Shown here one piece after another: positions 1-64,000 of a stretch of DNA of 64,000 nucleotides. The notes under the pieces were generated by a model. The model saw nothing but the letters and a program-made list of their open reading frames with translations, was not told the origin of the DNA and ran no database searches. How positions within the stretch are numbered: position 1 is the stretch's first letter; each line of letters opens with the position of its first letter. The translations under genes and the position numbers were made by a program. The DNA is from Thermogemmata fonticola (GTDB lineage: Bacteria > Planctomycetota > Planctomycetia > Gemmatales > Gemmataceae), in assembly GCF_013694095.1 (NCBI RefSeq), contig NZ_JACEFB010000001.1, positions 620,001-684,000 of the forward strand. The letters run 5' to 3'.

Positions 1-541
1 GCTGCACCTGAATGCGGATAGCGTGTACACGGAAGTTGTGGACCTCCGCCCGACGGGCCAGGATGGAGAAGCCGCGGGCCGGCTCCTCGTGACCGATTTG
101 TGCAATCGGGCCATGCCTTTGATCCGGTACCAGATCGGCGATGTGGTGGTTCCTAGCAGCCGCCGCTGTCCTTGCGGGCGGGGTTTACCCTTGATCGAAC
201 GAGTGGAAGGGCGGGAGGCGGACTACGTGGTGACACCCCAGGGACAATTGATTTCGGGCATTTCGCTTACAGAGAACTTCGCCCTGCACATTCCCGGTGC
301 CGCTCAGGTCCAGATCATTCAGGAAAGTCTGCATGCACTGCGCATCCGTTTGGTCCCTGATGCGGAGTTCGGAGGGCCGAGCCGACAGAAGATCGCCGCC
401 TTGGTGGAGAAGTTATTCGGGCCGCAGGTGCAGCATGAGGTGGAACTGGTCGAGCAGATTCCCCAGGAAGCCAGCGGGAAGTATCGTTTCTGCATCTCAC
501 GGGTGTGGGGGGAGTTGGCGGCGGAGGCACCCGCGGCGTGA
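1..541 (+). CDS. PaaK/CapK-like adenylate-forming ligase, C-terminal part (5' truncated by window)
   Basis: The open frame runs into the left edge of the window without a start codon, so only about the last 180 residues are seen. They resemble the C-terminal lobe of phenylacetate-CoA ligase/CapK enzymes, which activate a carboxylate as an acyl-adenylate: the segment AMPLIRYQIGD is the hinge region of that family, followed by a CPCGRGLPLI cysteine pair and a VEGREADYVVTP strand. CapK-type members often sit in polysaccharide gene clusters, and the next gene is a glycosyltransferase, so a surface-polysaccharide role is plausible but inferred. The substrate cannot be read from this fragment. Confidence 0.8.
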   Translation, partial: LHLNADSVYTEVVDLRPTGQDGEAAGRLLVTDLCNRAMPLIRYQIGDVVVPSSRRCPCGRGLPLIERVEGREADYVVTPQGQLISGISLTENFALHIPGAAQVQIIQESLHALRIRLVPDAEFGGPSRQKIAALVEKLFGPQVQHEVELVEQIPQEASGKYRFCISRVWGELAAEAPAA

Positions 542-594
542 AGCCGGCGGCGGAATGAATCGGAAGGTCCAAGGCGGGAGAAAGCGAGGCGGTC

Positions 595-1539
595 ATGCCG
601 CAGTGCCATCCCCTGGTATCCGTCGTCATGGCCACGCGGAATTACGGCCAGTATCTGGCGGAAGCGGTGGAGTCGGTGCGGGCACAGACCTATCCCCATT
701 GGGAGCTGTGGATCATCGATGATGGTTCCACGGATGAGACGTTTGCGGTGGCGGAGCGCTGGCGGGAGGATGCTCGCATTCACTACGTTTATGCGGAACG
801 GTTGGGACAAGCACGAGCCAAGAACCTGGGGATTCGCCTGAGCCGGGGCCAATGGGTGGCATTTTTGGATGCCGATGACCGCTGGGAAGCGGACAAGCTG
901 CGCCGCCAATTGGCCTTGGCAGCGGAATATCCCCAGGCCGGTGTGATCTACAGCCGCCGTCGGCTGATGGATGCGCAGGGGCGGGAAATTGCATCGCCTT
1001 CTGCGGAACGCGAGTTGCCGTCGGGGTGGATTCTGGAAGAGTTGGTGGTGCAGAATTGGGTCTGCTTCTCTTCGGCGATGGTGCGCCGCGAGGTTCTGTC
1101 CCACGTGGGGATGTTCGATGAGCGGCTGGAGTTAGCGATTGACTACGATCTGTGGCTGCGGGTGGGGATGCATTATGCGTTTTATGCGGTGCCGGAAGCG
1201 TTGGTGTGGTATCGGACGGGCCATGCCAATTTGTCGCGTCGGGTGGTGGAACGAGGGGAAACAGCATTAGCGATTCTGAGCCGGGCGGTGGAGCAATACG
1301 GTTTGGGAGAGAAGGTTTCAGCGCGGTCGTTGCAGGAAGCAGCGGCTTCGACCTGCCGGACGCTGGGATACGTTTTGCGGCAAAGCTCGGCGCGGGAAGC
1401 GGCGCGGTGGTACTGGCGGGCCTGGCAGCAGGGGGGCCATTGGTGGCTCACCTGCCGGGGACTGCTTGCCTGTCTGCATCAAGCTCTGCGGCGGGGGATT
1501 CAGAAGGCTTTCCACTCGCTGACATCGATGCGACAGTGA
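595..1539 (+). CDS. Glycosyltransferase family 2
   Basis: This 314-residue protein has a GT-A fold signature. The N-terminal strand LVSVVMATRNYGQYL is followed by the nucleotide-binding IDDGSTDE motif (residues about 41-48) and a DXD-type metal site FLDADDRW (about 90-97). A later acidic segment, ELAIDYDLWLR, matches the ED-type catalytic region of inverting GT2 enzymes. There is no transmembrane segment, so the enzyme should be cytosolic and transfer a sugar from an activated nucleotide donor. It starts 53 nt after the CapK-like gene and is probably co-transcribed with it. Its last 40 bases overlap the 3' end of the convergent kinase gene. Donor and acceptor are unknown. Confidence 0.88.
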   Translation: MPQCHPLVSVVMATRNYGQYLAEAVESVRAQTYPHWELWIIDDGSTDETFAVAERWREDARIHYVYAERLGQARAKNLGIRLSRGQWVAFLDADDRWEADKLRRQLALAAEYPQAGVIYSRRRLMDAQGREIASPSAERELPSGWILEELVVQNWVCFSSAMVRREVLSHVGMFDERLELAIDYDLWLRVGMHYAFYAVPEALVWYRTGHANLSRRVVERGETALAILSRAVEQYGLGEKVSARSLQEAAASTCRTLGYVLRQSSAREAARWYWRAWQQGGHWWLTCRGLLACLHQALRRGIQKAFHSLTSMRQ

Positions 1540-4500
1540 GGCGAAGTTTCGCACTGTTCCAGCCAGTGCTGGTAGGCCAGCGCGGCTTGCGTCCCCGCCT
1601 GTGGCAAGGATTCCCAGGGGAAAAAAGCCCATTCGCGGTAGAGCACCCACTCATCCTCCAGATCGGCTAGAAGCAGTCCTTCCAGGGGTATGGTTTGAAG
1701 GGTGAGGTCGCGGAGGGCAGCGCCGGTCGATCCGCCGGGGCAAGCGACCAGGAGCAGCTCCGTCATCGCCTCGGAGGCGGAAAGTCCGGGCGGCGGCTCG
1801 GCGGCGTGGAACATCCTGCGCAGGGCCTCCTGGATGTCTGCGGACGAGGGATAATGCTGCCGCAGGACGTGGAAGAAATCGATCTGTTGCAAGCAAGGGG
1901 GCAGCAAGCCCGCCAGGGTGTGCACCAGGCGCTGCCAGCAGTGGTGCCGCCCGCGCTCTTCGAGCAGCAGCGAAAGCAGCGGGCCTTCGGACGATTCCTG
2001 GAGAGCTTCTAAGGCGGCCGTGTCGATCACCTCGATTTGCTGCGGCGAGAGGGAGCGGAGAAGGCGTTGGGCTAACTCGTCCAGATTCGGGCAATCGGGG
2101 GGCAAGAGCCAATCGGGGGGCGGGCGGCGTTCATGGGCGCTGCGAGTGGGAACTTCCTCGGCCAAGTTACGGAATTGCTCACGGGCCCGGCGTACTTGGC
2201 CGAGCGGTTCCAGGAGCAAGTCCCGGAGTTGGTGGTAAAAGCGGAGCAAGCCGCGGTGGAGGAGCGTGGCATACTGGAGTTCGGGGAAGCCGCGGAGGGC
2301 TTCGCGTAGCTCGCCGCTGCCGGGGCGGCGCAGGCCGCGGGAGGCATGGACGGCGTTCATGAGCACTTCGTAATGCTCGCGGGCCTTTTGGGCCTGTTGT
2401 TCCGCTTCCTGGGTGAAGCGATTCCAGAATCGCTCGGCCACCGCGATCCACTGCATCAGGAGCATTTCCGTACCGCCCAGGTACAGGCGGCGATCCCGGC
2501 ACCAGGTCTCCAGGCTTTTAGGCAACTGCTTGCGTAGCCGGTGGAGGTGATTCTCGACCGTGGTGCTGAAGTGCTGCTCAATGACTCCCACGGCGGGCGA
2601 TCCCAGGGGGCGCGGCGGTCCCAGGAGCAGAATAAGTTGTTCGACGGTTTCTTCGAGGCGGGCCGCTTGGGGCCAACGGGCGAACCAGCTCCGCGGGATG
2701 TGCGGGGCGACGAGTTCCGCCCAGGTGTCGCTGGCCGGCCGCCCCAGGGCTGCCGCCGCTGCTTGCTCCAGTTCCTCCCGCATCTGAGCCGGCGTCAGTT
2801 TCAATTCCGACCAGAGGTGATGGGCGAGTGTCAGGAACTGTTGGGAAGGTTCGGCGGCGGCGGGCAAGTCGGTCCAGCGTTGCACGCACTGTTGGGCGCA
2901 GGCCAGGGCCAAGCGATGGAGCAATTCGCGCCGCGGCCAGCGCCAGTGGCTCAAGGCGGGCCAACTCAGGGGAAGCTGAGCTACTCCCGGTCCGCGGGAA
3001 CGGGCGTAGGCCAGGCGCAGGCGCTGTCCCACAGGTGTCAGCAGGTGGAGGCGGAGGATTTCCGCGGCGAGAAGGTCCGAAGGGGTCAGGGAGAGGCGCA
3101 GAGTGCGTTGCGGCATGGGCGTAAGCCGCTCATCCCGGCTCGCGGGACGCGTCAGGATGCGGGAACCCGCGGGTCCCGGTTCGCGCCGTGTTCGCAGGCG
3201 TAAAACGGCGGAATCCCGCCGCGGCGGTGGGGCTTCCGTGTCGCGCACTGCTTGCTGGACGACAAAACAGCGGTCGAAGGGCGGCTGCCGGGTCTGGATG
3301 CGTCCGTGCAACTCTTCGTATTCGACGGTGTAAAGAGTATCCGGGCGGCTGTAGTGAGCCAGTTCCCGCAAGGCGGCGTAGGTGTTGGCCAGCGCAGGCT
3401 GCAAGGCGGAAGCATCCCCAGCGACGGGAGGCAACAGCAACAAAGCTTGGACCGTCACGCGGGGCATGTCCAACTGTTGCAAGCGGCTGCGCACAGCATA
3501 GGCTAGGTCGAGAAACATCCCGCTGCCTGTTCCGCCTCCTAGACTCGCCAGAATCATGACAGTCAGCCCCAGAGGCACATCCGCCGCGGCCGCGTCATTT
3601 GGCGGTGGGGGCGTGTTCCAGCCGGCGAGGGTCAGCGAGCGCAAAGCCGACTCCAGGCGCTGGAGGATCAAGCGGTGGTGATCACAAAAGGCGAGTCGGC
3701 CGAGCATGCGGACGCCTTCCGTCCGGGGCTGACGGGGAAGCACATGAAGCAGGGGAGGGTCGAACCAATCCTCGGTGATAAGTCGGCCGCTGGGCCGGGG
3801 ACGCATGTAATAGGCCATGCGTTGTAGCGGCGTGTGGATGACATCCTCCTGGGGCAAGGCGGCCCATCCCTCGGAGGCCGATTCCTCACTAGCCTGGCGA
3901 ATCGTGTCTTCATCCGTGTCAATGAAGAGGAACTCCAGAGGGGGAGGGGGTGGAGCGCCGGCCGGTACGCCTTCCGCCAGTTGCAGCCATTCCCAGCGCA
4001 AGCGTTGCAGGATCGGCAAGGCGGACCCGCCCACCCCGATGACCAGAGCCGGCGACAATGCCGCTGCCGCCGCTGGTTCCGCTCCCCGCGGCGTCTCGCG
4101 ATCCTGCTCCGCGGGCGTGGCTGGCAGCAGCGGGCTACTCTGCACCCCCGATCCTTCCGCAGGACGACGCAATGCGGGAAAGCGCACCACGCCGGACGGT
4201 GTGGAACCGATCAGATGCTGCACGAAGGCGGTGACGGTGGGCCAGCGTTCCTCCGGCTTCTTGGCCAAGGCGCGGGCCACAATCGGCCGATCCGACGGCG
4301 GAAGCGGCTCCAAATGCGGCGCCTGGAACAAATGTTGCCGCAAGAGCTGGGCGGGGGTCGTTCCATCAAAGGGACGCCGCCCGGTCAGTAATTCCTGATA
4401 CACGCAGGCCAAGCTGTATTGATCGCAGTAGCGGGTGATCACTCCGTCAAAGGTCTCTGGCGCCGCATAAACGGGCGTGATTCCCCCGGTCACCGCTGCG

Positions 4501-5015
4501 ACCAGCCCCTGCAAGTCCTTCACTTGGCCAAAGTCCGCCACCTTGATGTGATTGTGCAGGAGAAAGAGATTCTGCGGCTTGATGTCCAGATGCTGCAACT
4601 GGAACTGGTCGTTGAACAGATCGAGAACCTCGGCGGTCTCCAGCATGTAGGTGAGCAGCTCGTGCCGCGGGATGCCGGGAAGACCAGCTTCGCGGCACTG
4701 CACGAACCGGTCCCACAGATTGCAGTCGGCTAGCTCCATGACAATCAGGAGCCGGCCTTCCACCACATCGAAGCGGTCCAGGGCTAAAAGATAAGGGTGG
4801 CGCACCTGCTTGACACGCGCCAGGGCCTTGAGTTCCTGCAAGGCGAAGCAGGCATCTACTCCGCTGCGCAGGTCTCCGTGAATGATCTTGATGGCTTTGG
4901 CGATCCCTCCTGGAGCCACCGCCTTCCAGACTTCGCCGAACCCTCCCGCTCCCAACCGCTCCACCAGCACGTACCCGGGCAGCGGCTCGGCCTGTGCAGC
5001 GATACGCAAGGACAT
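1500..5015 (-). CDS. Ser/Thr protein kinase fused to a tubulin/FtsZ-like GTPase domain
   Basis: This 1171-residue protein has two recognisable parts. Residues about 14-272 are a Hanks-type kinase: glycine loop LGAGGFGEV (21-29), likely catalytic Lys43 in AIK, HLDIKPQN catalytic loop (142-149), DFG (161-163) and APE (185-187), so it looks active. After a Pro/Ala-rich linker (about 275-320) comes ALVIGVGGSA (323-332), then FLFIDTDED (362-370) and the tubulin/FtsZ signature GGGTGSG (493-499). This matches the 'tubulin-like' family (Pfam Tubulin_2). The remaining ~570 residues are helix-rich with no family I recognise and no membrane segment. Tubulin_2 proteins are known in planctomycetes but their role is not established. 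Phosphorylation-controlled polymerisation or GTPase activity is inference. It converges on the GT2 gene with a 40-bp overlap. Confidence 0.85.
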   Translation of the reverse strand: MSLRIAAQAEPLPGYVLVERLGAGGFGEVWKAVAPGGIAKAIKIIHGDLRSGVDACFALQELKALARVKQVRHPYLLALDRFDVVEGRLLIVMELADCNLWDRFVQCREAGLPGIPRHELLTYMLETAEVLDLFNDQFQLQHLDIKPQNLFLLHNHIKVADFGQVKDLQGLVAAVTGGITPVYAAPETFDGVITRYCDQYSLACVYQELLTGRRPFDGTTPAQLLRQHLFQAPHLEPLPPSDRPIVARALAKKPEERWPTVTAFVQHLIGSTPSGVVRFPALRRPAEGSGVQSSPLLPATPAEQDRETPRGAEPAAAAALSPALVIGVGGSALPILQRLRWEWLQLAEGVPAGAPPPPPLEFLFIDTDEDTIRQASEESASEGWAALPQEDVIHTPLQRMAYYMRPRPSGRLITEDWFDPPLLHVLPRQPRTEGVRMLGRLAFCDHHRLILQRLESALRSLTLAGWNTPPPPNDAAAADVPLGLTVMILASLGGGTGSGMFLDLAYAVRSRLQQLDMPRVTVQALLLLPPVAGDASALQPALANTYAALRELAHYSRPDTLYTVEYEELHGRIQTRQPPFDRCFVVQQAVRDTEAPPPRRDSAVLRLRTRREPGPAGSRILTRPASRDERLTPMPQRTLRLSLTPSDLLAAEILRLHLLTPVGQRLRLAYARSRGPGVAQLPLSWPALSHWRWPRRELLHRLALACAQQCVQRWTDLPAAAEPSQQFLTLAHHLWSELKLTPAQMREELEQAAAAALGRPASDTWAELVAPHIPRSWFARWPQAARLEETVEQLILLLGPPRPLGSPAVGVIEQHFSTTVENHLHRLRKQLPKSLETWCRDRRLYLGGTEMLLMQWIAVAERFWNRFTQEAEQQAQKAREHYEVLMNAVHASRGLRRPGSGELREALRGFPELQYATLLHRGLLRFYHQLRDLLLEPLGQVRRAREQFRNLAEEVPTRSAHERRPPPDWLLPPDCPNLDELAQRLLRSLSPQQIEVIDTAALEALQESSEGPLLSLLLEERGRHHCWQRLVHTLAGLLPPCLQQIDFFHVLRQHYPSSADIQEALRRMFHAAEPPPGLSASEAMTELLLVACPGGSTGAALRDLTLQTIPLEGLLLADLEDEWVLYREWAFFPWESLPQAGTQAALAYQHWLEQCETSPHCRIDVSEWKAF

Positions 5016-5230
5016 GGGATGATCTCAATATGGCGGATTCTATCTCGCTAGGAACCGCGCAGGGGCACGCTCCCCAATTCCTCAGAATCTTGCTTGAAAC
5101 TTAGCACACAAAGGGACAGCGTGGGATTTTTCGACAGACGTGACACTGGCTTTTTGACAACAAATCAATTTTCCTGCTTCCGTCGAAACTGCCCCGTGGC
5201 CTTCCTTGATACTGCCCCATCGGATCGCAG

Positions 5231-5886
5231 TCACACAGACTCGAGTCGGTGCATCCAATCGGCAAAATGGGGGCATTTCTGGCGTAGGGTATCCAGTCCA
5301 GTCCTTTGTACGACTCGTGGACCATGCAAACGTTTCTGATAATCAGGGAGATGTTGGCAAATCCGTGCGGACGGGTGGGTGGTATGGCCTTCGTTGATCT
5401 CTTTGGGAGACAAGCCGCTGATGGCCTGAGTCAGGTGGGACACTTGCTTCTCACACCCGGGCAAGACGGAAGGCAGATGGTGCAGTCCGGCGAAGACCAA
5501 GGCTTCAAATTCATGCAGAACCAAAAATGGCAGAAAACGCGGGTCCCCGATGTCGTTCTGGAATGCGTCCTCCAAGTGTCGCACACGCTCATAGGGTGTG
5601 CCCGCCGGAAGGGTGTCTTGGCCCGGAAAGTCATTCGGGAGGCCGTAATAGTCGATCATCGTTGTGACCAATACCACATTACTATCACGTAGAAGTTGAC
5701 GAATCTCTTTTTTGACTTGCGAATAAGAGCTGATGCCGCCCTTGAAAGTGGCTCCTGCCTTGGTGCGTTTGGTTTTGGCCAGCACCGGCGTCAGCTCTAA
5801 TCTCGACTCCAGATGGGGGGGGCGAGCACATCGCGAACAAAAGTCTCTTCAGTTTGTCCTTCGACGGAGATAAACCTCCGTCTCAT
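5231..5886 (-). pseudogene. DUF4276 (Toprim-like) protein with a frameshift at an 8-G run
   Basis: The reading frame starts with ATG at 5886, overlapping the stop of the upstream ATPase gene (ATGA), and encodes the family start VEGQTEETFVRDVLA. It then reaches a run of eight G on the plus strand (5815-5822), after which this frame soon hits a stop (TAG). The rest of the family sequence (HLESRLELTPVLAKTKRTKA..., TTMIDYYGLPNDFPG, LHEFEALVFA) continues in another frame to 5231. One extra base or two fewer in the run would restore one ORF of about 218 residues. The EGxTE and MIDYYG motifs resemble the Glu and DxD positions of Toprim nucleases. DUF4276 partners of ATPases are suspected defence or nuclease effectors; that function is inference. 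Pseudogene, phase-variable gene or sequencing error cannot be separated here. Confidence 0.75.
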
Positions 5887-6997
5887 CGTGTGGGCCGTCC
5901 TCCGAGCAGGTTTTTCTCCCACGGATCACCCAATCCGTAATCCTCCAGCCAGGATGTCATTTCCTCGGAGTTCAAACGCCGGAATACCGACTGGCCTTCC
6001 TGACGATCTACGACCAGGATGTCCTCCGGTTGGAATTGATTGACCAAGGTCACGGATTGTGTTGCCAAGATGACCTGAGTATGGCGGGCGGCGCTGCGCA
6101 CCATATCGGCCAGTAGGGAAATGGCGTAGGGGTGGAGTCCGAGTTCAGGTTCATCCAGTACGATGGTTTTGGGCAATAGTTTTGGCGGCTGCAAGAAGAG
6201 GGTGGTCAAGCAGATGAAACGGAGGGTGCCATCCGAGAGGGCGTGCGGGCCGAAGAGGGTATCCGAGCCGTGCTCGCGCCATTCCAGGCGGATCTTCTCC
6301 GGATTGAAGGGCGAGGGCCGCAGTACGAAATCGCCGAAAAAGGGGGCTGCCAGCCGAATGGTCTCCACGATGTTCCGGTAGTGGGCTTCCTGTTTTCCCG
6401 GAGCAGGTACAAGTAAGCCGCGAGATTTGAGGCGTCCGGGCGGAGAAAGAGGTTGTCGTGAATGTCTCCGGTTTGTTTGACCCCGGCGGACGCACTCGTG
6501 TCGTGAAAGTGATAAAGCCGCCACGAGTTCAGAGCAGCCAGAACATAATGGGCCACTGCATTCCCTGCCTGATCCCACTCATTCAGGAGCGTTTCATGAT
6601 GCACACGGGGGGAACGTAAAACTTCGGAGTAAGGTGCCTGATATAGTTGGCGGTCATGAAAGTAGATGATCTCGGAATCAAACACGAACAGGTCGTCTGC
6701 TGTCGGGATAAGCGTGCAGGTGTAGCCGTTGGCCAAATGGCTTCCCCGTGTGAACCAAAGCTCGATGTCCAGGCGTTCGGTGGTTTTGCGGCCGTAGTGA
6801 AGAATCTGATCCGCCCCGCCTGCCTGAGCTACATAAGTTTGCATTCCCTGGGCGGCTAAGCGGTTCATGAACTGAAACAGGCTGATGAAGTTCGACTTGC
6901 CGGCTCCATTGGCACCAATCAGGACGTTGATAGGGCGCAGCGTGATCTCGGCTTCCCGGATAGATTTGTACCCTTTGAGGAGCACACGCTCTAACAT
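5883..6997 (-). pseudogene. AAA/ABC-type ATPase (RecF/AAA_21-like) with one frameshift
   Basis: The N-terminal part begins MLERVLLKGYKSIREAEI and contains Walker A GANGAGKS (residues 28-35), typical of SMC/RecF-like ATPases of the AAA_15/AAA_21 group. The frame breaks near 6393-6396, at four T on the plus strand. One additional base there would join LLRE to KQEAHYRNIVETIRL and restore a protein of about 371 residues. The downstream frame holds the Walker B segment TIVLDEPELGLHPYA and an ATQSVTLV motif. The stop codon overlaps the DUF4276 start by ATGA, so the two genes are translationally coupled. ATPase plus Toprim-like pairs (OLD, PARIS) act in phage defence; this assignment is by analogy. 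An upstream promoter is not obvious. Confidence 0.75.
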
Positions 6998-7249
6998 GGG
7001 CCGATCCTGCGAAGCGATGCTTCAACTCTTTCAGGTTCCCGTTGCGTTCTCCCACGCTACTACCTCATCTTCCCTTCTCCGCGATGGAGGGGGGAAAGCA
7101 AGCCGGGTGAGTCCACACGAAATCTGCAATTTTGTCGGAAGGCCGAGACAGAGGAATCGTGACAAACGAAACGACTCAGCCGAGGAGGAATCGAGGCGTC
7201 GCGCACCCGAACCAAGCGAATGCGAGGGGGACAAGGGCGATGCGGGTAT

Positions 7250-8590
7250 TCACGGTGACAGGTGGCGGCGGAGGGCGGCTTCCAACTCGGTCTTTTGGCC
7301 GGGGTGTCCTTTCCAGAGGAGTTGGCCATGCCGATCGAGTACCACCGCGGTGGGGTAACCTTCCACGGCGAAGAGATCGCGGACACGTCCTGGCCCGGCT
7401 CCCGGTTCCACGTAGACGGGGTAATTCACAGTGTGGCGAGCGGCGTACTGCTGGGCGGCTTGCAACCGCTGCTCCAGCGGCAACTCGTCGCAGAGCACGG
7501 CCACGATTTGGAGTCCTGCGGCACCATAGCGGGCTTGCAAGTCTTTGAGAATGGGCACCACCGGGCGGCAGTGGGGGCAGTCGCTGGTAACAAACTCCAG
7601 GACCACGAGGCGGGCGGAACTGTCTCCAGGGAAGCTCCAGGGGCGCTGCAAGGAATCGACCAGAACCACCGTGAAGGGCTTCCCGATCTGGGATGGCGAA
7701 GAGTTTTGCGATGAGGGAGGGTTCCCCGAAGGCGGCACGGGGAGCTTCGGCACTGGCGGCGGGGGTGGCGGCGGCGGTAAGGAGGGAGGGCCGGGAATAC
7801 TCACCGGCGGCGGCGTGTAGGGCGGGCGCGGTCCATCGGCTGTGTTTTCTGGCCGCAGCGGCGGAGCGAGATTTTGAGGCGGCGGGATAGCTGGCGCTGC
7901 CGGCGTTCCCCCGCCCGTTCCTCCTGCACCACCGCTGGGTAGGCGACCGCTGGGCGGCAACGACGGCGGCACCGGCTGGCCAGACCCGCCATCCGGCTGG
8001 AAGGCGCCATCCGAGCTGGCCCGTGGAGTGCGGGAACGCGGCACTCCTTCCGGCGGCGGTAATAGCGGATCGCCTGTCCCGACGCTACCGGCGTCTGCTC
8101 CGCTGGCGGGGTCCTCGCGCAGGACGAGAGTCAAAGTCGTATTCGGCACTTTGGTTTGAACCGTGCCGCGCCAGCGCCGTCCTTGTTGCTGGGCTTCAGC
8201 CGTCAGTTGATAGCTCTGGCCCGGTTTGAGACCACGGGTCAAAAAGTAGCCTTGATCATCGCTGTAGATGCCCATCGCTCCACCGGGGGAGGACGGCAAA
8301 GGTTCGATGCGAATGAAGACATTTTTGGCGGGACGGCCTAGAGCATCGACGACTCGGCCGCCCAAGGCATCGGAGGCCGCCGCCGTTGTACGGCTCCAAG
8401 GGCCGCCTTTGGGCACGCCCGTTTTGGCGCCGGGGAGTTGGGCGGACGGGTCCAACCAAGCCGGTTGCTTGCCGCGCGCTGCGGGCATGGCGGCAGGTTC
8501 TCTTCCCTCCCGGCTCCGCTCGCTCGTCTTGCAACCGCTAACCGCCAACAGCAGCAAAAGCAGCACGTTGACGGCGCCACGACCCCACAT
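7250..8590 (-). CDS. Lipoprotein with carboxypeptidase-regulatory-like domain, proline-rich spacer and thioredoxin-fold (TlpA-like) domain
   Basis: I chose ATG at 8590 because a GGGAGG ribosome site lies about ten bases upstream and a lipoprotein signal follows (VLLLLLLAVSGC, lipid-modified Cys at residue 20); the frame is open further upstream. The 446-residue protein has a small beta-sandwich domain near residues 70-160 (GGRVVDALGRPAKNVF, YSDDQGYFLTRGLKPGQ), then about 130 residues rich in Pro and Gly, and a C-terminal redoxin domain with active site SDCPHCRP. TlpA/ResA-like proteins reduce or exchange disulfides on the outer face of the cytoplasmic membrane; a DsbB-like protein is encoded at 58 kb. 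The substrate is unknown. Confidence 0.8.
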   Translation of the reverse strand: MWGRGAVNVLLLLLLAVSGCKTSERSREGREPAAMPAARGKQPAWLDPSAQLPGAKTGVPKGGPWSRTTAAASDALGGRVVDALGRPAKNVFIRIEPLPSSPGGAMGIYSDDQGYFLTRGLKPGQSYQLTAEAQQQGRRWRGTVQTKVPNTTLTLVLREDPASGADAGSVGTGDPLLPPPEGVPRSRTPRASSDGAFQPDGGSGQPVPPSLPPSGRLPSGGAGGTGGGTPAAPAIPPPQNLAPPLRPENTADGPRPPYTPPPVSIPGPPSLPPPPPPPPVPKLPVPPSGNPPSSQNSSPSQIGKPFTVVLVDSLQRPWSFPGDSSARLVVLEFVTSDCPHCRPVVPILKDLQARYGAAGLQIVAVLCDELPLEQRLQAAQQYAARHTVNYPVYVEPGAGPGRVRDLFAVEGYPTAVVLDRHGQLLWKGHPGQKTELEAALRRHLSP

Positions 8591-9132
8591 CGTCCGCTGG
8601 CCTCCCGTTTGCCACCGCATCTCTGGCGGCGGATGCGCCCCTCTGGCTTTCGAGGGGGCAGCTTCCTTCACCGGCGGTGATCGCAACCCGTCGGCTGGAC
8701 TAGGACAGCATCCTTCAGGGGCATCATTCCGCACGGCAGGGTTACGGTCAAGGCCACCTCCGCGTGGCGGCAGCTGGCCACGCTCGCCCCACCGCCTCCC
8801 GAAACGATCCGGAGGAAACGGCGGATCTTGCCAGCCTCACGTGCGGGAACAAAACGGAGAGTCAGGGAAAATCTGAGTCCCGCAGGGAAAACAGGGAGGA
8901 CGAGGATTCTAGCGAGAGGGGCGAAAGAACGGCGAGCTGCAAATTGAGGCGGGGCAGGGCCGAGGAAAGCGACAGGGTTTTGTCGAGAATGTTGTGAGAA
9001 TTAAGGATGCTTCAGGAAAGCAGCGAGAGAACGGCAGCACCTCGCGGGAATGGGGACAGTCCAGGGAACGGCAAAGGGAGGAGCGATGCCGAGGAAAGTC
9101 ATGGCAGAAGCGCAGGCGAGATCGGTTTGCGG
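8591..9132. other. Intergenic region without a recognisable gene
   Basis: About 540 bases between the tpiA stop and the lipoprotein start. It is purine-rich on the plus strand and shows no supportable ORF. A GAGGAAAGTC string at 9091 recalls an RNase P motif, but nothing else of that RNA is present. It presumably holds the lipoprotein promoter on the minus strand; no clear -35/-10 pair was found. Confidence 0.5.
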
Positions 9133-9897
9133 TCAGAGGGCGGCTCGGACGATCGCCAGGAAGGAATCGGCCTTGAGGCTGGCCCCGCCGACGAGGCAAC
9201 CGTCCACGTCCGGTTGGCGGAGCAGTCCCGCGGCATTCTCCGGCTTGACGCTGCCGCCGTATTGGATGGTGATGGAGTCCGCCGCTGTCGAGCCGAAGCG
9301 CTCTGCGATCTGAGCGCGAATGAAGGCGTGGGCCTGCTGGGCTTGCTCTTCCGTAGCGACCCGGCCTGTGCCGATGGCCCAAACCGGCTCGTAAGCAATG
9401 GTCAGCGCGGCAGCTTGTTCCGCCGTCAGGCCGGCCAGGCCGTTCTGAAGCTGGCGCAAAAGGACGCTTTCCGTCTGGCCTGCTTCGCGTTCGCTCAGCA
9501 ACTCGCCGATGCAGAAGATGACGTGCAGCCCTGCCCGCAGCGCTCCGTGGAGCTTTTTGTTGAGAAACTCATCGCTTTCCTGGAGTCCATGCCGCCGTTC
9601 GCTATGCCCGATGATGACGTATTGGCAGCCCGCCTCCCGCAGCATGTACGGCGAGACCTGCCCGGTAAAGGCTCCCTCGCGCTCGTAATGGCAGTCCTGG
9701 GCGCCGAGCGCCACGGGAGTGTTGCGGAGCACTTCCCCCACGGGCAGCAGCCAGGGAAAAGGAGGACAGACCGCGACGCGCAGCCGGCGAGCCGTTTCCG
9801 CATCGACCCCCGCTGCCACGCTCCGGGCTAGCTCCCGCGCTTGCTCCAGAGTCGTGTACATCTTCCAATTGCCGGCGATGAACTTCTGCCTGGGCAT
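9133..9897 (-). CDS. tpiA: Triosephosphate isomerase
   Basis: The enzyme interconverts dihydroxyacetone phosphate and glyceraldehyde 3-phosphate in glycolysis and gluconeogenesis. The 254-residue product starts at MPRQKFIAGNWKMY; I prefer this ATG at 9897 over an in-frame start 18 bases upstream because family members begin just before FIAGNWKM. All catalytic residues are visible: Asn10 and Lys12 in GNWKM, His98 in IIGHSERR, Glu170 in AYEPVWAIGTG, and the phosphate-binding QYGGSVKPENA and GCLVGGASL loops. Length is normal. The gene is separated by about 240 bases from the DAHP synthase gene on the same strand and is not followed by secG, its frequent partner. Confidence 0.97.
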   Translation of the reverse strand: MPRQKFIAGNWKMYTTLEQARELARSVAAGVDAETARRLRVAVCPPFPWLLPVGEVLRNTPVALGAQDCHYEREGAFTGQVSPYMLREAGCQYVIIGHSERRHGLQESDEFLNKKLHGALRAGLHVIFCIGELLSEREAGQTESVLLRQLQNGLAGLTAEQAAALTIAYEPVWAIGTGRVATEEQAQQAHAFIRAQIAERFGSTAADSITIQYGGSVKPENAAGLLRQPDVDGCLVGGASLKADSFLAIVRAAL

Positions 9898-10089
9898 AAC
9901 ACCTCCTGCGGGCAAATCTCACTCACTCGCCACTGCGTGTCAGTTCACTGGCGTTTATTCCGCTCCGCGGTTCTATCCTCAGCGCGGTGGGCGAACTGTT
10001 CCGCGTTTTGTCTCTGGCCGTTCGCTGGGGCCTATTCCGCAATCGGTGCCGGCGGAATAACCGTGGCGGCCAACTGCGGAAAGCCAGGG

Positions 10090-10139
10090 AACGCTTGCCT
10101 ACCCTTGGGGCGATAACGCTTGCCTACCCTTGGGGCGAT
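10090..10139. repeat. Two perfect tandem copies of a 25-bp unit
   Basis: The unit aacgcttgcctacccttggg plus cgat and one flanking base occurs at 10090-10114 and again at 10115-10139 without mismatch. The second copy ends exactly at the stop codon (10140) of the DAHP synthase gene on the minus strand. It looks like a recent duplication in the 3' untranslated region. Confidence 0.85.
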
Positions 10140-11183
10140 TCAGGGGACCAGCTCCGCTTCCGGGCGGCTCCAGAACTCGCGTCCCAAGGCGGCGGCCAAG
10201 CGGCGCAGGTCTCCCATCAGGTCGAGGAATTGGTGGGGCAATAGGGCCTGTGGCCCGTCCGACAAAGCCTTCTCCGGGCAGTGATGGACTTCGACATGGA
10301 CGCCATCGGCTCCCGCCGCCACCGCCGCCCGGCACATGCTCGGAATCAAATCCGGTCGGCCCGTCGCGTGACTTGGATCGACAATGATCGGCAGATGGCT
10401 CTGCACCTTGACGTTCGGCACCGCGCTCATGTCCAGCATGTTACGCGTACTGTCCTCGAAGCTGCGCACGCCGCGCTCGCAGAGCACCACATCATGGTTC
10501 CCCTCGGCCAGGATATACTCGGCAGACATGAGCAGGTCCTTGACCGTGGCACTCATGCCTCGTTTGAGCAAGATGGGTTTGCGTGTCCGACCGCATTCCT
10601 TGAGCAGGTCGAAGTTCTGCATGTTGCGGGCGCCGATCTGGAGCATGTCGGCATAGCGGCAGACCAGCTCCACCTGCCGCGGGTCCATGACTTCCGTGAC
10701 GATGGGCAAGTCGTACTTCTGGCCGACATCGCGGAGGATTTTCAGGCCCTCTTCGCCCAAGCCCTGGAAGGCATAGGGGCTGGTCCGGGGTTTGAAGGCG
10801 CCGCCGCGAAGGATGTTCGCGCCTCCGGCCTTGACATAGCGGGCGATGATGTCCATCTGTTCATAGCTTTCCACCGCACACGGCCCGGCGATCATGGCCA
10901 GGCTGCCCCCGCCGATCCGCACCTTGCCGACATAGACCACGCTATCCGCCGCGTGGAACTCCCGGCTAGCCAGCTTGAACGGCTTCATGATCCGCAGCAC
11001 CTGCTCCACTCCGGGAATGGCGGAGAGGTTCTCGGCACCGGGGCGGTTCTCATCCCCGATCACTCCCACGATCGTCCGCGATTCCCCGCGGCTGACGTGC
11101 GGCGTAAAGCCCAGCTCCCGGACCCGCTCGATGATGTGCTCCAGCTGCTCCAGCGTGGCATCAGGACGTATCACCAGGATCAT
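10140..11183 (-). CDS. aroF: 3-deoxy-7-phosphoheptulonate (DAHP) synthase, type I-beta with ferredoxin-like regulatory domain
   Basis: The enzyme condenses phosphoenolpyruvate and erythrose 4-phosphate, the first step of the shikimate pathway. The 347-residue protein has an N-terminal ACT/ferredoxin-like domain (residues 1-70, [17 protein letters not shown]), which in Thermotoga-type enzymes mediates feedback inhibition. The TIM barrel follows, with [25 protein letters not shown], the metal-binding Cys inside that first motif, LLKRGMSAT, and [12 protein letters not shown] carrying the metal His. It lies downstream of pheA on the same strand but 476 bases away, so it probably has its own promoter. 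The symbol follows common usage for this subtype; orthology to E. coli AroF is only distant. Confidence 0.94.
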
Positions 11184-11659
11184 TGCTGCTTCGTGGATTG
11201 AAGAGTTTCTGGGTGGGTATCCGTTATGTTTCCGGGCATGACCCCAAAAACCGAGGACGGCAAGCTCGGACTACTGTTCCGTACAGCAGCCCTACGGCAA
11301 AGGGGATTACGCGGCGGAACGGCACCAACCGCGGCACCCCCCGCCGGACCAGCACCTTTAGGTTCCGCTAGGTATGTTACAAAATGCCTCCCCTGTGCGA
11401 CAGGGGGACTCCCGCATGGACCCACGCCTTCCCATTGCGACAGGGATACCCCCCTTATGGACGTGGCTATTTCGACAGCACGCCGATCTGACCTGAAGCA
11501 GCAAAGCTAACCGCTTAACTCGCTTGCGTGGTTCACTTGCGTCAGCGTCTGATCGCTAGCGTCAGCGTCCGAAGGCGGCAGAATCCAGATTTAGGTTTCG
11601 ACTCAAGATGGGGCCCTGTCTTTTCCCACCACTTCCTTTCCAGATCGTTCCACTGTGGA
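11184..11659. other. Intergenic region between pheA and the DAHP synthase gene
   Basis: There is no supportable ORF in these 476 bases. A perfect short hairpin, CCCCTG-TGCGA-CAGGGG, lies at 11390-11406, and a related TGCGACAGGG string occurs again near 11437. On the minus strand the hairpin is followed by AGGCATTTTG, a weak terminator candidate for pheA. The region must also contain the DAHP synthase promoter, which I could not define. No leader peptide rich in Phe or Tyr codons is evident. Confidence 0.45.
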
Positions 11660-12781
11660 TCATTCGTCATCCGCCCGGGCTTGGGGGAAGGAGCCGAGCA
11701 CGTGGACCGAATCGCAGACTTCCTCCATCGCCGCTAGGGCACGTTTGACCTTCGGGTCCTCGCGATGGCCGTCAAAGTCGATAAAGAAGACGTATTCCCC
11801 CTTGGCTTCCCGATAGGGGAATGATTCAATCCAGGTCAGGTTGATCTTTTGGGCCTTGAAGATGACCAAGACATCGGCCAGGGCGCCGGGAGTGTGGCTG
11901 ATCTGGAACATCATGGCGGTTTTGTCGTGGCCGGTGCGGGCACTGTCCGTCAGGCCGATGACGGCGAAGCGCGTCTCGTTGAACGGCGAGTCCTCGATGT
12001 TGTGGTAAAGAATGTTGATGCCATACCGGACGGCGGCTTGGCGGCTAGCGACGGCGGCGACATTCGGCTCGCTCAGCACCAGGCGTGCGGCATCGGCGGT
12101 GCTAGACACCTCATGGAGCGTCGCATGCGGCAGGTTCTTGCTGAGCCAATTGCGGCATTGGCTGAGGGCTTGGGCTTTGCTGTAGACGCGGCGGATTTCC
12201 GTCTGTTGGCAATTCGCCAGAAGGTGGTGGTGCACCCGCAGGCGGATTTCCGCGCAGATTTTGATCTGCGGCATGCGGATGAACATGTCCAGGGTGTCGG
12301 CGATGCGGCCGTCCGTGGAGTTTTCCAGGGGGACGACGCCGTAGTCGGCATGCTTGCGGGCCACTTCCTCGAAGACGGCGGCGATGCTGCCCGTGCGGTT
12401 GTAAGCCACCGCCTCCCCGAAGCGTTGCAAAGCGGCCAGGTGGCTGTAACTGTACTCCGGCCCTAAGAATGCAATGCGAGTCACCTTCTGGACCGCGCGC
12501 GAGCCAGAGATCAGCTCCCGGAAGATCGCCTTAATGGTCACTTCCGGTAGGGGGCCTTTGTGCGCAGCCAGCACATTGGCCAACACTTCCTCCTCGCGGG
12601 CCGCGGAGAAGACTTCCCCGCCCTGATTCAGCTTGACCTTGCCGATCTGCGTGGCAATGCTCGCTCGTTTGTTCAGTAGCTCCAGGATTTGCAGGTCCAG
12701 CTTGTCGATCTGAGCGCGTAATGCCTGGAGGTGGGCCTCCGACTCTTCGCCTGTCGTGTGCGTTTCGACTTTCCGCGCCAT
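11660..12781 (-). CDS. pheA: Bifunctional chorismate mutase / prephenate dehydratase
   Basis: The 373-residue protein converts chorismate to prephenate and then to phenylpyruvate, the route to phenylalanine. Residues about 15-95 form an AroQ-type chorismate mutase (LRAQIDKLDLQILELLNKRA). Residues 102-280 are prephenate dehydratase, with FLGPEYSYSH, PLENSTDGRI (151-160) and the catalytic TRF at 270-272. An ACT domain (about 287-365) carries ESFP in place of the more usual ESRP phenylalanine-binding motif, so feedback inhibition by phenylalanine is likely. It shares strand and pathway with the downstream DAHP synthase gene. Length and domain order are normal for the P-protein. Confidence 0.95.
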   Translation of the reverse strand: MARKVETHTTGEESEAHLQALRAQIDKLDLQILELLNKRASIATQIGKVKLNQGGEVFSAAREEEVLANVLAAHKGPLPEVTIKAIFRELISGSRAVQKVTRIAFLGPEYSYSHLAALQRFGEAVAYNRTGSIAAVFEEVARKHADYGVVPLENSTDGRIADTLDMFIRMPQIKICAEIRLRVHHHLLANCQQTEIRRVYSKAQALSQCRNWLSKNLPHATLHEVSSTADAARLVLSEPNVAAVASRQAAVRYGINILYHNIEDSPFNETRFAVIGLTDSARTGHDKTAMMFQISHTPGALADVLVIFKAQKINLTWIESFPYREAKGEYVFFIDFDGHREDPKVKRALAAMEEVCDSVHVLGSFPQARADDE

Positions 12782-13214
12782 AGAGGACTCGTTGTTTCTC
12801 AGGTTACTCCCTTGCCGATGGATGAGGGAGGGCGTGTGAATACGTTCACAATTTACCGGGCAGGAAAAAAGCCGTCAACTTTTCCCACCACCTCGGAAGC
12901 CTCTTGGGGCATCGTCGTGCCGCCGGACCCAAATCCTCCTGCTATCCATGTTTCCACCCCAATCAACCCCCAATTCTCCATGATCCGCCCCATTCCGGTC
13001 CCACCAACCGAAACCCTCCCCTCTCGGTCCCCCCGGCATTGGCGGCTGAATCTTTTTCTCCTTCCCCAGTATCGAAAGAGTTGACGTAGACCGTTGGCCG
13101 GGAGGCTGTTCGACGGGCCAGCGGTGGAAGGGGGGCGAGCTGGAGCAAAATGCCAGCCCTCCTCAACAGGAACGGATCGAGGGAAACGTTACAAATACGA
13201 GGGAGCTAAATCCC
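12782..13214. other. Divergent intergenic region between pheA and dnaK
   Basis: These 433 bases should contain both divergent promoters. I searched for a CIRCE inverted repeat (TTAGCACTC-N9-GAGTGCTAA) and found none. A GAGGGAGC ribosome site precedes the dnaK ATG. No small gene is supportable. Confidence 0.5.
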
Positions 13215-15170
13215 ATGGCAGAAGAGAAGATCATCGGAATCGACCTGGGGACGACCAACTCCGTGGTGGCGGTCATGGAGGGGAGCGAAGTCAAGGTGAT
13301 CCCCAATCAGGAAGGGAACCGCCTGACGCCGAGCGTCGTGGCCTTCACGGACAAAGGGGAGCGCCTGGTAGGCGACCCGGCCAAGCGCCAGGCTATTACC
13401 AACCCGAAGCGGACGATTTATTCCATCAAGCGGTTTATGGGCCGGCGCTTGTATGAAGTGGAGGACGAGGTGCGGCGCGTGCCGTACAAGGTCGTGGCGG
13501 ACGGCCCCAACGATCTGGTCAAGGTCGAAGTGGACGGCAAACGGTACACGCCGCCGGAAATCTCGGCGATGGTCCTGCGCAAGCTCAAGGAGGCCGCCGA
13601 GGCTTACCTGGGGCACACGGTGCGCAAGGCGGTCATCACCGTGCCGGCTTACTTCAATGACGCCCAGCGGCAGGCGACCATCGACGCAGCGGCCATTGCC
13701 GGCTTCGACACCGAATACGAAATCCGCGGCAAAGACGGCAAAATCATCAAGCAGCGCATGCGGATCATCAACGAACCGACCGCAGCCTGCATCGCTTACG
13801 CCTTCGACAAGCGTAAGGACCAAAAGATCGCCGTCTTCGATCTGGGCGGCGGGACGTTCGACATTTCCATCCTCGACGTGGGAGAGGACGGTGTCTTCCA
13901 GGTGCTCTCCACCAACGGCGACACCCACCTGGGCGGCGATGACTTCGACCAAGCCCTGATGGATTACGTCGCCGGGGAGTTCCAGAAGGAGCACGGCATC
14001 GACCTGCGGAAAGACCCGATGGCTATGCAACGGCTCAAGGAAGCCTGCGAGCGGGCCAAGAAGGACTTGAGCCAGCAGGTGCAGACGGACATCAACCTGC
14101 CGTTCATCACGGCGGATGCCAGCGGGCCGAAGCACCTGATGATGACCATCACCCGCAGCCAATTCGAGCGGCTGGTGGAGCACCTGGTCGAGCGCTGCAA
14201 GAAACCCGTCATGCAAGCTCTGGCTGATGCCAAACTCCGGCCCGACCAGATCGACGAGGTGGTGCTGGTCGGCGGGATGACCCGCATGCCGCGCATCCAG
14301 CAACTGGTCAAGGAAATCTTCGGCAAGGAAGGGCATAAGGGAGTCAACCCGGACGAGGTGGTGGCGGTCGGAGCGGCCATCCAGGGCGCCCAACTGCTCT
14401 TGGGGGCAGCCGCCGACATCCAACTGCTCGACGTGACGCCGTTGACCCTGGGCATCAAGACCCTCGGCGGCGTCATGACCCCCATGATTCCCCGCAACAC
14501 CACGATTCCGTACCGCAAAAGCGAAATTTTCACCACCGCGGCGGACAATCAGACGTCGGTCGAGGTCGAGGTGTATCAAGGGGAGCGGCCCATGGCCGAT
14601 GACAACAAAAAGATCGGCAGCTTCCACCTGGACGGCATCCCGCCGGCCCCTGCCCGCGTCCCCAAGATCGAGGTCACCTTCGAGTTGGACGCCAACGGCG
14701 TGCTTAGCGTTACCGCCAAGGACCTGGCCACTGGCAAGCAGCAATCCATCCGCATCGAAGGTTCCTCCGGCCTAAGCAAGGAAGAAGTGGAGCGGATGCG
14801 CCGCGAAGCCGAACTCCATGCCGAGGAGGACAAGCGCAAGCGGGAGTTCGCCGAGACCAAGAACCAGGCCGAAACCCGCATCTACGATCTGGAGCGGACG
14901 CTCAAGGAAGTCGGGGACAAGCTCTCCGAAAGCGACAAAGCCGCGGTCCATGCCGCCATCCAGAAGGTCCGCGACGCGGAGCAGCGGCAAGACTTGGCCG
15001 CCCTCAAGTCCGCCCTCCACGAGCTGGAGCAGGCGTCCACCGCAATGGCCCAACACCTCTACGCCTCTGCTGGCGCTCAGACCAGCAGCGGGACCAGCGG
15101 TGCAACGCCTTCGGGCAAGAAAGGCGGCGGTGATGATGTCGTCGATGCTGAATATGAGGTGAAGAAGTGA
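13215..15170 (+). CDS. dnaK: Molecular chaperone DnaK (Hsp70)
   Basis: DnaK binds exposed hydrophobic peptides and releases them in an ATP-driven cycle helped by DnaJ and GrpE. The 651-residue protein begins [20 protein letters not shown] (phosphate 1 motif). It contains [17 protein letters not shown] (phosphate 2), [13 protein letters not shown], the substrate-binding domain starting [11 protein letters not shown], and the usual acidic tail [12 protein letters not shown]. The nucleotide domain, beta domain and helical lid have normal proportions. grpE and dnaJ are not adjacent. A hairpin terminator follows about 200 bases downstream, suggesting a monocistronic transcript. No CIRCE element is seen, so heat regulation, if any, uses another system. 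Confidence 0.98.
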
Positions 15171-15364
15171 TCCTCTCTCCCTTTGAGCGGCTCCCCTTTG
15201 AGCGGCCCTGCTCTGAGGATCGCTTGAGGGCAGCCATCGTCACTCCGCCGCTGTAGGGAAACCCTTCCGTTCCCGCTCCCGTCGTCTCCTAGGGGCAGCG
15301 AACCGGCTCGGTTCGGCTGCCCCCGTTGCTTTCCTTGCAACTTGTTCCCGTGGGACTATCGCAC

Positions 15365-15406
15365 CGCCGCCTCTCCTCGCCACCCCCAGCGCTGGCGGCG
15401 TTTTTT
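15365..15406 (+). terminator. Intrinsic terminator downstream of dnaK
   Basis: A CGCCGCC arm (15365-15371) pairs with GGCGGCG (15394-15400), immediately followed by six T (15401-15406). The interior can form an alternative CGCCA/TGGCG stem. Position and orientation fit dnaK. The rest of the 319-base dnaK-to-15490 gap holds nothing else that I recognise. Confidence 0.7.
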
Positions 15407-15489
15407 CTTTCCCTCCGGCACAGATTGGGGTAAAGTAAAAAGCAAATGGCAGAGGCCCCGACTCCAATAAACTGTACGGGAGCGCCGGG

Positions 15490-16560
15490 ATGAATCCTGT
15501 TCCCTCACCGCTGCCGTCGCGCAGCAGTCCACCGGCTCCGGCTGGCCTTGGAACCTCGCCACGCTCGGCTTCCGCCAAGGACCCGTTCGCTGACTTGGCC
15601 GTTCCCCAATTGCCAGAGGAGGAGTTTTGGGAGAAGTACAACAAGCGGCTAGAGTTTCCCCTGGCAACGGTCACCGCCGTCCTGTTGCACATCGGGATTG
15701 CCGCGTTGCTCATTTTCATCCTGGTGCGGCTCATGAATCGGGAGGACACCTCGCCGGTGCCCGTCCAATTGGTGCAGGTGTTGGGCTTGGACGATGGGGG
15801 CGGTTTAGGTTCGTCAGGTTCGGGTGGGGTGGAGGACCCCTTCGTCCAGGCAGATGCCGAGCCGGATCGGGCCATCATCAACTCGCTGCCGAACCCGAAT
15901 CAACTGCCGGAGATTCGCGACGAGATTCGCCAGACGATCCGCTACTTTGACGAACAGGGGCGGCTGCCGATTTCGGATTCCAACGCGGCGGCCTATGCCA
16001 GTCTGGAAGAGAGCATCCGCAAAAAACTGTTGGGGGCGCGTCAAGGGGCCGGCGATGGGCCAGGGTCCGGCTTCGATGGCTCCGCCGGCAAAGGACCAGG
16101 GGGAAGCGGAGCGGACTCCACCCTGGGGCGAAACCTGCGCTGGGTCTTGCGCTTCCGCGTCTCCAGCGGCCGGGACTACCTGGAGCAACTCCGCGCCATG
16201 CAGGCGAAACTCCTGGTGCCGATCCCCAACAGTGACAAGGCCCTCTTCTTCCCCGACCTCAACGACTTGTCCCGCCACCGCATCGCCACGGATGACGATC
16301 TGCGGCAATTGGCCAACCAAATCAAGTTCTGCGACACACGGCGCGATGCCGTCTGGCAGGTCGCCGGCACTCTGCAACTCGATTTCAAACCGGCGACTTT
16401 CTGGGCCTTTTTCCCGAAATCTCTGGAAGAAGAGCTAGCCCGATTGGAGCGGAACTACCGCAATCGCCGACCGGAGGATATCGAGGAGACGATCTTCCGG
16501 GTCACCTTCCGCGGCGGCATGCCGGAAGTCGTCGTCGAAGATCAAACCCTCAAGCGCTGA
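15490..16560 (+). CDS. Single-pass membrane protein of unknown function, planctomycete type
   Basis: I do not recognise a named family in this 356-residue protein. A Pro/Ser-rich, presumably cytosolic N-terminus (1-50) ends in EEEFWEKYNKRLEFP, and one transmembrane helix follows (about 57-81, VTAVLLHIGIAALLIFILVR). Beyond it come a Gly/Ser-rich stretch (about 100-112), a charged helical part, another Gly-rich linker (about 183-207) and a compact C-terminal domain (about 212-356). The layout, with a short cytosolic tail, one helix and a long outer part, recalls TonB/TolA-like or biopolymer-transport accessory proteins, but no motif proves that. It lies 319 bases after dnaK, behind a terminator, so it is a separate unit. 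Confidence 0.65.
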   Translation: MNPVPSPLPSRSSPPAPAGLGTSPRSASAKDPFADLAVPQLPEEEFWEKYNKRLEFPLATVTAVLLHIGIAALLIFILVRLMNREDTSPVPVQLVQVLGLDDGGGLGSSGSGGVEDPFVQADAEPDRAIINSLPNPNQLPEIRDEIRQTIRYFDEQGRLPISDSNAAAYASLEESIRKKLLGARQGAGDGPGSGFDGSAGKGPGGSGADSTLGRNLRWVLRFRVSSGRDYLEQLRAMQAKLLVPIPNSDKALFFPDLNDLSRHRIATDDDLRQLANQIKFCDTRRDAVWQVAGTLQLDFKPATFWAFFPKSLEEELARLERNYRNRRPEDIEETIFRVTFRGGMPEVVVEDQTLKR

Positions 16561-17008
16561 GGCAGCCGGGTCTGTCCTCTCCTCCCGCTTTTTCTCTCCT
16601 CGGTGGAACTTTCTGTTGCCCTTCTCCCGTCTTGGCTCTTCTTCCGTCACAGCTTCTGTTGCCCCTGCCCTCTCCGGATTCTGTTGGCTTTCTCCGTTCA
16701 GGAGAGGAAAAACTTTTTCCCGTCTGGCCGTGGCTGCCGCAGACGAATGTCGGGGGAGAAGGCCGCGGAACACTGTTCGGGAAGAAGAGAACGGCGGTGT
16801 TAGCCGGATCGGAACGGTTTGCACGGCCGTAACGATTGCGAGAGGGAGGGGAGCATTTTTTTCACTGGGGCAGAACAAGGGAGGGCATCCCGCACGGGTC
16901 TGATCACCGATAGATCATGGCGAGATCGCCCCCGGCTCGTGGACATGCTCCATGGGATGGCACCGCGAGATGGGGACCTGGAGACACATCGGGGAAGTGA
17001 CGACGGGC
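16561..17008. other. Intergenic region without a recognisable gene
   Basis: About 450 bases lie between two plus-strand genes of unknown function. Short in-frame stretches here lack ribosome sites and family similarity. I see no strong promoter or terminator. Confidence 0.4.
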
Positions 17009-17341
17009 ATGGCTACCTTTTATCTGCTACCGCCGCGAGCCTGTCTGGAAGAGGCCCTGGCTCAACTGCTGCACCGTTTTCTTCCCGGCCTGCCCTTGCC
17101 GGAGGAGGGCTGGGAATTGGTCGTGGACCGCCTCGCTACGGCCGCCCATTGGCCTGCCGATGTCTTCCTGGTTCCGCGGGATGATCTGCCGGAGGAAGAA
17201 CCCCTCAGCGAGGCGCTCATCGCCGCCTTTGGGGCCGAACCGGGGGACCAAATCGTCGAAGTCCCCTTGCACAACGGTCTGCCGCGCTCCTGGACCTTGA
17301 CCGCCCCCTCTGCTCTGGCCGTGCAGCAAGCCCTACAATGA
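17009..17341 (+). CDS. Small conserved hypothetical protein
   Basis: The product is about 110 residues if translation begins at MATFYLLPPR (17009). An upstream in-frame start at 16952 is open but adds a sequence that looks non-native. The protein is acidic and soluble, with repeated Leu/Pro segments (LPGLPLPEEGWELVVDRL, FLVPRDDLPEEEPLSEAL) and an ending LTAPSALAVQQALQ. I do not recognise a family. It precedes the Arg-block protein by 95 bases on the same strand and may be co-transcribed with it. Confidence 0.55.
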   Translation: MATFYLLPPRACLEEALAQLLHRFLPGLPLPEEGWELVVDRLATAAHWPADVFLVPRDDLPEEEPLSEALIAAFGAEPGDQIVEVPLHNGLPRSWTLTAPSALAVQQALQ

Positions 17342-17435
17342 GGGTAAGAGGCGGTCCGGGAGGGGCAGGCATCCCTTGGGCACAGCGGTGCCGCCGACGC
17401 CCCGCGATGGACCGAAATCAGGCGATCGAATCACC

Positions 17436-18098
17436 ATGACACCCCCACCTGATCCTGTCGAAGCGGACCCCTGGGCGGAAGAGGACGAATGGCAGAAGCT
17501 CGCCGAGGAACTGGGTGCCCTGCCGCCGAAGACGCGGGAGCATTCGCCGCCGCCATCCGCAGGTGCTGCTGCGAGTTCTCCTTCCGCACCGGAACAGCCG
17601 CCCCATCTGCCCGCAGAAACTGAGGCGTCCGCGCTTGCCGAGGAGCTGCCGGATTGGGAGGCGAGCGAGGACGCCGCGGCGGCTGGGGTTTCCCGCCAAG
17701 TCCTGGAGCAAGAGGAGGCGGCGGATGAATCGGCCGGCCACGGCGGAAGGGCACCGGAGGCGAGTCCGGAAGCGGAAGAGGACGAAGAGGACGGAGGCGG
17801 GCGCAAACGGCGAAGGCGGCGGCGCCGGCGGCGCAAGGGGGGGAGTGAGTCGGCCCAGGAATCCGCCTCCAGTAACAGCACGGCGGCCGCCTCTGCGGAA
17901 GTTCCTGAGACGGGGGAAGCCGAAGAGCTGCCCGGCGGCGCATCCCCGGCTGGCGCCGCCCCATCGGCTGGCGTCCCAGATTGGAGCGATACAACCGACC
18001 CCGATCAGGCTGCCGAAGTCCTGCGCGACATCCTCGCGCATTGGAACGTGCCCTCCTGGGATGAGATCGTCGCCGGCTTGTACCGTCCTGAACGCTGA
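17436..18098 (+). CDS. Low-complexity acidic protein with a poly-arginine block
   Basis: The start is ATG at 17436 (MTPPPDPVEADPW), 60 bases inside the open frame; a weak alternative lies at 17376. The 220-residue protein is rich in Glu, Ala, Ser and Pro. A very acidic stretch (EAEEDEEDGGG) runs straight into a basic block of ten consecutive Arg flanked by Lys (KRRRRRRRRRRKGG). The C-terminus, DILAHWNVPSWDEIVAGLYRP, is the only part that looks globular and may be a conserved docking helix. Such Arg blocks can bind RNA or DNA, but no function can be assigned. The 3' neighbour, a GNAT enzyme, starts 72 bases on. Confidence 0.6.
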   Translation: MTPPPDPVEADPWAEEDEWQKLAEELGALPPKTREHSPPPSAGAAASSPSAPEQPPHLPAETEASALAEELPDWEASEDAAAAGVSRQVLEQEEAADESAGHGGRAPEASPEAEEDEEDGGGRKRRRRRRRRRKGGSESAQESASSNSTAAASAEVPETGEAEELPGGASPAGAAPSAGVPDWSDTTDPDQAAEVLRDILAHWNVPSWDEIVAGLYRPER

Positions 18099-18170
18099 GC
18101 GGCGCCCACGCAGACCGGCTGGCGCGGTTCCCGCCATTCGGCTCGCAGCGGGCCGGAGGGGGGGCTTCCC

Positions 18171-18626
18171 ATGGCTGATGCCGTCATCGAAATCGTCGGG
18201 CTGAACGAATTGCCCGTAATCGTCGAGTTGTACAACCGCATTTTCCGGCCGATCAAAGATATTTCTGCCTTCCGCCGGCGCTACCAGGGCCGCCACAACA
18301 TCCTGCAAATGGTCGCCCGGCTCCAGGATCAACCGGTCGGCTTTTTCCTCGGCTTCGAATTGAAGCCGGACACCTTCTTCGCCTGGTACTATGGTGTGCT
18401 GCCGGAGTATCGCCGTCTGGGAATCGGCCAACAGCTTTTGGAAGCAGTCCACGCCTGGGCACGGCAACAGGAGTATGAATACGTCCGCTTTGAATGCCAG
18501 AATGCCCACCGCTCCCTCATGCACCTGGCCCTGAACTTTCAGTACGACATCGTCGGCATCCGCTGGGACTCTGGGTTGGGAGACAACCTGATCATCTTTG
18601 AAAAGACCCTCAGCAGCGAACCGTGA
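18171..18626 (+). CDS. GNAT-family N-acetyltransferase
   Basis: The 151-residue protein has the standard GNAT length. The acetyl-CoA pyrophosphate-binding motif is clear: YYGVLPEYRRLGIGQQLLEAV, with RRLGIG at about 81-86. The preceding beta-4 strand is GFFLGFELKPDTFFAWYYGV. The C-terminal FECQNAHRSLMHLALNFQYDIVGI fits the motif B region. The enzyme transfers an acetyl group from acetyl-CoA to an amine; whether that is a protein, antibiotic or small molecule cannot be read. It ends the plus-strand run that begins at 17 kb and converges on the amidotransferase gene. Confidence 0.85.
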   Translation: MADAVIEIVGLNELPVIVELYNRIFRPIKDISAFRRRYQGRHNILQMVARLQDQPVGFFLGFELKPDTFFAWYYGVLPEYRRLGIGQQLLEAVHAWARQQEYEYVRFECQNAHRSLMHLALNFQYDIVGIRWDSGLGDNLIIFEKTLSSEP

Positions 18627-18827
18627 TTCCCTTCTCAGCATCCCCTCTCGGCAACAAACCCCAACACCAGAGCCTCGCCGCAGCGAGCCGTGTCGCTGAG
18701 CTGTCCCGCCGGATGGGGTAGCCTTCGGGTTCACGACTCCCACCACAACCTGGGGTGCCAATCGGCCCTGGCGCAGAGACACCGCGGAATGTGGCTCCGC
18801 TTGCCTCCCCCTTTTCGGGATAGTCGG

Positions 18828-19445
18828 TCAGGAGGCGGCTATGGCCGAGTTGCGGAGGCGGGTGCGCGGGGACTTTTCCTGAAGGAAGTTGCGGAGCAGT
18901 TGGGGACCTTCCACGGTCAGGAAGCTTTCCGGATGGAATTGGACGCCATGCAAGGGCCACTGTTTATGTCGCAGGCCCATGATTTCCCCCTCTTCTGTCC
19001 AGGCACTGATGACGAAGTCGGGATGCTGCCAAGTCTCGCGGCGGATGACGAGCGAGTGATAGCGGGTTGCTTCGAAGGGATTGGACAGGCCGCGGAAGAC
19101 CCCCTGCCCATCGTGATAGATCAGCGAGGTCTTGCCGTGCATGATTCGCCAGTTGCGGACGACTTCTCCACCGAACACGTGGCCGATGCACTGATGCCCC
19201 AAACACACTCCCAGGATGGGAATGTCTGCCGCGAAACGACGCAGGACGTCGTTGCATACCCCCGCTTCCTTAGGGGTGCACGGACCAGGAGACAGAATAA
19301 TGTGCGATGGCTCCAGGCGCGCGATTTCCTCCACCGTGATTTGGTCGTTGCGGACGACGTGCATCGAGAGGGTCGGGTCGATCTCTCCCAGCCGCTGGAC
19401 CAAGTTGTAAGTGAACGAGTCGTAGTTATCGATGAGCAGGATCAT
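18828..19445 (-). CDS. Anthranilate / aminodeoxychorismate synthase glutamine amidotransferase subunit
   Basis: This class I amidotransferase (205 residues) releases ammonia from glutamine for a chorismate-aminating partner, either TrpE (tryptophan) or PabB (folate). It begins with the family hallmark MILLIDNYDSFTYNLVQ and has the oxyanion loop LSPGPCTP, nucleophile Cys81 in GVCLGHQCIG, and the His171/Glu173 pair in QFHPESFLT. TrpG and PabA cannot be separated by sequence at this level and the protein may serve both enzymes. No trpE or pabB is adjacent, although two other aromatic pathway genes lie at 10-13 kb. Confidence 0.9.
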   Translation of the reverse strand: MILLIDNYDSFTYNLVQRLGEIDPTLSMHVVRNDQITVEEIARLEPSHIILSPGPCTPKEAGVCNDVLRRFAADIPILGVCLGHQCIGHVFGGEVVRNWRIMHGKTSLIYHDGQGVFRGLSNPFEATRYHSLVIRRETWQHPDFVISAWTEEGEIMGLRHKQWPLHGVQFHPESFLTVEGPQLLRNFLQEKSPRTRLRNSAIAAS

Positions 19446-19481
19446 CGTCCGGCCTCTGCTTCGCCTTTGGGAAACCTGCCG

Positions 19482-19763
19482 TTAGGATTGCCGCGCCGGG
19501 AAGCGCTGAGCGCTATTGACCGTCGGATCGTACTTCCCCTGGGCCTGTTCCGGCGGCACAATTTCCAGATATTCTTCCGAGGCGGGAATGTCATACCAGG
19601 CGCCATCGCAGAAATCGACTAGGGCTTTGCCATTCCAGTTGACAGTCACCACCCGGCCAATCCGGCCAGCGAAGCGCTGGTATTGCGGCCAATCGCCTCG
19701 AATCCGCACGAAACGGTCCGTCCAGTGACGTCGCAATTCGCCGATCCGTTCCGGACTTGCCAT
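19482..19763 (-). CDS. Small conserved protein of unknown function
   Basis: The 93-residue product starts MASPERIGELRRHWTDRFV with a GAGGGG ribosome site upstream; an in-frame GTG six bases earlier is less likely. The sequence FAGRIGRVVTVNWNGKALVDFCDGAWYDIP looks like a small SH3-like beta barrel, and a short acidic helix (EEYLEIVPPEQ) follows. I recognise no named family. The gene lies 36 bases upstream of the amidotransferase on the same strand and may share its transcript. Confidence 0.65.
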   Translation of the reverse strand: MASPERIGELRRHWTDRFVRIRGDWPQYQRFAGRIGRVVTVNWNGKALVDFCDGAWYDIPASEEYLEIVPPEQAQGKYDPTVNSAQRFPARQS

Positions 19764-19975
19764 AGCCACCCCTCATTTCCCGCTTGCAACCTCGTGGCTT
19801 TTGCTGTTCGTGGCCTTCCTATACTTTGGTAGCAGCCTTATAGCCTTCTTCCCAAGGCGGCCTTCTGGCCCGTCCCCCTCCTTGGCTCGCCGTTCCCCTC
19901 CTGGGCTCGGCTCGCCGTTGCCCGGCTGCCAATTCCATCCTCAGACTATTGTACAACTCCCCCTCGAAGAGTGCG

Positions 19976-20968
19976 CTAGGGACGAAAGAGGCGCGGGGAA
20001 CGAGGCGGCGGTTCGATTTCGATCGATTGCAGAAAGCGGACGGCATCCGCGGCTCCATAATCCCGATCCATCCCTGGATCATGCCAATCCACGGACAGGG
20101 GGCCGTCATAGCCGATCTCGTTCAGGGCGCGGAGCAGGTTCGGCCAGTCGATGCCGCCATGTCCGGGAGAGCGGAATTGCCAGCCGGCGCGGCGATCCCC
20201 GCTCGGCCAGTAACCGCTCAGGATGCCAGCACGGCCATCGAGTGTCAGCACAGCGTCCTTGACGTGAACATGATAAATCCGGTCGGCAAAGCGGCGGACG
20301 AACTCGATCGGGTCCACTCCCTGCCAGTGCAAATGGCTCGGATCGAGGGTGAAGCCGAACTCCTCCCGGTTATCCAGGGCTTCCAGCACTAGTTCCGCGG
20401 AGTAGAGGTCGAAGGCCAATTGTCCGGGATGGACTTCGCAGGCGAAGCGGACGCCGCAATCGCGGGCCACATCGAGGATCGGATGCCAGCTTTGGGCGAA
20501 TTGCTGGAGGGCTTGCTCCAGAAGCTGCGGGGTAAGCGCCGGATAGCCAGCGACGTACCGCCAGATGGGGGAACCGGTAAAGCCGGTGACGACGGTGACG
20601 CCGAGCCGTTCTGCCAGGCGGAAGGTGGCCATCATCTCTTCGGCGGCACGCTGGCGGACGCCTGGCGGTTGGCCATCTCCCCACACATGATCTGGCAACA
20701 GGGCTTGATGCCGCTCTTCAATCGCGTCACAGACGGCTTGGCCGACCTTGTGATTGGCAATCGCTGCCAGGTGCAGTTCATGCCGGGCCAGCAAGTCAAG
20801 CAGACGGGCGCAATAGTCTTCGTCCCTGAGACCCCGCTGCACCTCCAGATGGTCTCCCCAGCAGCATAATTCCAGGCCGGTGTAGCCCCACCCCGCCGCT
20901 TGAACCACCAGGGTGGCCAGCGGCAGGTCGGCCCAAGGACCGGTGAATAACACGATGGGTCGGGCCAT
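19976..20968 (-). CDS. Sugar phosphate isomerase/epimerase family protein (xylose isomerase-like TIM barrel)
   Basis: The 330-residue protein begins [17 protein letters not shown]; the ATG at 20968 is preferred to one nine bases upstream. AP endonuclease 2/xylose isomerase-like barrel features are present: [14 protein letters not shown], a metal-ligand Glu in [23 protein letters not shown] and LSVDWHDPG. Relatives isomerise or epimerise sugars or inositols using a divalent metal; the substrate is unknown. Such genes are numerous in planctomycetes and often lie near oxidoreductases, which is not the case here. It stands alone between a 190-base and an 80-base gap. Confidence 0.85.
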
Positions 20969-21051
20969 GGGCAGCATCCTTGCTGGCGATCAGCGGGTCT
21001 CCACCATCTCGCTCGTCGATCGCTGCTTCTCCCTCCCCATGGGCGGCAGGT

Positions 21052-23106
21052 TTACTGACCCGACGCTGGAGACTCCGGAACGCCAAGACTGTTTGCACCG
21101 GAGGACGGCGGATTTCCCGAAGAGTCTGCCGCTGTCGTACGGCTCGCGGAACTGCTCTCGGCAGAAGGCGCGGCATTGTCCGGGGAAGCCGAACCCAACA
21201 CCGGCTCATGATCTTGCGGCGGAGGGGGGGGAGCCGGCGCAGCGGGTGCTGCCCCAGAAGCCTCGCGGCTGGCGGGGGTCTGGGAACTGCTCAGTCCCCA
21301 CCCCGCCGCACCAACAGCACCTTCGGCTGGCCCAGGAAATGGCGGCGGACCACCGGGGACCGACGCGGAAGGAGCGGGCGGCGGTGGCCCAGCGGGGGGT
21401 GTCGTTGTGGCCGAATCCGACGGCGAAGCAGGAGGCGGCGAAGCAGGAGAGCCGGAAAATGTGCCGCTTCCTGAAGCGGGCTTTGTCGGAGTCTCACCAC
21501 CTGCTGCGCTCCCCGCCGGTGATGCCGGCGCTGGTCCCGGAGTCGTCATCGGCAGAGAAATGGTGCCCCCCGATGTGGGCGGACTGGGGGAAGATGGCGG
21601 CGCCATGCCGATCGGCTCCTCCAATTCCTCCTCATACACCTCATCGAGTTCCGCTTCGTCGTTGATCTTGCGGAGGAGGAAGTAAATGATCGTGGAAGCG
21701 GACCAGAAAAAGCTGTAGCTGAAGCCGACCATGCACAGAAAGATCAGATGCAGCCACAAACCGATCAGGCCCGCTCCCCAGGTGTTGTAGAAGTAAAAGC
21801 TAGCCATCGCTTCGTTGTAGGAGGTGGGATTGGCCGGGACGTATTCAAAGACCACCCGCTGGCTTCCTTCCACCTGCCGCTCTTGCAGACGGATGGCGTA
21901 GGGAGAACCAAGCGTCAGCAATTCGCGCCACCCGAAGGACTGCGGCGCGTAGATGAAGAGGTAATCCGGCTGGCGGCTGCTATAAATGCCCGCTGCGGTC
22001 TGACTGACGGCCCATTTCCCCAAGTACACCGCCAAAGACACGAAGAACAGGACGAAAAAGGTCACCGCCGCTCCGTACAGCAGGGCCAATGCCCAGTACC
22101 CGATGTAGCGCCACGGTGTCGAGTAAAGGTAATTCATGGCCCGGCTGACAGCATCGAGGGCGTCGCTCTGATCCCCCTCCACGCTCAGTGTCACGAACAT
22201 CAAGGGATAAGCCACCAGCCCGATCGCAAAAAAGGTCATCACCGCCCCAGCGATGAGGATCAGCGGCAGTCCGATGCCAAAGATGATCAGATCGCCGAAG
22301 AGCGGAATCAGGCCCAACAAGCCATACACGATCAGGCCCAGGACCGACAAAGCAATCAAACCCAGCGGAATGAGCGGCCCGCCGGCGTAACCGACGTAGC
22401 GCTTGGCAACGAAGAGGAGGGCCTGTTTGAGGCTAATCGGCCCTTTGCGTGTGTACTGGATGGCGGCAATGCGCGTGATCACCCCGGCGAAGAAAGCCCA
22501 GATCAGGATGCTGCTGACCAGCACCAAAATCAGATAGAGGCGGGTAAGGGGGGTGAGGTTGGGCCGAGCCAGGTAACCGATCGGTAAGAGGATTTTGGCC
22601 AGCGGTTCCAGAAGCACGGGCACAGCCGTCTGGATGTATTGCGCCAGTTGCCCGCCCCAGGTGGCCGGGGGAGAACCGAGCAACCGGGTCAGAAAGGTGA
22701 AGGGGTTTTCCCCCCGGAATTCGTACCAGGGCATGGTGCGGAGGCGTCCGCCGGGTCCGGCCAGCTCGTCCAGGACCCGCCAACGCGCCAGATCGGCTTG
22801 GAAGCGCTCATCGCCGATTTGCCTGAGGTCCTCTTCCCGGTAGGGTTCATTCGTTCCCGGCTTGGTCTGGCTGCCGAGTTCTTCCTGTATGCGAGCATTG
22901 CTGTAAGTCGGATCCTCGCGTTTGGGCTGGGGAGAGAGATTGAAGAAGATGAGGGAAAGCAGCCACCAGACGGCGGTCATGGCAACGATGCCGCCGGCGG
23001 CCAGCAGCAGTTTGCGGGGGTCGAGGGCGATCTGAAAGCCACGAAAAATTTCACGCCATAAGGGCGTGGACTGCGGCGCTGTCGGGGAATTGCGACCGTC
23101 GGCCAT
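21052..23106 (-). CDS. Large multi-pass membrane protein with low-complexity C-terminal tail
   Basis: I do not recognise a named function. The 684-residue protein has an N-terminal helix (about 32-56, LLLAAGGIVAMTAVWWLLSL) and a soluble loop of roughly 120 residues. Then come at least six hydrophobic helices, including LYLILVLVSSILIWAFFAGVI, LIPLGLIALSVLGLIVYGLL and YWALALLYGAAVTFFVLFF. A last helix pair around WLHLIFLCMVGFSYSFFWS precedes an acidic segment (INDEAELDEVYEEELEE). The final ~190 residues are Pro/Ala/Ser/Gly-rich and probably disordered. It may belong to a planctomycete-restricted membrane family. It is separated from neighbours by short gaps. Confidence 0.7.
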   Translation of the reverse strand: MADGRNSPTAPQSTPLWREIFRGFQIALDPRKLLLAAGGIVAMTAVWWLLSLIFFNLSPQPKREDPTYSNARIQEELGSQTKPGTNEPYREEDLRQIGDERFQADLARWRVLDELAGPGGRLRTMPWYEFRGENPFTFLTRLLGSPPATWGGQLAQYIQTAVPVLLEPLAKILLPIGYLARPNLTPLTRLYLILVLVSSILIWAFFAGVITRIAAIQYTRKGPISLKQALLFVAKRYVGYAGGPLIPLGLIALSVLGLIVYGLLGLIPLFGDLIIFGIGLPLILIAGAVMTFFAIGLVAYPLMFVTLSVEGDQSDALDAVSRAMNYLYSTPWRYIGYWALALLYGAAVTFFVLFFVSLAVYLGKWAVSQTAAGIYSSRQPDYLFIYAPQSFGWRELLTLGSPYAIRLQERQVEGSQRVVFEYVPANPTSYNEAMASFYFYNTWGAGLIGLWLHLIFLCMVGFSYSFFWSASTIIYFLLRKINDEAELDEVYEEELEEPIGMAPPSSPSPPTSGGTISLPMTTPGPAPASPAGSAAGGETPTKPASGSGTFSGSPASPPPASPSDSATTTPPAGPPPPAPSASVPGGPPPFPGPAEGAVGAAGWGLSSSQTPASREASGAAPAAPAPPPPPQDHEPVLGSASPDNAAPSAESSSASRTTAADSSGNPPSSGANSLGVPESPASGQ

Positions 23107-23514
23107 GCCTGCTCCTTGGTTGGGACTCGCTGGTTCTCCGGGTCGCCGGCCTCAGTCATCAGGCCTTGCTCCGAGGCGGGCGCTCCCTGCCCACGGCGGT
23201 CGTGGATGTGCGGCCAATTATACCTCTAGAGCCTTATCCGGCAATCGTACCTGTTCCACTCCCGCCCATGCCCTGTGTGTCGCTTCGTTACTCAGCAGCG
23301 TGGCGAGGGTGAAAGCATGAGCTTTGGAATGGGTCCGATACTCCTGGGGGCCTGAGATTGCAGGGCCAGAACCGAACCTTTCCGACCTGCACCCTTATGG
23401 TCGGGGAACAGTGCGTGTTTATCACGGGAGGGTGGAATAGGAGATTGAAGTCCACATTCCCCTTGCCCTGGTCATCGTTCTTGCAGTACAACGGAAGGCG
23501 GAGGGTTCCTGCCT
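23107..23514. other. Divergent intergenic region
   Basis: These 408 bases separate the membrane protein gene (minus) from the lipoprotein gene (plus) and must carry both promoters. No ORF, repeat or clear promoter pair is supportable. A GGAGG ribosome site lies upstream of the lipoprotein start. Confidence 0.45.
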
Positions 23515-24426
23515 ATGCGATTGGCTCAGGTCTCAGCGGGGGTGCTTTTGAGAAGCGGCGTGGCAGTCATTTTGGCCCTGTGGGGAACGGCAGGCTGCCA
23601 GCCCCCGGAAGCCCGCAAGGTGCTGCCGACCAAGGTGGAGGTGGACCGGCAGCGTCCGCCGTCCCAGGAGGAGGCGGAGGTTCCCGCCAGCACGCCGGCT
23701 GCCGTGCGCAGCTACCTGGAGCAGGCCCTCGCCGCCATGACGCAAAACCAGCCGGCGCTTTTGGAGCGGGCACGCCGCAGCCGCGTCCGGGCCAAGGGAA
23801 CCATGCTCTTGCCCGATGACAACGGCCAGCTTGTCCGGCAAAATGCCGAGCGAGACATGGCTGCCCAGTGGCCCGACCGCATCCGCCTCCATTACCAAGC
23901 TCAACCGCCGCTGTCCTTGCAACTGACCTTCCTCTACGTCAAGGGACGGCTCTGGCTCACTCGCAACCAGATCACCCAGGCCGCGACGGAAGCGGCGATG
24001 ATCGACGAAGCGCCGACCGACACCCTGGCCCAGCATTGGCTCCCGCTGCTGTTCGTGATTCAGGAACCGGGAGTGGTCGCCTTTGACCTGCGCCCCGCCC
24101 AGGGCCAGCCGCCCCGCGATCGCCTCCGGGTCAAGATTCCCGATCGGCCCATCTACTACCTCAGCTTCGATGCACAATCCCGCTTGCTGCGACAAGTGGA
24201 GTATCGCTATCAACCCCTGGGCACCGGCCGGCCCATCACACGGGAGTGGACCTTCGACCAGCATCAACCCTTCGAGGGACTCCTCCTGCCGACGCGAATG
24301 ATCTATGCGGAACGCTTGGACAGTCCGCCCGTTCGGGAAGTCAAGATGGATTGGACGGTGGAGCGCTGGGAGTTCCCCCAGGAGTTTCCCCCGGAATTGT
24401 TCGAGGCGAAAGAGACCCCCCAATAA
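23515..24426 (+). CDS. Putative lipoprotein of unknown function (LolA-like fold possible)
   Basis: The 303-residue protein begins with a signal sequence (LLRSGVAVILALWGTAGC) whose Cys at about residue 28 fits a lipoprotein site, although the -3 position is Thr rather than Leu. After a charged linker the body has many beta strands, among them AAQWPDRIRLHYQA, LTFLYVKGRLWLTRN and PIYYLSFDAQSRLLRQVEYRY, ending in DWTVERWEFPQEFPPELFE. This pattern, a half-barrel that tracks a measured quantity, resembles LolA/LppX-like outer-membrane lipoprotein-sorting proteins. That is a fold guess, not an assignment. No partner genes are next to it. Confidence 0.65.
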   Translation: MRLAQVSAGVLLRSGVAVILALWGTAGCQPPEARKVLPTKVEVDRQRPPSQEEAEVPASTPAAVRSYLEQALAAMTQNQPALLERARRSRVRAKGTMLLPDDNGQLVRQNAERDMAAQWPDRIRLHYQAQPPLSLQLTFLYVKGRLWLTRNQITQAATEAAMIDEAPTDTLAQHWLPLLFVIQEPGVVAFDLRPAQGQPPRDRLRVKIPDRPIYYLSFDAQSRLLRQVEYRYQPLGTGRPITREWTFDQHQPFEGLLLPTRMIYAERLDSPPVREVKMDWTVERWEFPQEFPPELFEAKETPQ

Positions 24427-24620
24427 AAAGTGCCCGTCGCGTGGGGGCTCTAGCGGAATCCTGGATATTTGAGAAGATGGGGTGTGTGCCGACAGCCGAA
24501 CCCCGCGCTGCGAAGGCAAGCTGCGTCCCAGGTTTTCCGCCACACATTCCGCCCTTCAGCATCCGCCTCTGAGAACAGTAATGCGTTGTTTCCTCGACAA
24601 TAGACGGCTCCCGCGGACTG

Positions 24621-26576
<1,956 letters not shown>

Positions 26577-26718
26577 ACAACGTTGTCGGGAAAATCACCC
26601 TCTGCGAGACCCCAGCGCCGCGACGAGCACTTGAATTGGCTGGCAATGTCTATGGCCGCCGCTATCCAAAGTGGCGAACTTGCAGGCCGCCGATGCCCCA
26701 TGTCGCGGGATGTTGGGG

Positions 26719-29208
26719 TCACACCTCGCCGAACCAATGGGAGTCTTCGGGGGGATGAGTCCGGCCATTGGAGGAAGGCCTGTCCCGTGCTTGCGTCGCG
26801 CCCGGTTTGCCGTTCGCCCCCGTGGGTTCCTGGCTTTCCTTGGATTCCTTGGCCTCCTTACTCGCCCGGCTATCCCGGCTGCGCCCTTCCAGTTCGTCCC
26901 AATTGACCAGGGTAATTTCCGGCGGCACGAGGGCGGTGAAGCGGGTCCGCAGGCCGGGTTTGATCCCCAAGCCGCCGCGATGCTGTTGTGGGACGGACTC
27001 CGGGCTGAACTCCTGGGTCTTGCCGCTTTCGGTCAGGACTGCCAGGCGCTCCCTCCGGCCAGGAGGCAAGACTGCACCGCCTAAGCACTCATCCCCCAAC
27101 CCCAGCTTGATCCCGCGCACTCCCTTGCCGACTCCGGAAAGTACGGGCACTTCCTCCAGAGGAAAGTGGATGAGGTAGCCCCAGCGTGTGGCCAAGAGCA
27201 CGCTTCGGTCCTCCGGGCGAACCAAGTGGACGGCGACGACGCGCTGCCCAGCATCGAGTTTGACATAGCGGCGGCCCGCACGGGTGGAAGCGGTGCGGAA
27301 AGGGGCCAACGGCAAGCGCAGGACCTGTCCGGCGCTGGTGGCGATGAACAGATGGGGGCCAGCGGGTTCTCCGTTCGCCACCGGGGCCGTCTCCGGAACA
27401 AAGCGGCTGTCCGTCGTCAGAGCGGCGATCACCCGTGCGCCGTCCGCCAGGCGGAAATACTTCGTGATCGGTTCGCCATAGCCGGAACTAGCGGGCACAT
27501 CGTGAATCCGCAGGGTGAAAGCCGTCCCCTCATCCGTGAAAAAGATGACATAGTCCAAGGTGGATCCGGGAACCACGGCGAGGACCTGGTCCCCCTCCCG
27601 CACGCGGGTCGATTCCACCGAGCTGAGCCGGGCCACCCGTTTGATCCAGCCGTCCCGCGTCAGTACCACCTGCGTGTTCTCCCGAACGATGTAAGCTTCC
27701 TCGTCGAAGGTGAGCACATCTTCGTCGGAAGCCATGCGGGTCTTGCGCCGCTGGCCGAACTTCTCGATGAGGGCTTCCATCTCCTTCTGAATGACCCCCC
27801 AGAGTTTACGTTCGGAAGCGAGCAGGGCTTCGATCCGGGCCGCCTCCGCTTGCTTCTCCTTCAGCTCGTCCAGAATCTTGCGGATTTCCATCTGGGCGAT
27901 CTTGTAAAGTTGCACATCCAGGATAGCGGCGGTCTGCTCGTCATCGAGTCCAAAGGTCCGCTGGAGCTTCTCGGCAGCATCCGCCTTCCCTTGGGACTCC
28001 CGGATCAGTTTGATGGCCTTGTCCAGGGCATTGAAGATGATGCGGAACCCTTCGAGGATGTGAATCCGCCGGCGCAAGACCGCCAGTTGGAATTCGTAGC
28101 GCCTCCGCACAGTGGCCAAGCGGAAATCCAAAAAGTAGCGGAGCAAATCTTTGAGACTGAGGCCATCGCGGGGGACGAGGGTTTGCCCGTCTTCCGAAGG
28201 CACCAGGGCCGTCATGTTGTAGGAAAAATTTTTCTGCAACTCCGTGTGTTTGAAGAGATAGGCCATTACCAATTGTGGATCGGCGTCGCTCTTGATCTCC
28301 AGGACCAGGCGCAAGCCGTCCTTGTCGTTCGATTCGTTGGACAGGCCGACCAATTGGGGCAGCTTGCGCTCCTCGATAATCGCGCCGATCGCGCGTTCCA
28401 ACTCCCCTTTGTCCACACCGTAGGGAATCGAGGTGACCACAATCTGCTTCTTCCCCCGCGGGAGCGGCTCTTCCTTCCACTCGGCCTGGACTTTGATGGT
28501 TCCCGTACCTGTCTCGTAGATTTTCCGCAAAGTGGCTCGATCGGTGAGGATTTTGCCTCCCAGGGGAAAGTCCGGCCCCTTGATCTTATCCAACAGTTGG
28601 GCCACGGTAGCGTCGGGATGGTCGATCAGATAGATGCAGGCGCGCAGGACCTCCGCCAAATTGTGCGGCGGGATATTGGTGGCCATACCGACGGCGATCC
28701 CCTGCGTCCCGTTGACTAGCAGGTTCGGGAATTGGGCCGGCAGCACGACCGGCTCCTGCTTGGAACCGGTGTAATTGTCCCGCATCGGCACCGTCTGCTG
28801 GGCCAGTTCGCTCAGAAGAGCTTCCGCGGCAGCGGTCAGCTTCGCTTCGGTGTAACGATAGGCCGCAGGCGGATCGCCATCGACCGAGCCGAAGTTCCCC
28901 TCCCCGTGGACGAGGGGCACGCGCATCACCCAATCCTGGGCCAGCCGCACCATCGCCTCGTAAATTGCCTGATCCCCGTGCGGATGGTAATCGCCCATCA
29001 CCTTACCGATGATCTGGGCCGACTTGACGGCCTTGCGGTCGAAAGTCAGGTTCATGTCCTGATACATCGCATACAGGATGCGGCGCTGGACCGGTTTGAG
29101 GCCGTCGCGCACATCCGGCAAGGCTCGTCCGGTCACCACGGATAGGGCATAACGCAGAAACCGAGAACGGCCTTCCGTCGCGATGGATACGGTCTGAATG
29201 TCTGCCAC
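26719..29208 (-). CDS. Type II DNA topoisomerase subunit A (topoisomerase IV / gyrase A)
   Basis: This is the DNA-breaking subunit. I choose GTG at 29208 (VADIQTVSIATEGRS) because GGAGG sits about ten bases upstream; the open frame extends to a TTG at 29274 without a good ribosome site. The catalytic Tyr lies in AAYRYTEAKL (about residue 119), with HPHGDQAIYEAMVRLAQ and NGTQGIAVGMATNIPPHN before it. A coiled-coil tower (FQLAVLRRRIHILEGF) and a beta-pinwheel C-terminal domain follow. No canonical QRRGGKG GyrA box is present; the nearest segments are GVGKGVRGIKLG and QQHRGGLGIK, hinting at topoisomerase IV rather than gyrase. The final ~60 residues are charged and low-complexity. Confidence 0.92.
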   Translation of the reverse strand: MADIQTVSIATEGRSRFLRYALSVVTGRALPDVRDGLKPVQRRILYAMYQDMNLTFDRKAVKSAQIIGKVMGDYHPHGDQAIYEAMVRLAQDWVMRVPLVHGEGNFGSVDGDPPAAYRYTEAKLTAAAEALLSELAQQTVPMRDNYTGSKQEPVVLPAQFPNLLVNGTQGIAVGMATNIPPHNLAEVLRACIYLIDHPDATVAQLLDKIKGPDFPLGGKILTDRATLRKIYETGTGTIKVQAEWKEEPLPRGKKQIVVTSIPYGVDKGELERAIGAIIEERKLPQLVGLSNESNDKDGLRLVLEIKSDADPQLVMAYLFKHTELQKNFSYNMTALVPSEDGQTLVPRDGLSLKDLLRYFLDFRLATVRRRYEFQLAVLRRRIHILEGFRIIFNALDKAIKLIRESQGKADAAEKLQRTFGLDDEQTAAILDVQLYKIAQMEIRKILDELKEKQAEAARIEALLASERKLWGVIQKEMEALIEKFGQRRKTRMASDEDVLTFDEEAYIVRENTQVVLTRDGWIKRVARLSSVESTRVREGDQVLAVVPGSTLDYVIFFTDEGTAFTLRIHDVPASSGYGEPITKYFRLADGARVIAALTTDSRFVPETAPVANGEPAGPHLFIATSAGQVLRLPLAPFRTASTRAGRRYVKLDAGQRVVAVHLVRPEDRSVLLATRWGYLIHFPLEEVPVLSGVGKGVRGIKLGLGDECLGGAVLPPGRRERLAVLTESGKTQEFSPESVPQQHRGGLGIKPGLRTRFTALVPPEITLVNWDELEGRSRDSRASKEAKESKESQEPTGANGKPGATQARDRPSSNGRTHPPEDSHWFGEV

Positions 29209-29767
29209 GGACCAGATTCCTCCAAAGTCACGAACCGGGAAGCTAGCGGATAGCCGCCCCAACAGCAGGCTCAATGCGGGGCTTTTTTCCGCCCGCCTCC
29301 CCTGTTTTATTGTATCATTTGTACACTAAAAACAGCCCTTGGCAAGGGGCGTAGGCTTTTCTCTGCCGAAAAACCGAGCCGGAAAACCGGCGCTTTCCGC
29401 ACAAATACCGACTTTCGGGGTCCCTTTCCCCGCAAACCGAATCCGAAGGGGGACACTTCCCCTTCTCGACCCCGAAAAGCACCTTCACCCTCTCTATCAA
29501 AGGGTCAGCGCATGGCCCAGGAGATACCAGCCCCATCAGCACGGGAGGGCATAGCTGCTCCCGTCAGCAGTTCCCGCATTTTCCGTCCCGGAATGCAGAG
29601 GAACATCCCTTGCGGAGGTCTTATTGGAAGTAATGTTTGGCCGCTGGAAGTGCAAGAGTGGCTGGCATCCCGCCTTCATCCAAGGCTGGGACTCATCCCG
29701 TCCCATTCCTCGTCGGTATGCTGAGGGAGGACCCACATCCGTGAGCCGGTACCAACGTGAGGAAGCA
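29209..29767. other. Upstream region of the topoisomerase operon
   Basis: About 560 bases between the topoisomerase A start and the PhnD-like gene end, without a supportable ORF. The part nearest the operon is A+T-rich and contains a dyad and an extended -10 candidate, listed separately. A short GCCGG-AAAA-CCGGC hairpin sits at 29378-29391. The remainder toward 29767 shows nothing I recognise. Confidence 0.5.
29302..29335 (-). promoter_or_regulatory. Dyad overlapping an extended -10 promoter of the topoisomerase operon
   Basis: The arms CTGTTTTATTGTA (29302-29314) and TACACTAAAAACAG (29322-29335) are inverted copies with one gap and one mismatch around a seven-base centre. On the minus strand the dyad contains TGATACAAT, an extended -10 element (TGnTAnAAT) at 29309-29317; no good -35 is seen. 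Transcription would start near 29302, about 95 bases before the GTG. An operator for a dimeric regulator is one reading; a fortuitous A+T-rich palindrome is the other. Confidence 0.4.
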
Positions 29768-30742
29768 TTACTTGGCTGGCGGGTAGTGCTTGAGGCAATC
29801 TTCTACCAAGGTCAGGTATTCCGGGGTGACCTCCTTGAAGCATTCTAGTTGCCAGAAGTGGGTGAAGGTGCGCCCGATGGGGGTTTTGTGGCAGGAGAGC
29901 AGCCCCTCCCGGATTTTGGCAATTTGTTCCGGGGTCAGGGAGCCTTGCCGCCAGACGATGACCGCAGGAGGCAACGGGGGCGATTGAGCCAGCACCTTGA
30001 GTTTCTGGGCCAAGCCGGGTTTGAGTTCCCGATAGGCTTGTAGGGTGCCGATGTCCACCAGGGCGGCCACACAGGTACCCGCCACCACCGCATCGAGAAC
30101 TTCCTCGGCGGACTGACCGGCTGGTTTCATCGGGCAGCAATCGCCCGTAGGAATGGCCGGATCGTTGCGGAGGCGTTCGAGGAACAGGAGGCAGTGGGCC
30201 TTGCAACCGCGGGGAATGGCAATGCAGGCTCCCTTGAGCTGCTGCGGCCCCTGAGCGGGGCAGTCAGTGTGGACCACCAGGCAAGCTTGCACGCGCCCGC
30301 AGGTGGGATGGGTCACCACCAGAGGAACGATGCCGGGCGTGTCCTTGATCCACGCATACTCGAAACCGTGGAAGACGCCGATTTCCAATTTACCGTCGCG
30401 GAGTTGTTCCGCCAGGGCCTTATAGTCGGGGACGACCACCATGTCCCCATGCAGGCCGAGTTCCTTATGGAGGGTCTTTTTGAAGGGGGTGGCCGCCGCC
30501 TGAATGAGGACTTCGGGCACATCCCGGAATAGACCAGCGGGAAAGCCCACGCGGATGAACTGAGCCGGCTGGGCCGGTGTTCGGGCCGCGGGGGAGGCAA
30601 CGGTGCTCGATACCGTTGCCGGGGTTGCTGCTGGGGCCGGTGCGGCGTTAGTATCCGCCGCCGGCGTGGAAAGAAGTGAGGAAAGAAAGAGGAGTGTCGC
30701 TCCACTGGAGCCTGCCCAAACGTACATTCTGCCACGGATCAC
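29768..30742 (-). CDS. PhnD-like periplasmic substrate-binding protein, cysteine-rich
   Basis: The 324-residue protein has an N-terminal hydrophobic signal (GATLLFLSSLLSTPAADT), an Ala/Pro/Thr-rich linker and a type 2 periplasmic-binding fold of the phosphate/phosphonate-binding (PhnD) family: IRVGFPAGLF, VPDYKALAEQLRDGKLEIGVFHGFEYAW, GACIAIPRG. The mature part has 12 Cys, many clustered at about residues 145-205 (including HCLLF and GDCCPMKP), which is unusual for this family. No permease or ATPase gene is adjacent, so it may bind a ligand for signalling or redox use rather than feed an ABC importer. A GTG start with GGAGCAGG upstream is used; an in-frame ATG lies 15 bases downstream. Confidence 0.75.
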   Translation of the reverse strand: MIRGRMYVWAGSSGATLLFLSSLLSTPAADTNAAPAPAATPATVSSTVASPAARTPAQPAQFIRVGFPAGLFRDVPEVLIQAAATPFKKTLHKELGLHGDMVVVPDYKALAEQLRDGKLEIGVFHGFEYAWIKDTPGIVPLVVTHPTCGRVQACLVVHTDCPAQGPQQLKGACIAIPRGCKAHCLLFLERLRNDPAIPTGDCCPMKPAGQSAEEVLDAVVAGTCVAALVDIGTLQAYRELKPGLAQKLKVLAQSPPLPPAVIVWRQGSLTPEQIAKIREGLLSCHKTPIGRTFTHFWQLECFKEVTPEYLTLVEDCLKHYPPAK

Positions 30743-31062
30743 GGTACACCTGCTCCCGGTTATCGCGCCCTGCTGGGATGGACTGGCCGCCTTTGGCTTA
30801 GCACCCGCCCCGCTGCGGGCGCCGCCGCTTCGCCTATCCCGTTTTGTTCCTAAGGGACGAGGAGACAGACGTTGTCATCGGCTGCTGAAGGGTCCCGCCC
30901 ACCGCCTTTTGTCTCCGCTTACCCCATTGTTCGCAGGAGGAAGTGCCAAGTGTATGGCACCGGGGCATTTTTTCTGTTTTTCCGGGGGTGCAGGTGCTAA
31001 GGCATAGGGGGCGAAGGGAGGGGGTGCGGCTACCAGGCCAAGCGGATCCGCTGGGCTTGGCC
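30743..31062. other. Intergenic region
   Basis: A 320-base gap between two minus-strand genes. On the plus strand, GTGCCA-AGTGTA-TGGCAC followed after seven bases by six T occurs near 30947-30975, but no plus-strand gene precedes it. No ORF is supportable. Confidence 0.4.
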
Positions 31063-32517
31063 CTACGGCTTCGGGACTGTTGGACTCGACGAAGGGAGTG
31101 CCCGTCCGGGGAAGGCCGGCGTAATTCCTCCCGCGGTGATGCGTTCCAAAGCGGCCAGTGCCAGCAAGTGTTGATAGACCGCTTCCACATAGTCGGCTTG
31201 GGCCTTGGCTGCCAGCACTTCCACCTGGTAAATCTGCTCCCGTCCCGTTTTGGCCAGGGGAATATTTTTCCGGGCCAGTTTGAGCAGCTCGATAGCCAGG
31301 TCGTTCTTTTCTTTGGCCAACCGGACTTTTTCACTCGCCAGTTCAAATTCCAGGTAGCCGTTTTCCGCCTCCAGAGTGATGAGGCTGCGGACATTGTCAT
31401 ACATCGCCTCGGCTTTTTGACTGAAGTCCAGCGCACGGGCGACCCGATCGTATTTGCTTCCGACTAATTGGGTGGGCATCTCCGGGATAATTCCGCCGGG
31501 CCGGTATTCCTTGCCGCGTTGGGCCTGGGGTACGTCGCGGGAGTGGAGGTCAGCCCCGGAGGCGAAGGTGGGCACAACCCGCCGGAACGGGATGCGGCTT
31601 TGGGCATACACTTCCAGGCGGAAAATATCAACCCCAGCCGCGGCTAAAGCTAGCTCTGGGCGGCGGGCCAAGGCGAGTTGCACCACCTTCTCCCGCGTGA
31701 CCTCCGCCATTTGAGCCATGACTGGCAATTCCTTATCTTTCAGGCGGAAAGCGAAGTCTGGCTCGACGTGCATCAGTTGCCGCAGGGCTGCCTTGGCCCG
31801 CTTGCGCCCCACGATCGCCGTCGCTTGTAACTGCTTGGCTTCACGCAGGCCGATCTTGACCGTCAGCACTTTTTCCGTGGTCAAGCCGCCCAATTCATCC
31901 GGCGTAGTCGCCTTTTTGATGATGTTTTCCAAAATTTCGATCAAATCTTGGAGTTGTTCCACGACTTCGTCGGCGATGGCCTTTTGCTGCTGGGCATAAA
32001 CGGCCGTGTAATACAAGCGGATAGTGTCTTCCACGAGTTCATTGTGCACTCGCTGATACTCTCCGGCCGCTCCTTCGAGGCCGCGCTGGGCTTGCTGCTT
32101 GCGGACTTCCAAATCCGGGCTGAGCAGGGTTCCCACGGTCCCGAAGCGGAGCAACGCCCGGTAGCCTCCTTCGCTGGCAGCAATGCTGGCCTTGACGGCC
32201 TTGAGGTGGGGATGTCGCTCGATCACCAGAGCAATGCACTCTCCCAGGGACAGTTCGGGGCCAGTTTCGGCTTCCTCGACCACTGGTTGCTGAAGGGTTT
32301 CCAGTGGGGCTGACTCCGCGGCGACCGGCAGGAGTTGCTGCCAGCGTTGCAAATGGGGCCAATCCGGTCGGGCGGCAGTTCGTGATGGCGTGAGGGAGTG
32401 GGCGGCGGTCCCTTGACGAGCCGGTGGCTGGCTCCAGCTCACCGGGGCCAACAGACAGCCCGCCATCATTCCCAGAGCAGTCATTCCGAGGAAGCGGCGC
32501 GTACAACTCCGTGGCAT
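31063..32517 (-). CDS. TolC-family outer membrane efflux protein
   Basis: The 484-residue protein is a periplasmic/outer-membrane channel candidate. After an N-terminal signal (FLGMTALGMMAGCLLAP) comes a Pro/Gln-rich stretch, then two helical repeats typical of outer membrane efflux proteins: SLGECIALVIERHPHLKAVK opening the first, and VQLALARRPELALAAAGVDI opening the second, each followed by long amphipathic helices. TolC trimers form the exit duct of efflux pumps or type I secretion systems. No membrane-fusion or pump gene is adjacent, so its partner is unknown. Length is normal. It is divergent from the Clp-N/ThiE fusion, with 180 bases between starts. Confidence 0.87.
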   Translation of the reverse strand: MPRSCTRRFLGMTALGMMAGCLLAPVSWSQPPARQGTAAHSLTPSRTAARPDWPHLQRWQQLLPVAAESAPLETLQQPVVEEAETGPELSLGECIALVIERHPHLKAVKASIAASEGGYRALLRFGTVGTLLSPDLEVRKQQAQRGLEGAAGEYQRVHNELVEDTIRLYYTAVYAQQQKAIADEVVEQLQDLIEILENIIKKATTPDELGGLTTEKVLTVKIGLREAKQLQATAIVGRKRAKAALRQLMHVEPDFAFRLKDKELPVMAQMAEVTREKVVQLALARRPELALAAAGVDIFRLEVYAQSRIPFRRVVPTFASGADLHSRDVPQAQRGKEYRPGGIIPEMPTQLVGSKYDRVARALDFSQKAEAMYDNVRSLITLEAENGYLEFELASEKVRLAKEKNDLAIELLKLARKNIPLAKTGREQIYQVEVLAAKAQADYVEAVYQHLLALAALERITAGGITPAFPGRALPSSSPTVPKP

Positions 32518-32697
32518 GTGCGTCTCCCGCAGATTCCCTCCTCGCGCAGCCGTCCCGTGCGTCGAGGCTTAGCATCGGCCGGTCCGCACCGGCTTCTGGA
32601 CGGCGAAGTAGGCAAAAACCGTACAATCCGAATACAGGCGTACCGATCCTGCGGCCTGCACCGTCCGCACCCGTGACCCAACCCGGAATCACCGGCC

Positions 32698-34461
32698 ATG
32701 GAGTACTTGCTCAGCCCCGGCGCCGAACGGGCTATGACCGCTGCCCAAAGCTGGGCGGCACGCCTCGGTTCGGAAATTGTACAGCTTACCCACTTTATCT
32801 TAGCCCTGCTCGACGAAGAGGAAGGGCGGGTTGCCCAATTGCTTCACCGCCTTGGCCTGTCCCCCGATCGGCTGCGGGAACAACTCCTCGCTCTGCCCCC
32901 CGCTCCCCCCGTTCCCTCCCCGGAAACCTTGCTGGCCCTGGCACGGGACTGGTCCCTCTCTTGCCGACAAGACCCCCAAGTGCTGACCGATGCCCTATTG
33001 CTGGCGGTGCTCCAAATGGACCCTCAATACGCCGCTGCCGTTGCCCCCTTGGGCCTGGATTTGCCTCGTCTCCAGGCCGCTGTGCTCCCCGCTTCCCCTG
33101 CCCCGGAATCCGCCGCGGAATCCACCCCATACCCTCTCTCGCAGGCTTGGCCGTCGCCGCTGCCCCCGCCACCCTCCGAGACTTCCCCTCGTGCTACGAC
33201 GACCAGCCCGACAGCAGAATCGGCCCCGCCGCCTGCCCCCCAACTCACCCTGGAACCAATCCAAAATGCGCCTTCGTATCCCCCGCCGGATGCGTCCTCG
33301 GTTTCCTCAACCTCTGTCCTGATCTCTCCAGCTTCTGCCGCGCCCGCCGTGTTCGACGCCGTTGCTCCACCCTTGCCCTTGCTGCGGGTGCTGGATACCA
33401 ACTGCAACCGGGCACGCGAAGCCCTGCGGGTCCTGGAGGACTTTTGCCGCTTTGTCCGTAACGATCCCTCTTCAACCGAAGAGGTCAAAACGCTGCGGCA
33501 CGACTTCGCCCGCTGGGAACAGCGACTGCCCCTGTCGCTTCGCCTTTCCGCCCGCGATACCCCCGCGGATGTCGGAACGACTCTCACCGCTGCTGGCGAA
33601 TATCAGCGCGCGTCCTTAGAACATGTCTGCCAAATCAATCTGAAGCGCTTGCAGGAAGCGCTGCGCAGCCTGGAAGAGTACGGCAAGCTCCTTGATCCCT
33701 CCTGGGCGAAACACGCCGAGCAATTCCGCTACCGCACCTATCACTTGGAAGGGCGCTTGCTCCATTCTTCCCGGCGGCAGCAACTCTTGGCTCAAGCCCG
33801 CCTCTACTGGCTCTTCACCCCTTCGGCGGCAGGAGAACGTTGGGAATGGCGGCTGGAACAGGCCTTAAGCGGCGGAGTGCAGGTCGTCCAATTACGGGAA
33901 AAACACCTGGCTGATCGAGCTTGCCTGCAACTGGCCCAAGCTCTGCGGCGGCGTTGCCACCAGGCCCGCGTATTGTTCCTCGTCAACGATCGACCGGACC
34001 TGGCTTTGTGGTCGGAAGCCGATGGCGTCCATTTGGGGCAGGACGATCTGCCAATCGCTCAGGCCCGCCATCTGTTGGGCAGGGAAGCTCTCATCGGGGT
34101 CAGTACCCACACGATCGAGCAGGTCCATCAAGCGTGGCAACAAGGGGCGGACTACATCGGCATCGGTCCGGTATTTCCGTCACAAACTAAGGCATTCGAT
34201 CATTTCCCCGGCCTGGAGTTTGTGCGGCAAGCGACGGCGGTGTCGGTGCGTCCGGCCTTCGCGTTAGGAGGGATCACACCGGAGAATCTCCTCCACGTGC
34301 TGGCCGCGGGTGCCCGCCGCATTGCGGTCTCGGCTTGCCTGTCTCAGGCCAGCGATCCCGCTTCCATCGCCGCCCAACTCCGCGCCCTCCTCGACTCCTA
34401 TGCGCTACCAGGTGTCAATTCCGTGGACTCAAGTGGGCCCGCCCCCGTCCCGGCGCCTTAA
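32698..34461 (+). CDS. thiE: Thiamine-phosphate synthase with N-terminal Clp-N and ThiD2-like domains
   Basis: The 587-residue protein has three parts. Residues 1-130 contain two helical repeats, SPGAERAMTAAQSWAARLGS...LTHFILALLDEEEG and a degenerate second copy at about 73-130, matching the Clp repeat (Clp-N) domain of ClpA/ClpC chaperones. A Pro/Ser/Ala-rich linker follows (131-228). Residues about 229-350 (VLDTNCNRAREALRVLEDFC, LKRLQEALRSLEEYGK) match the helical domain found before ThiE in planctomycetes and Aquificales (ThiD2 family, by recollection). ThiE fills 360-575: VVQLREKHL, LVNDRPDLAL, GVHLGQDDLP, GVSTHT, YIGIGPVFPSQTK, FALGGI. ThiE couples the pyrimidine and thiazole phosphates to thiamine phosphate. 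The Clp-N fusion is unexpected. I see no TPP riboswitch upstream. Confidence 0.88.
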   Translation: MEYLLSPGAERAMTAAQSWAARLGSEIVQLTHFILALLDEEEGRVAQLLHRLGLSPDRLREQLLALPPAPPVPSPETLLALARDWSLSCRQDPQVLTDALLLAVLQMDPQYAAAVAPLGLDLPRLQAAVLPASPAPESAAESTPYPLSQAWPSPLPPPPSETSPRATTTSPTAESAPPPAPQLTLEPIQNAPSYPPPDASSVSSTSVLISPASAAPAVFDAVAPPLPLLRVLDTNCNRAREALRVLEDFCRFVRNDPSSTEEVKTLRHDFARWEQRLPLSLRLSARDTPADVGTTLTAAGEYQRASLEHVCQINLKRLQEALRSLEEYGKLLDPSWAKHAEQFRYRTYHLEGRLLHSSRRQQLLAQARLYWLFTPSAAGERWEWRLEQALSGGVQVVQLREKHLADRACLQLAQALRRRCHQARVLFLVNDRPDLALWSEADGVHLGQDDLPIAQARHLLGREALIGVSTHTIEQVHQAWQQGADYIGIGPVFPSQTKAFDHFPGLEFVRQATAVSVRPAFALGGITPENLLHVLAAGARRIAVSACLSQASDPASIAAQLRALLDSYALPGVNSVDSSGPAPVPAP

Positions 34462-34598
34462 ATCCTTCCACTGCCAAATCGACACATCCTCTCCGTAAAA
34501 AGCGTGGAATTGTTCCAATTCTCCCTCGCCACTTGCTCTTTACAAAAATCTCCTCTTTCGCCATTTTACCGCCATCCTCACGGTGCCGATTTGAACTA

Positions 34599-34627
34599 TT
34601 GGCAGGATAGATGATTTATGGTAAACT
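34599..34627 (+). promoter_or_regulatory. Candidate sigma-70-type promoter
   Basis: TTGGCA (34599-34604), a 17-base spacer and TAAACT (34622-34627) precede the ATG at 34643. The predicted leader would be very short (about 10 bases), and no ribosome site is obvious, so the transcript may be nearly leaderless. Confidence 0.3.
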
Positions 34628-34642
34628 CAGGCACTTGGTAAA

Positions 34643-35239
34643 ATGGGACAAATGCATAAAGTAATCCAAGCCCAAGCACCCCGCGCAGGGATAGTGGCCT
34701 CCGTAGCTCGTCAGGCGACAGCAGATTCTCCGCAAGAGGTCTTGGCTCGGAGCGAGAGAATGGACGCTATACGTGACTTTCTCACCACCGTCCGCCAGGC
34801 GAATCTCGTCCCAGGAAACCTGCGCGCCCTGTTGCACATCCTTGTGGGCCGCAAGATCACCCGCCCCGATGGCACGGTCGTCTCCACGGGCCTAACTTGG
34901 CGGCAAACCGCGTCCTATCTCCGCCTGCTTCGCTTTGAGCCTCAACTCGCCCGTGAGGTGAACTTGGACCCCGACACCTTGAATATCCGCGATCGCGACC
35001 GCTTCTGGTATACGGTCATTGCCCACGCTCAGATCGATTCTCCCGCTGCCGTCGCCGAGGCGGACAAACTCGCTCCCCTCCTTCTCCAGCACGGCTACAT
35101 CGTCGGCCCGCCACCCGCCGGCTTGACACAGACTCCGCCGCGCCCTGTACCATCCCCAACTCCCCCGCCATCACCTACGCCTGTCCAAAAACCCAAGCCG
35201 TCATCTCCCAAAACTTCGTCTCGTAAAAAGAAGACGTAA
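34643..35239 (+). CDS. Conserved hypothetical protein with proline/lysine tail
   Basis: The 198-residue protein is not recognised. Residues 1-150 look globular and helical: MDAIRDFLTTVRQANLVPGNLRALLHILVGRKITRPDG, then TWRQTASYLRLLRFEPQLAREVNLDP and RDRFWYTVIAHAQIDSPAAV. The last ~45 residues are Pro/Ser/Thr-rich and end in a basic SSRKKKT. The 'GLTWRQTASYLRLLRF' segment has the spacing of a helix-turn-helix but no proven DNA-binding family. It stands alone between the thiE fusion and the RTX-like gene. Confidence 0.6.
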   Translation: MGQMHKVIQAQAPRAGIVASVARQATADSPQEVLARSERMDAIRDFLTTVRQANLVPGNLRALLHILVGRKITRPDGTVVSTGLTWRQTASYLRLLRFEPQLAREVNLDPDTLNIRDRDRFWYTVIAHAQIDSPAAVAEADKLAPLLLQHGYIVGPPPAGLTQTPPRPVPSPTPPPSPTPVQKPKPSSPKTSSRKKKT

Positions 35240-35495
35240 AAGACCCTACTACCTCCCTATTTCCTTCTCGTTGTCTGGTGTGTCCTCAACATCTGACCCT
35301 CTCCAAATATGAAAGTCTCGAAATCTCACTTTTAGCAGCGTTCTCGCAGTTGGCCCGTCTTTTTCGAGCATATGATTGTTTGACTTTCCCGGTTTTTCGC
35401 ATTAGGGTTCCATAAACTGTCCCTGTGCCGGGTGGCGGGTGGGCGGTTCACCTCGACCGGTCGGCACCACCTCACTCTAACCTGGAGTAGCTGCA

Positions 35496-36767
35496 ATGTT
35501 CTCGGCCAAGACCTTCTCACGCCGCCGTGGGACTTCCACCCCAGCCCAGGCCGCCGCCTCTCGACGCCTGACCCTCGAACGCCTCGAAGAGCGTGACGTT
35601 CCCGCCGGCATCGTCAGCGTCTTCGCCTCACAGGGCAGTTTCGCGGGTACTGTCAACCTCGTCATCACCGGCGATGACTTGGACAATCAGGTGGACATCG
35701 TCCGGGAATCCGGCCAGGTCAAAATCATCGCCCAAGGGACAACCGTGCTCCACTACAACCTGTCCTCGAACCCTGGGGTCAGTGTCACCCCCACCTATAC
35801 CCAGATCACCTTTGATGCTTCAGGAGGCATCCGGGACATTTCGATCACCATGGGCGGCGGCCATGATGCCGTGCGGGTCAGCGCCATTGGCAATCATTCC
35901 TTCGGCAACTTTGGGGTCAATTTGGGCAGCGGCAACGACTCCTTCCTCCTCCTGGGGTCTTCGTCCACCGCTCCGAATATCAATTTTGTCAATTCCTTCT
36001 CCCTGGATTCCGACAGTGGGGACGACTTGGTCTATGTGTACAAAACCGCCCTTTCGGGTGGCACCGTTTCCACCGGGGAGGGGAATGATACCGTCTACCT
36101 CAATGATTGTGGGGTTGCTATCTCCACTTCGTTGGGTGCGGGGAATGACACCCTCCTGGTGAATAGCTGCCGCTCAGGCCCATTTTCCGCGGACTTGGGC
36201 AGTGGGAATGATCAGGCCAACTTCACCGGCAATAACAAGTTTGGACGCTTGTTTGGGAGCACTTGGGACGGCGGTTTGACGGTGGTGGGGGGTGGTGGGC
36301 ATGACCTGTTGAGCTTCAGCGGTCGTACAGAGGTGCTCAACAAGCTCAACATCGACCTGGGGGTGGGGAATGACCGCCTCTTGGTGGCCGCCGCGGCCAA
36401 CGCCGCCGACCCGGCCACCCTGAGCGTCGATGGCCCCGATGGCCAGGTCAACGCCCTGATCCGTCTGCAAGCGGGGAATGACCTCGTCCGCTTCGGCACC
36501 GGTGCGGGCAGCGGTCCGAGTGTGAACTTTGCGGATCAGACGCGGTTGGAGATGGGCAGTGGGGACGATGCGTTGTTCATTCGCAATGCGATCTTCAACT
36601 TGCTGATCGCCTTGTTGGGGGATGGGAACGATCAGGTGTTGAACAACTGGGGTGGCAGCGGGGTGACAGTGGGTGCGGGGTCGAAGCTCCACGGTGGCGC
36701 CGGGGTAGACCTGCTGCCCAGCGGTTGGACCACCCCTCCCAACCTGACCATCCTGGCCATTCCGTAA
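35496..36767 (+). CDS. Exported RTX-like repeat protein with planctomycete LERLEER signal
   Basis: The 423-residue protein starts from ATG at 35496 with GGAG nine bases upstream. Its N-terminus is basic and then reads LTLERLEERDVPAGIVSV, a motif shared by many large secreted planctomycete proteins and thought to act in export or anchoring. The rest is built of 15-30 residue beta repeats carrying GxGND, GSGND and GDGND turns (for example LGSGNDSFLLLGS, TGEGNDTVYLND, LGAGNDTLLVNS), like the calcium-binding nonapeptide repeats of RTX proteins but more widely spaced. A secreted or surface calcium-stabilised beta roll is likely. No secretion genes are adjacent, and a two-copy DNA repeat follows the stop codon. 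Confidence 0.75.
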   Translation: MFSAKTFSRRRGTSTPAQAAASRRLTLERLEERDVPAGIVSVFASQGSFAGTVNLVITGDDLDNQVDIVRESGQVKIIAQGTTVLHYNLSSNPGVSVTPTYTQITFDASGGIRDISITMGGGHDAVRVSAIGNHSFGNFGVNLGSGNDSFLLLGSSSTAPNINFVNSFSLDSDSGDDLVYVYKTALSGGTVSTGEGNDTVYLNDCGVAISTSLGAGNDTLLVNSCRSGPFSADLGSGNDQANFTGNNKFGRLFGSTWDGGLTVVGGGGHDLLSFSGRTEVLNKLNIDLGVGNDRLLVAAAANAADPATLSVDGPDGQVNALIRLQAGNDLVRFGTGAGSGPSVNFADQTRLEMGSGDDALFIRNAIFNLLIALLGDGNDQVLNNWGGSGVTVGAGSKLHGGAGVDLLPSGWTTPPNLTILAIP

Positions 36768-36788
36768 TAAAGCGTCTTAGCTATACCG

Positions 36789-36844
36789 TAATAAAGACTG
36801 TGAGTTTCCGTCTCTTTAATAAAGACTGTGAGTTTCCGTCTCTT
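36789..36844. repeat. Two perfect tandem copies of a 28-bp unit
   Basis: The unit begins taataaagactgtgagtttc and ends cgtctctt; copies are 36789-36816 and 36817-36844. Its first bases (ccgtaataaag) also match the end of the preceding gene at 36762-36772, so the array may have grown from the 3' end of that gene. Confidence 0.85.
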
Positions 36845-36987
36845 TTGCTGTTTTGGCTAGAGCCAGAGGGAGGAGGTCCTTCCGAGCAAGGGAGAAGCTG
36901 ACCCCCTGAGTGAGGCCACGGCTATCCCCCTGGGGATTAAGCTGCCGGGTGGTTAGCATTTCCTGCGGAAATTTTTGCAAAAAACAT

Positions 36988-37016
36988 TTGCACTCTCTAT
37001 TAGGAATGGTTATAGT
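36988..37016 (+). promoter_or_regulatory. Candidate promoter of the DUF1501 gene
   Basis: TATAGT at 37011-37016 is a good -10 element. TTGCAC (36988-36993) lies 17 bases upstream as a weak -35. The site is in an A+T-rich patch about 118 bases before the ATG at 37134. Confidence 0.4.
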
Positions 37017-37133
37017 AAGGATGAATCCTGCCACCCCATGGGGGTTAGTCTGTTCGTTGAGGTGTTCGCTCCCGAAGGTTGTTCCTACCTAACGCATTCC
37101 ATTCCGGTCTGAGGAGAAAGGGGAGAAACGGCC

Positions 37134-38615
37134 ATGTTGGTGATTCCGGGTGCAGCAGCAAAGAGTGATTGTGATGGCATCACCCGCCGGGATTTGCTGC
37201 GGATCGGCGGCTCCGGGGTGTTGGGGATCACCCTGCCGCAGATTTTCGCTTTGCAGAAGGCGAGTGCGGCCAAGGCAACCGCGACGAATCCGGCATTGGC
37301 CGGCGGAGGGCGGGGATTCGGCAAGGCGCAATCGGTGATCTTCATTTATCTGCAAGGCGGACCCAGCCATTTGGATTTGTGGGACCCGAAGGATAACGTG
37401 CCGGAGAAGGTCAAGAGCGTTTTCAAGCATCAGCAGACGGTGCTGCCCGGCGTGTATGTCACGGAGTTGTTGCCGCGGATCGCCAAGATTTTGGACAAGA
37501 CGACGCTGATTCGGACGATGAGCTATACGCCGGTGGGCTTGTTCAATCACACGGCAGCGATTTATCAGATGCACACGGGTTATACGACGGACAAGGTTAG
37601 CCCGTCGGGGCAATTGGAGCCGCCGAGTCCGAAGGACTTCCCGACGTTGGGGTCGAACATCATCAAGTTCAAGCCACCCACGGTGCCGATGCTGCCGTTC
37701 GTCATGATGCCGCGCCCGCTTCAGGAATCCAACGTGGTGGGCAAAGGCGGGACGGCGGGATTCCTCGGCAAGGCTTATGATCCGTATCTGCTCTATCCTC
37801 CCGGCGACGATATGGACATGAACAAGATGGACCGCATCCGGGTGGATGATTTGAAGCTGCGGGAAGAGCTGACGCCGCTGCGGATGCAGCGTCGGGCGAC
37901 CCTGCGGGAGACCATCATCAAGGGAATGCCGCAGTTAGAGGAGGCGGTTTCCAAGTATGATTTGGACGAGTATTACGGTAAGGCGTTGAGCTTGATTGTC
38001 AGCGGTCGTGCCAAGAAGGCGTTCGATCTGGCCTCGGAGCCGGCAGCGGTGCGGGAGCGGTACGGGAAGAACACCTTCGGCCAGTGCTGCCTGCTGGCCC
38101 GGCGCCTGGTGGAAGCCGGCACTCGCTTCGTCGAGGTCATTTGGCCCAAAGTCGCCAACAGCGACCGGCACTCTTGGGACGTGCATGTGGGCTTGTCCCA
38201 GCGGATGAAGAACGAGTCAGCACCGATGCTGGACGCGGGAGTCTCCGCCTTGATCGAGGACCTGGATCAACGCGGCCTGTTGAGCGAAACCCTGGTGGTG
38301 GTCGTGGGAGAGTTTGGCCGCAGCCCGCAGCGTGGCGTGAGCACCTCTGGCAATCAGAACGCCGACGACGGGCGGGACCACTGGCCGTATTGCTACACCG
38401 CCCTGATCGCCGGAGCCGGAGTCAAGCGCGGCTATGTCCACGGCAAGAGCGACAAGACTGCCAGCGCCCCGGTCGAAAATCCCGTTCATCCCACCGAGCT
38501 GTTGGCCACGATCTATCACTCCGTCGGCATCAAGCCGGACACCATCGTTTACAACCACCTCAATCAGCCCCGCGAGTTGGTCAAAGGGGAAGTGGTGACG
38601 GGCGTGCTGGCCTGA
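37134..38615 (+). CDS. DUF1501 domain-containing protein (Tat-exported, sulfatase-like fold)
   Basis: The 493-residue protein carries a twin-arginine signal ([22 protein letters not shown]) and the DUF1501 signature: [59 protein letters not shown] and [22 protein letters not shown]1501 proteins are related to alkaline-phosphatase/sulfatase-fold enzymes and are abundant in planctomycetes, usually paired with DUF1549/DUF1553 cytochrome proteins; that partner is not here. Biochemical activity is unproven. The start is supported by a GGAGAAAGGGGAG purine stretch. A hairpin terminator lies 70 bases after the stop. Confidence 0.92.
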
Positions 38616-38683
38616 TCGGGCGTGTTGGCCTGATCCTGTGGCCCTGGCCGCACGGCCGCTGACACTGACATTCCACAGTCCCA

Positions 38684-38714
38684 AAGGTGGCTGGTTCCCC
38701 GGCCACCTTCTTTT
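38684..38714 (+). terminator. Intrinsic terminator of the DUF1501 gene
   Basis: AAGGTGGC (38684-38691) pairs with GCCACCTT (38702-38709) around a ten-base loop, followed by CTTTT. Confidence 0.65.
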
Positions 38715-38875
38715 GCGCCCCCGTCCCTCCGAGTCGAGTCCAATGCCGCTCGGACTTATTGCCACGTACTCCACCGCCAGCCATCCGGTTCAGTCCGCTG
38801 CCGATTCAGTCTTGCAGTCCGAGCTATGTCGATCCCCAGAAGGGAAGGCGTTTCTTCCCAAGGTGGACTGGCATT

Positions 38876-38913
38876 TTTTCCCAGGGAAGCAGCGGGTTTT
38901 CCCAGGGAAGCAG
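38876..38913. repeat. Short direct repeat of a palindromic 17-mer
   Basis: The string ttttcccagggaagcag occurs at 38876-38892 and 38897-38913 (period 21). Each copy contains the perfect palindrome TTCCC-A-GGGAA. A degenerate third form (ttttttccctaggaagcgg-like) appears near 38965. Confidence 0.7.
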
Positions 38914-39058
38914 GGGGTTGTATGGGAGGCGTGGAAGGTGGACGGCCCCGTTTGGGGGGCCGGTATTTTTCCCTAGGAAGCGGCAGATTCATCGGGTAAT
39001 GTAAAAGTACGGATGCCCACACTTCGCCCCAATTCGATCTGATCAGGGGGAAAAAGCC

Positions 39059-40585
39059 ATGGCAGAGGGTATGGATCGGCGTGATTTTTTGGCCTCCTCG
39101 GCGATGGTGCCGGCGTTGCCGTTTTTAGGCCAACTGCCCGCCGTGGCGGCGCAGGAGGCCCGGCTGCAGCCTCAACTTGTCCGCTTCGAGGAGAGCATCG
39201 AACCGCTCGTGCGGCTGATTGAGGAGACGCCCGCGGATCGCCTGCTGGAAGAGGTGGCCGGGCGGATCAAAAAAGGGATGTCCTACCGTCAGCTTTTGGC
39301 GGCGCTGTTTCTGGCCGGGGTGCGGAACATTCCGCCGCGGCCGAATGTCGGGTTCAAGTTTCACGCAGTGCTGGTCATCCATTCGGCACACCAGGCGGCA
39401 CTGGCCGGCCCCGATCGGGATCGCTGGCTGCCGCTATTCTGGTGCCTGGATTACTTCAAGCGCGCGCAGGGACAGGCCATCCGCGAAGGGGGCTGGCGGA
39501 TGAAGCCGGTGGCGGAGGGACGCGTACCGACGGCGGAACAGGCTCAGGCCGCCTTCCGCGAAGCGATGACCCGTTGGGATGAAGAGGCGGCGGATGGAGC
39601 GGCAGCAGCTCTGGCCCGCCACGTGCCCGTTCACGAAGCCTTCGAGCTATTCGCCCACTTTGCGGCCCGCGATTTCCGGGACATTGGCCACAAGATCATC
39701 TACGTCGCCAATGCTTTCCGCACGCTGGAAGTGATCGGCCATCAGCACGCCGAACCGATCTATCGGTCCCTGGCCTTTGCCCTGCTCCGCCACGAAGGAA
39801 AGAATCCGGCGCAGCATGATCTGCCCGCGGACCGGCCTGGACGGCGGACCCAGGAAGCGCTCCAGAAGCAGAAGGCGAGCCTGGCAGAGGGAGCGAAGGC
39901 TTCCCCAGCGGAGGGGGCGGCGGTGCGTCAGGAAGTGCTCGAAGCCTTGCGGCGGGGCAGCGATGCCGACCTGTTCGCCCTCGTCTGGGACGCTTTGTTC
40001 CAGCGGCGAGTCGCGCCTGCGGTGCTCTGGGAGGCGTTACATCTCGGAGCCGCCGAGCTGCTCATGCGTCAGCCGGGTATCGTCAGTTTGCATACGCTCA
40101 CCTCGCTCAACGCCTTCCACTATGCCTTCCGGACCAGTCACGATCGGTGGAACAACCGCGCTTGGCTCTTACTCCAGGCGGCGAGCTTCCTGCCGCTGTT
40201 CCGCGAGTCGATGAAAAACCGCGGTCCGCTGGGGGAGGCCCGGATCGATACCCTCGCTCCTGCGGAGGCGTCCTCCGCAACGGCTCCGGAGGCCATCTTT
40301 GCTGCCCTTTCCAGGGACAAGCTCCGCGCCGCCCAGCAGGCATTGGCCTTCCTCCAAAACAACCCCACCGGCATCCGCGACCTCAGCGATGAGGCCCGCC
40401 GCTGGATTTTCCTCAAAGGGAACGATGCTCACGATTACAAGTTCAGCTCCGCCGTGCTCGAAGACACCGAGCTAATGTCTCCCGGCGTGCGGGAACGCTT
40501 CCTGGCAGCCAGTCTGTTCTGGCTCAAAGGGGCGGATGCCGCGGACTCCCCCGTCGTTCGCCGGACACGGGCGGCCTTGGGCTAA
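39059..40585 (+). CDS. Tat-exported conserved planctomycete protein, histidine-rich
   Basis: The 508-residue protein has a twin-arginine signal (MDRRDFLASSAMVPALPFLG) and an otherwise helical body that I cannot place in a named family. Notable are many conserved-looking His and Asp residues in two blocks: FKFHAVLVIHSAHQAAL (about 100-116) and HVPVHEAFELFAHFAARDFRDIGHK (about 187-211) continuing to GHQHAEPIYR. They suggest a metal or haem site. It lies between a DUF1501 protein and a CxxCH haem-binding protein, so a role in the same exported redox or degradative complex is possible. That link is inferred from context only. Confidence 0.65.
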   Translation: MAEGMDRRDFLASSAMVPALPFLGQLPAVAAQEARLQPQLVRFEESIEPLVRLIEETPADRLLEEVAGRIKKGMSYRQLLAALFLAGVRNIPPRPNVGFKFHAVLVIHSAHQAALAGPDRDRWLPLFWCLDYFKRAQGQAIREGGWRMKPVAEGRVPTAEQAQAAFREAMTRWDEEAADGAAAALARHVPVHEAFELFAHFAARDFRDIGHKIIYVANAFRTLEVIGHQHAEPIYRSLAFALLRHEGKNPAQHDLPADRPGRRTQEALQKQKASLAEGAKASPAEGAAVRQEVLEALRRGSDADLFALVWDALFQRRVAPAVLWEALHLGAAELLMRQPGIVSLHTLTSLNAFHYAFRTSHDRWNNRAWLLLQAASFLPLFRESMKNRGPLGEARIDTLAPAEASSATAPEAIFAALSRDKLRAAQQALAFLQNNPTGIRDLSDEARRWIFLKGNDAHDYKFSSAVLEDTELMSPGVRERFLAASLFWLKGADAADSPVVRRTRAALG

Positions 40586-40819
40586 GCAAGCGCAACCCCG
40601 GCGGACCGCGCCGCGCCGTTGACTGGAAGTTTCGGAATTGTTCCCCACCCTAGCTTCATGCTGCACTCCGAGGCCCTTCCCGGCGGCGGTCCCTCTAGAT
40701 GCTTCCGGGAACAGCACCCGCTGGCCGTCTCGTCAAAGGATACAACAGGGGCATAATGTCCTGGGAGGACCGGGCGAGCGACCCGCTTACCCCTTTCTCC
40801 TGAGCGAGGCCAAGGAACC

Positions 40820-43756
40820 ATGCGTGCACTACCGCCCATCGTCGTACTGATTGGCGCCGTCTGCGCAGTTCTTGGGTACGCACATCCAGGCACCGGCGGA
40901 AACCAAACGGAAGGCGAAGGCCGTTCAAGCAAAGCCGCTTCGGCTCCCAAGGCGGAATGGCCGCGGGTGCTCGATGAACGCTTGGAAATCCGGCGGGTGA
41001 TAGCAGCTCCGGAAATTGTGCATCCCATCGCTATCGACTGCGACGCCCAGGGACACCTGCTGGTCATCGAGAGCCATACGCATTTCCGGCCCAGCAACTA
41101 CCGCGGACCGCAATTCGATCGGGTTCGCCGCTTGCAGGATACCAACGGCGACGGCCAAATCGATCGCATTACCACCTTCTTCGAGGGGACCACGGCCACG
41201 ATGGACCTGGCCGTACATCCCGACGGTTCGGTTTACGTGGCGACGCGCAACGAAATCCTCCGCCTACGGGATCGCGACGGGGACGGACAAGCCGACGAGA
41301 AGGTCCGCCTCGTGTTCCTCGACACGCCCGGAAACTACCCGCATAACGGACTATGCGGCTTGTGCTTCGACGCGCAGGGGGACCTGTACTTCGGCCTGGG
41401 GGAGAACCTGGGGGAACCCTACACGCTGCGCGGGGCGGACGGCCTCACTCTCAAAGGCGGCGGCGAAGGGGGCAACATCTATCACTGCACAGCGGAGGGC
41501 AAAAACCTGCGCCGCGTGGCCACGGGGTTCTGGAATCCCTTCGGCATCGGCCGCGATGTCTTCGACCGCCTTCTCGTCGTGGATAACGACCCGGATGCTT
41601 CCCCGCCCTGCCGACTCCTCCACCTTGTCGAAGGGGGGGATTACGGTTACCAATTTTGCTACGGCCGGAGCGGCCGGCATCCGTTTCAAGCCTGGAACGG
41701 CGAGCTGCCTGGCACGCTGCCGTACATCAGCGGTACGGGCGAATCGCCGTGCGAGGTGCTTTTCTACGATTCCGACGGCTTGCCGGAGGAATACCGCGGC
41801 ACCTGGCTAGTGCCCATTTGGGCCGAGCACCGTCTGGAGTGCTATCTGCTTCAGCGGCGTGGGGCCAGCTTTTCTGCCGAGCGGCGTGTGCTGGTCCAAG
41901 GGGGCAACAACTTCTTCCCCGCCGGTCTCACGATCGCACCGGATGGCTCAGTGTACCTGAGCGACTGGGGTTCCCGTAGCTACGAGTTGCACGGGCAAGG
42001 GGCGATCTGGCACATCCGCCGCAAGGGCGCCTCCGCTCCCATTCGGCCGGCCCGCCCCGAACACGCCATCCTCAGCAAGGACCGCCGGACACGCGAGCAA
42101 GCCGCCCGCCAACTCCGCCAAACCCCCGAAGGACACCGACTCCTGCGACAACAACTCCAGGCGGAGGATGTGCACGTCCAGGCCACCGCACTGACAGCCC
42201 TGTGCCAGGCGGGGGAAGGCGCGGACCTTCTCGTGCCGCTCGTCCATAACCCCAGCGAGAACCTGCGGGAACTGGCGATGCGCCGCCTGCTGAAACTGTC
42301 ACCACCCCTGCCCGCGGACAAATGGGCCGAAGTGCTCGAAGAGCAGCCCCCCGCCGTGCTGGCCCTAGCCATTGCGGACCCTCAGGTTCCCGTGTCCCTG
42401 GACATGCTGCGGTCCTGGGTTGGCGGTCCGGACCCCTTCCTGCGCCACGCCGCCATCCTGCGCTTGGCCCGTGAGGAGCGGCTGCGGAAGGAATGGCACC
42501 AGTTGAAGCCGCGGCTTCCCGAAGAGCGCGTCGCCTTGTTACTGGCGGACCGGGCCTCGACGGCAGCGGACCGCCTCCAGCGCCTGCCGGAGTATCTCCG
42601 CGACCGCGACCCCCAGGTGCAATTCCTGGCCGTCAAATGGGTCAGCGACGAAAAGCTCATCGCCTACCGGTCGCACATTCTAGAGTTGATCCCGTACAGC
42701 AGCATGGACAGCCGCTCGTACCGGGGCGAGGAGGTGAACCTGCGCCTATTTACAGCTTTGCACACGGCCCTAGCCCGCCTCGATGGCAAAGCGGTCGATG
42801 AAAAGGCCCTCGCGGACGCCTTCTTCCAGAGCGTCAAAAACTCCGCCACACCCCCGAATCTCCGCCGGGCCGCCCTCCAAGCCCTTCCCGCTTCGTACAA
42901 ACCCCTGACCACCCAGCAATTGCTCCCATGGCTATCCGAACCAGATGAGCGTTGGCAGATCGAAGTGCTCCGCTTGCTCAAGGAACGCGGCGACAAACAA
43001 GCCATCAAGGCCGTGTACGCCTTGGCCGCCGACCCGCGACAGAGTCCCTCCGTCCGCTGCCAAGCCATCCTGACTTTATCCGCTCTGACGACCCAGTCCA
43101 AGTACTTCCTCAGCCTCGTGGGTGACAGCCGGCCGGAAGTTGCTCAAGAGGCTTTGCGTGCTCTGACGGGTGCCCGGCTAAGTGCCGAGGAACGCCAGCA
43201 GCTCCAAAAACTGGCCCAGGAAAAGCTGGAATTGGAACCATTCGTCCGGCGGGTGTTGGGGGAGAAGGATTTATCCGAGCGGCGGCGCCCTGCCCCGCAA
43301 GACATAGACGGCTGGATGCGCTTCTGGCGGCTCGGTCCTGGGGACCCGCAAGCGGGCCGGCGCGTCTTCGAGTCGCCCCGACTGGCCGGTTGCTTCAAAT
43401 GCCACCGGGTCGAAGGCCGCGGCAACACCATCGGGCCGGACTTGAGCCTCATCGGCCGCGTGGAACCGCGCGCGCTTTGGGAAGCGCTCCTCCAGCCCAG
43501 TGCCGTGGTCGCTCCGCGCTACCAGACCTGGCAACTCATCACCGCCGATGAACGGACCCGCCTGGGCGTGCTCGCGGGCACCCACTACGACCAGGTCGAA
43601 TTCATCGACGAAAATGGGCAGCGCTATATGCTCCGCAGCACCGACATCGTCTCCATGCGGGCCGTGCCCCAATCGATCATGCCAGAGGGACTGCTCGACC
43701 TGCTCACGGATCAGGAAATCCGCGATCTGATGGCCTACCTGATGTCCCGGCAGTAG
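40820..43756 (+). CDS. Membrane-bound dehydrogenase-type propeller with HEAT repeats and c-type haem (CxxCH)
   Basis: The 978-residue exported protein starts with a signal peptide (LPPIVVLIGAVCAVLGYAH). Residues about 55-410 form a beta-propeller of the PVC 'putative membrane-bound dehydrogenase' family: RRLQDTNGDGQIDRITTFF, GLCFDAQGDLYFGLGEN, GFWNPFGIGRDVFDRLLVVDND. Residues about 415-830 look like HEAT-type helical repeats. The C-terminal domain carries a haem c motif, CFKCH (858-862), then IGPDLSLIGR. In planctomycetes and verrucomicrobia this architecture is common and is thought to oxidise sugars or other substrates outside the cytosol. The substrate is unknown. Confidence 0.88.
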   Translation: MRALPPIVVLIGAVCAVLGYAHPGTGGNQTEGEGRSSKAASAPKAEWPRVLDERLEIRRVIAAPEIVHPIAIDCDAQGHLLVIESHTHFRPSNYRGPQFDRVRRLQDTNGDGQIDRITTFFEGTTATMDLAVHPDGSVYVATRNEILRLRDRDGDGQADEKVRLVFLDTPGNYPHNGLCGLCFDAQGDLYFGLGENLGEPYTLRGADGLTLKGGGEGGNIYHCTAEGKNLRRVATGFWNPFGIGRDVFDRLLVVDNDPDASPPCRLLHLVEGGDYGYQFCYGRSGRHPFQAWNGELPGTLPYISGTGESPCEVLFYDSDGLPEEYRGTWLVPIWAEHRLECYLLQRRGASFSAERRVLVQGGNNFFPAGLTIAPDGSVYLSDWGSRSYELHGQGAIWHIRRKGASAPIRPARPEHAILSKDRRTREQAARQLRQTPEGHRLLRQQLQAEDVHVQATALTALCQAGEGADLLVPLVHNPSENLRELAMRRLLKLSPPLPADKWAEVLEEQPPAVLALAIADPQVPVSLDMLRSWVGGPDPFLRHAAILRLAREERLRKEWHQLKPRLPEERVALLLADRASTAADRLQRLPEYLRDRDPQVQFLAVKWVSDEKLIAYRSHILELIPYSSMDSRSYRGEEVNLRLFTALHTALARLDGKAVDEKALADAFFQSVKNSATPPNLRRAALQALPASYKPLTTQQLLPWLSEPDERWQIEVLRLLKERGDKQAIKAVYALAADPRQSPSVRCQAILTLSALTTQSKYFLSLVGDSRPEVAQEALRALTGARLSAEERQQLQKLAQEKLELEPFVRRVLGEKDLSERRRPAPQDIDGWMRFWRLGPGDPQAGRRVFESPRLAGCFKCHRVEGRGNTIGPDLSLIGRVEPRALWEALLQPSAVVAPRYQTWQLITADERTRLGVLAGTHYDQVEFIDENGQRYMLRSTDIVSMRAVPQSIMPEGLLDLLTDQEIRDLMAYLMSRQ

Positions 43757-43974
43757 GAAGGCTGCGGGCTTGGCCCTCAATGCCGAACCGGACTGATTTT
43801 TGAGCTCCACAAGTCCCTCGACCGGCACGATGCCGCGGCTTGGCATTCCGAGCCAAGCGTTCAGGATGATTGGCTATCTGCGCAGAAGCATTCCTTTTCT
43901 GCGCGTCAGTTTTTCTCCTGTCTTCCCGTCAGTCTTCCTCCTGTCACCGCGTCCATTTTCCTCCTGTCCCCACG

Positions 43975-45930
43975 TTAGCCTTCCTCCTCTTCGCGGAGTC
44001 GGGCCAGGATGCTGAAGTCCTCCAGGGTGGTCACGTCACCGGTGGTGGAGCGGCCGGCGGCGATGTCCCGCAGCAAACGGCGCATGATTTTGCCGCTGCG
44101 GGTCTTGGGCAGAGCGTCGGTGAAGCGGATGTCATCCGGCCGGGCGAGGGCGCCGATGTCCTTGACCACATGGGCTTTCAACTCTTCCTTCAGCTCCGCC
44201 GAGGGTGTGACGCCCTGCTTGAGCGTGACGAAGCAGACTATGCCTTCTCCCTTGATTTCATCCGGCCGTCCGACGACCGCCGCTTCTGCCACCTTGGGGT
44301 GATGGACCAGAGCGCTTTCGATCTCCATCGTGCTGAGGCGATGGCCGGAGACATTGAGGACATCATCGACCCGGCCCATGATCCAGAAGTAGCCGTCTTC
44401 ATCTTGGCGGGCGCCATCCGCGGTGAAATAGACGCCGGGAATCTGGCCCCAGTATGCCTGGCGATAGCGTTCATCATCGCCGTAGATGGTCCGCAGCATG
44501 CTCGGCCAGGGCCGCTGAATAACCAAGTAGCCGCCGGTGTTGGGCGGCACAGGTCGGCCGGCTTTGTCCACGACGGCAGCGCGAATCCCCGGCAAGGGCC
44601 GCGTGGCACTGCCCGGCTTGGTCGGCACCGCCCCCGGTATCGGCGCGATGAGGATCGCCCCGGTTTCCGTCTGCCACCATGTGTCCACGATGGGGCAACG
44701 CCCCCCGCCGATGACCGTGTGATACCACATCCACGCTTCCGGATTGATCGGTTCGCCCACGGAACCCAACAGGCGCAAGGAGCTAAGATTGTGCTTCCGC
44801 GGATGCTCCTCTCCCCATTTGATGAACGAGCGAATCGCGGTCGGAGCGGTGTAAAAGATCGTCACCTTGTACTTTTCGATGATCTGCCAGAAGCGGTCCT
44901 CCTGGGGATGATTGGGCGCCCCTTCGTAGAGGACCACGGTGGCGCCATTGGCGAGCGGGCCGTAGACCACGTAACTGTGGCCGGTGACCCAACCGACATC
45001 GGCGCTGCACCAGTACACATCCTCATCGCGGATGTCGAAGACCCAGCGGTGGGTCAAGGCGGTACCCAGGAGATAGCCGCCGGTGGTGTGCAGTACGCCT
45101 TTCGGTTTGCCCGTCGAGCCGGAAGTATAGAGGATGAACAGGGGGTGTTCGCTATCGAGCACTTCCGGCGGGCAATCGGGGGAGGCGTCCGCCATCAGTT
45201 CATGCCACCAGAAATCGCGGCCGGGAACCATTTGGACCGGCTGGCCGGTGCGGCGCAGCACCAGGCAGGTCTTCACCGTCGGGGATTTACTCAGGGCAAT
45301 ATCGACGTTGTCTTTGAGGGGGACGATTTTGCCGCGCCGCCAGCCGCCGTCAGCCGTGATGATGAGTTTGGAACCGGCGTCGTTGTTCCGGTCGGCGACT
45401 GCTTCGGCGGAGAAGCCGCCAAAGACCACCGAGTGCGTCGCGCCGATGCGGGCGCAAGCCAGCATGGCCGCCACCGCTTCCGGTACGAGGGGCATGTAGA
45501 TCGTCACCCGGTCGCCCGTGCGGATTCCCAGCTTTTTGAGGACGTTGGCCAAGCGGCAGACTTCCGCATGCAACTGGCGGTAAGTCCACGCCTGGCTGTC
45601 GCCCGGTTCCCCTTCCCACAGAAGGGCGATCTTGTCGCCCCGGTTGGCCAAATGCCGGTCCAGGCAGTTGTAGGATGCATTGAGCTTGCCGCCGACAAAC
45701 CAGCGGGCGTGCGGGGCATTCGACCAATCGAGCACCTGGGTCCAGGGGGCGAACCAGTCCAGGATTTTCGCCTGCTCAGCCCAGAAGCCGTCCGGGTCGC
45801 GTTCCGCCCACTCGTGCAAGCGCTGGTATTCCTGGGGGTTGATCCGCGCCTGGCGGACGAATTCCTCCGGCGGAGGAAACAGCCGCGTCTCTTTCAACAC
45901 GCTTTCGATCGTCGCTGCGGGAGAGGTCAT
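43975..45930 (-). CDS. acs: Acetate-CoA ligase (acetyl-CoA synthetase)
   Basis: The enzyme makes acetyl-CoA from acetate, ATP and CoA. The 651-residue product starts at ATG 45930 with AAAGGAGG about ten bases upstream; an in-frame start 21 bases earlier is less likely. Motifs: [18 protein letters not shown] (P-loop), [24 protein letters not shown], and [13 protein letters not shown], with the Lys that is acetylated for regulation in other bacteria. Sequence and length are standard. The gene converges on the CxxCH gene, and its start is divergent from aguB with about 110 bases between. Confidence 0.96.
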
Positions 45931-46038
45931 AAGTCCAGGTCCTCCTTTCACAACATCCGATAGCGTCGCTGTTTTGCTTTACCATATCAGGCGTTCGCCC
46001 TACAACAAGCACGGCGAGGAATCAGGCGGGAGGAAGCT

Positions 46039-46917
46039 ATGGGTGAGCAGTGGACGGTAGCGGCAATCCAGATGCGCATGGCAGCGGAGAAGGAAGAGAA
46101 CCTCGCCAGGGCCGAGGAGGCAATCGCGGAGGCGGCCCGCCGCGGCGCCCAAATCGTCTGCCTGCCGGAATTGTTCACCAGTTATTACTTCTGCCAGGTG
46201 GAGGACCCGGCTTATTTCGATCTGGCCGAACCGATCCCCGGCCCCAGCGAAGCCCGCCTGGCCCGCGCTGCCCAGAAGCACCGCGTCGTCCTCATCGGTT
46301 CCCTCTTCGAGAAGCGCCTGCCCGGCATCTACCACAACACGGCGACTGTTCACGATAGGAATGGCCAACTCGTGGGCATCTACCGCAAGATGCACATACC
46401 CGAAGACCCGCTTTACTTCGAGAAGTATTACTTCACGCCGGGCGATACCGGCTTCCGTGTGTTTGACACCGCTGTGGCAGCGGTGGGTCCGCTGGTCTGC
46501 TGGGATCAGTGGTTCCCGGAAGCGGCTCGGCTCGCCGCCCTGCGCGGGGCAGACATCCTCTGCTATCCCACGGCCATCGGCTGGCATCCGCGGGAAAAGG
46601 CCGCCTTCGGCACCGCCCAGCACGACGCCTGGGAGACCATCATGCGGGCGCATGCCATCGCCAACGGCGTCTATGTCTGTGCAGTCAATCGCGTCGGGCA
46701 CGAAGTCCTGGCCGGAGAAGGGCTGGAGTTCTGGGGCGGCTCGTTCCTCTGCGACCCCTTCGGGCGCATTCTCGCCAAAGCCAGCCACGACCGGGAGGAA
46801 ATCCTTTTGGCCTCCTGCGACCGCCGTCTGCTCGAAGACGTCCGCCGCCATTGGCCCTTCCTGCGCGACCGCCGCATCGATGCCTACGCCGACCTCACCC
46901 GCCGGGCCTTGACCTAG
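46039..46917 (+). CDS. aguB: N-carbamoylputrescine amidohydrolase (nitrilase superfamily)
   Basis: The enzyme hydrolyses N-carbamoylputrescine to putrescine, CO2 and ammonia in the agmatine route to polyamines. The 292-residue protein has the full Glu-Lys-Cys triad of carbon-nitrogen hydrolases: Glu44 in CLPELF, Lys117 in YRKMHIPEDP, Cys154 in LVCWDQWFPE. The motifs SYYFCQVED, FEKYYFTPGDTGF and AIGWHPREK are typical of AguB rather than of other nitrilases. Agmatine deiminase (aguA), its usual partner, is not adjacent. GGGAGGAAGC precedes the ATG. Confidence 0.9.
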   Translation: MGEQWTVAAIQMRMAAEKEENLARAEEAIAEAARRGAQIVCLPELFTSYYFCQVEDPAYFDLAEPIPGPSEARLARAAQKHRVVLIGSLFEKRLPGIYHNTATVHDRNGQLVGIYRKMHIPEDPLYFEKYYFTPGDTGFRVFDTAVAAVGPLVCWDQWFPEAARLAALRGADILCYPTAIGWHPREKAAFGTAQHDAWETIMRAHAIANGVYVCAVNRVGHEVLAGEGLEFWGGSFLCDPFGRILAKASHDREEILLASCDRRLLEDVRRHWPFLRDRRIDAYADLTRRALT

Positions 46918-47012
46918 CGGGGCCATCCCGACCTTGTCTTTCGTCGCGGACCCTTGCGAAGTGTACCGAACGTGTGAAGAACTAGCTGCCCGTCATTCCT
47001 GGAGCTACAACG

Positions 47013-49400
47013 ATGCCATACTACCTTCCGAGCCATCGGCTGCCCCTATCTCTCCGAGCCATACGATTCGCCATGCTTGCAGTGCTGGCGGCTTCCCCTG
47101 TTTGGGGCTGGCTCGGCTTCTGGGGCTTGTGCAATACACCGCAGCCCGGCTTGGCCGCAGAGGCGGACCCACCCGCGGGACAGACAACCGGGCAAACGGT
47201 CTGGAAACCCGCCCCCGCTCCGCTGATGACCCGCTGGGGCCGGCAAGTCACGCCGGAGAACCCTTGGCCGGAGTATCCCCGCCCGCAACTGGTGCGCCGC
47301 CATTGGCTCAATCTCAACGGCTTGTGGGACTATGCCATCACGCCGCGCCAGGAAATGTTCCCGCGCGAGTGGCAGGGGAAAATCCTCGTCCCCTACCCAG
47401 TCGAATCGGCCCTGTCGGGAGTCGGAAAGAGCGTCGCGCCGGACCAGCATCTGTGGTACCGCCGCCACTTTGAGGTGCCCGCCGCGTGGAAAGGACAGCG
47501 CATTTGGCTCCGCTTCCAGGCGGTCGATTGGGAAGCCACAGTCTGGCTCAATGGCCGCAAGCTCGGCACTCACCGCGGCATGTCCGACCCCTTCGGCTTC
47601 GACATCACCGAGGCCCTCCAGCCCGGCAGCAATGAGCTGATCGTGCGCGTCTGGGACCCGACCGACACCGCCGCCCAACCCCGTGGCAAGCAAGTCCGCA
47701 AACCGCATGGCATCTGGTACACCGCCGTCACCGGCATCTGGCAGACCGTCTGGCTGGAACCGGTTCCCCCTGGCGGAATCCAAGGTCTGCACTTCACCAC
47801 AGACATCACGCGCGGAGAGGTTACGGTCCATCCCCACGGCTTGCAGGATAAGGACCGCTACCGTGTCAGCGTGCGCCTCGGCTCGCAAACCCTCCTCCAG
47901 CAAACCTCCGCAGATTCTCGCCCCCTCACTTTTCGCCTGGAGCAACCGCGCCTCTGGACCCCCGATACGCCTGCCCTTTACGACGTCACCCTGGAAGTGC
48001 TCCGGGGAGAGGAGGTGAGCGATCAGGTTGAGAGCTATTTTGCTTTCCGCAGCGTGTCGGTGGGCAAGGACCGCCAGGGTTTCCTCCGCATTCTGCTCAA
48101 CGGCCAGCCGCTGTTCCAATTGGGCACTCTGGATCAAGGCTGGTGGCCAGACGGACTGCTCACCCCGCCTTCGGATGAGGCCATGCGCTATGACCTGGAG
48201 GTGCTGAAGCAACTCGGCTTCAACATGCTCCGCAAGCACATCAAGGTGGAACCGGCGCGGTATTACTATCACTGCGATCGGCTCGGCTTGCTCGTCTGGC
48301 AAGATATGCCCAGCGGGGGCGTCCCGGAACGCGGCCACTTCCTGCCGCCGCAAGCCCCGCAGGACGCCCGGCTGACCGAGGAGGAAAAGCGTCAATTCCG
48401 CGGCGAACTGCAGGCCATGATCGATCACCTGCGCTTCTTCCCCTGCATCGTGGTCTGGGTGCCCTTCAACGAGGGCTGGGGGCAGCACGACACCAACGAC
48501 ATTCTCCGATTCGTCAAAACTTATGATCCGACCCGGCTGGTCGATGGCCCCAGCGGCTGGGCCGACCGCGGCTTCGGCGACCTCAAGGACCTGCACAGCT
48601 ATCCGGGACCGGCGATGTTCCCGCCCCTGCCCGATCGCGTCAGCGTGCTCGGCGAGTTCGGCGGCCTGGGACTGCCCATCCCCGGCCATCTCTGGAAAAA
48701 CACCGACAACTGGGGCTACCGCACCTATCGCACCACCGAGGAGTTGCGCCAGCACTACGCCGCTCTCATCCGGCGTTTGCACCCGCTCATCGCTAAGGGA
48801 CTCGCCGCCGCGGTCTATACTCAAACCACCGATGTGGAAGTCGAAGTCAACGGTCTGCTCACCTACGACCGGGCGGTGCTCAAACTCGACCCGGAACAGA
48901 CCCGCCGCTGGCACCGCGCCCTCTTCGGACCTATTCCCCGCTACCGGGAATGGATTCCCACCTCCGAGCAGGCGGGCCGTCCCTGGCGCTACACTCTGCG
49001 TCCGCCCGCCGAGGGCTGGGAAAAGCCCGACTTCGACGACCGCACATGGACCGAAGGCAGCGGCGGTTTCGGCACGAAAGGGACGCCGGGCGCTGTCGTG
49101 CGCACGGAGTGGAAAACCGCGGACATTTGGCTGCGCGGCGTCTGGGAACTCCAGGAACAGCCCCGCGGGGAGCTGTGGCTCCGCATCCATCACGATGAAG
49201 ACGCGGAGGTGTACCTCAACGGCATCCTCGCCGCCCGCCTGACCGGTTACACCACCGACTACGTGGAAATTCCCCTCCCGGAATCCGCCCGGCAAGCGCT
49301 CCGGCCAGGCAAAAACATCGTCGCCGTCCATTGCCGCCAAACCCGCGGGGGGCAATACATCGACCTCGGGTTGGGTGAGCTGCTGCCTGCGGAAAAATAA
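47013..49400 (+). CDS. Exported glycoside hydrolase family 2 protein (beta-galactosidase/glucuronidase-like)
   Basis: The 795-residue protein has a signal peptide (AIRFAMLAVLAASPVWGWLG) and the GH2 domain order: a jelly-roll sugar-binding domain (LNLNGLWDYAITP, HLWYRRHFEVP, EATVWLNGRKLGTH), an Ig-like domain, then a TIM barrel. The acid/base Glu487 lies in PFNEGWGQ, and the probable nucleophile Glu548 in VLGEFGGLG, 61 residues on. A further C-terminal sugar-binding-like domain ends the protein (LRIHHDEDAEVYLNG). GH2 enzymes cleave beta-linked galactose, glucuronic acid or mannose; the specificity here is not clear. The enzyme should act outside the cytoplasm. It starts 95 bases after aguB. 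Confidence 0.9.
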   Translation: MPYYLPSHRLPLSLRAIRFAMLAVLAASPVWGWLGFWGLCNTPQPGLAAEADPPAGQTTGQTVWKPAPAPLMTRWGRQVTPENPWPEYPRPQLVRRHWLNLNGLWDYAITPRQEMFPREWQGKILVPYPVESALSGVGKSVAPDQHLWYRRHFEVPAAWKGQRIWLRFQAVDWEATVWLNGRKLGTHRGMSDPFGFDITEALQPGSNELIVRVWDPTDTAAQPRGKQVRKPHGIWYTAVTGIWQTVWLEPVPPGGIQGLHFTTDITRGEVTVHPHGLQDKDRYRVSVRLGSQTLLQQTSADSRPLTFRLEQPRLWTPDTPALYDVTLEVLRGEEVSDQVESYFAFRSVSVGKDRQGFLRILLNGQPLFQLGTLDQGWWPDGLLTPPSDEAMRYDLEVLKQLGFNMLRKHIKVEPARYYYHCDRLGLLVWQDMPSGGVPERGHFLPPQAPQDARLTEEEKRQFRGELQAMIDHLRFFPCIVVWVPFNEGWGQHDTNDILRFVKTYDPTRLVDGPSGWADRGFGDLKDLHSYPGPAMFPPLPDRVSVLGEFGGLGLPIPGHLWKNTDNWGYRTYRTTEELRQHYAALIRRLHPLIAKGLAAAVYTQTTDVEVEVNGLLTYDRAVLKLDPEQTRRWHRALFGPIPRYREWIPTSEQAGRPWRYTLRPPAEGWEKPDFDDRTWTEGSGGFGTKGTPGAVVRTEWKTADIWLRGVWELQEQPRGELWLRIHHDEDAEVYLNGILAARLTGYTTDYVEIPLPESARQALRPGKNIVAVHCRQTRGGQYIDLGLGELLPAEK

Positions 49401-49728
49401 CACCGCTGCCTAACTGCGATGGCTCGATAGCAGCGAGGAGCCTCGCACCGCTTCGGTCCGGCGCTTGTGCCTCTCAGGCACACTGGGCCGACAGACGCAT
49501 GTCAGAGCCGCACGCCCCTATGGCAAGTGTGCGCTTCCTGCTCCTGGCCCTGGCATAAGAAGCCCAACTCCTCAACTCATCACGTGGGAAATAGTTAGGC
49601 CTCGGTGTGATCGCCGCCGGAAACTTCGGCACTCCATCTGCAATCTAAACCGGTGCCGATGGGCCATCGAAGCGGTCCCGATGGCCTTCCCAGGAGAGGT
49701 TGGAGGTACTGGAAAGGAGGGTAGCACC
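49401..49728. other. Intergenic region and 5' leader of hsp20
   Basis: Between the GH2 stop and the hsp20 start there is no ORF I can support, although the reading frame is open back to 49465. A GTGCC-TCTCA-GGCAC hairpin near 49466-49482 and a strong hairpin at 49662-49686 (listed) are the only structure noticed. Confidence 0.45.
49662..49686 (+). promoter_or_regulatory. Hairpin in the hsp20 5' leader
   Basis: GGCCATCG (49662-49669) pairs perfectly with CGATGGCC (49679-49686) across a nine-base loop, ending 42 bases before the ATG. A CCTTCC just after it could pair with the GGAAAGG part of the ribosome site, so temperature-dependent folding is conceivable, but no ROSE or fourU motif is present. 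Confidence 0.35.
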
Positions 49729-50181
49729 ATGGCAACGGCTTTGACTCGGTGGCGTCCCACGACATGGGGATTGCTGGAATCCTTCCGGCGCGAAATGGAC
49801 GATTTGATGGCGCGCTTCTTCGGAGAAGAGGGGAACGGCGAGGCGTTGACCACTTGGGCACCCCGTGTGGACGTGGAGGAGACGGAGAAGGAAATCCTCG
49901 TCAAGGCAGACCTGCCGGGCGTGGACCCCAAGAATGTGGAAATTGCCATTGAAAACGGGGTGCTGACCATCCGCGGCGAACGCAAGGAGGAACGGGAAGA
50001 GAAGAAGAAGAACTATCACCGCGTCGAGCGCTTCATGGGCACCTTCTATCGCGCGATCCCGCTGCCTCCGGGCGTTGATGCGGATAAGGTCACAGCCACC
50101 AGCTCCCAAGGCGTGGTCACCATCACCGTCCCCAAGAAACCAGAAGCGCAGCCCAAGAAAATCGTCGTCACCCCAAAATGA
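49729..50181 (+). CDS. Small heat shock protein, Hsp20/alpha-crystallin family
   Basis: Hsp20 proteins hold unfolding proteins in soluble oligomers until DnaK-type chaperones refold them. I place the start at ATG 49729 (MATALTRWRPTTWG) because AAAGGAGG lies eight bases upstream, giving 150 residues, the normal length; the longer frame lacks similarity. The alpha-crystallin domain runs from about residue 43 (APRVDVEETEKEILVKADLPGVDPKNVEIAIENG) and contains ERFMGTFYRAIPLPPGVD and SSQGVVTITVPK. The usual C-terminal IxI motif appears as IVVTPK. A hairpin terminator lies 150 bases downstream, so the gene is likely monocistronic. Confidence 0.95.
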   Translation: MATALTRWRPTTWGLLESFRREMDDLMARFFGEEGNGEALTTWAPRVDVEETEKEILVKADLPGVDPKNVEIAIENGVLTIRGERKEEREEKKKNYHRVERFMGTFYRAIPLPPGVDADKVTATSSQGVVTITVPKKPEAQPKKIVVTPK

Positions 50182-50506
50182 CGGCGCCAGGATGGTGGGC
50201 ACGACTGCGTGACGCCTTCCGGCGGCTCTGTGAGAGGTGACCTTTTCCCCTCCTAACTCTCATGCCTCACTCATGAGGCGGGAGTATAACACAGAACACG
50301 CAGTGTCAAGGAAGGTACAGGGCAGAGAAAATCCCGAGGCGAGGAGGCCCCGGCAGTAAACGCCGACCCTCGCCTCGCCGTTTTTTGGACCAATCCCCTG
50401 AACGAACGCTCAAGTTGGGCGAACAGCCAAGCGGGTTCAGAGCGCATACGGTGAGGCCAAACACGTTTTCCGGCAGCATCCGCAAAGAAACAGGAGTTAT
50501 GCCGCT
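50182..50506. other. Intergenic region after hsp20
   Basis: This 325-base gap contains the hsp20 terminator (50335-50386) and otherwise nothing that I recognise. Confidence 0.5.
50335..50386 (+). terminator. Intrinsic terminator downstream of hsp20
   Basis: A perfect ten-base stem, CGAGGCGAGG (50335-50344) with CCTCGCCTCG (50368-50377), is followed after CCG by six T (50381-50386). Confidence 0.8.
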
Positions 50507-51295
50507 ATGTCGCTTTTCGAGAGTGGGCTGGGCAGGACGGAGCTATCCGACTCGTCGATGGCGCCCTTTCCGCCGGAGCCGCCCAGCAGTGGTAGTCTGC
50601 CGAGCGGAAACTCCCAAGACGAAGTGGAGATTCCCCTGCGTCCCGGTTTGAGCCTGCCCGGTACGTTGTGGCTGCCGCACAAGCCGCGGGGAATCGTGGT
50701 CTTCGCCCACGGCAGCGGCAGCAGCCGCCACAGCCCGCGGAATCGCTACGTGGCCTCGGTGCTGGTCGAGGCGGGGTTTGCGGCTTTGCTCTTTGACTTG
50801 CTGACCGGTCTTGAAGCAAGCGATCGCCGCAAGGTTTTTGACATCGAACTTTTAGCGGACCGTTTGGTGCAAGCAGCGACATGGGCGGTGCAGCAACCGC
50901 GGATCACCGGCTTGCCGTGTGGCCTCTTTGGGGCGAGCACGGGCAGTGCGGCGGCTTTGCTGGCGGCTGCAAGCCATCCGTCGCTCGTGGCGGCCATCGT
51001 CTCCCGCGGCGGGCGGCCCGACCTGGCGAGTCAGGACCTCCCCTTCGTCCGCGCCCCCACCCTGCTGATCGTCGGCGAAAATGATGAACCAGTCCTCACC
51101 TGGAACCGCCAGGCCTTCGACCTGCTGACCTGCCCCAAAGAGTTGGTGGTCATACCAGGAGCGACCCACCTGTTCGAGGAACCTGGCGCGTTGGAGCAAG
51201 TCGCCGAACTGGCCCGCGATTGGTTCCTCCGCTACTTGCTTTCCCCTTCTCCACCGCCGCCTGACGACATCCCCAAGGTGGAGGATTGGGTGTAG
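50507..51295 (+). CDS. Alpha/beta hydrolase, dienelactone-hydrolase-like
   Basis: The 262-residue protein has an alpha/beta-hydrolase core: strand and oxyanion region GIVVFAHGSGSSRH (about 61-74), nucleophile elbow GASTGSAAAL, the acid in LIVGENDEP, and catalytic His in PGATHLFEEPG. Similar domains are often fused or next to phosphoribosyltransferases in other bacteria, which is not seen here. The first ~35 residues are Pro/Ser-rich without a signal peptide, so it should be cytosolic. MSLFESG is taken as the start, though ATG at 50561 (MAPFPPE) is possible. It converges on the phosphodiesterase gene with 38 bases between stops. Confidence 0.82.
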   Translation: MSLFESGLGRTELSDSSMAPFPPEPPSSGSLPSGNSQDEVEIPLRPGLSLPGTLWLPHKPRGIVVFAHGSGSSRHSPRNRYVASVLVEAGFAALLFDLLTGLEASDRRKVFDIELLADRLVQAATWAVQQPRITGLPCGLFGASTGSAAALLAAASHPSLVAAIVSRGGRPDLASQDLPFVRAPTLLIVGENDEPVLTWNRQAFDLLTCPKELVVIPGATHLFEEPGALEQVAELARDWFLRYLLSPSPPPPDDIPKVEDWV

Positions 51296-51333
51296 GCCCG
51301 GCATTCTTCTCCGTAGGCTCAGCATTCTTCTTC

Positions 51334-53199
51334 CTAACGTGAATGCCGGGGTGCAGACCCGCCCGGTTTGGCCGCCAGGGTTTTCGGCACGGGAAACTCC
51401 GCCTGCTGGGGCGGGCGCAACCCCAAATAGTGAGCGAAGATGGCGGCGATCGCTTGCGGCGTCGTGGCTTCGTGGCGCACACCGCCGGCGATGCCCGGAC
51501 CGTAAACCAAAAGCGGTACATGGGTGTCATAACTGAAAGGCGCGCCGTGCGTCGTGCCCGTGCTGGGGGTGGCCGGATTGGACGAGCGGGGCAGGCAATA
51601 GGGTTTGAGCACGATCACGACATCGCCGCAGCGGTGAGGATGGAAAGAGCGCGCCATGCGCCGCCCCACGGTCTCCGTGGCCGGGAAGCCTTGAACCAGC
51701 TCCTTACGAGTCCAGGCGCGGTACACCTCGGCCTGCTCGTTCAGAAAGCGAGCCGTTTCCTGGGCCACTTCCTCACGGCTTTTCCCCACTGCTGCTACCA
51801 CACGCGGATTCAAATACAGCCACGGCAGCGAGACCGCCTCGAACCAACTTGCCCGCCGGCCCAGGGCGCTGCCTTCCTCCGTCTTCAGGGCGTAAACGCG
51901 GTTGAGATGCTCCTGAGTCTGCTCCAACAGGCGGCGGACCTCAACCCTCTGAGCGTAAATCTGGCGCTGGCGCGAGACCTCCGGCAGCGGGCAGATGCCA
52001 TGATCCGCCGTCAAGGCGAGCAGATACTTCCCCCGCCCCACCTGGGCATCCAGGAACTGGAGCAAGTCCGCCACGATCCGATCGCTGCGCAGGGTGATGT
52101 CCAGCACCTCTTGCGAATCCGGCCCCCACGTGTGGCCCACCAGGTCGTTGGACGAAAAGCTGATGACCAACAGATCGGGGATGTCATCGCTGCCGAGCTT
52201 TTCCGCAGTGATGCAAGCCTTGGCGAACTCCGCGAGCAGCTCATTGCCGAAGGGGGAGTTGGCCAGAGCTTCGTAGTATTCCCGTCCCGGTGCGCGCCGT
52301 TGCGGCGGATGGAGCGGATGGGGGAAGGTCCGCCCCTGGGACCAGCCCCGCGCTGGGTCCTTCGCAGCGGTCACCCGCGCGCCGATGCCTTCGCCCTCCT
52401 GATCATCTGGCCCGCTCCAGCGCGTGTAATCGATGTCCTTGCGGTAGCGTTCCCAGGACTGGCCAAACCACCGCTGCACCACCTGGTGGCGTTCAAAGGC
52501 CTCGACCCACTCCGGGAGCCGTTCAGCGTAGTAAGTCGAGGTGACGAAGCGCTGAGTGAACCAGTAGGCGCCATCGGGACGGCGTCCGACGGGGAGAATC
52601 GCCGAGCGATCCTTGAGCGACAGGCCAAAGATTTTGGCCGCGGGATGGGCACTGCGTAAAACGTCCGCCACCGTTTCCGCCAGGAGCCGGTCCGGGGTCC
52701 CCGCCTGAGGCACACGCGGCTTGGCAGCAGGGGACGGCGTTTCCGCCTCGTTCCCTTTGCTATCCTTGGGAACCGCAGGCACCAGCCGATAGCGCGATGA
52801 CGTGGCGCAATACACCTCCTCGCCGTCCTCGTACCAGTTATTGTTGACGATGCCGTGACGATCGGGACAGGTACCAGTTAGGATCGAGGCATGGCCGGGA
52901 CCAGTAGTCGTCACGCCGTAGGGGTAATGGCAGTGGATGAACCACGCGCCCTCCTGTTGCAAGCGGCGGAAACCATCCGGTCCCCAAAGCGGTTCCCAGC
53001 GCTCCAGGAAATCTCCGCGGAGTTGATCGAAAACCAGCAGCACCGCTAAGCGCACTTTCGGATTCGCGACCGCTGACCCAGAAGACCCTCCGACCGTCTG
53101 GCTTATCTCCCCGGCGACCGAGATGCCCGCCGTCGGGGTCAACTGCCACAGTCCCGCCAGGATCGCCAGTAAACCCGCCAAAGCTACGTGCGCGCGCAT
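51334..53199 (-). CDS. Exported alkaline phosphatase / type I phosphodiesterase family protein
   Basis: The start at 53199 (MRAHVALAGLLAILAGLW) is chosen because AGGAGGGGAGC precedes it and a signal peptide follows; the frame is open for another 87 bases. The 621-residue product has the alkaline-phosphatase-superfamily metal and nucleophile motifs: FDQLRGDFLERW, GVTTTGPGHASILTGTCPDRHG (Thr nucleophile region), SFSSNDLVGHTWGPDSQE, LTADHGICPLPE, and a C-terminal VRHEATTPQAIAAIFAHYL. Relatives hydrolyse phosphodiesters or phosphomonoesters in the periplasm. The substrate cannot be stated. Confidence 0.88.
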   Translation of the reverse strand: MRAHVALAGLLAILAGLWQLTPTAGISVAGEISQTVGGSSGSAVANPKVRLAVLLVFDQLRGDFLERWEPLWGPDGFRRLQQEGAWFIHCHYPYGVTTTGPGHASILTGTCPDRHGIVNNNWYEDGEEVYCATSSRYRLVPAVPKDSKGNEAETPSPAAKPRVPQAGTPDRLLAETVADVLRSAHPAAKIFGLSLKDRSAILPVGRRPDGAYWFTQRFVTSTYYAERLPEWVEAFERHQVVQRWFGQSWERYRKDIDYTRWSGPDDQEGEGIGARVTAAKDPARGWSQGRTFPHPLHPPQRRAPGREYYEALANSPFGNELLAEFAKACITAEKLGSDDIPDLLVISFSSNDLVGHTWGPDSQEVLDITLRSDRIVADLLQFLDAQVGRGKYLLALTADHGICPLPEVSRQRQIYAQRVEVRRLLEQTQEHLNRVYALKTEEGSALGRRASWFEAVSLPWLYLNPRVVAAVGKSREEVAQETARFLNEQAEVYRAWTRKELVQGFPATETVGRRMARSFHPHRCGDVVIVLKPYCLPRSSNPATPSTGTTHGAPFSYDTHVPLLVYGPGIAGGVRHEATTPQAIAAIFAHYLGLRPPQQAEFPVPKTLAAKPGGSAPRHSR

Positions 53200-53388
53200 C
53201 TGCTCCCCTCCTCTTGCTGGAATGCCCCGCTTCATGCCGCCTCGAACGCCGCTGCCCCGCTCCTCCTGGAACATCCCGCCCCACACCTCAGCATCCTGCT
53301 AAAGGCTGTCCTAGCGACGCAGCCCCACCCTTGTCGCCGAATTTTCCAGGAAGAGGCAATGAAGAAGTCCAGGGCGGCTGACGCCGCT

Positions 53389-53871
53389 TCAGGAAGACGG
53401 ATGGCCCGGCGCGTCCTTCTTCCGGGCGGCCCAATGCCGGGCAAACTCCTCGATAGCGCGTTCCTGCTCCGCCGTTTCGATCGACCCTGGCCGCAGGCTG
53501 CGCACCGTCGCAATCGCGTCCTGCGGCGAGTAGCCCTGACTGACCAGATACGCCGCCAGGGCTGTCCCCGTGCGTCCCAGGCCTGCCGTGCAGTGGACCG
53601 CCACGCCTAGCCCCGCGGCATTCGCCCGGCGGATGGTCTCCACCACTTGCTCCAGTTGTTCCAGCGCCGGCGCGGTCATATCCTCGACCGGGACATGGAC
53701 CAACATCAGGCCGGCTTCGTTAATCCCAGCGCGCGGCGGGGGAACCTCCGTCAAACTGATGAGCACCTCGACTCCTTCACGCCGCAGCCACAGAAGGTCC
53801 TCCACCGCTTCGGGCTGAGCCAGAGCGGCCAATTGGCCGGGTATGATCCAGGTGAATCGTGGCGGCGGCAT
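53389..53871 (-). CDS. Dual-specificity / protein tyrosine phosphatase
   Basis: The 160-residue protein has the Cys-based phosphatase P-loop HCTAGLGRTG (93-102), with nucleophile Cys94 and Arg100. A likely general acid Asp64 sits in VPVEDMTAP. It lacks a signal peptide and should be cytosolic. Small phosphatases of this type remove phosphate from Ser/Thr/Tyr or from small molecules; a link to the Ser/Thr kinase at 1.5-5 kb is possible but not shown by location. The C-terminus (RKKDAPGHPSS) is short and basic. Confidence 0.88.
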   Translation of the reverse strand: MPPPRFTWIIPGQLAALAQPEAVEDLLWLRREGVEVLISLTEVPPPRAGINEAGLMLVHVPVEDMTAPALEQLEQVVETIRRANAAGLGVAVHCTAGLGRTGTALAAYLVSQGYSPQDAIATVRSLRPGSIETAEQERAIEEFARHWAARKKDAPGHPSS

Positions 53872-54178
53872 AATGCGGACCTTCTCTCCCCAGGTCTGGT
53901 TCCGTATTCATCTTTCTCACTCCTCACCCTAGCGGCAACCTCAATCCCCGGCTCACTTGTTTCCAAAGCCTACACGCGGGACTTCGGCCAGAAATGCCAG
54001 AAACATCCAAAGAACCGAGCCATCAAGGTGCTCTCCAACCCCGTGATCGAATCCTGGCATCGCAAAGCCTTCCGAGACTGCCAGGCTTCCTCTGGCAAGC
54101 GAGGCTTCTCCTGGCGTCGGAGAAAGCACTGTGGCCACGATTTTGTCTCAGCGGGGCGGAGCCTGTTCAAAGTTTCGT
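53872..54178. other. Intergenic region
   Basis: A gap of 307 bases between two minus-strand genes. No ORF, repeat or terminator is supportable. Confidence 0.4.
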
Positions 54179-54754
54179 TCAGTGGAGTGGGGCGTGGCCG
54201 AAGTGCTGCCGCAGGCGATTGACCTGTTGCCAGACCTGAGGATGCCGTTGCAGGAAGTGGACGAGTTGGGCCGTGGAGACACCCAACGCCTCAGCAGCGG
54301 GTGCGACCCGTCCCTGCAAAGCCGCCAGCACGTCCAGGGCCAAGCCAGCCAAGGGCCAGAACGCCGGATGTTTCACCGAGCGCGGGAACTCGCCGGGCTG
54401 GAGTCCAAGCTGCTGCCACACGACCGGCTCGATCACGACTTTCCCGTCCGCAGCAGCAGGGATAGCTTCCCGGATGTGGAGGTAAAAGCCCTGCCGCAAA
54501 CGTTGTAAAGCCCTGGCCTTGTTCTCATGCTGCGACCGGCTCTCTTCGGCGATGACGATCAATCCGCTCGGATGATGACGCAGGCGGACCGCCGAACTTG
54601 TCTTATTCCGCTTCTGACCTCCCGGCCCGCTCGCACGGTAGGTATCAACCGAGCACTGAGCCAGGAGCTGCTCATCGCTCAGCGCCGTCCACGGACTCCG
54701 CCGGGCAAAAGTGGGGCCGCCACCCTGCGCCACTTGCGATTGGACCTCGGACAT
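54179..54754 (-). CDS. GGQ-domain peptide chain release factor-like protein
   Basis: The 191-residue protein contains the peptidyl-tRNA hydrolysis motif SGPGGQKRNKTSSAVRLRH, with Gly45-Gly46-Gln47, and the following HPSGLIVIAEESRSQHENKARAL of class I release factors. There is no stop-codon recognition domain. Instead of the basic tail of the rescue factor ArfB, the C-terminal ~80 residues are helical, including VLAALQGRVAPAAEALGVSTAQLVHFL, which has the look of a helix-turn-helix. A ribosome-rescue role is the natural guess. It starts just after two tandem terminator-like hairpins. Confidence 0.82.
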   Translation of the reverse strand: MSEVQSQVAQGGGPTFARRSPWTALSDEQLLAQCSVDTYRASGPGGQKRNKTSSAVRLRHHPSGLIVIAEESRSQHENKARALQRLRQGFYLHIREAIPAAADGKVVIEPVVWQQLGLQPGEFPRSVKHPAFWPLAGLALDVLAALQGRVAPAAEALGVSTAQLVHFLQRHPQVWQQVNRLRQHFGHAPLH

Positions 54755-54798
54755 CGGTTCCGCCCGGAAACAATCAAGGTTCCTGAGCCGTCTCCAGG

Positions 54799-54862
54799 AA
54801 AAAACGACGCTTCAGAAAAAACAGCGTCTCCTGGGTGACATCAGGGGACAATCCCAGGAGAC
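54799..54862 (-). terminator. Tandem hairpin/T-tract terminators after the DUF3500 gene
   Basis: Read on the minus strand, GTCTCCTGGG (54862-54853) pairs with CCCAGGAGAC (54835-54826), followed after GCTG by six T. Next, GACGCT and AGCGTC pair around the first T tract and are followed by G and another six T (54804-54799). Both lie between the DUF3500 stop (55036) and the release-factor-like start (54754). The two stems share bases and may be alternatives. Confidence 0.5.
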
Positions 54863-55035
54863 CCGAAGGACAGGCGGCAGCAGCCTGACTCCGCGCGCGT
54901 CCTTGTCATTGGGCCGCCAGCATGGCCAGCTCAGCGGCGGGGGGTGCTGGGATCCCCAGGGGGCAACCCTTTTGCGGAGTAGGCCCGAAGGGGAACCACA
55001 AGCTATCCCGCGCCCCGCTCAGTCCTGGACCCTGC

Positions 55036-56088
55036 TCAACTGATCCGCGCGCTGATGTTGACGAAGCAGTGGATGTGCGGCAAGGCCCGATAGCTCCAGA
55101 CGAAGCCCGGTCCTTCCAGCCGCCAGTAGGTCCACGGCTCTTTGGCGCTGGTCTGCCCTTCCTGATAGAAGGCCAGGTGGATTTTCTCCAAACCTCCGTT
55201 GGCTTTGATGATCTCCATGACCTCTTCGCCGTCTTCCTTGCGGTAAGGGGAGATCAGCTCCTGCATGGCCTTTTGCACGAGCGTTTTCTGCTCGGCGGTC
55301 ATGTCGGCATAGGCAATGCCGGGCAGCTTGGCCTGCTTTTGGGGCAGGCGGACGGTTTCCACGCCATCGCGCCATTTGCCGGGAAAGACGGCTTGCTGGC
55401 GTTGTTCCGCCGTGAGGGCTTCGTAGATGGCTGTGACGGCTTGGGTCTGATTGTAGAACACGTTGGTGCGGGAGTAGCCGCTGGGGCTGTGGCCGTAGTA
55501 AAGCGGACCGCCGAAGGCCGTCTGTTCCTCCGAGTTGCCATCGCAGCGTACGGTCAGGTGGTGGCCGGAGAAGACCAGGGAGAACTTCTTCCCCTCCACC
55601 GCCTCGCCATAAAGAACTGCGCCGATGTTCTCGAAGTCGCCGCTGTTGTCAAACTTGCCGTTACGGCTCAGTTGCCGGTACCCTTCGTCCCCATTACTGA
55701 TGGCTCGGAAGATCCTTCGGAGCAGCTCGATTTGAGGCCGCTTGTATTCCAGGCCAATGACCGATTTGCCGACGGCGGCGTTGGCGGTCATCAAGCGAGC
55801 AGGCAGCGGCTGATTCGGGCGCTTCAAGTCCCAGGGTTGCACCAGATACTTCTTCTGCTCGCTATCCAGGGAGCGATACAGCTCGAAGACGAGTGCTTCC
55901 GCCTCCGCCTGCCGTGCCATCCGGGCTGCACGGGCACGCTCCAGAGGGGTCAGTGCCAGACCCACCGTGGCCGCGGCAGCAGTTGCCCCCGTGACGCGGA
56001 GAAACTCCCGCCGGTCCCAATTCGCTACGCTTTCCCAGCCCAACTCGCACTCCGGGCAGCTCACAACTTCGGGTGTGGAAGGACGCAT
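55036..56088 (-). CDS. DUF3500 domain-containing exported protein
   Basis: The start at 56088 (MRPSTPEVVSCPECELGWE) is supported by CAGGAG eight bases upstream. The 350-residue protein has a twin-arginine signal (NWDRREFLRVTGATAAAATVG) after a short Cys-containing leader, then the DUF3500 body: KKYLVQPWDLKRPNQPL, FRAISNGDEGYRQL, FSLVFSGHHLTVRCDG, GGPLYYGHSPSGYSR and WTYWRLEGPGFVWSYRALPHIHCF. DUF3500 proteins are common in planctomycetes and some other bacteria; their function is not known. Several conserved His residues (SGHHL, PHIHCF) could bind a metal. Confidence 0.9.
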   Translation of the reverse strand: MRPSTPEVVSCPECELGWESVANWDRREFLRVTGATAAAATVGLALTPLERARAARMARQAEAEALVFELYRSLDSEQKKYLVQPWDLKRPNQPLPARLMTANAAVGKSVIGLEYKRPQIELLRRIFRAISNGDEGYRQLSRNGKFDNSGDFENIGAVLYGEAVEGKKFSLVFSGHHLTVRCDGNSEEQTAFGGPLYYGHSPSGYSRTNVFYNQTQAVTAIYEALTAEQRQQAVFPGKWRDGVETVRLPQKQAKLPGIAYADMTAEQKTLVQKAMQELISPYRKEDGEEVMEIIKANGGLEKIHLAFYQEGQTSAKEPWTYWRLEGPGFVWSYRALPHIHCFVNISARIS

Positions 56089-56384
56089 CGCCAAGTCTCC
56101 TGAGGAAGGGAAAGGGACGATCCAAAGACAAGCCTTTTTCAGGCGGGCACCTGTATCATACCCTCTCCGCCCGTCCCCGTCACGCCAGATTTTGGTTTTT
56201 TCCACCTCGCCGCCGGGAACTACAATCGCGACGGGGAGGAAGGAGTCAGGAGAACAGAGCACGCCAGCAACGCCAAGGGGAGCTGATTAGACTAGCTCCG
56301 CACCTCCGCTACAATCCCACAATCCCTCTGGACGCGAATGGCAAATGATTCCCATTGTCAAGCAGAAAGGCGCGGCAGAACCCC

Positions 56385-57734
56385 TCACTCGGCAAGCGAG
56401 ACGCAGATGATCTCCTTATCGTTGCGGATGTAGGCGCATTTGTTGGCAAAGGCGGGATGACTCCAGACGACCTTGCGGCCAAAAGCGGCATTGCTCGGCT
56501 CGATCACCTTGGCCCGGCTGATCTCCTTGTAGCCTTGGGGAGTCAGTTCCGCGAGGATGAGGTGGCCGGTCTCCGCGAAGAGGATGAAGCGGTCGCCGTT
56601 TTTGACGAGGAACGCCGTACCGGAACCGGCCCCTTTATAGTCCTCATCCTCTTCCTTGCCGATGACGGGCAGAAACGTGAACCAGAGGCGCTTGCCGCTT
56701 TTGAGTTCGACGGCGCGCAGCATCCCTTCCTGATCCACCCCGTAGATGACGCCTTGATGGACGAAGGGGGTCATGTTCACAGGATACAAGCCGCGTTCGC
56801 GGGATTCCGTCTCGCCCACCACTTCTTTCCAGAGCACTTTGACTTGATCATTTGGCAGAGCCTGAAGCACGACGGCGGCTCCGCCGATTCCCCCCGCGTA
56901 AATGAGGTCGCCTTCGACCCGCGGCGCCATGATGGCCATGCCGTATTTCGGGGCCAGGGGAACACTCCAGAGGAGCTTGCCGGTTTTCGGTTCCAAGGCG
57001 TTGAGGGCTTGGGCATGCCAAATGAGGAGCCGCTCCTTCCCGTGCAGCCGCACCAAGGTCGGGGGGCTGTACCCCGGCTCTTTGGCCGATAAAGCCTTCC
57101 ACACTTCCTTCCCGCTGTCTTTATCCAGGGCGACGGCCAGGCTGCCTTTCCCCCCGGCGATGCAATAGAGCAGGCCATCATGGACCAAGGGATGGCCGCA
57201 GTAACCCCAGGTCGGCACCTTGGCCCCATATTCCCGTGGTAGGTTTTTCGACCAGTGGACCCGACCGCTGCGGGCATCGAGGCAGTACAGGTCCCCCATC
57301 GCACCGAGGAAATAGACTTTGTCCTGGGCCACGGCCGGAGTGCAGCGCGGCCCGGCGGGATAACTGATCTCGTAGGGGCAATCGTACTCGTGGAGCCAGA
57401 GTTGCTCGCCGGTGCGGGCATCCAGGCAGATCAGGCGTTCCTTCCCCGCCACACGAGCCGTGGAGAAGGGATCATCGGGAACTCGGGCGCCCGGAGTCAG
57501 CACCCGATCAGTGACATAGACTCGTCCCTCCGCCACCGCCGGGCCGGCGTAACCGCCGTGGATCGGCTTGCGCCAGAGAATCCGCGGGCCGTCTTTGGGG
57601 AACTGGCGGACGACCCCCTCTTCCGGCCAGACGGCATCGCGCTGCGGTCCCATCCACTGAGGCCAATCAGCACCCCAAGCCGCCGTCCAGACCGCACCAC
57701 TCGCTAGTACCAGTACGCTCAACAACCGCAGCAT
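56385..57734 (-). CDS. Exported PQQ-like beta-propeller repeat protein
   Basis: The 449-residue protein begins at ATG 57734 with a signal peptide (LRLLSVLVLASGAVWTAAWG); the frame is open 27 bases further. It is made of repeated four-stranded blades with the motif W-x-x-x-L following LDARTGEQLWLHEYD, LDARSGRVHWSKNL, LDKDSGKEVWKAL, LEPKTGKLLWSVPL and VELKSGKRLWFTFL, typical of PQQ-type or BamB-like eight-bladed propellers. The opening DWPQWMGPQRDAVWPEEG is a frequent planctomycete signature. PQQ-binding residues are not demonstrable, so it is more likely a scaffold or binding protein than a dehydrogenase. Confidence 0.87.
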   Translation of the reverse strand: MLRLLSVLVLASGAVWTAAWGADWPQWMGPQRDAVWPEEGVVRQFPKDGPRILWRKPIHGGYAGPAVAEGRVYVTDRVLTPGARVPDDPFSTARVAGKERLICLDARTGEQLWLHEYDCPYEISYPAGPRCTPAVAQDKVYFLGAMGDLYCLDARSGRVHWSKNLPREYGAKVPTWGYCGHPLVHDGLLYCIAGGKGSLAVALDKDSGKEVWKALSAKEPGYSPPTLVRLHGKERLLIWHAQALNALEPKTGKLLWSVPLAPKYGMAIMAPRVEGDLIYAGGIGGAAVVLQALPNDQVKVLWKEVVGETESRERGLYPVNMTPFVHQGVIYGVDQEGMLRAVELKSGKRLWFTFLPVIGKEEDEDYKGAGSGTAFLVKNGDRFILFAETGHLILAELTPQGYKEISRAKVIEPSNAAFGRKVVWSHPAFANKCAYIRNDKEIICVSLAE

Positions 57735-58061
57735 GACTTGCCACTCCTCGGATGACTGCATTTTCGCAGCGGTCGGCGAAAAGTCTTCCCTTCCGCTGCC
57801 TCAATCCGCCAGTATCTGCACATCTTGTATCAGCACATACCGCCTGGCAGCGGCTAAGCTTACAATCCTAATCGATTGGGATCGGAATCCGACGAAGCCG
57901 GCCGCGAGCCAGGGACCGCAGGACCAAGATGCACTTCATTCCCCCAACCAAGCAATGTTTCCTCTTCCACTTTTTTAGCGATCGTCTTTCCTTGAACAGA
58001 TCGTCGAGCGGATACGTTTTCGCCGGTCATACGGTTTGAGTTCTCTACTTCCCCCCGCGGA
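57735..58061. other. Intergenic region between the PQQ-like and dsbB-like genes
   Basis: A 327-base gap of lower G+C than its surroundings, upstream of the PQQ-like gene. A TGATACAAG string on the minus strand is a possible -10, but no matching -35 is seen. Confidence 0.35.
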
Positions 58062-58616
58062 TCAGGAGGCGGAGCGCGGCGTGGGCTGGCAAGTGCTGAG
58101 TTTCCCCGGCGGCAGCGGTTTAGGATCGGGCATCTTCGGGTTGGCGAGCAGGCACCCCGCGGCGATCCCCGCCCCCAGGATCACAGCCAAGAGCAAGGTA
58201 GCATGCTCTTGATGCGTCTTGCGCACCTCTCGCAGGCCGCCGATGAGGAGGAACATCATGATCAAGGTGAAAATGGCCAGGCTCTGTTGCGGGGCAGTTC
58301 CCAGGCCATAAATGCCTTCCGGGCAAGCCAGGTACCAGGCTGCCTGACTGCGGGGCCAATAGGTCCAGCCGAGCCAGACGTGGAACAACGCCACCCCCCA
58401 ACCGCCAATGGCCACAGGCAGGGCTGCCAAGCACAAGCGCCCGCCGCGATCCCGCAAGGCCAAAACGCCGGGGAGCAACACCCCCACCAGGGCCAAAGCC
58501 AACGCCCGCTGATAGAAGCAGAGGGTACAGGCTTGCAAGTCCATGCCCAGGCTCAAATACAGACTTCCCGCTACCGCCGCCATGGAAGCCAAAAGCGCTA
58601 GAAGTGCGTACACCAT
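58062..58616 (-). CDS. dsbB: Disulfide bond formation protein DsbB-like
   Basis: DsbB passes electrons from DsbA to quinones in the cytoplasmic membrane. The 184-residue product starts at ATG 58616 (MVYALLALLASMAAVAG) with AGGAG nine bases upstream. Four hydrophobic helices and the first periplasmic Cys pair, ACTLCFYQR (Cys30, Cys33), are clear, as are GGWGVALFHVWLGWTYWP and YLACPEGIYG. The second periplasmic loop shows only one Cys in that last motif; a C-terminal STCQPTP might supply the other. Thus the usual 104-130 pair is not evident. No dsbA is adjacent. Confidence 0.82.
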   Translation of the reverse strand: MVYALLALLASMAAVAGSLYLSLGMDLQACTLCFYQRALALALVGVLLPGVLALRDRGGRLCLAALPVAIGGWGVALFHVWLGWTYWPRSQAAWYLACPEGIYGLGTAPQQSLAIFTLIMMFLLIGGLREVRKTHQEHATLLLAVILGAGIAAGCLLANPKMPDPKPLPPGKLSTCQPTPRSAS

Positions 58617-58860
58617 TGCCCTTCTCCTGATCCCATCGCTTCCTTCCAAGCTTGCCCTCTACTTTACTCCGTCACCCCACCGCTGCGAAGGGCAATTCCT
58701 GCCCACCCCTCCCGCCGCATCCCTTTCTCCAAAAGCGGAAAAGATCGCTTCAGGCAATCCGCCTTGACATGCCGGGTGAAAAAGGGAATGAAGGATGGGT
58801 CAGTCACGGAGCGTTTCTTTCTCAGTGACTCTTCGCTGGAGTCCTCCGGAGCAGGGACCG

Positions 58861-59178
58861 ATGATGACCAGATGGCTCACGGTGGTCGGGGCGTGGATCA
58901 GCAGTGTGGCTTTTGTGCTGGCCACGGCTCAAAGCGGACCAGCCTTTTACTGGCAACCTTGGCCGAAGGGCCGACCGCCTGGGGGTACCTTGCCTCCACC
59001 GCACGACAACCCGCCGGGCAATCCCCCCGATGGCCCGCCCAGTGACGGCCCGCCGAATCCCCCGCCGATCTCGGAACCGCCGGGGTCCGTCGTGCCGGAG
59101 CCATCGAGTGCTTTCGCCGCTTTGGTCGGTTTGGGAACCGTCGCTGCCGCGTGTTTCTGGCCTCGCCACCGCCGTTAA
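58861..59178 (+). CDS. Proline-rich PEP-CTERM mini-protein
   Basis: The start is placed at ATG 58861 because GGAGCAGGGA precedes it and a signal peptide follows (MMTRWLTVVGAWISSVAFVLATAQS); the frame is open 66 bases further. The 105-residue protein has a middle section of Pro-Gly/Pro-Asp repeats (PPGGTLPPPHDNPPGNPPDG, then PPSDGPPNPPP). It ends in a PEP-CTERM sorting signal: VVPEPSS, a hydrophobic helix (FAALVGLGTVAAACFW) and the basic tail PRHRR. Exosortase cleaves such tails and moves the protein to the surface; no exosortase gene is in this window. Function is unknown. Confidence 0.72.
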   Translation: MMTRWLTVVGAWISSVAFVLATAQSGPAFYWQPWPKGRPPGGTLPPPHDNPPGNPPDGPPSDGPPNPPPISEPPGSVVPEPSSAFAALVGLGTVAAACFWPRHRR

Positions 59179-59638
59179 GGCCGCCCCCGCGCCGATCTCC
59201 CGATCCCTTTGTTTGGGCTAACGCCCCCTCCCTGCCCCGCCGGAATACGCCTCCGTTCTCTTGCCCAGCTCCCTGGCCTTTGCCCGCGCTGGCCTTCAGG
59301 AAGCAACGTGTTCTCGCTAGCCTCGAGGGAACCACCCGGACTGCCGCTTGCCCGGAGCGCAAGTCTGCCTCTCCGCCGCGTTCCTGGAGTGCCAAGACAC
59401 CGATGCGTGCCTCGGTACCCGCCACGAGCGTGTAAACCCGCCGGATGTGTCAACCCACCAGCAATGACCGCGTTATTCTCATTCCCCGCTCAGCATTTGC
59501 TCAGCAGCGCTTCACGGGTGCCTGGCCATAATACGAGTGAGGCGCGGCCCCAAGCCGCCCCTGGAACACCCAAGTGAAACCGACCTGCTCATGAGAATGA
59601 CTCCCACCCCAAACCTTCGCCCAAGGAGGTGATGACGG
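59179..59638. other. Intergenic region without a recognisable gene
   Basis: These 460 bases upstream of the Pmp3 gene contain open frames without ribosome sites or family similarity. The final bases hold a perfect Shine-Dalgarno sequence, listed separately. Confidence 0.45.
59623..59633 (+). promoter_or_regulatory. Extended Shine-Dalgarno of the Pmp3-family gene
   Basis: AAGGAGGTGAT is complementary over 11 bases to the usual 3' end of 16S rRNA and ends five bases before the ATG at 59639. It is the longest such match noticed in the window and fixes this start. Confidence 0.8.
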
Positions 59639-59848
59639 ATGTTGACGCTCCTGGCTTTAGCTTGTCCCCCGTTGGCTGTCTGGAGCAGCGAGAAGCGGAG
59701 CGGGCCGACTCTCGTGAATCTCGCACTGACTTTGCTCCTGTACGTTCCCGGTGTAATTCATGCCTGGCGTATCGTGGAGCGGCGGCTCGTGGCCCATCGC
59801 TATGAACGCCTCTGGCAATATCTGGAACGGCAAGCGCTGGTACGCTAA
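59639..59848 (+). CDS. YqaE/Pmp3 family small membrane protein
   Basis: The 69-residue protein matches the two-helix Pmp3 (UPF0057) family: LLALACPPLAVWSSEKRSG, then VNLALTLLLYVPGVIHAWRIV. The CPPLAV and PGxIHA motifs are diagnostic. These plasma-membrane proteolipids affect membrane potential and salt or cold tolerance in plants and yeast; their bacterial role is poorly defined. The C-terminal ~22 residues (ERRLVAHRYERLWQYLERQ) are a charged extension beyond the usual length of about 50-55. The start is fixed by a perfect ribosome site. Confidence 0.85.
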   Translation: MLTLLALACPPLAVWSSEKRSGPTLVNLALTLLLYVPGVIHAWRIVERRLVAHRYERLWQYLERQALVR

Positions 59849-60157
59849 GACAGCGTCAGTCCGCTCCGCCAACATTTGCCTGGCTTTCTTCCCGCTCCAG
59901 CTCTCTTCTTCTCTTATCGCGTCTCTCACCGCGCCTTTCCTCTTGGCTTTTCCCACAGGGCTTGAGCCACTCTCTTAGCTCCGCAGCGGTGCCGGCTGGA
60001 GCTGAAAAAAGCCCATGCCTCCCCCAAACAGTCTTTGCGCTCAGGTTTGCCCCCCAAAGCGAAACGGCAGTCTCTGAACGTGGAATCACAGGACACAAGG
60101 GAACGAAGGGAATGATTCGGTGACGGGAGATGCTTGGGAGGAAGGGACCATTTTGAA
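59849..60157. other. Intergenic region between the Pmp3 gene and tRNA-Leu
   Basis: A 309-base stretch with no ORF, terminator or promoter that I can support. Confidence 0.4.
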
Positions 60158-60241
60158 TGCCGCGGAGAGGAGTTGAACCTCCACGACCTTTCGGTCACCA
60201 GAACCTGAATCTGGCGCGTCTGCCAATTCCGCCACCGCGGC
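60158..60241 (-). tRNA. tRNA-Leu (anticodon CAG)
   Basis: On the minus strand the acceptor arms GCCGCGG and CCGCGGC pair fully, with discriminator A. The D arm GGCGGAATTGGCAGACGC, an anticodon stem CCAGA/TCTGG around TTCAGGT (anticodon CAG), a long variable arm (GACCGAAAGGTC) and the T arm GGAGGTTCAACTCCTC follow. The 84-base length and long variable arm are right for a class II leucine tRNA reading CUG. The CCA end is not encoded. Confidence 0.95.
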
Positions 60242-60433
60242 TCCGAAAGACTGCGTAAATATCCTAACGCTCAAGTGTGAGACGTCAAGGGATGCGGCGG
60301 CATCAGCCTGGGGCAAGCTCAGGGGTGAGGCCTCCGCAGACACGCCGGGATTCGGCAGGGGGAATGAGAAGTCTGGGCAAGGCCGCCGACCTGGTTATCA
60401 GCCAAATCCCAAGCTCGCGGTGTACTCAGGCCG

Positions 60434-61996
60434 TCAGACTTGGAGCACGCCAGTGCGGAAGGGCGGCTCCAGGGGCGGCAGGCGCTGAGGCCGCAGGGCT
60501 AGTTGCACGGCCCAACCCAGGACAGAACGGGTCTGTTCCGGGCGGATGATAGCATCCACCCAAAGCCGGGCGGCAGCGTAGCGGATATCCATCTGCTGGG
60601 CATATGCTTGCTGGACCTGCTGGCGGAGTTGTTCCAGCTCGGCAGCATCCGGCGCCCGGCCCGCGCGCCGCAGAGCTTGCACCTGAATGTCCAGCAGGGT
60701 GTCAGCGGCTTGTTCGCCCCCCATGACGGCGTATTGGGCCGTGGGCCAGGCCACAATCAGCCGCGGATCGAAGGCCTTGCCGCAGAGGGCGTAATTCCCC
60801 GCACCGAACGAACCCCCGGTGATCAGGGTAATCTTGGGAACAACGCTGTTGGCAATGACGTTGACCAACTTAGCGCCGGCGCGGATGATCCCCGCTTGCT
60901 CGGACTCCTTGCCCACCATGAAGCCGTTGACATTCTGGAAAAAGAGGATGGGAATGCGCATCTGGTTGCAATCCATGACGAAGCGGGCCGCCTTGTCTGC
61001 GGAATCGACGTAGAGAACGCCGCCGAATTGCAGCGGTCCTTCCGCCGGCCGGACCCGCTTACGCTGATTGGCCACGACCCCGACTGCCTGACCGGCCAGC
61101 CGCCCGAAGCCACAGACTAGCGTCTGACCATATTCGGCCTTGTACTCGTCAAAAGGAGCTTCGTCGAGGACGTGGCGCAGCAAGTCCCGGACGTCATATT
61201 CGGCTTGGGTAAACGGCAGGGGATCGAAGGGCCGATCCTCGACGGGGACAAACGGGGGGTCCGCTGGCAGGGCGGCAACGAGGCGGCGGAGGCGGTCGAG
61301 GCAAGCGGGATCGTTAGGCTCCCGGAAGTCGATTGTGCCGCTGATGGCCGCATGCATGCGGGCGCCGCCGAGCGCCTCCGAGTCCACGACTTGGCCGATG
61401 GCCGCCTTGACCAGGGCCGGGCCGGCCAAATACAAACCGCTCCCCTCGGTCATGAGCACAGTGTCGCACAGGACAGGCAGATAGGCTCCTCCGGCCACGC
61501 AGTTGCCCATGATCGCCGCCAATTGGGGAATCCCTTCCGCGGAGAGCACGGCGTTGTTGCGAAAGATACGGCCAAAATCGTCCTCATCGGGGAAGACTTC
61601 ATCTTGCAGCGGCAGGAAGACGCCAGCGGAATCCACCAGGTACAGGAGCGGCAGACGCTGCTCGCGGGCAATCCTTTGGGCGCGAAGGACCTTTTTGACC
61701 GTCATGGGGAAGAAGGCGCCGGCTTTGACCGTGGCGTCGTTGGCGATGATCATGACGTGGCGCTGAGCGACGCGGCCAATGCCGGTGATAACTCCCGCTG
61801 CCGGCGCCCCGCCCCATTCGCTGTACATATTCCACGCCGCCCACAAGCCCAACTCCAGCCAGGCGGGCGGGTCGTCCAAAAGGCGGGCGATCCGTTCGCG
61901 GGCCGTCAGGCGTCCTTTCTCATGCTGGCGAGCTATGGCGGCCGGACCACCGCCTTGACGCAGGCGCTCCTCCTCGGCTCGAAAGTCAGGGATCAT
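60434..61996 (-). CDS. Acyl-CoA carboxylase beta (carboxyltransferase) subunit
   Basis: The 520-residue protein transfers CO2 from carboxybiotin to an acyl-CoA. Carboxyltransferase motifs include GRLTARERIARLLDD, MGNCVAGGAYLPVLCDTVLMTEGSG, GGVLYVDSADKAARF and GGSFGAGNYALCGKAFDPRL. The latter segment and the overall length are closest to methylcrotonyl-CoA or geranyl-CoA carboxylase beta subunits (leucine catabolism), but propionyl-CoA type cannot be excluded. The biotin carboxylase partner is not adjacent. Its ATG overlaps the rpoN stop (ATGA), so it is translationally coupled to the sigma factor gene. Confidence 0.9.
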   Translation of the reverse strand: MIPDFRAEEERLRQGGGPAAIARQHEKGRLTARERIARLLDDPPAWLELGLWAAWNMYSEWGGAPAAGVITGIGRVAQRHVMIIANDATVKAGAFFPMTVKKVLRAQRIAREQRLPLLYLVDSAGVFLPLQDEVFPDEDDFGRIFRNNAVLSAEGIPQLAAIMGNCVAGGAYLPVLCDTVLMTEGSGLYLAGPALVKAAIGQVVDSEALGGARMHAAISGTIDFREPNDPACLDRLRRLVAALPADPPFVPVEDRPFDPLPFTQAEYDVRDLLRHVLDEAPFDEYKAEYGQTLVCGFGRLAGQAVGVVANQRKRVRPAEGPLQFGGVLYVDSADKAARFVMDCNQMRIPILFFQNVNGFMVGKESEQAGIIRAGAKLVNVIANSVVPKITLITGGSFGAGNYALCGKAFDPRLIVAWPTAQYAVMGGEQAADTLLDIQVQALRRAGRAPDAAELEQLRQQVQQAYAQQMDIRYAAARLWVDAIIRPEQTRSVLGWAVQLALRPQRLPPLEPPFRTGVLQV

Positions 61997-63705
61997 GGCC
62001 GGGATGCTTCCTCCATGTCCGCAGGTGGCTGCTCGGCGGCGGGACCAAGGGAGGGGGAGGGAAAGGCCGGCCCCGCTTCCGGGGCGTCCGGACGACCTGC
62101 GGGATGCGGAGGCGGATAAGCCGAGGAGACCTCGACCTGAGCCGTGGGATCCGCACGAGCTTCCACACGGGACCAGTCCTTCCGCTGCCGACTGGAGGGG
62201 ATGTTGAGCAGCTTGCGGTATTTGGTCACTGTCCGCCGTTTCACCGGATAACCGGCGGCATTGAGGCGGGCGACCAATTCCTCATCCGAGAGGGGATTGG
62301 CTTTGTCCTCCTGGGCGACAAGTTCCAGCAGCTTCTGCTTGATGACTTCGTAAGCGACATCTTCGCCGGTCTGCTCGTTAGCTTTACCGCCGCCAAAGAA
62401 GCGCTTGAGGGGAAAGAGGCCGCGGGGGGTTTGCACCCATTTTTCATCCACGGCCCGGCTGACCGTCGTGACGTGGACACCGACCTGCTCAGCAATCTGC
62501 TGCATCTTGAGCGGCTGGATGTGTTCCGGTCCCAGGTCGAGGAACGGACGCTGATGCTCGATAATGGCTTGGGTCACCTTCAGGATGGTCTGCCGCCGCT
62601 GTTCCACCGCCTTAACCAGCCAATCGGCGGCTTGCAACTTCTTGCGCAGCATTTGCCGGGTCGGCTCATCCAGGTCCGTGCGGCGCAGCAGCTCGACAGT
62701 GCGCCGACTGATCCGAATCGGTGGGACCCAGTCTTCCACCAGCCGAACGGTGTAATTCCCATCGTCGGTCCGTTCCACAATGACATCAGGGAGGACATAG
62801 CGAGCTTCGCTTTCCCCGAAGCGCAGGCCGGGTTTGGGATCGAGTTGATGCCGCAGCGTCTCGATCGCCGCCTGGATGGCGGGAATATCCCAGTGGGTGG
62901 CCCGTTGAATAACAGGCAAGCGGTTGTGGGCAATGTCTTCGAGATGATCGCGAATCAAGACGCGGAGCATGTCGGCGTGAGGGGTCTCTTCAGTGATTTG
63001 GAGCAAGAGGCATTCGGCCATGTTGCGGGCGCCGACGCCGGGGGGATCGAGTTTCTGCACGACGTTGAGGAGGACCTGTTCGACTTCCTCCGCAGTGGTC
63101 GGTTGCTCGTCGAAAGTGGCGGCGATTTCTGACAGTGGCACCGGGCGGAAAATTTCCTCTTCATGCTCGTCGCGCTGGCCCCGGCGCGTGCGGATGCTCA
63201 CCCGTGTACCGAGATAGCCGGTGCGGTCGATGTAGGAGCAGATGTGCAAAGCCAAGCGGCGCGTGCGGTCGTCGAGGTCCCATTCGGCGATTTGGGCCGC
63301 CAGGTGCTCTTGCAAGGAAGGCGCCCGGTCCGGCACGTTGGCCATGACTTCCAGTTTGCGTTCGCCGGCTTCCTCGACGGCGGAGCGGCTCAAGCGCGGC
63401 TCGTCATCGAACACCCCCTCCCATTCGCGGTTGAGTTGTTCGAGCCGCTCGTATTCGCTGGCGCCGCTCTCATCGTAGTGCAGGGGTTCGGCGGAGGACT
63501 CCTCTTTGGCGCGGGAGCTTGCGGCTTCGCCAAGCCGCTCGCGTAGCTCCAGGAAGGGGTTTTCTTGCAACTCCCGCTCGATGCGCGCCTGCAAGTCCGC
63601 CAGGGGCAACTGGAGGATTTCCATGGACTGGATCATGCGCGGGGCCAGAATCATCTTCTGACCTTGGATCAACTGCATGTCCATTCCGAGGCGCAGCGAA
63701 CTCAT
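61993..63705 (-). CDS. rpoN: RNA polymerase sigma-54 factor
   Basis: Sigma-54 directs polymerase to -24/-12 promoters opened by enhancer-binding ATPases. The 570-residue protein has the glutamine/leucine-rich region I (MDMQLIQGQKMILAPRMIQSMEILQLPLADLQ), an acidic region II, a core-binding domain (EVEQVLLNVVQKLDPPGVGARNMAECLLLQI), a helix-turn-helix (HIQPLKMQQIAEQVGVHVTTVSRAVDEKW) and the RpoN box RRTVTKYR (490-497). It then continues for about 70 residues rich in Pro and Ala, longer than usual. It lies 85 bases downstream of recR and overlaps the next gene by four bases. Confidence 0.96.
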   Translation of the reverse strand: MSSLRLGMDMQLIQGQKMILAPRMIQSMEILQLPLADLQARIERELQENPFLELRERLGEAASSRAKEESSAEPLHYDESGASEYERLEQLNREWEGVFDDEPRLSRSAVEEAGERKLEVMANVPDRAPSLQEHLAAQIAEWDLDDRTRRLALHICSYIDRTGYLGTRVSIRTRRGQRDEHEEEIFRPVPLSEIAATFDEQPTTAEEVEQVLLNVVQKLDPPGVGARNMAECLLLQITEETPHADMLRVLIRDHLEDIAHNRLPVIQRATHWDIPAIQAAIETLRHQLDPKPGLRFGESEARYVLPDVIVERTDDGNYTVRLVEDWVPPIRISRRTVELLRRTDLDEPTRQMLRKKLQAADWLVKAVEQRRQTILKVTQAIIEHQRPFLDLGPEHIQPLKMQQIAEQVGVHVTTVSRAVDEKWVQTPRGLFPLKRFFGGGKANEQTGEDVAYEVIKQKLLELVAQEDKANPLSDEELVARLNAAGYPVKRRTVTKYRKLLNIPSSRQRKDWSRVEARADPTAQVEVSSAYPPPHPAGRPDAPEAGPAFPSPSLGPAAEQPPADMEEASRP

Positions 63706-63790
63706 GCGTACTCTTTCCTCCCGTCCAGAATTACGCGCCCTCCGGGGAGTCGGACCAGAGGGGGCAGGTCATGGCCTGTACCAGGTTAGG

Positions 63791-64000
63791 TCAGGTAAAA
63801 GCCCGGCGTCCTTCTAGGGCGTCGGCCAGCATTTGGGGATTGGCCAATTCTAGCGACCCGCCGCTGGGCAAGCCCCGGGCCAAGCGGGTGATTGTTACCC
63901 CGGTGGGGGCGAGCAGGTCCGCGGCGAACAGGGCGGTGCCATCTCCCTCTACGGTGGGGCTGGTGGCCAGGATGACCTCACGAACACCGCCGCGCCGCAC
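63791..64000 (-). CDS. recR: Recombination protein RecR, C-terminal part (truncated by window)
   Basis: The frame runs off the right edge; only the last 70 residues are present. They match the Toprim and C-terminal part of Rec[43 protein letters not shown] and ALEGRR. RecR works with RecO and RecF to load RecA on gapped DNA. The zinc-finger N-terminus lies outside the window. It is upstream of rpoN on the same strand with 85 bases between, suggesting a shared transcript. Confidence 0.9.

What the first reader, a model, noticed from the sequence alone, without database searches (positions are those of the whole stretch)
32698..34461. Clp-N repeat domain fused to thiamine-phosphate synthase
The first 130 residues carry the double helical Clp repeat used by ClpA/ClpC to bind adaptors and degron-bearing substrates, followed by a long linker, a ThiD2-like domain and a complete ThiE. 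A biosynthetic enzyme with a protease-adaptor-binding domain could be a target of regulated proteolysis, or a sensor that reports thiamine status to the Clp machine. The ThiD2-ThiE pairing is known; the Clp-N addition is, as far as I know, undescribed.
Basis: partly seen in the sequence, partly recalled or inferred. Interest (0 to 1): 0.7.

Follow-up and report, generated by a model that had tools for sequence, protein, structure and literature searches.

The report
Vitamin B1 enzyme wearing Clp N-domain
In the bacterial class that includes Gemmata (Planctomycetia), the enzyme that assembles vitamin B1 carries at its front a complete copy of the recognition domain normally found on protein-unfolding Clp machines; the fusion is real, ancient and kept by selection, but what the extra domain does is not yet known.

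Summary
ORF 32698-34461 (587 aa) encodes a complete double-repeat Clp N-domain (residues 1-132), a disordered Pro/Ala/Ser-rich linker, ThiD2 (230-351) and ThiE (376-546). Clp_N passes Pfam's cut-off (45.5 vs 20.7 bits). The AlphaFold model of the domain (pLDDT 95) aligns end to end with ClpC/ClpB N-domains (VIA Z up to 16.8).

It is not a local oddity. In 119 Planctomycetia genomes, 92 carry the fusion, 24 lack Clp_N and 3 are partial. Planctomycetota outside the class have only ThiD2-ThiE. The domain is under purifying selection (dN/dS about 0.06-0.12). One genome has lost ThiD2, has an ordinary ThiD, yet keeps Clp_N fused straight to ThiE. In other families clpC lies head-to-head with this gene.

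One of the two phosphoarginine-pocket glutamates of ClpC is lost (0 of 61); the other position stays acidic (55 of 61). My best reading is a repurposed Clp recognition domain that docks the enzyme onto a partner of the ClpC proteolysis network (ClpC, McsB and ClpS are all encoded). Partner and effect are inferred; ClpS cannot be the universal partner. No description was found in the literature searched. New variant of a known kind.

The parts
32698..34461 (+). ORF: Clp_N - linker - ThiD2 - ThiE fusion protein, 587 aa
32698..33093 (+). Clp N-domain, two repeats, residues 1-132 (helices 7-22, 30-39, 44-51, 56-64, 75-90, 97-107, 109-118, 122-129)
   Evidence: Pfam Clp_N 8.5e-12; AF2 pLDDT 95.3; Foldseek prob 1.00 to ClpC/ClpB N-domains; VIA Z up to 16.8
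33094..33363 (+). disordered Pro/Ala/Ser-rich linker, residues 133-222
   Evidence: mostly pLDDT < 50; long form only in this genus and a few relatives
33385..33750 (+). ThiD2 domain (alternative HMP-P kinase), residues 230-351; the only ThiD2 in the genome, and no canonical ThiD found
33823..34335 (+). ThiE (thiamine-phosphate synthase) domain, residues 376-546; QLREK, NDR, GQ, STH and TK motif residues largely invariant in 30 orthologues
31063..32517 (-). divergent TolC-like outer-membrane efflux gene, the same upstream neighbour seen in several Gemmataceae-type relatives (not part of the fusion)
   Evidence: sequence reading of the ORF and of L010, L014, L017, L023, L030

Best explanation
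An ancient fusion put a complete Clp N-domain in front of the bifunctional ThiD2-ThiE enzyme in the ancestor of the class Planctomycetia, or early within it. SHOWN: the domain, its class-wide distribution, purifying selection, its presence on ThiE alone in one genome that has no ThiD2, and the head-to-head position of clpC in several families. INFERRED: the domain came from a local duplication of a Clp N-domain, plausibly clpC's own. INFERRED: it now serves as a docking domain that ties the enzyme, by its ThiE part, to a partner in the ClpC proteolysis network (ClpC itself, an adaptor, or arginine-phosphorylated clients), so that the turnover or activity of the thiamine-forming step follows proteolytic status. 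The catalytic job (HMP-P to HMP-PP by ThiD2, then coupling to thiazole phosphate by ThiE) follows from the families and is most likely unchanged.
For: Clp_N above cut-off and Clp N-domain fold over both repeats. Fusion in 92 of 119 class genomes; other classes have ThiD2-ThiE only. dN/dS of the Clp_N part 0.06-0.12 in the unsaturated pairs of moderate divergence. G048: Clp_N joined directly to ThiE, no ThiD2 in the genome, canonical ThiD present, so the domain goes with ThiE. clpC divergent and adjacent in many f4 genomes, in f6 genomes, in G048 and in named Pirellulales/Planctomycetaceae/Pirellulaceae contigs, about 0.3-1.2 kb between starts where measured. In G308 a further stand-alone multi-repeat Clp_N protein sits between clpC and the fusion gene, showing local N-domain duplication. 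The partner machinery is encoded: ClpC and ClpB, two ClpS, a PF00217 arginine kinase in 38 of 41 genomes, whose G040 member passes a protein-arginine-kinase cut-off. The T7-equivalent is Ser/Thr in 61/61 and the E106-equivalent acidic in 55/61. The 61 ThiE N-domains form one group in the tree. Precedent: the thiamin enzyme THIC was enriched in an Arabidopsis CLPC1 trap (PMC8889267).
Against: No interaction, turnover or activity data. The E32-equivalent of the first phosphoarginine pocket is never Glu (0/61); the E106-equivalent is also fully conserved in ClpB, so it may be structural. clpC adjacency was not seen in the Gemmatales and Isosphaerales loci examined, including the window's genome. 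Twenty-four class genomes lack the domain, so it is dispensable. Profile scores do not say whether ClpC or ClpB was the donor. ClpS cannot be the universal partner: G045 and G050 have the fusion and no ClpS match.
Confidence: 0.42

Rival explanations
1. The Clp N-domain has left the Clp world: it is an ordinary protein-interaction or oligomerisation module that binds another thiamine-pathway protein or the enzyme's own catalytic part, with no link to proteolysis.
For: Family-specific conserved charges absent from ClpC and ClpB: R11 in 55/61 (Lys in ClpC), E/D42 in 58/61 (Ser/Thr in ClpC), R/K44 in 45/61 (Val in ClpC). E32 lost. Not adjacent to clpC in Gemmatales.
Against: Independence from proteolysis does not explain the head-to-head clpC neighbourhood in several families. 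The variable and sometimes very long linker argues against a fixed docking to the catalytic part.
Confidence: 0.33
2. Passenger domain: a fusion fixed by chance near clpC, tolerated and folding-constrained but without a dedicated function.
For: Absent in several lineages (all 14 f6 genomes, 4 of f100, 2 of f8, 2 of f4, f99, f101). Usually evolves faster than ThiD2 and ThiE. Some orthologues (L008, L014, L017, L019) score weakly.
Against: Kept in 92 of 119 genomes over a whole class; dN/dS about 0.1 in every unsaturated pair of moderate divergence; present on ThiE in G048 although the ThiD2 module is gone; non-core charged residues are conserved.
Confidence: 0.18
3. Decoy or sponge: the domain captures ClpC ligands (phosphoarginine clients, adaptors, ClpC-targeting peptides), as the Clp_N protein ClpC2 of mycobacteria captures cyclomarin, and the enzyme is only a carrier.
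For: Same fold as ClpC2 (8ad9, Z 15.8). ClpC2 sequesters cyclomarin A (PMC10030653). Acidic E106-equivalent kept.
Against: One pocket glutamate lost. A sponge must outnumber ClpC (ClpC2 reaches 84-fold excess; PMC10030653), which is unlikely for a vitamin enzyme. Does not explain the fidelity to ThiE.
Confidence: 0.07

Closest known systems
ThiD2-ThiE fusion enzymes (NCBIfam PRK02615; cyanobacteria, other Planctomycetota)
   Same: Same ThiD2 and ThiE domains in the same order, 384 bits against PRK02615
   Different: They begin at ThiD2; here about 130 residues of Clp N-domain plus a linker precede it
ClpC / ClpB N-terminal domain
   Same: Both repeats, same fold; T7 and E106 positions mostly kept as Ser/Thr and Glu/Asp
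   Different: No AAA+ module follows; the E32 position is not Glu; own conserved R11, E42, R44
Mycobacterial ClpC2 (Clp N-domain away from the AAA+ ATPase)
   Same: A Clp N-domain free of the AAA+ motor, structural match Z 15.8
   Different: ClpC2 has a different N-terminal part and represses its own gene (PMC10030653); here the domain is on a metabolic enzyme
Plant/algal ClpT (CLPT1, CLPT2, CLPT4)
   Same: Clp_N-like domain without an AAA+ motor; structural match Z 13-14
   Different: Known (own knowledge) as plastid Clp-core accessory proteins; no enzyme attached

Membership tests
Clp_N (PF02861) | Profile match above the curated cut-off | tested here: met
   45.5 bits on residues 1-141, cut-off 20.7; 27 of 30 orthologues match at E <= 0.1
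Clp_N (PF02861) | Two four-helix repeats with the ClpA/B/C N-domain fold | tested here: met
   Eight helices, pLDDT 95.3; Foldseek prob 1.00; VIA Z 16.8, rmsd 2.6, 131 aligned to 3fh2
ClpC-type phosphoarginine reader | Glu32 equivalent in repeat 1 | tested here: not met
   0 of 61 Glu; Thr31 in the window protein
ClpC-type phosphoarginine reader | Glu106 equivalent in repeat 2 | tested here: inconclusive
   Acidic in 55 of 61 (Asp98 here), but also invariant in ClpB, so not diagnostic
Clp/Hsp100 unfoldase | AAA+ ATPase module | tested here: not met
   No AAA+ family in the Pfam scan of the whole protein
ThiD2 (PF17792) | Profile match, and the only HMP-P kinase candidate in the genome | tested here: met
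   133 bits, cut-off 23.5; no PF08543 match in G000, one ThiD2 match
ThiD2 (PF17792) | HMP-P kinase activity | not testable with these tools
   Needs an enzyme assay
ThiE (TIGR00693) | Equivalog match and conserved catalytic motifs | tested here: met
   187.8 bits, cut-off 145.1; QLREK, NDR, GQ, STH, TK residues largely invariant in A1
ClpC2-type Clp_N protein | ClpC2's own non-homologous N-terminal part ahead of the Clp repeats | tested here: not met
   Here Clp_N starts at residue 1 and is followed by ThiD2-ThiE; ClpC2 anatomy from PMC10030653

The most novel reading that the evidence does not exclude
A Clp N-domain has become a regulatory module of a metabolic enzyme: it reads the state of the ClpC-McsB proteolysis system, through one remaining phosphoarginine-type pocket or direct contact with ClpC, and couples vitamin B1 synthesis to protein stress across a whole bacterial class.
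Probability: 0.2. Interest if true: 0.8.

Novelty: new variant of a known kind. Interest (0 to 1): 0.55.

Why it matters
Clp N-domains are known as the substrate- and adaptor-receiving part of protein-unfolding machines, or as accessory proteins without a motor. A class-wide, selected fusion to a biosynthetic enzyme suggests that they can be used as portable docking or regulatory domains, and gives a defined protein with natural comparisons (lineages without Clp_N; one genome with Clp_N on ThiE alone) for testing whether thiamine synthesis is tied to the ClpC system.

Tried and rejected
TPP riboswitch as an alternative regulator: Rfam finds only a tRNA in the window. Donor of the domain: ClpB profiles score better than ClpC profiles in all but 3 of 61, but the ClpC profile is very narrow (Neff 1.3), and ClpC and ClpB sequences score alike against the ThiE N-domain profile (69 vs 67 bits), so the donor stays open. 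ClpS as universal partner: rejected, no match in G045 and G050. Shared CIRCE heat-shock element in the clpC-thiE intergenic regions: none, best matches are no better than in random sequence. Chance or frame error: rejected, the same fusion is open in dozens of genomes. The paper I remember as describing ThiD2 is not held. One pair (L001/L002) in the dN/dS script used a wrong domain boundary; the correct Clp_N identity is 65% over 132 residues. dN/dS of nearly identical pairs (L012/L138) is too noisy to use.

Full report
WHAT IS THERE. The ORF at 32698-34461 (+) encodes 587 residues. Pfam finds Clp_N, ThiD2 and TMP-TENI in that order; NCBIfam recognises residues 228-566 as the known ThiD2-ThiE fusion. 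The first 132 residues are a complete Clp N-domain: residues 1-141 alone reach 45.5 bits (cut-off 20.7) with two stretches. A profile of 21 such domains finds ClpC, ClpB, ClpA, ClpV, Hsp104 and ClpT chains in the PDB by sequence, best E 3e-21. The AlphaFold model has eight helices at pLDDT 95.3. Foldseek gives ClpC and ClpB N-domains at probability 1.00, and VIA-align gives Z 16.8 with 131 residues aligned to 3fh2 (a Corynebacterium Clp-type protease subunit) and 14.3 to 5hbn, the ClpC N-domain with bound phosphoarginine. In the full-length model the linker is mostly unstructured.

HOW FAR IT REACHES. All 59 genomes searched first have a match, with a separate N-terminal match in many, and 30 aligned orthologues all start with the Clp-like domain; 27 of 30 match Clp_N at E <= 0.1. 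Over the phylum, most genomes of the same class match the model from its start, whereas members of other classes match only from the ThiD2 part. In 119 genomes of the class, 92 have the domain, 24 do not and 3 match from position 65-78 (my tally of the table). The 24 are all 14 genomes of family f6, four of f100, two of f8, two of f4 and the single members of f99 and f101. Families are unnamed in that collection; named contigs suggest that f1 is Gemmataceae (a Gemmataceae contig, L138, is almost identical to G012 of f1) and that f6 is Pirellulaceae-like (L094, a Pirellulaceae contig, lacks Clp_N but has clpC next door). Cyanobacteria, Phycisphaerae, Gastranaerophilales and Omnitrophota on the named list match only the ThiD2-ThiE part.

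SELECTION AND A NATURAL EXPERIMENT. dN/dS of the Clp_N part is 0.06-0.12 in unsaturated pairs of moderate divergence, usually above ThiD2 but far below 1. In genome G048 the protein is 418 residues from stop to stop: Clp_N followed almost directly by ThiE. That genome has no ThiD2 match at all and has a canonical ThiD (E 1.5e-82), whereas the window's genome has ThiD2 and no canonical ThiD. The simplest reading is that ThiD2 became redundant and was removed, and Clp_N was kept with ThiE. It is one genome, the only one held of its family.

THE clpC NEIGHBOURHOOD. In many f4 genomes, in f6 genomes, in G048 and in three named contigs (L071, L076, L094), clpC is the divergent neighbour of this gene, with about 0.3-1.2 kb between the starts where both could be located. 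f6 keeps the neighbourhood without the domain. In G308 a stand-alone protein with several Clp repeats lies between clpC and the fusion gene. This makes local duplication of clpC's N-domain an attractive origin, but profile comparison cannot separate a ClpC from a ClpB donor, and in the Gemmatales and Isosphaerales loci examined, the window's genome included, clpC is elsewhere. The 61 ThiE N-domains form one group against ClpC and ClpB, as expected of a single origin, though the domain is short.

FUNCTIONAL RESIDUES. ClpC reads phosphoarginine with two pockets that depend on E32 and E106, with T7 also at these sites (PMC12583610). In 61 ThiE N-domains the T7 position is always Ser or Thr, the E106 position is Glu or Asp in 55, and the E32 position is never Glu. 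ClpB, not known to me as a phosphoarginine reader, also keeps the E106 position, so this is not proof of binding. Three charged positions (R11, E42, R44) are conserved here and absent from ClpC and ClpB, pointing to a partner or contact of this family's own.

WHAT IT PROBABLY DOES. The enzyme should make HMP-PP and thiamine phosphate, as its families do; [quoted passage not shown] The Clp domain is best seen as a docking domain. I favour a partner in the ClpC network because of origin, neighbourhood and the presence of ClpC, an McsB-type arginine kinase and ClpS, and because a thiamin enzyme is a candidate client of a plant ClpC (THIC in the CLPC1 trap, PMC8889267). A partner outside proteolysis is nearly as likely. 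ClpS is excluded as the general partner.

NOVELTY. Full-text searches for this combination found nothing; the library lacks most subscription papers, and automatic domain databases may list the architecture. ThiD2-ThiE fusions and Clp N-domains without an AAA+ motor are known; the combination, its class-wide history and its clpC neighbourhood appear not to have been described.

Noticed in passing
L056:418-1194 (-), genome G308: A stand-alone protein with several Clp repeats lies between clpC and the Clp_N-ThiD2-ThiE gene.
   Followed up: partly
L188 (G050, 277 aa), L189 (G004, 196 aa), L190 (window genome C15, 175 aa), L203 (window genome C9, 170 aa, weak): Other Clp_N proteins without an AAA+ motor in the class, one of them fused to a UVR motif (L189); functions unknown.
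   Followed up: partly
window 31063-32517 (-): TolC-like gene divergent from the fusion gene; the same neighbour is seen in several Gemmataceae-type relatives (L010, L014, L017, L023, L030).
   Followed up: no
L154 and G048: Clp_N fused directly to ThiE with ThiD2 missing genome-wide and canonical ThiD present.
   Followed up: yes
L206 (G027:C118): The fusion gene appears split by a frame shift in this draft genome; assembly error or pseudogene not resolved.
   Followed up: no
G022:C67:11992-13478: A PF00217 (McsB-type) arginine kinase gene lies next to clpC on the same strand, reminiscent of the mcsB-clpC order in Firmicutes.
   Followed up: no
window 29768-30742 (-): PhnD-like periplasmic binding protein ORF with a Cys-containing stretch near its middle (from reading the sequence only).
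   Followed up: no
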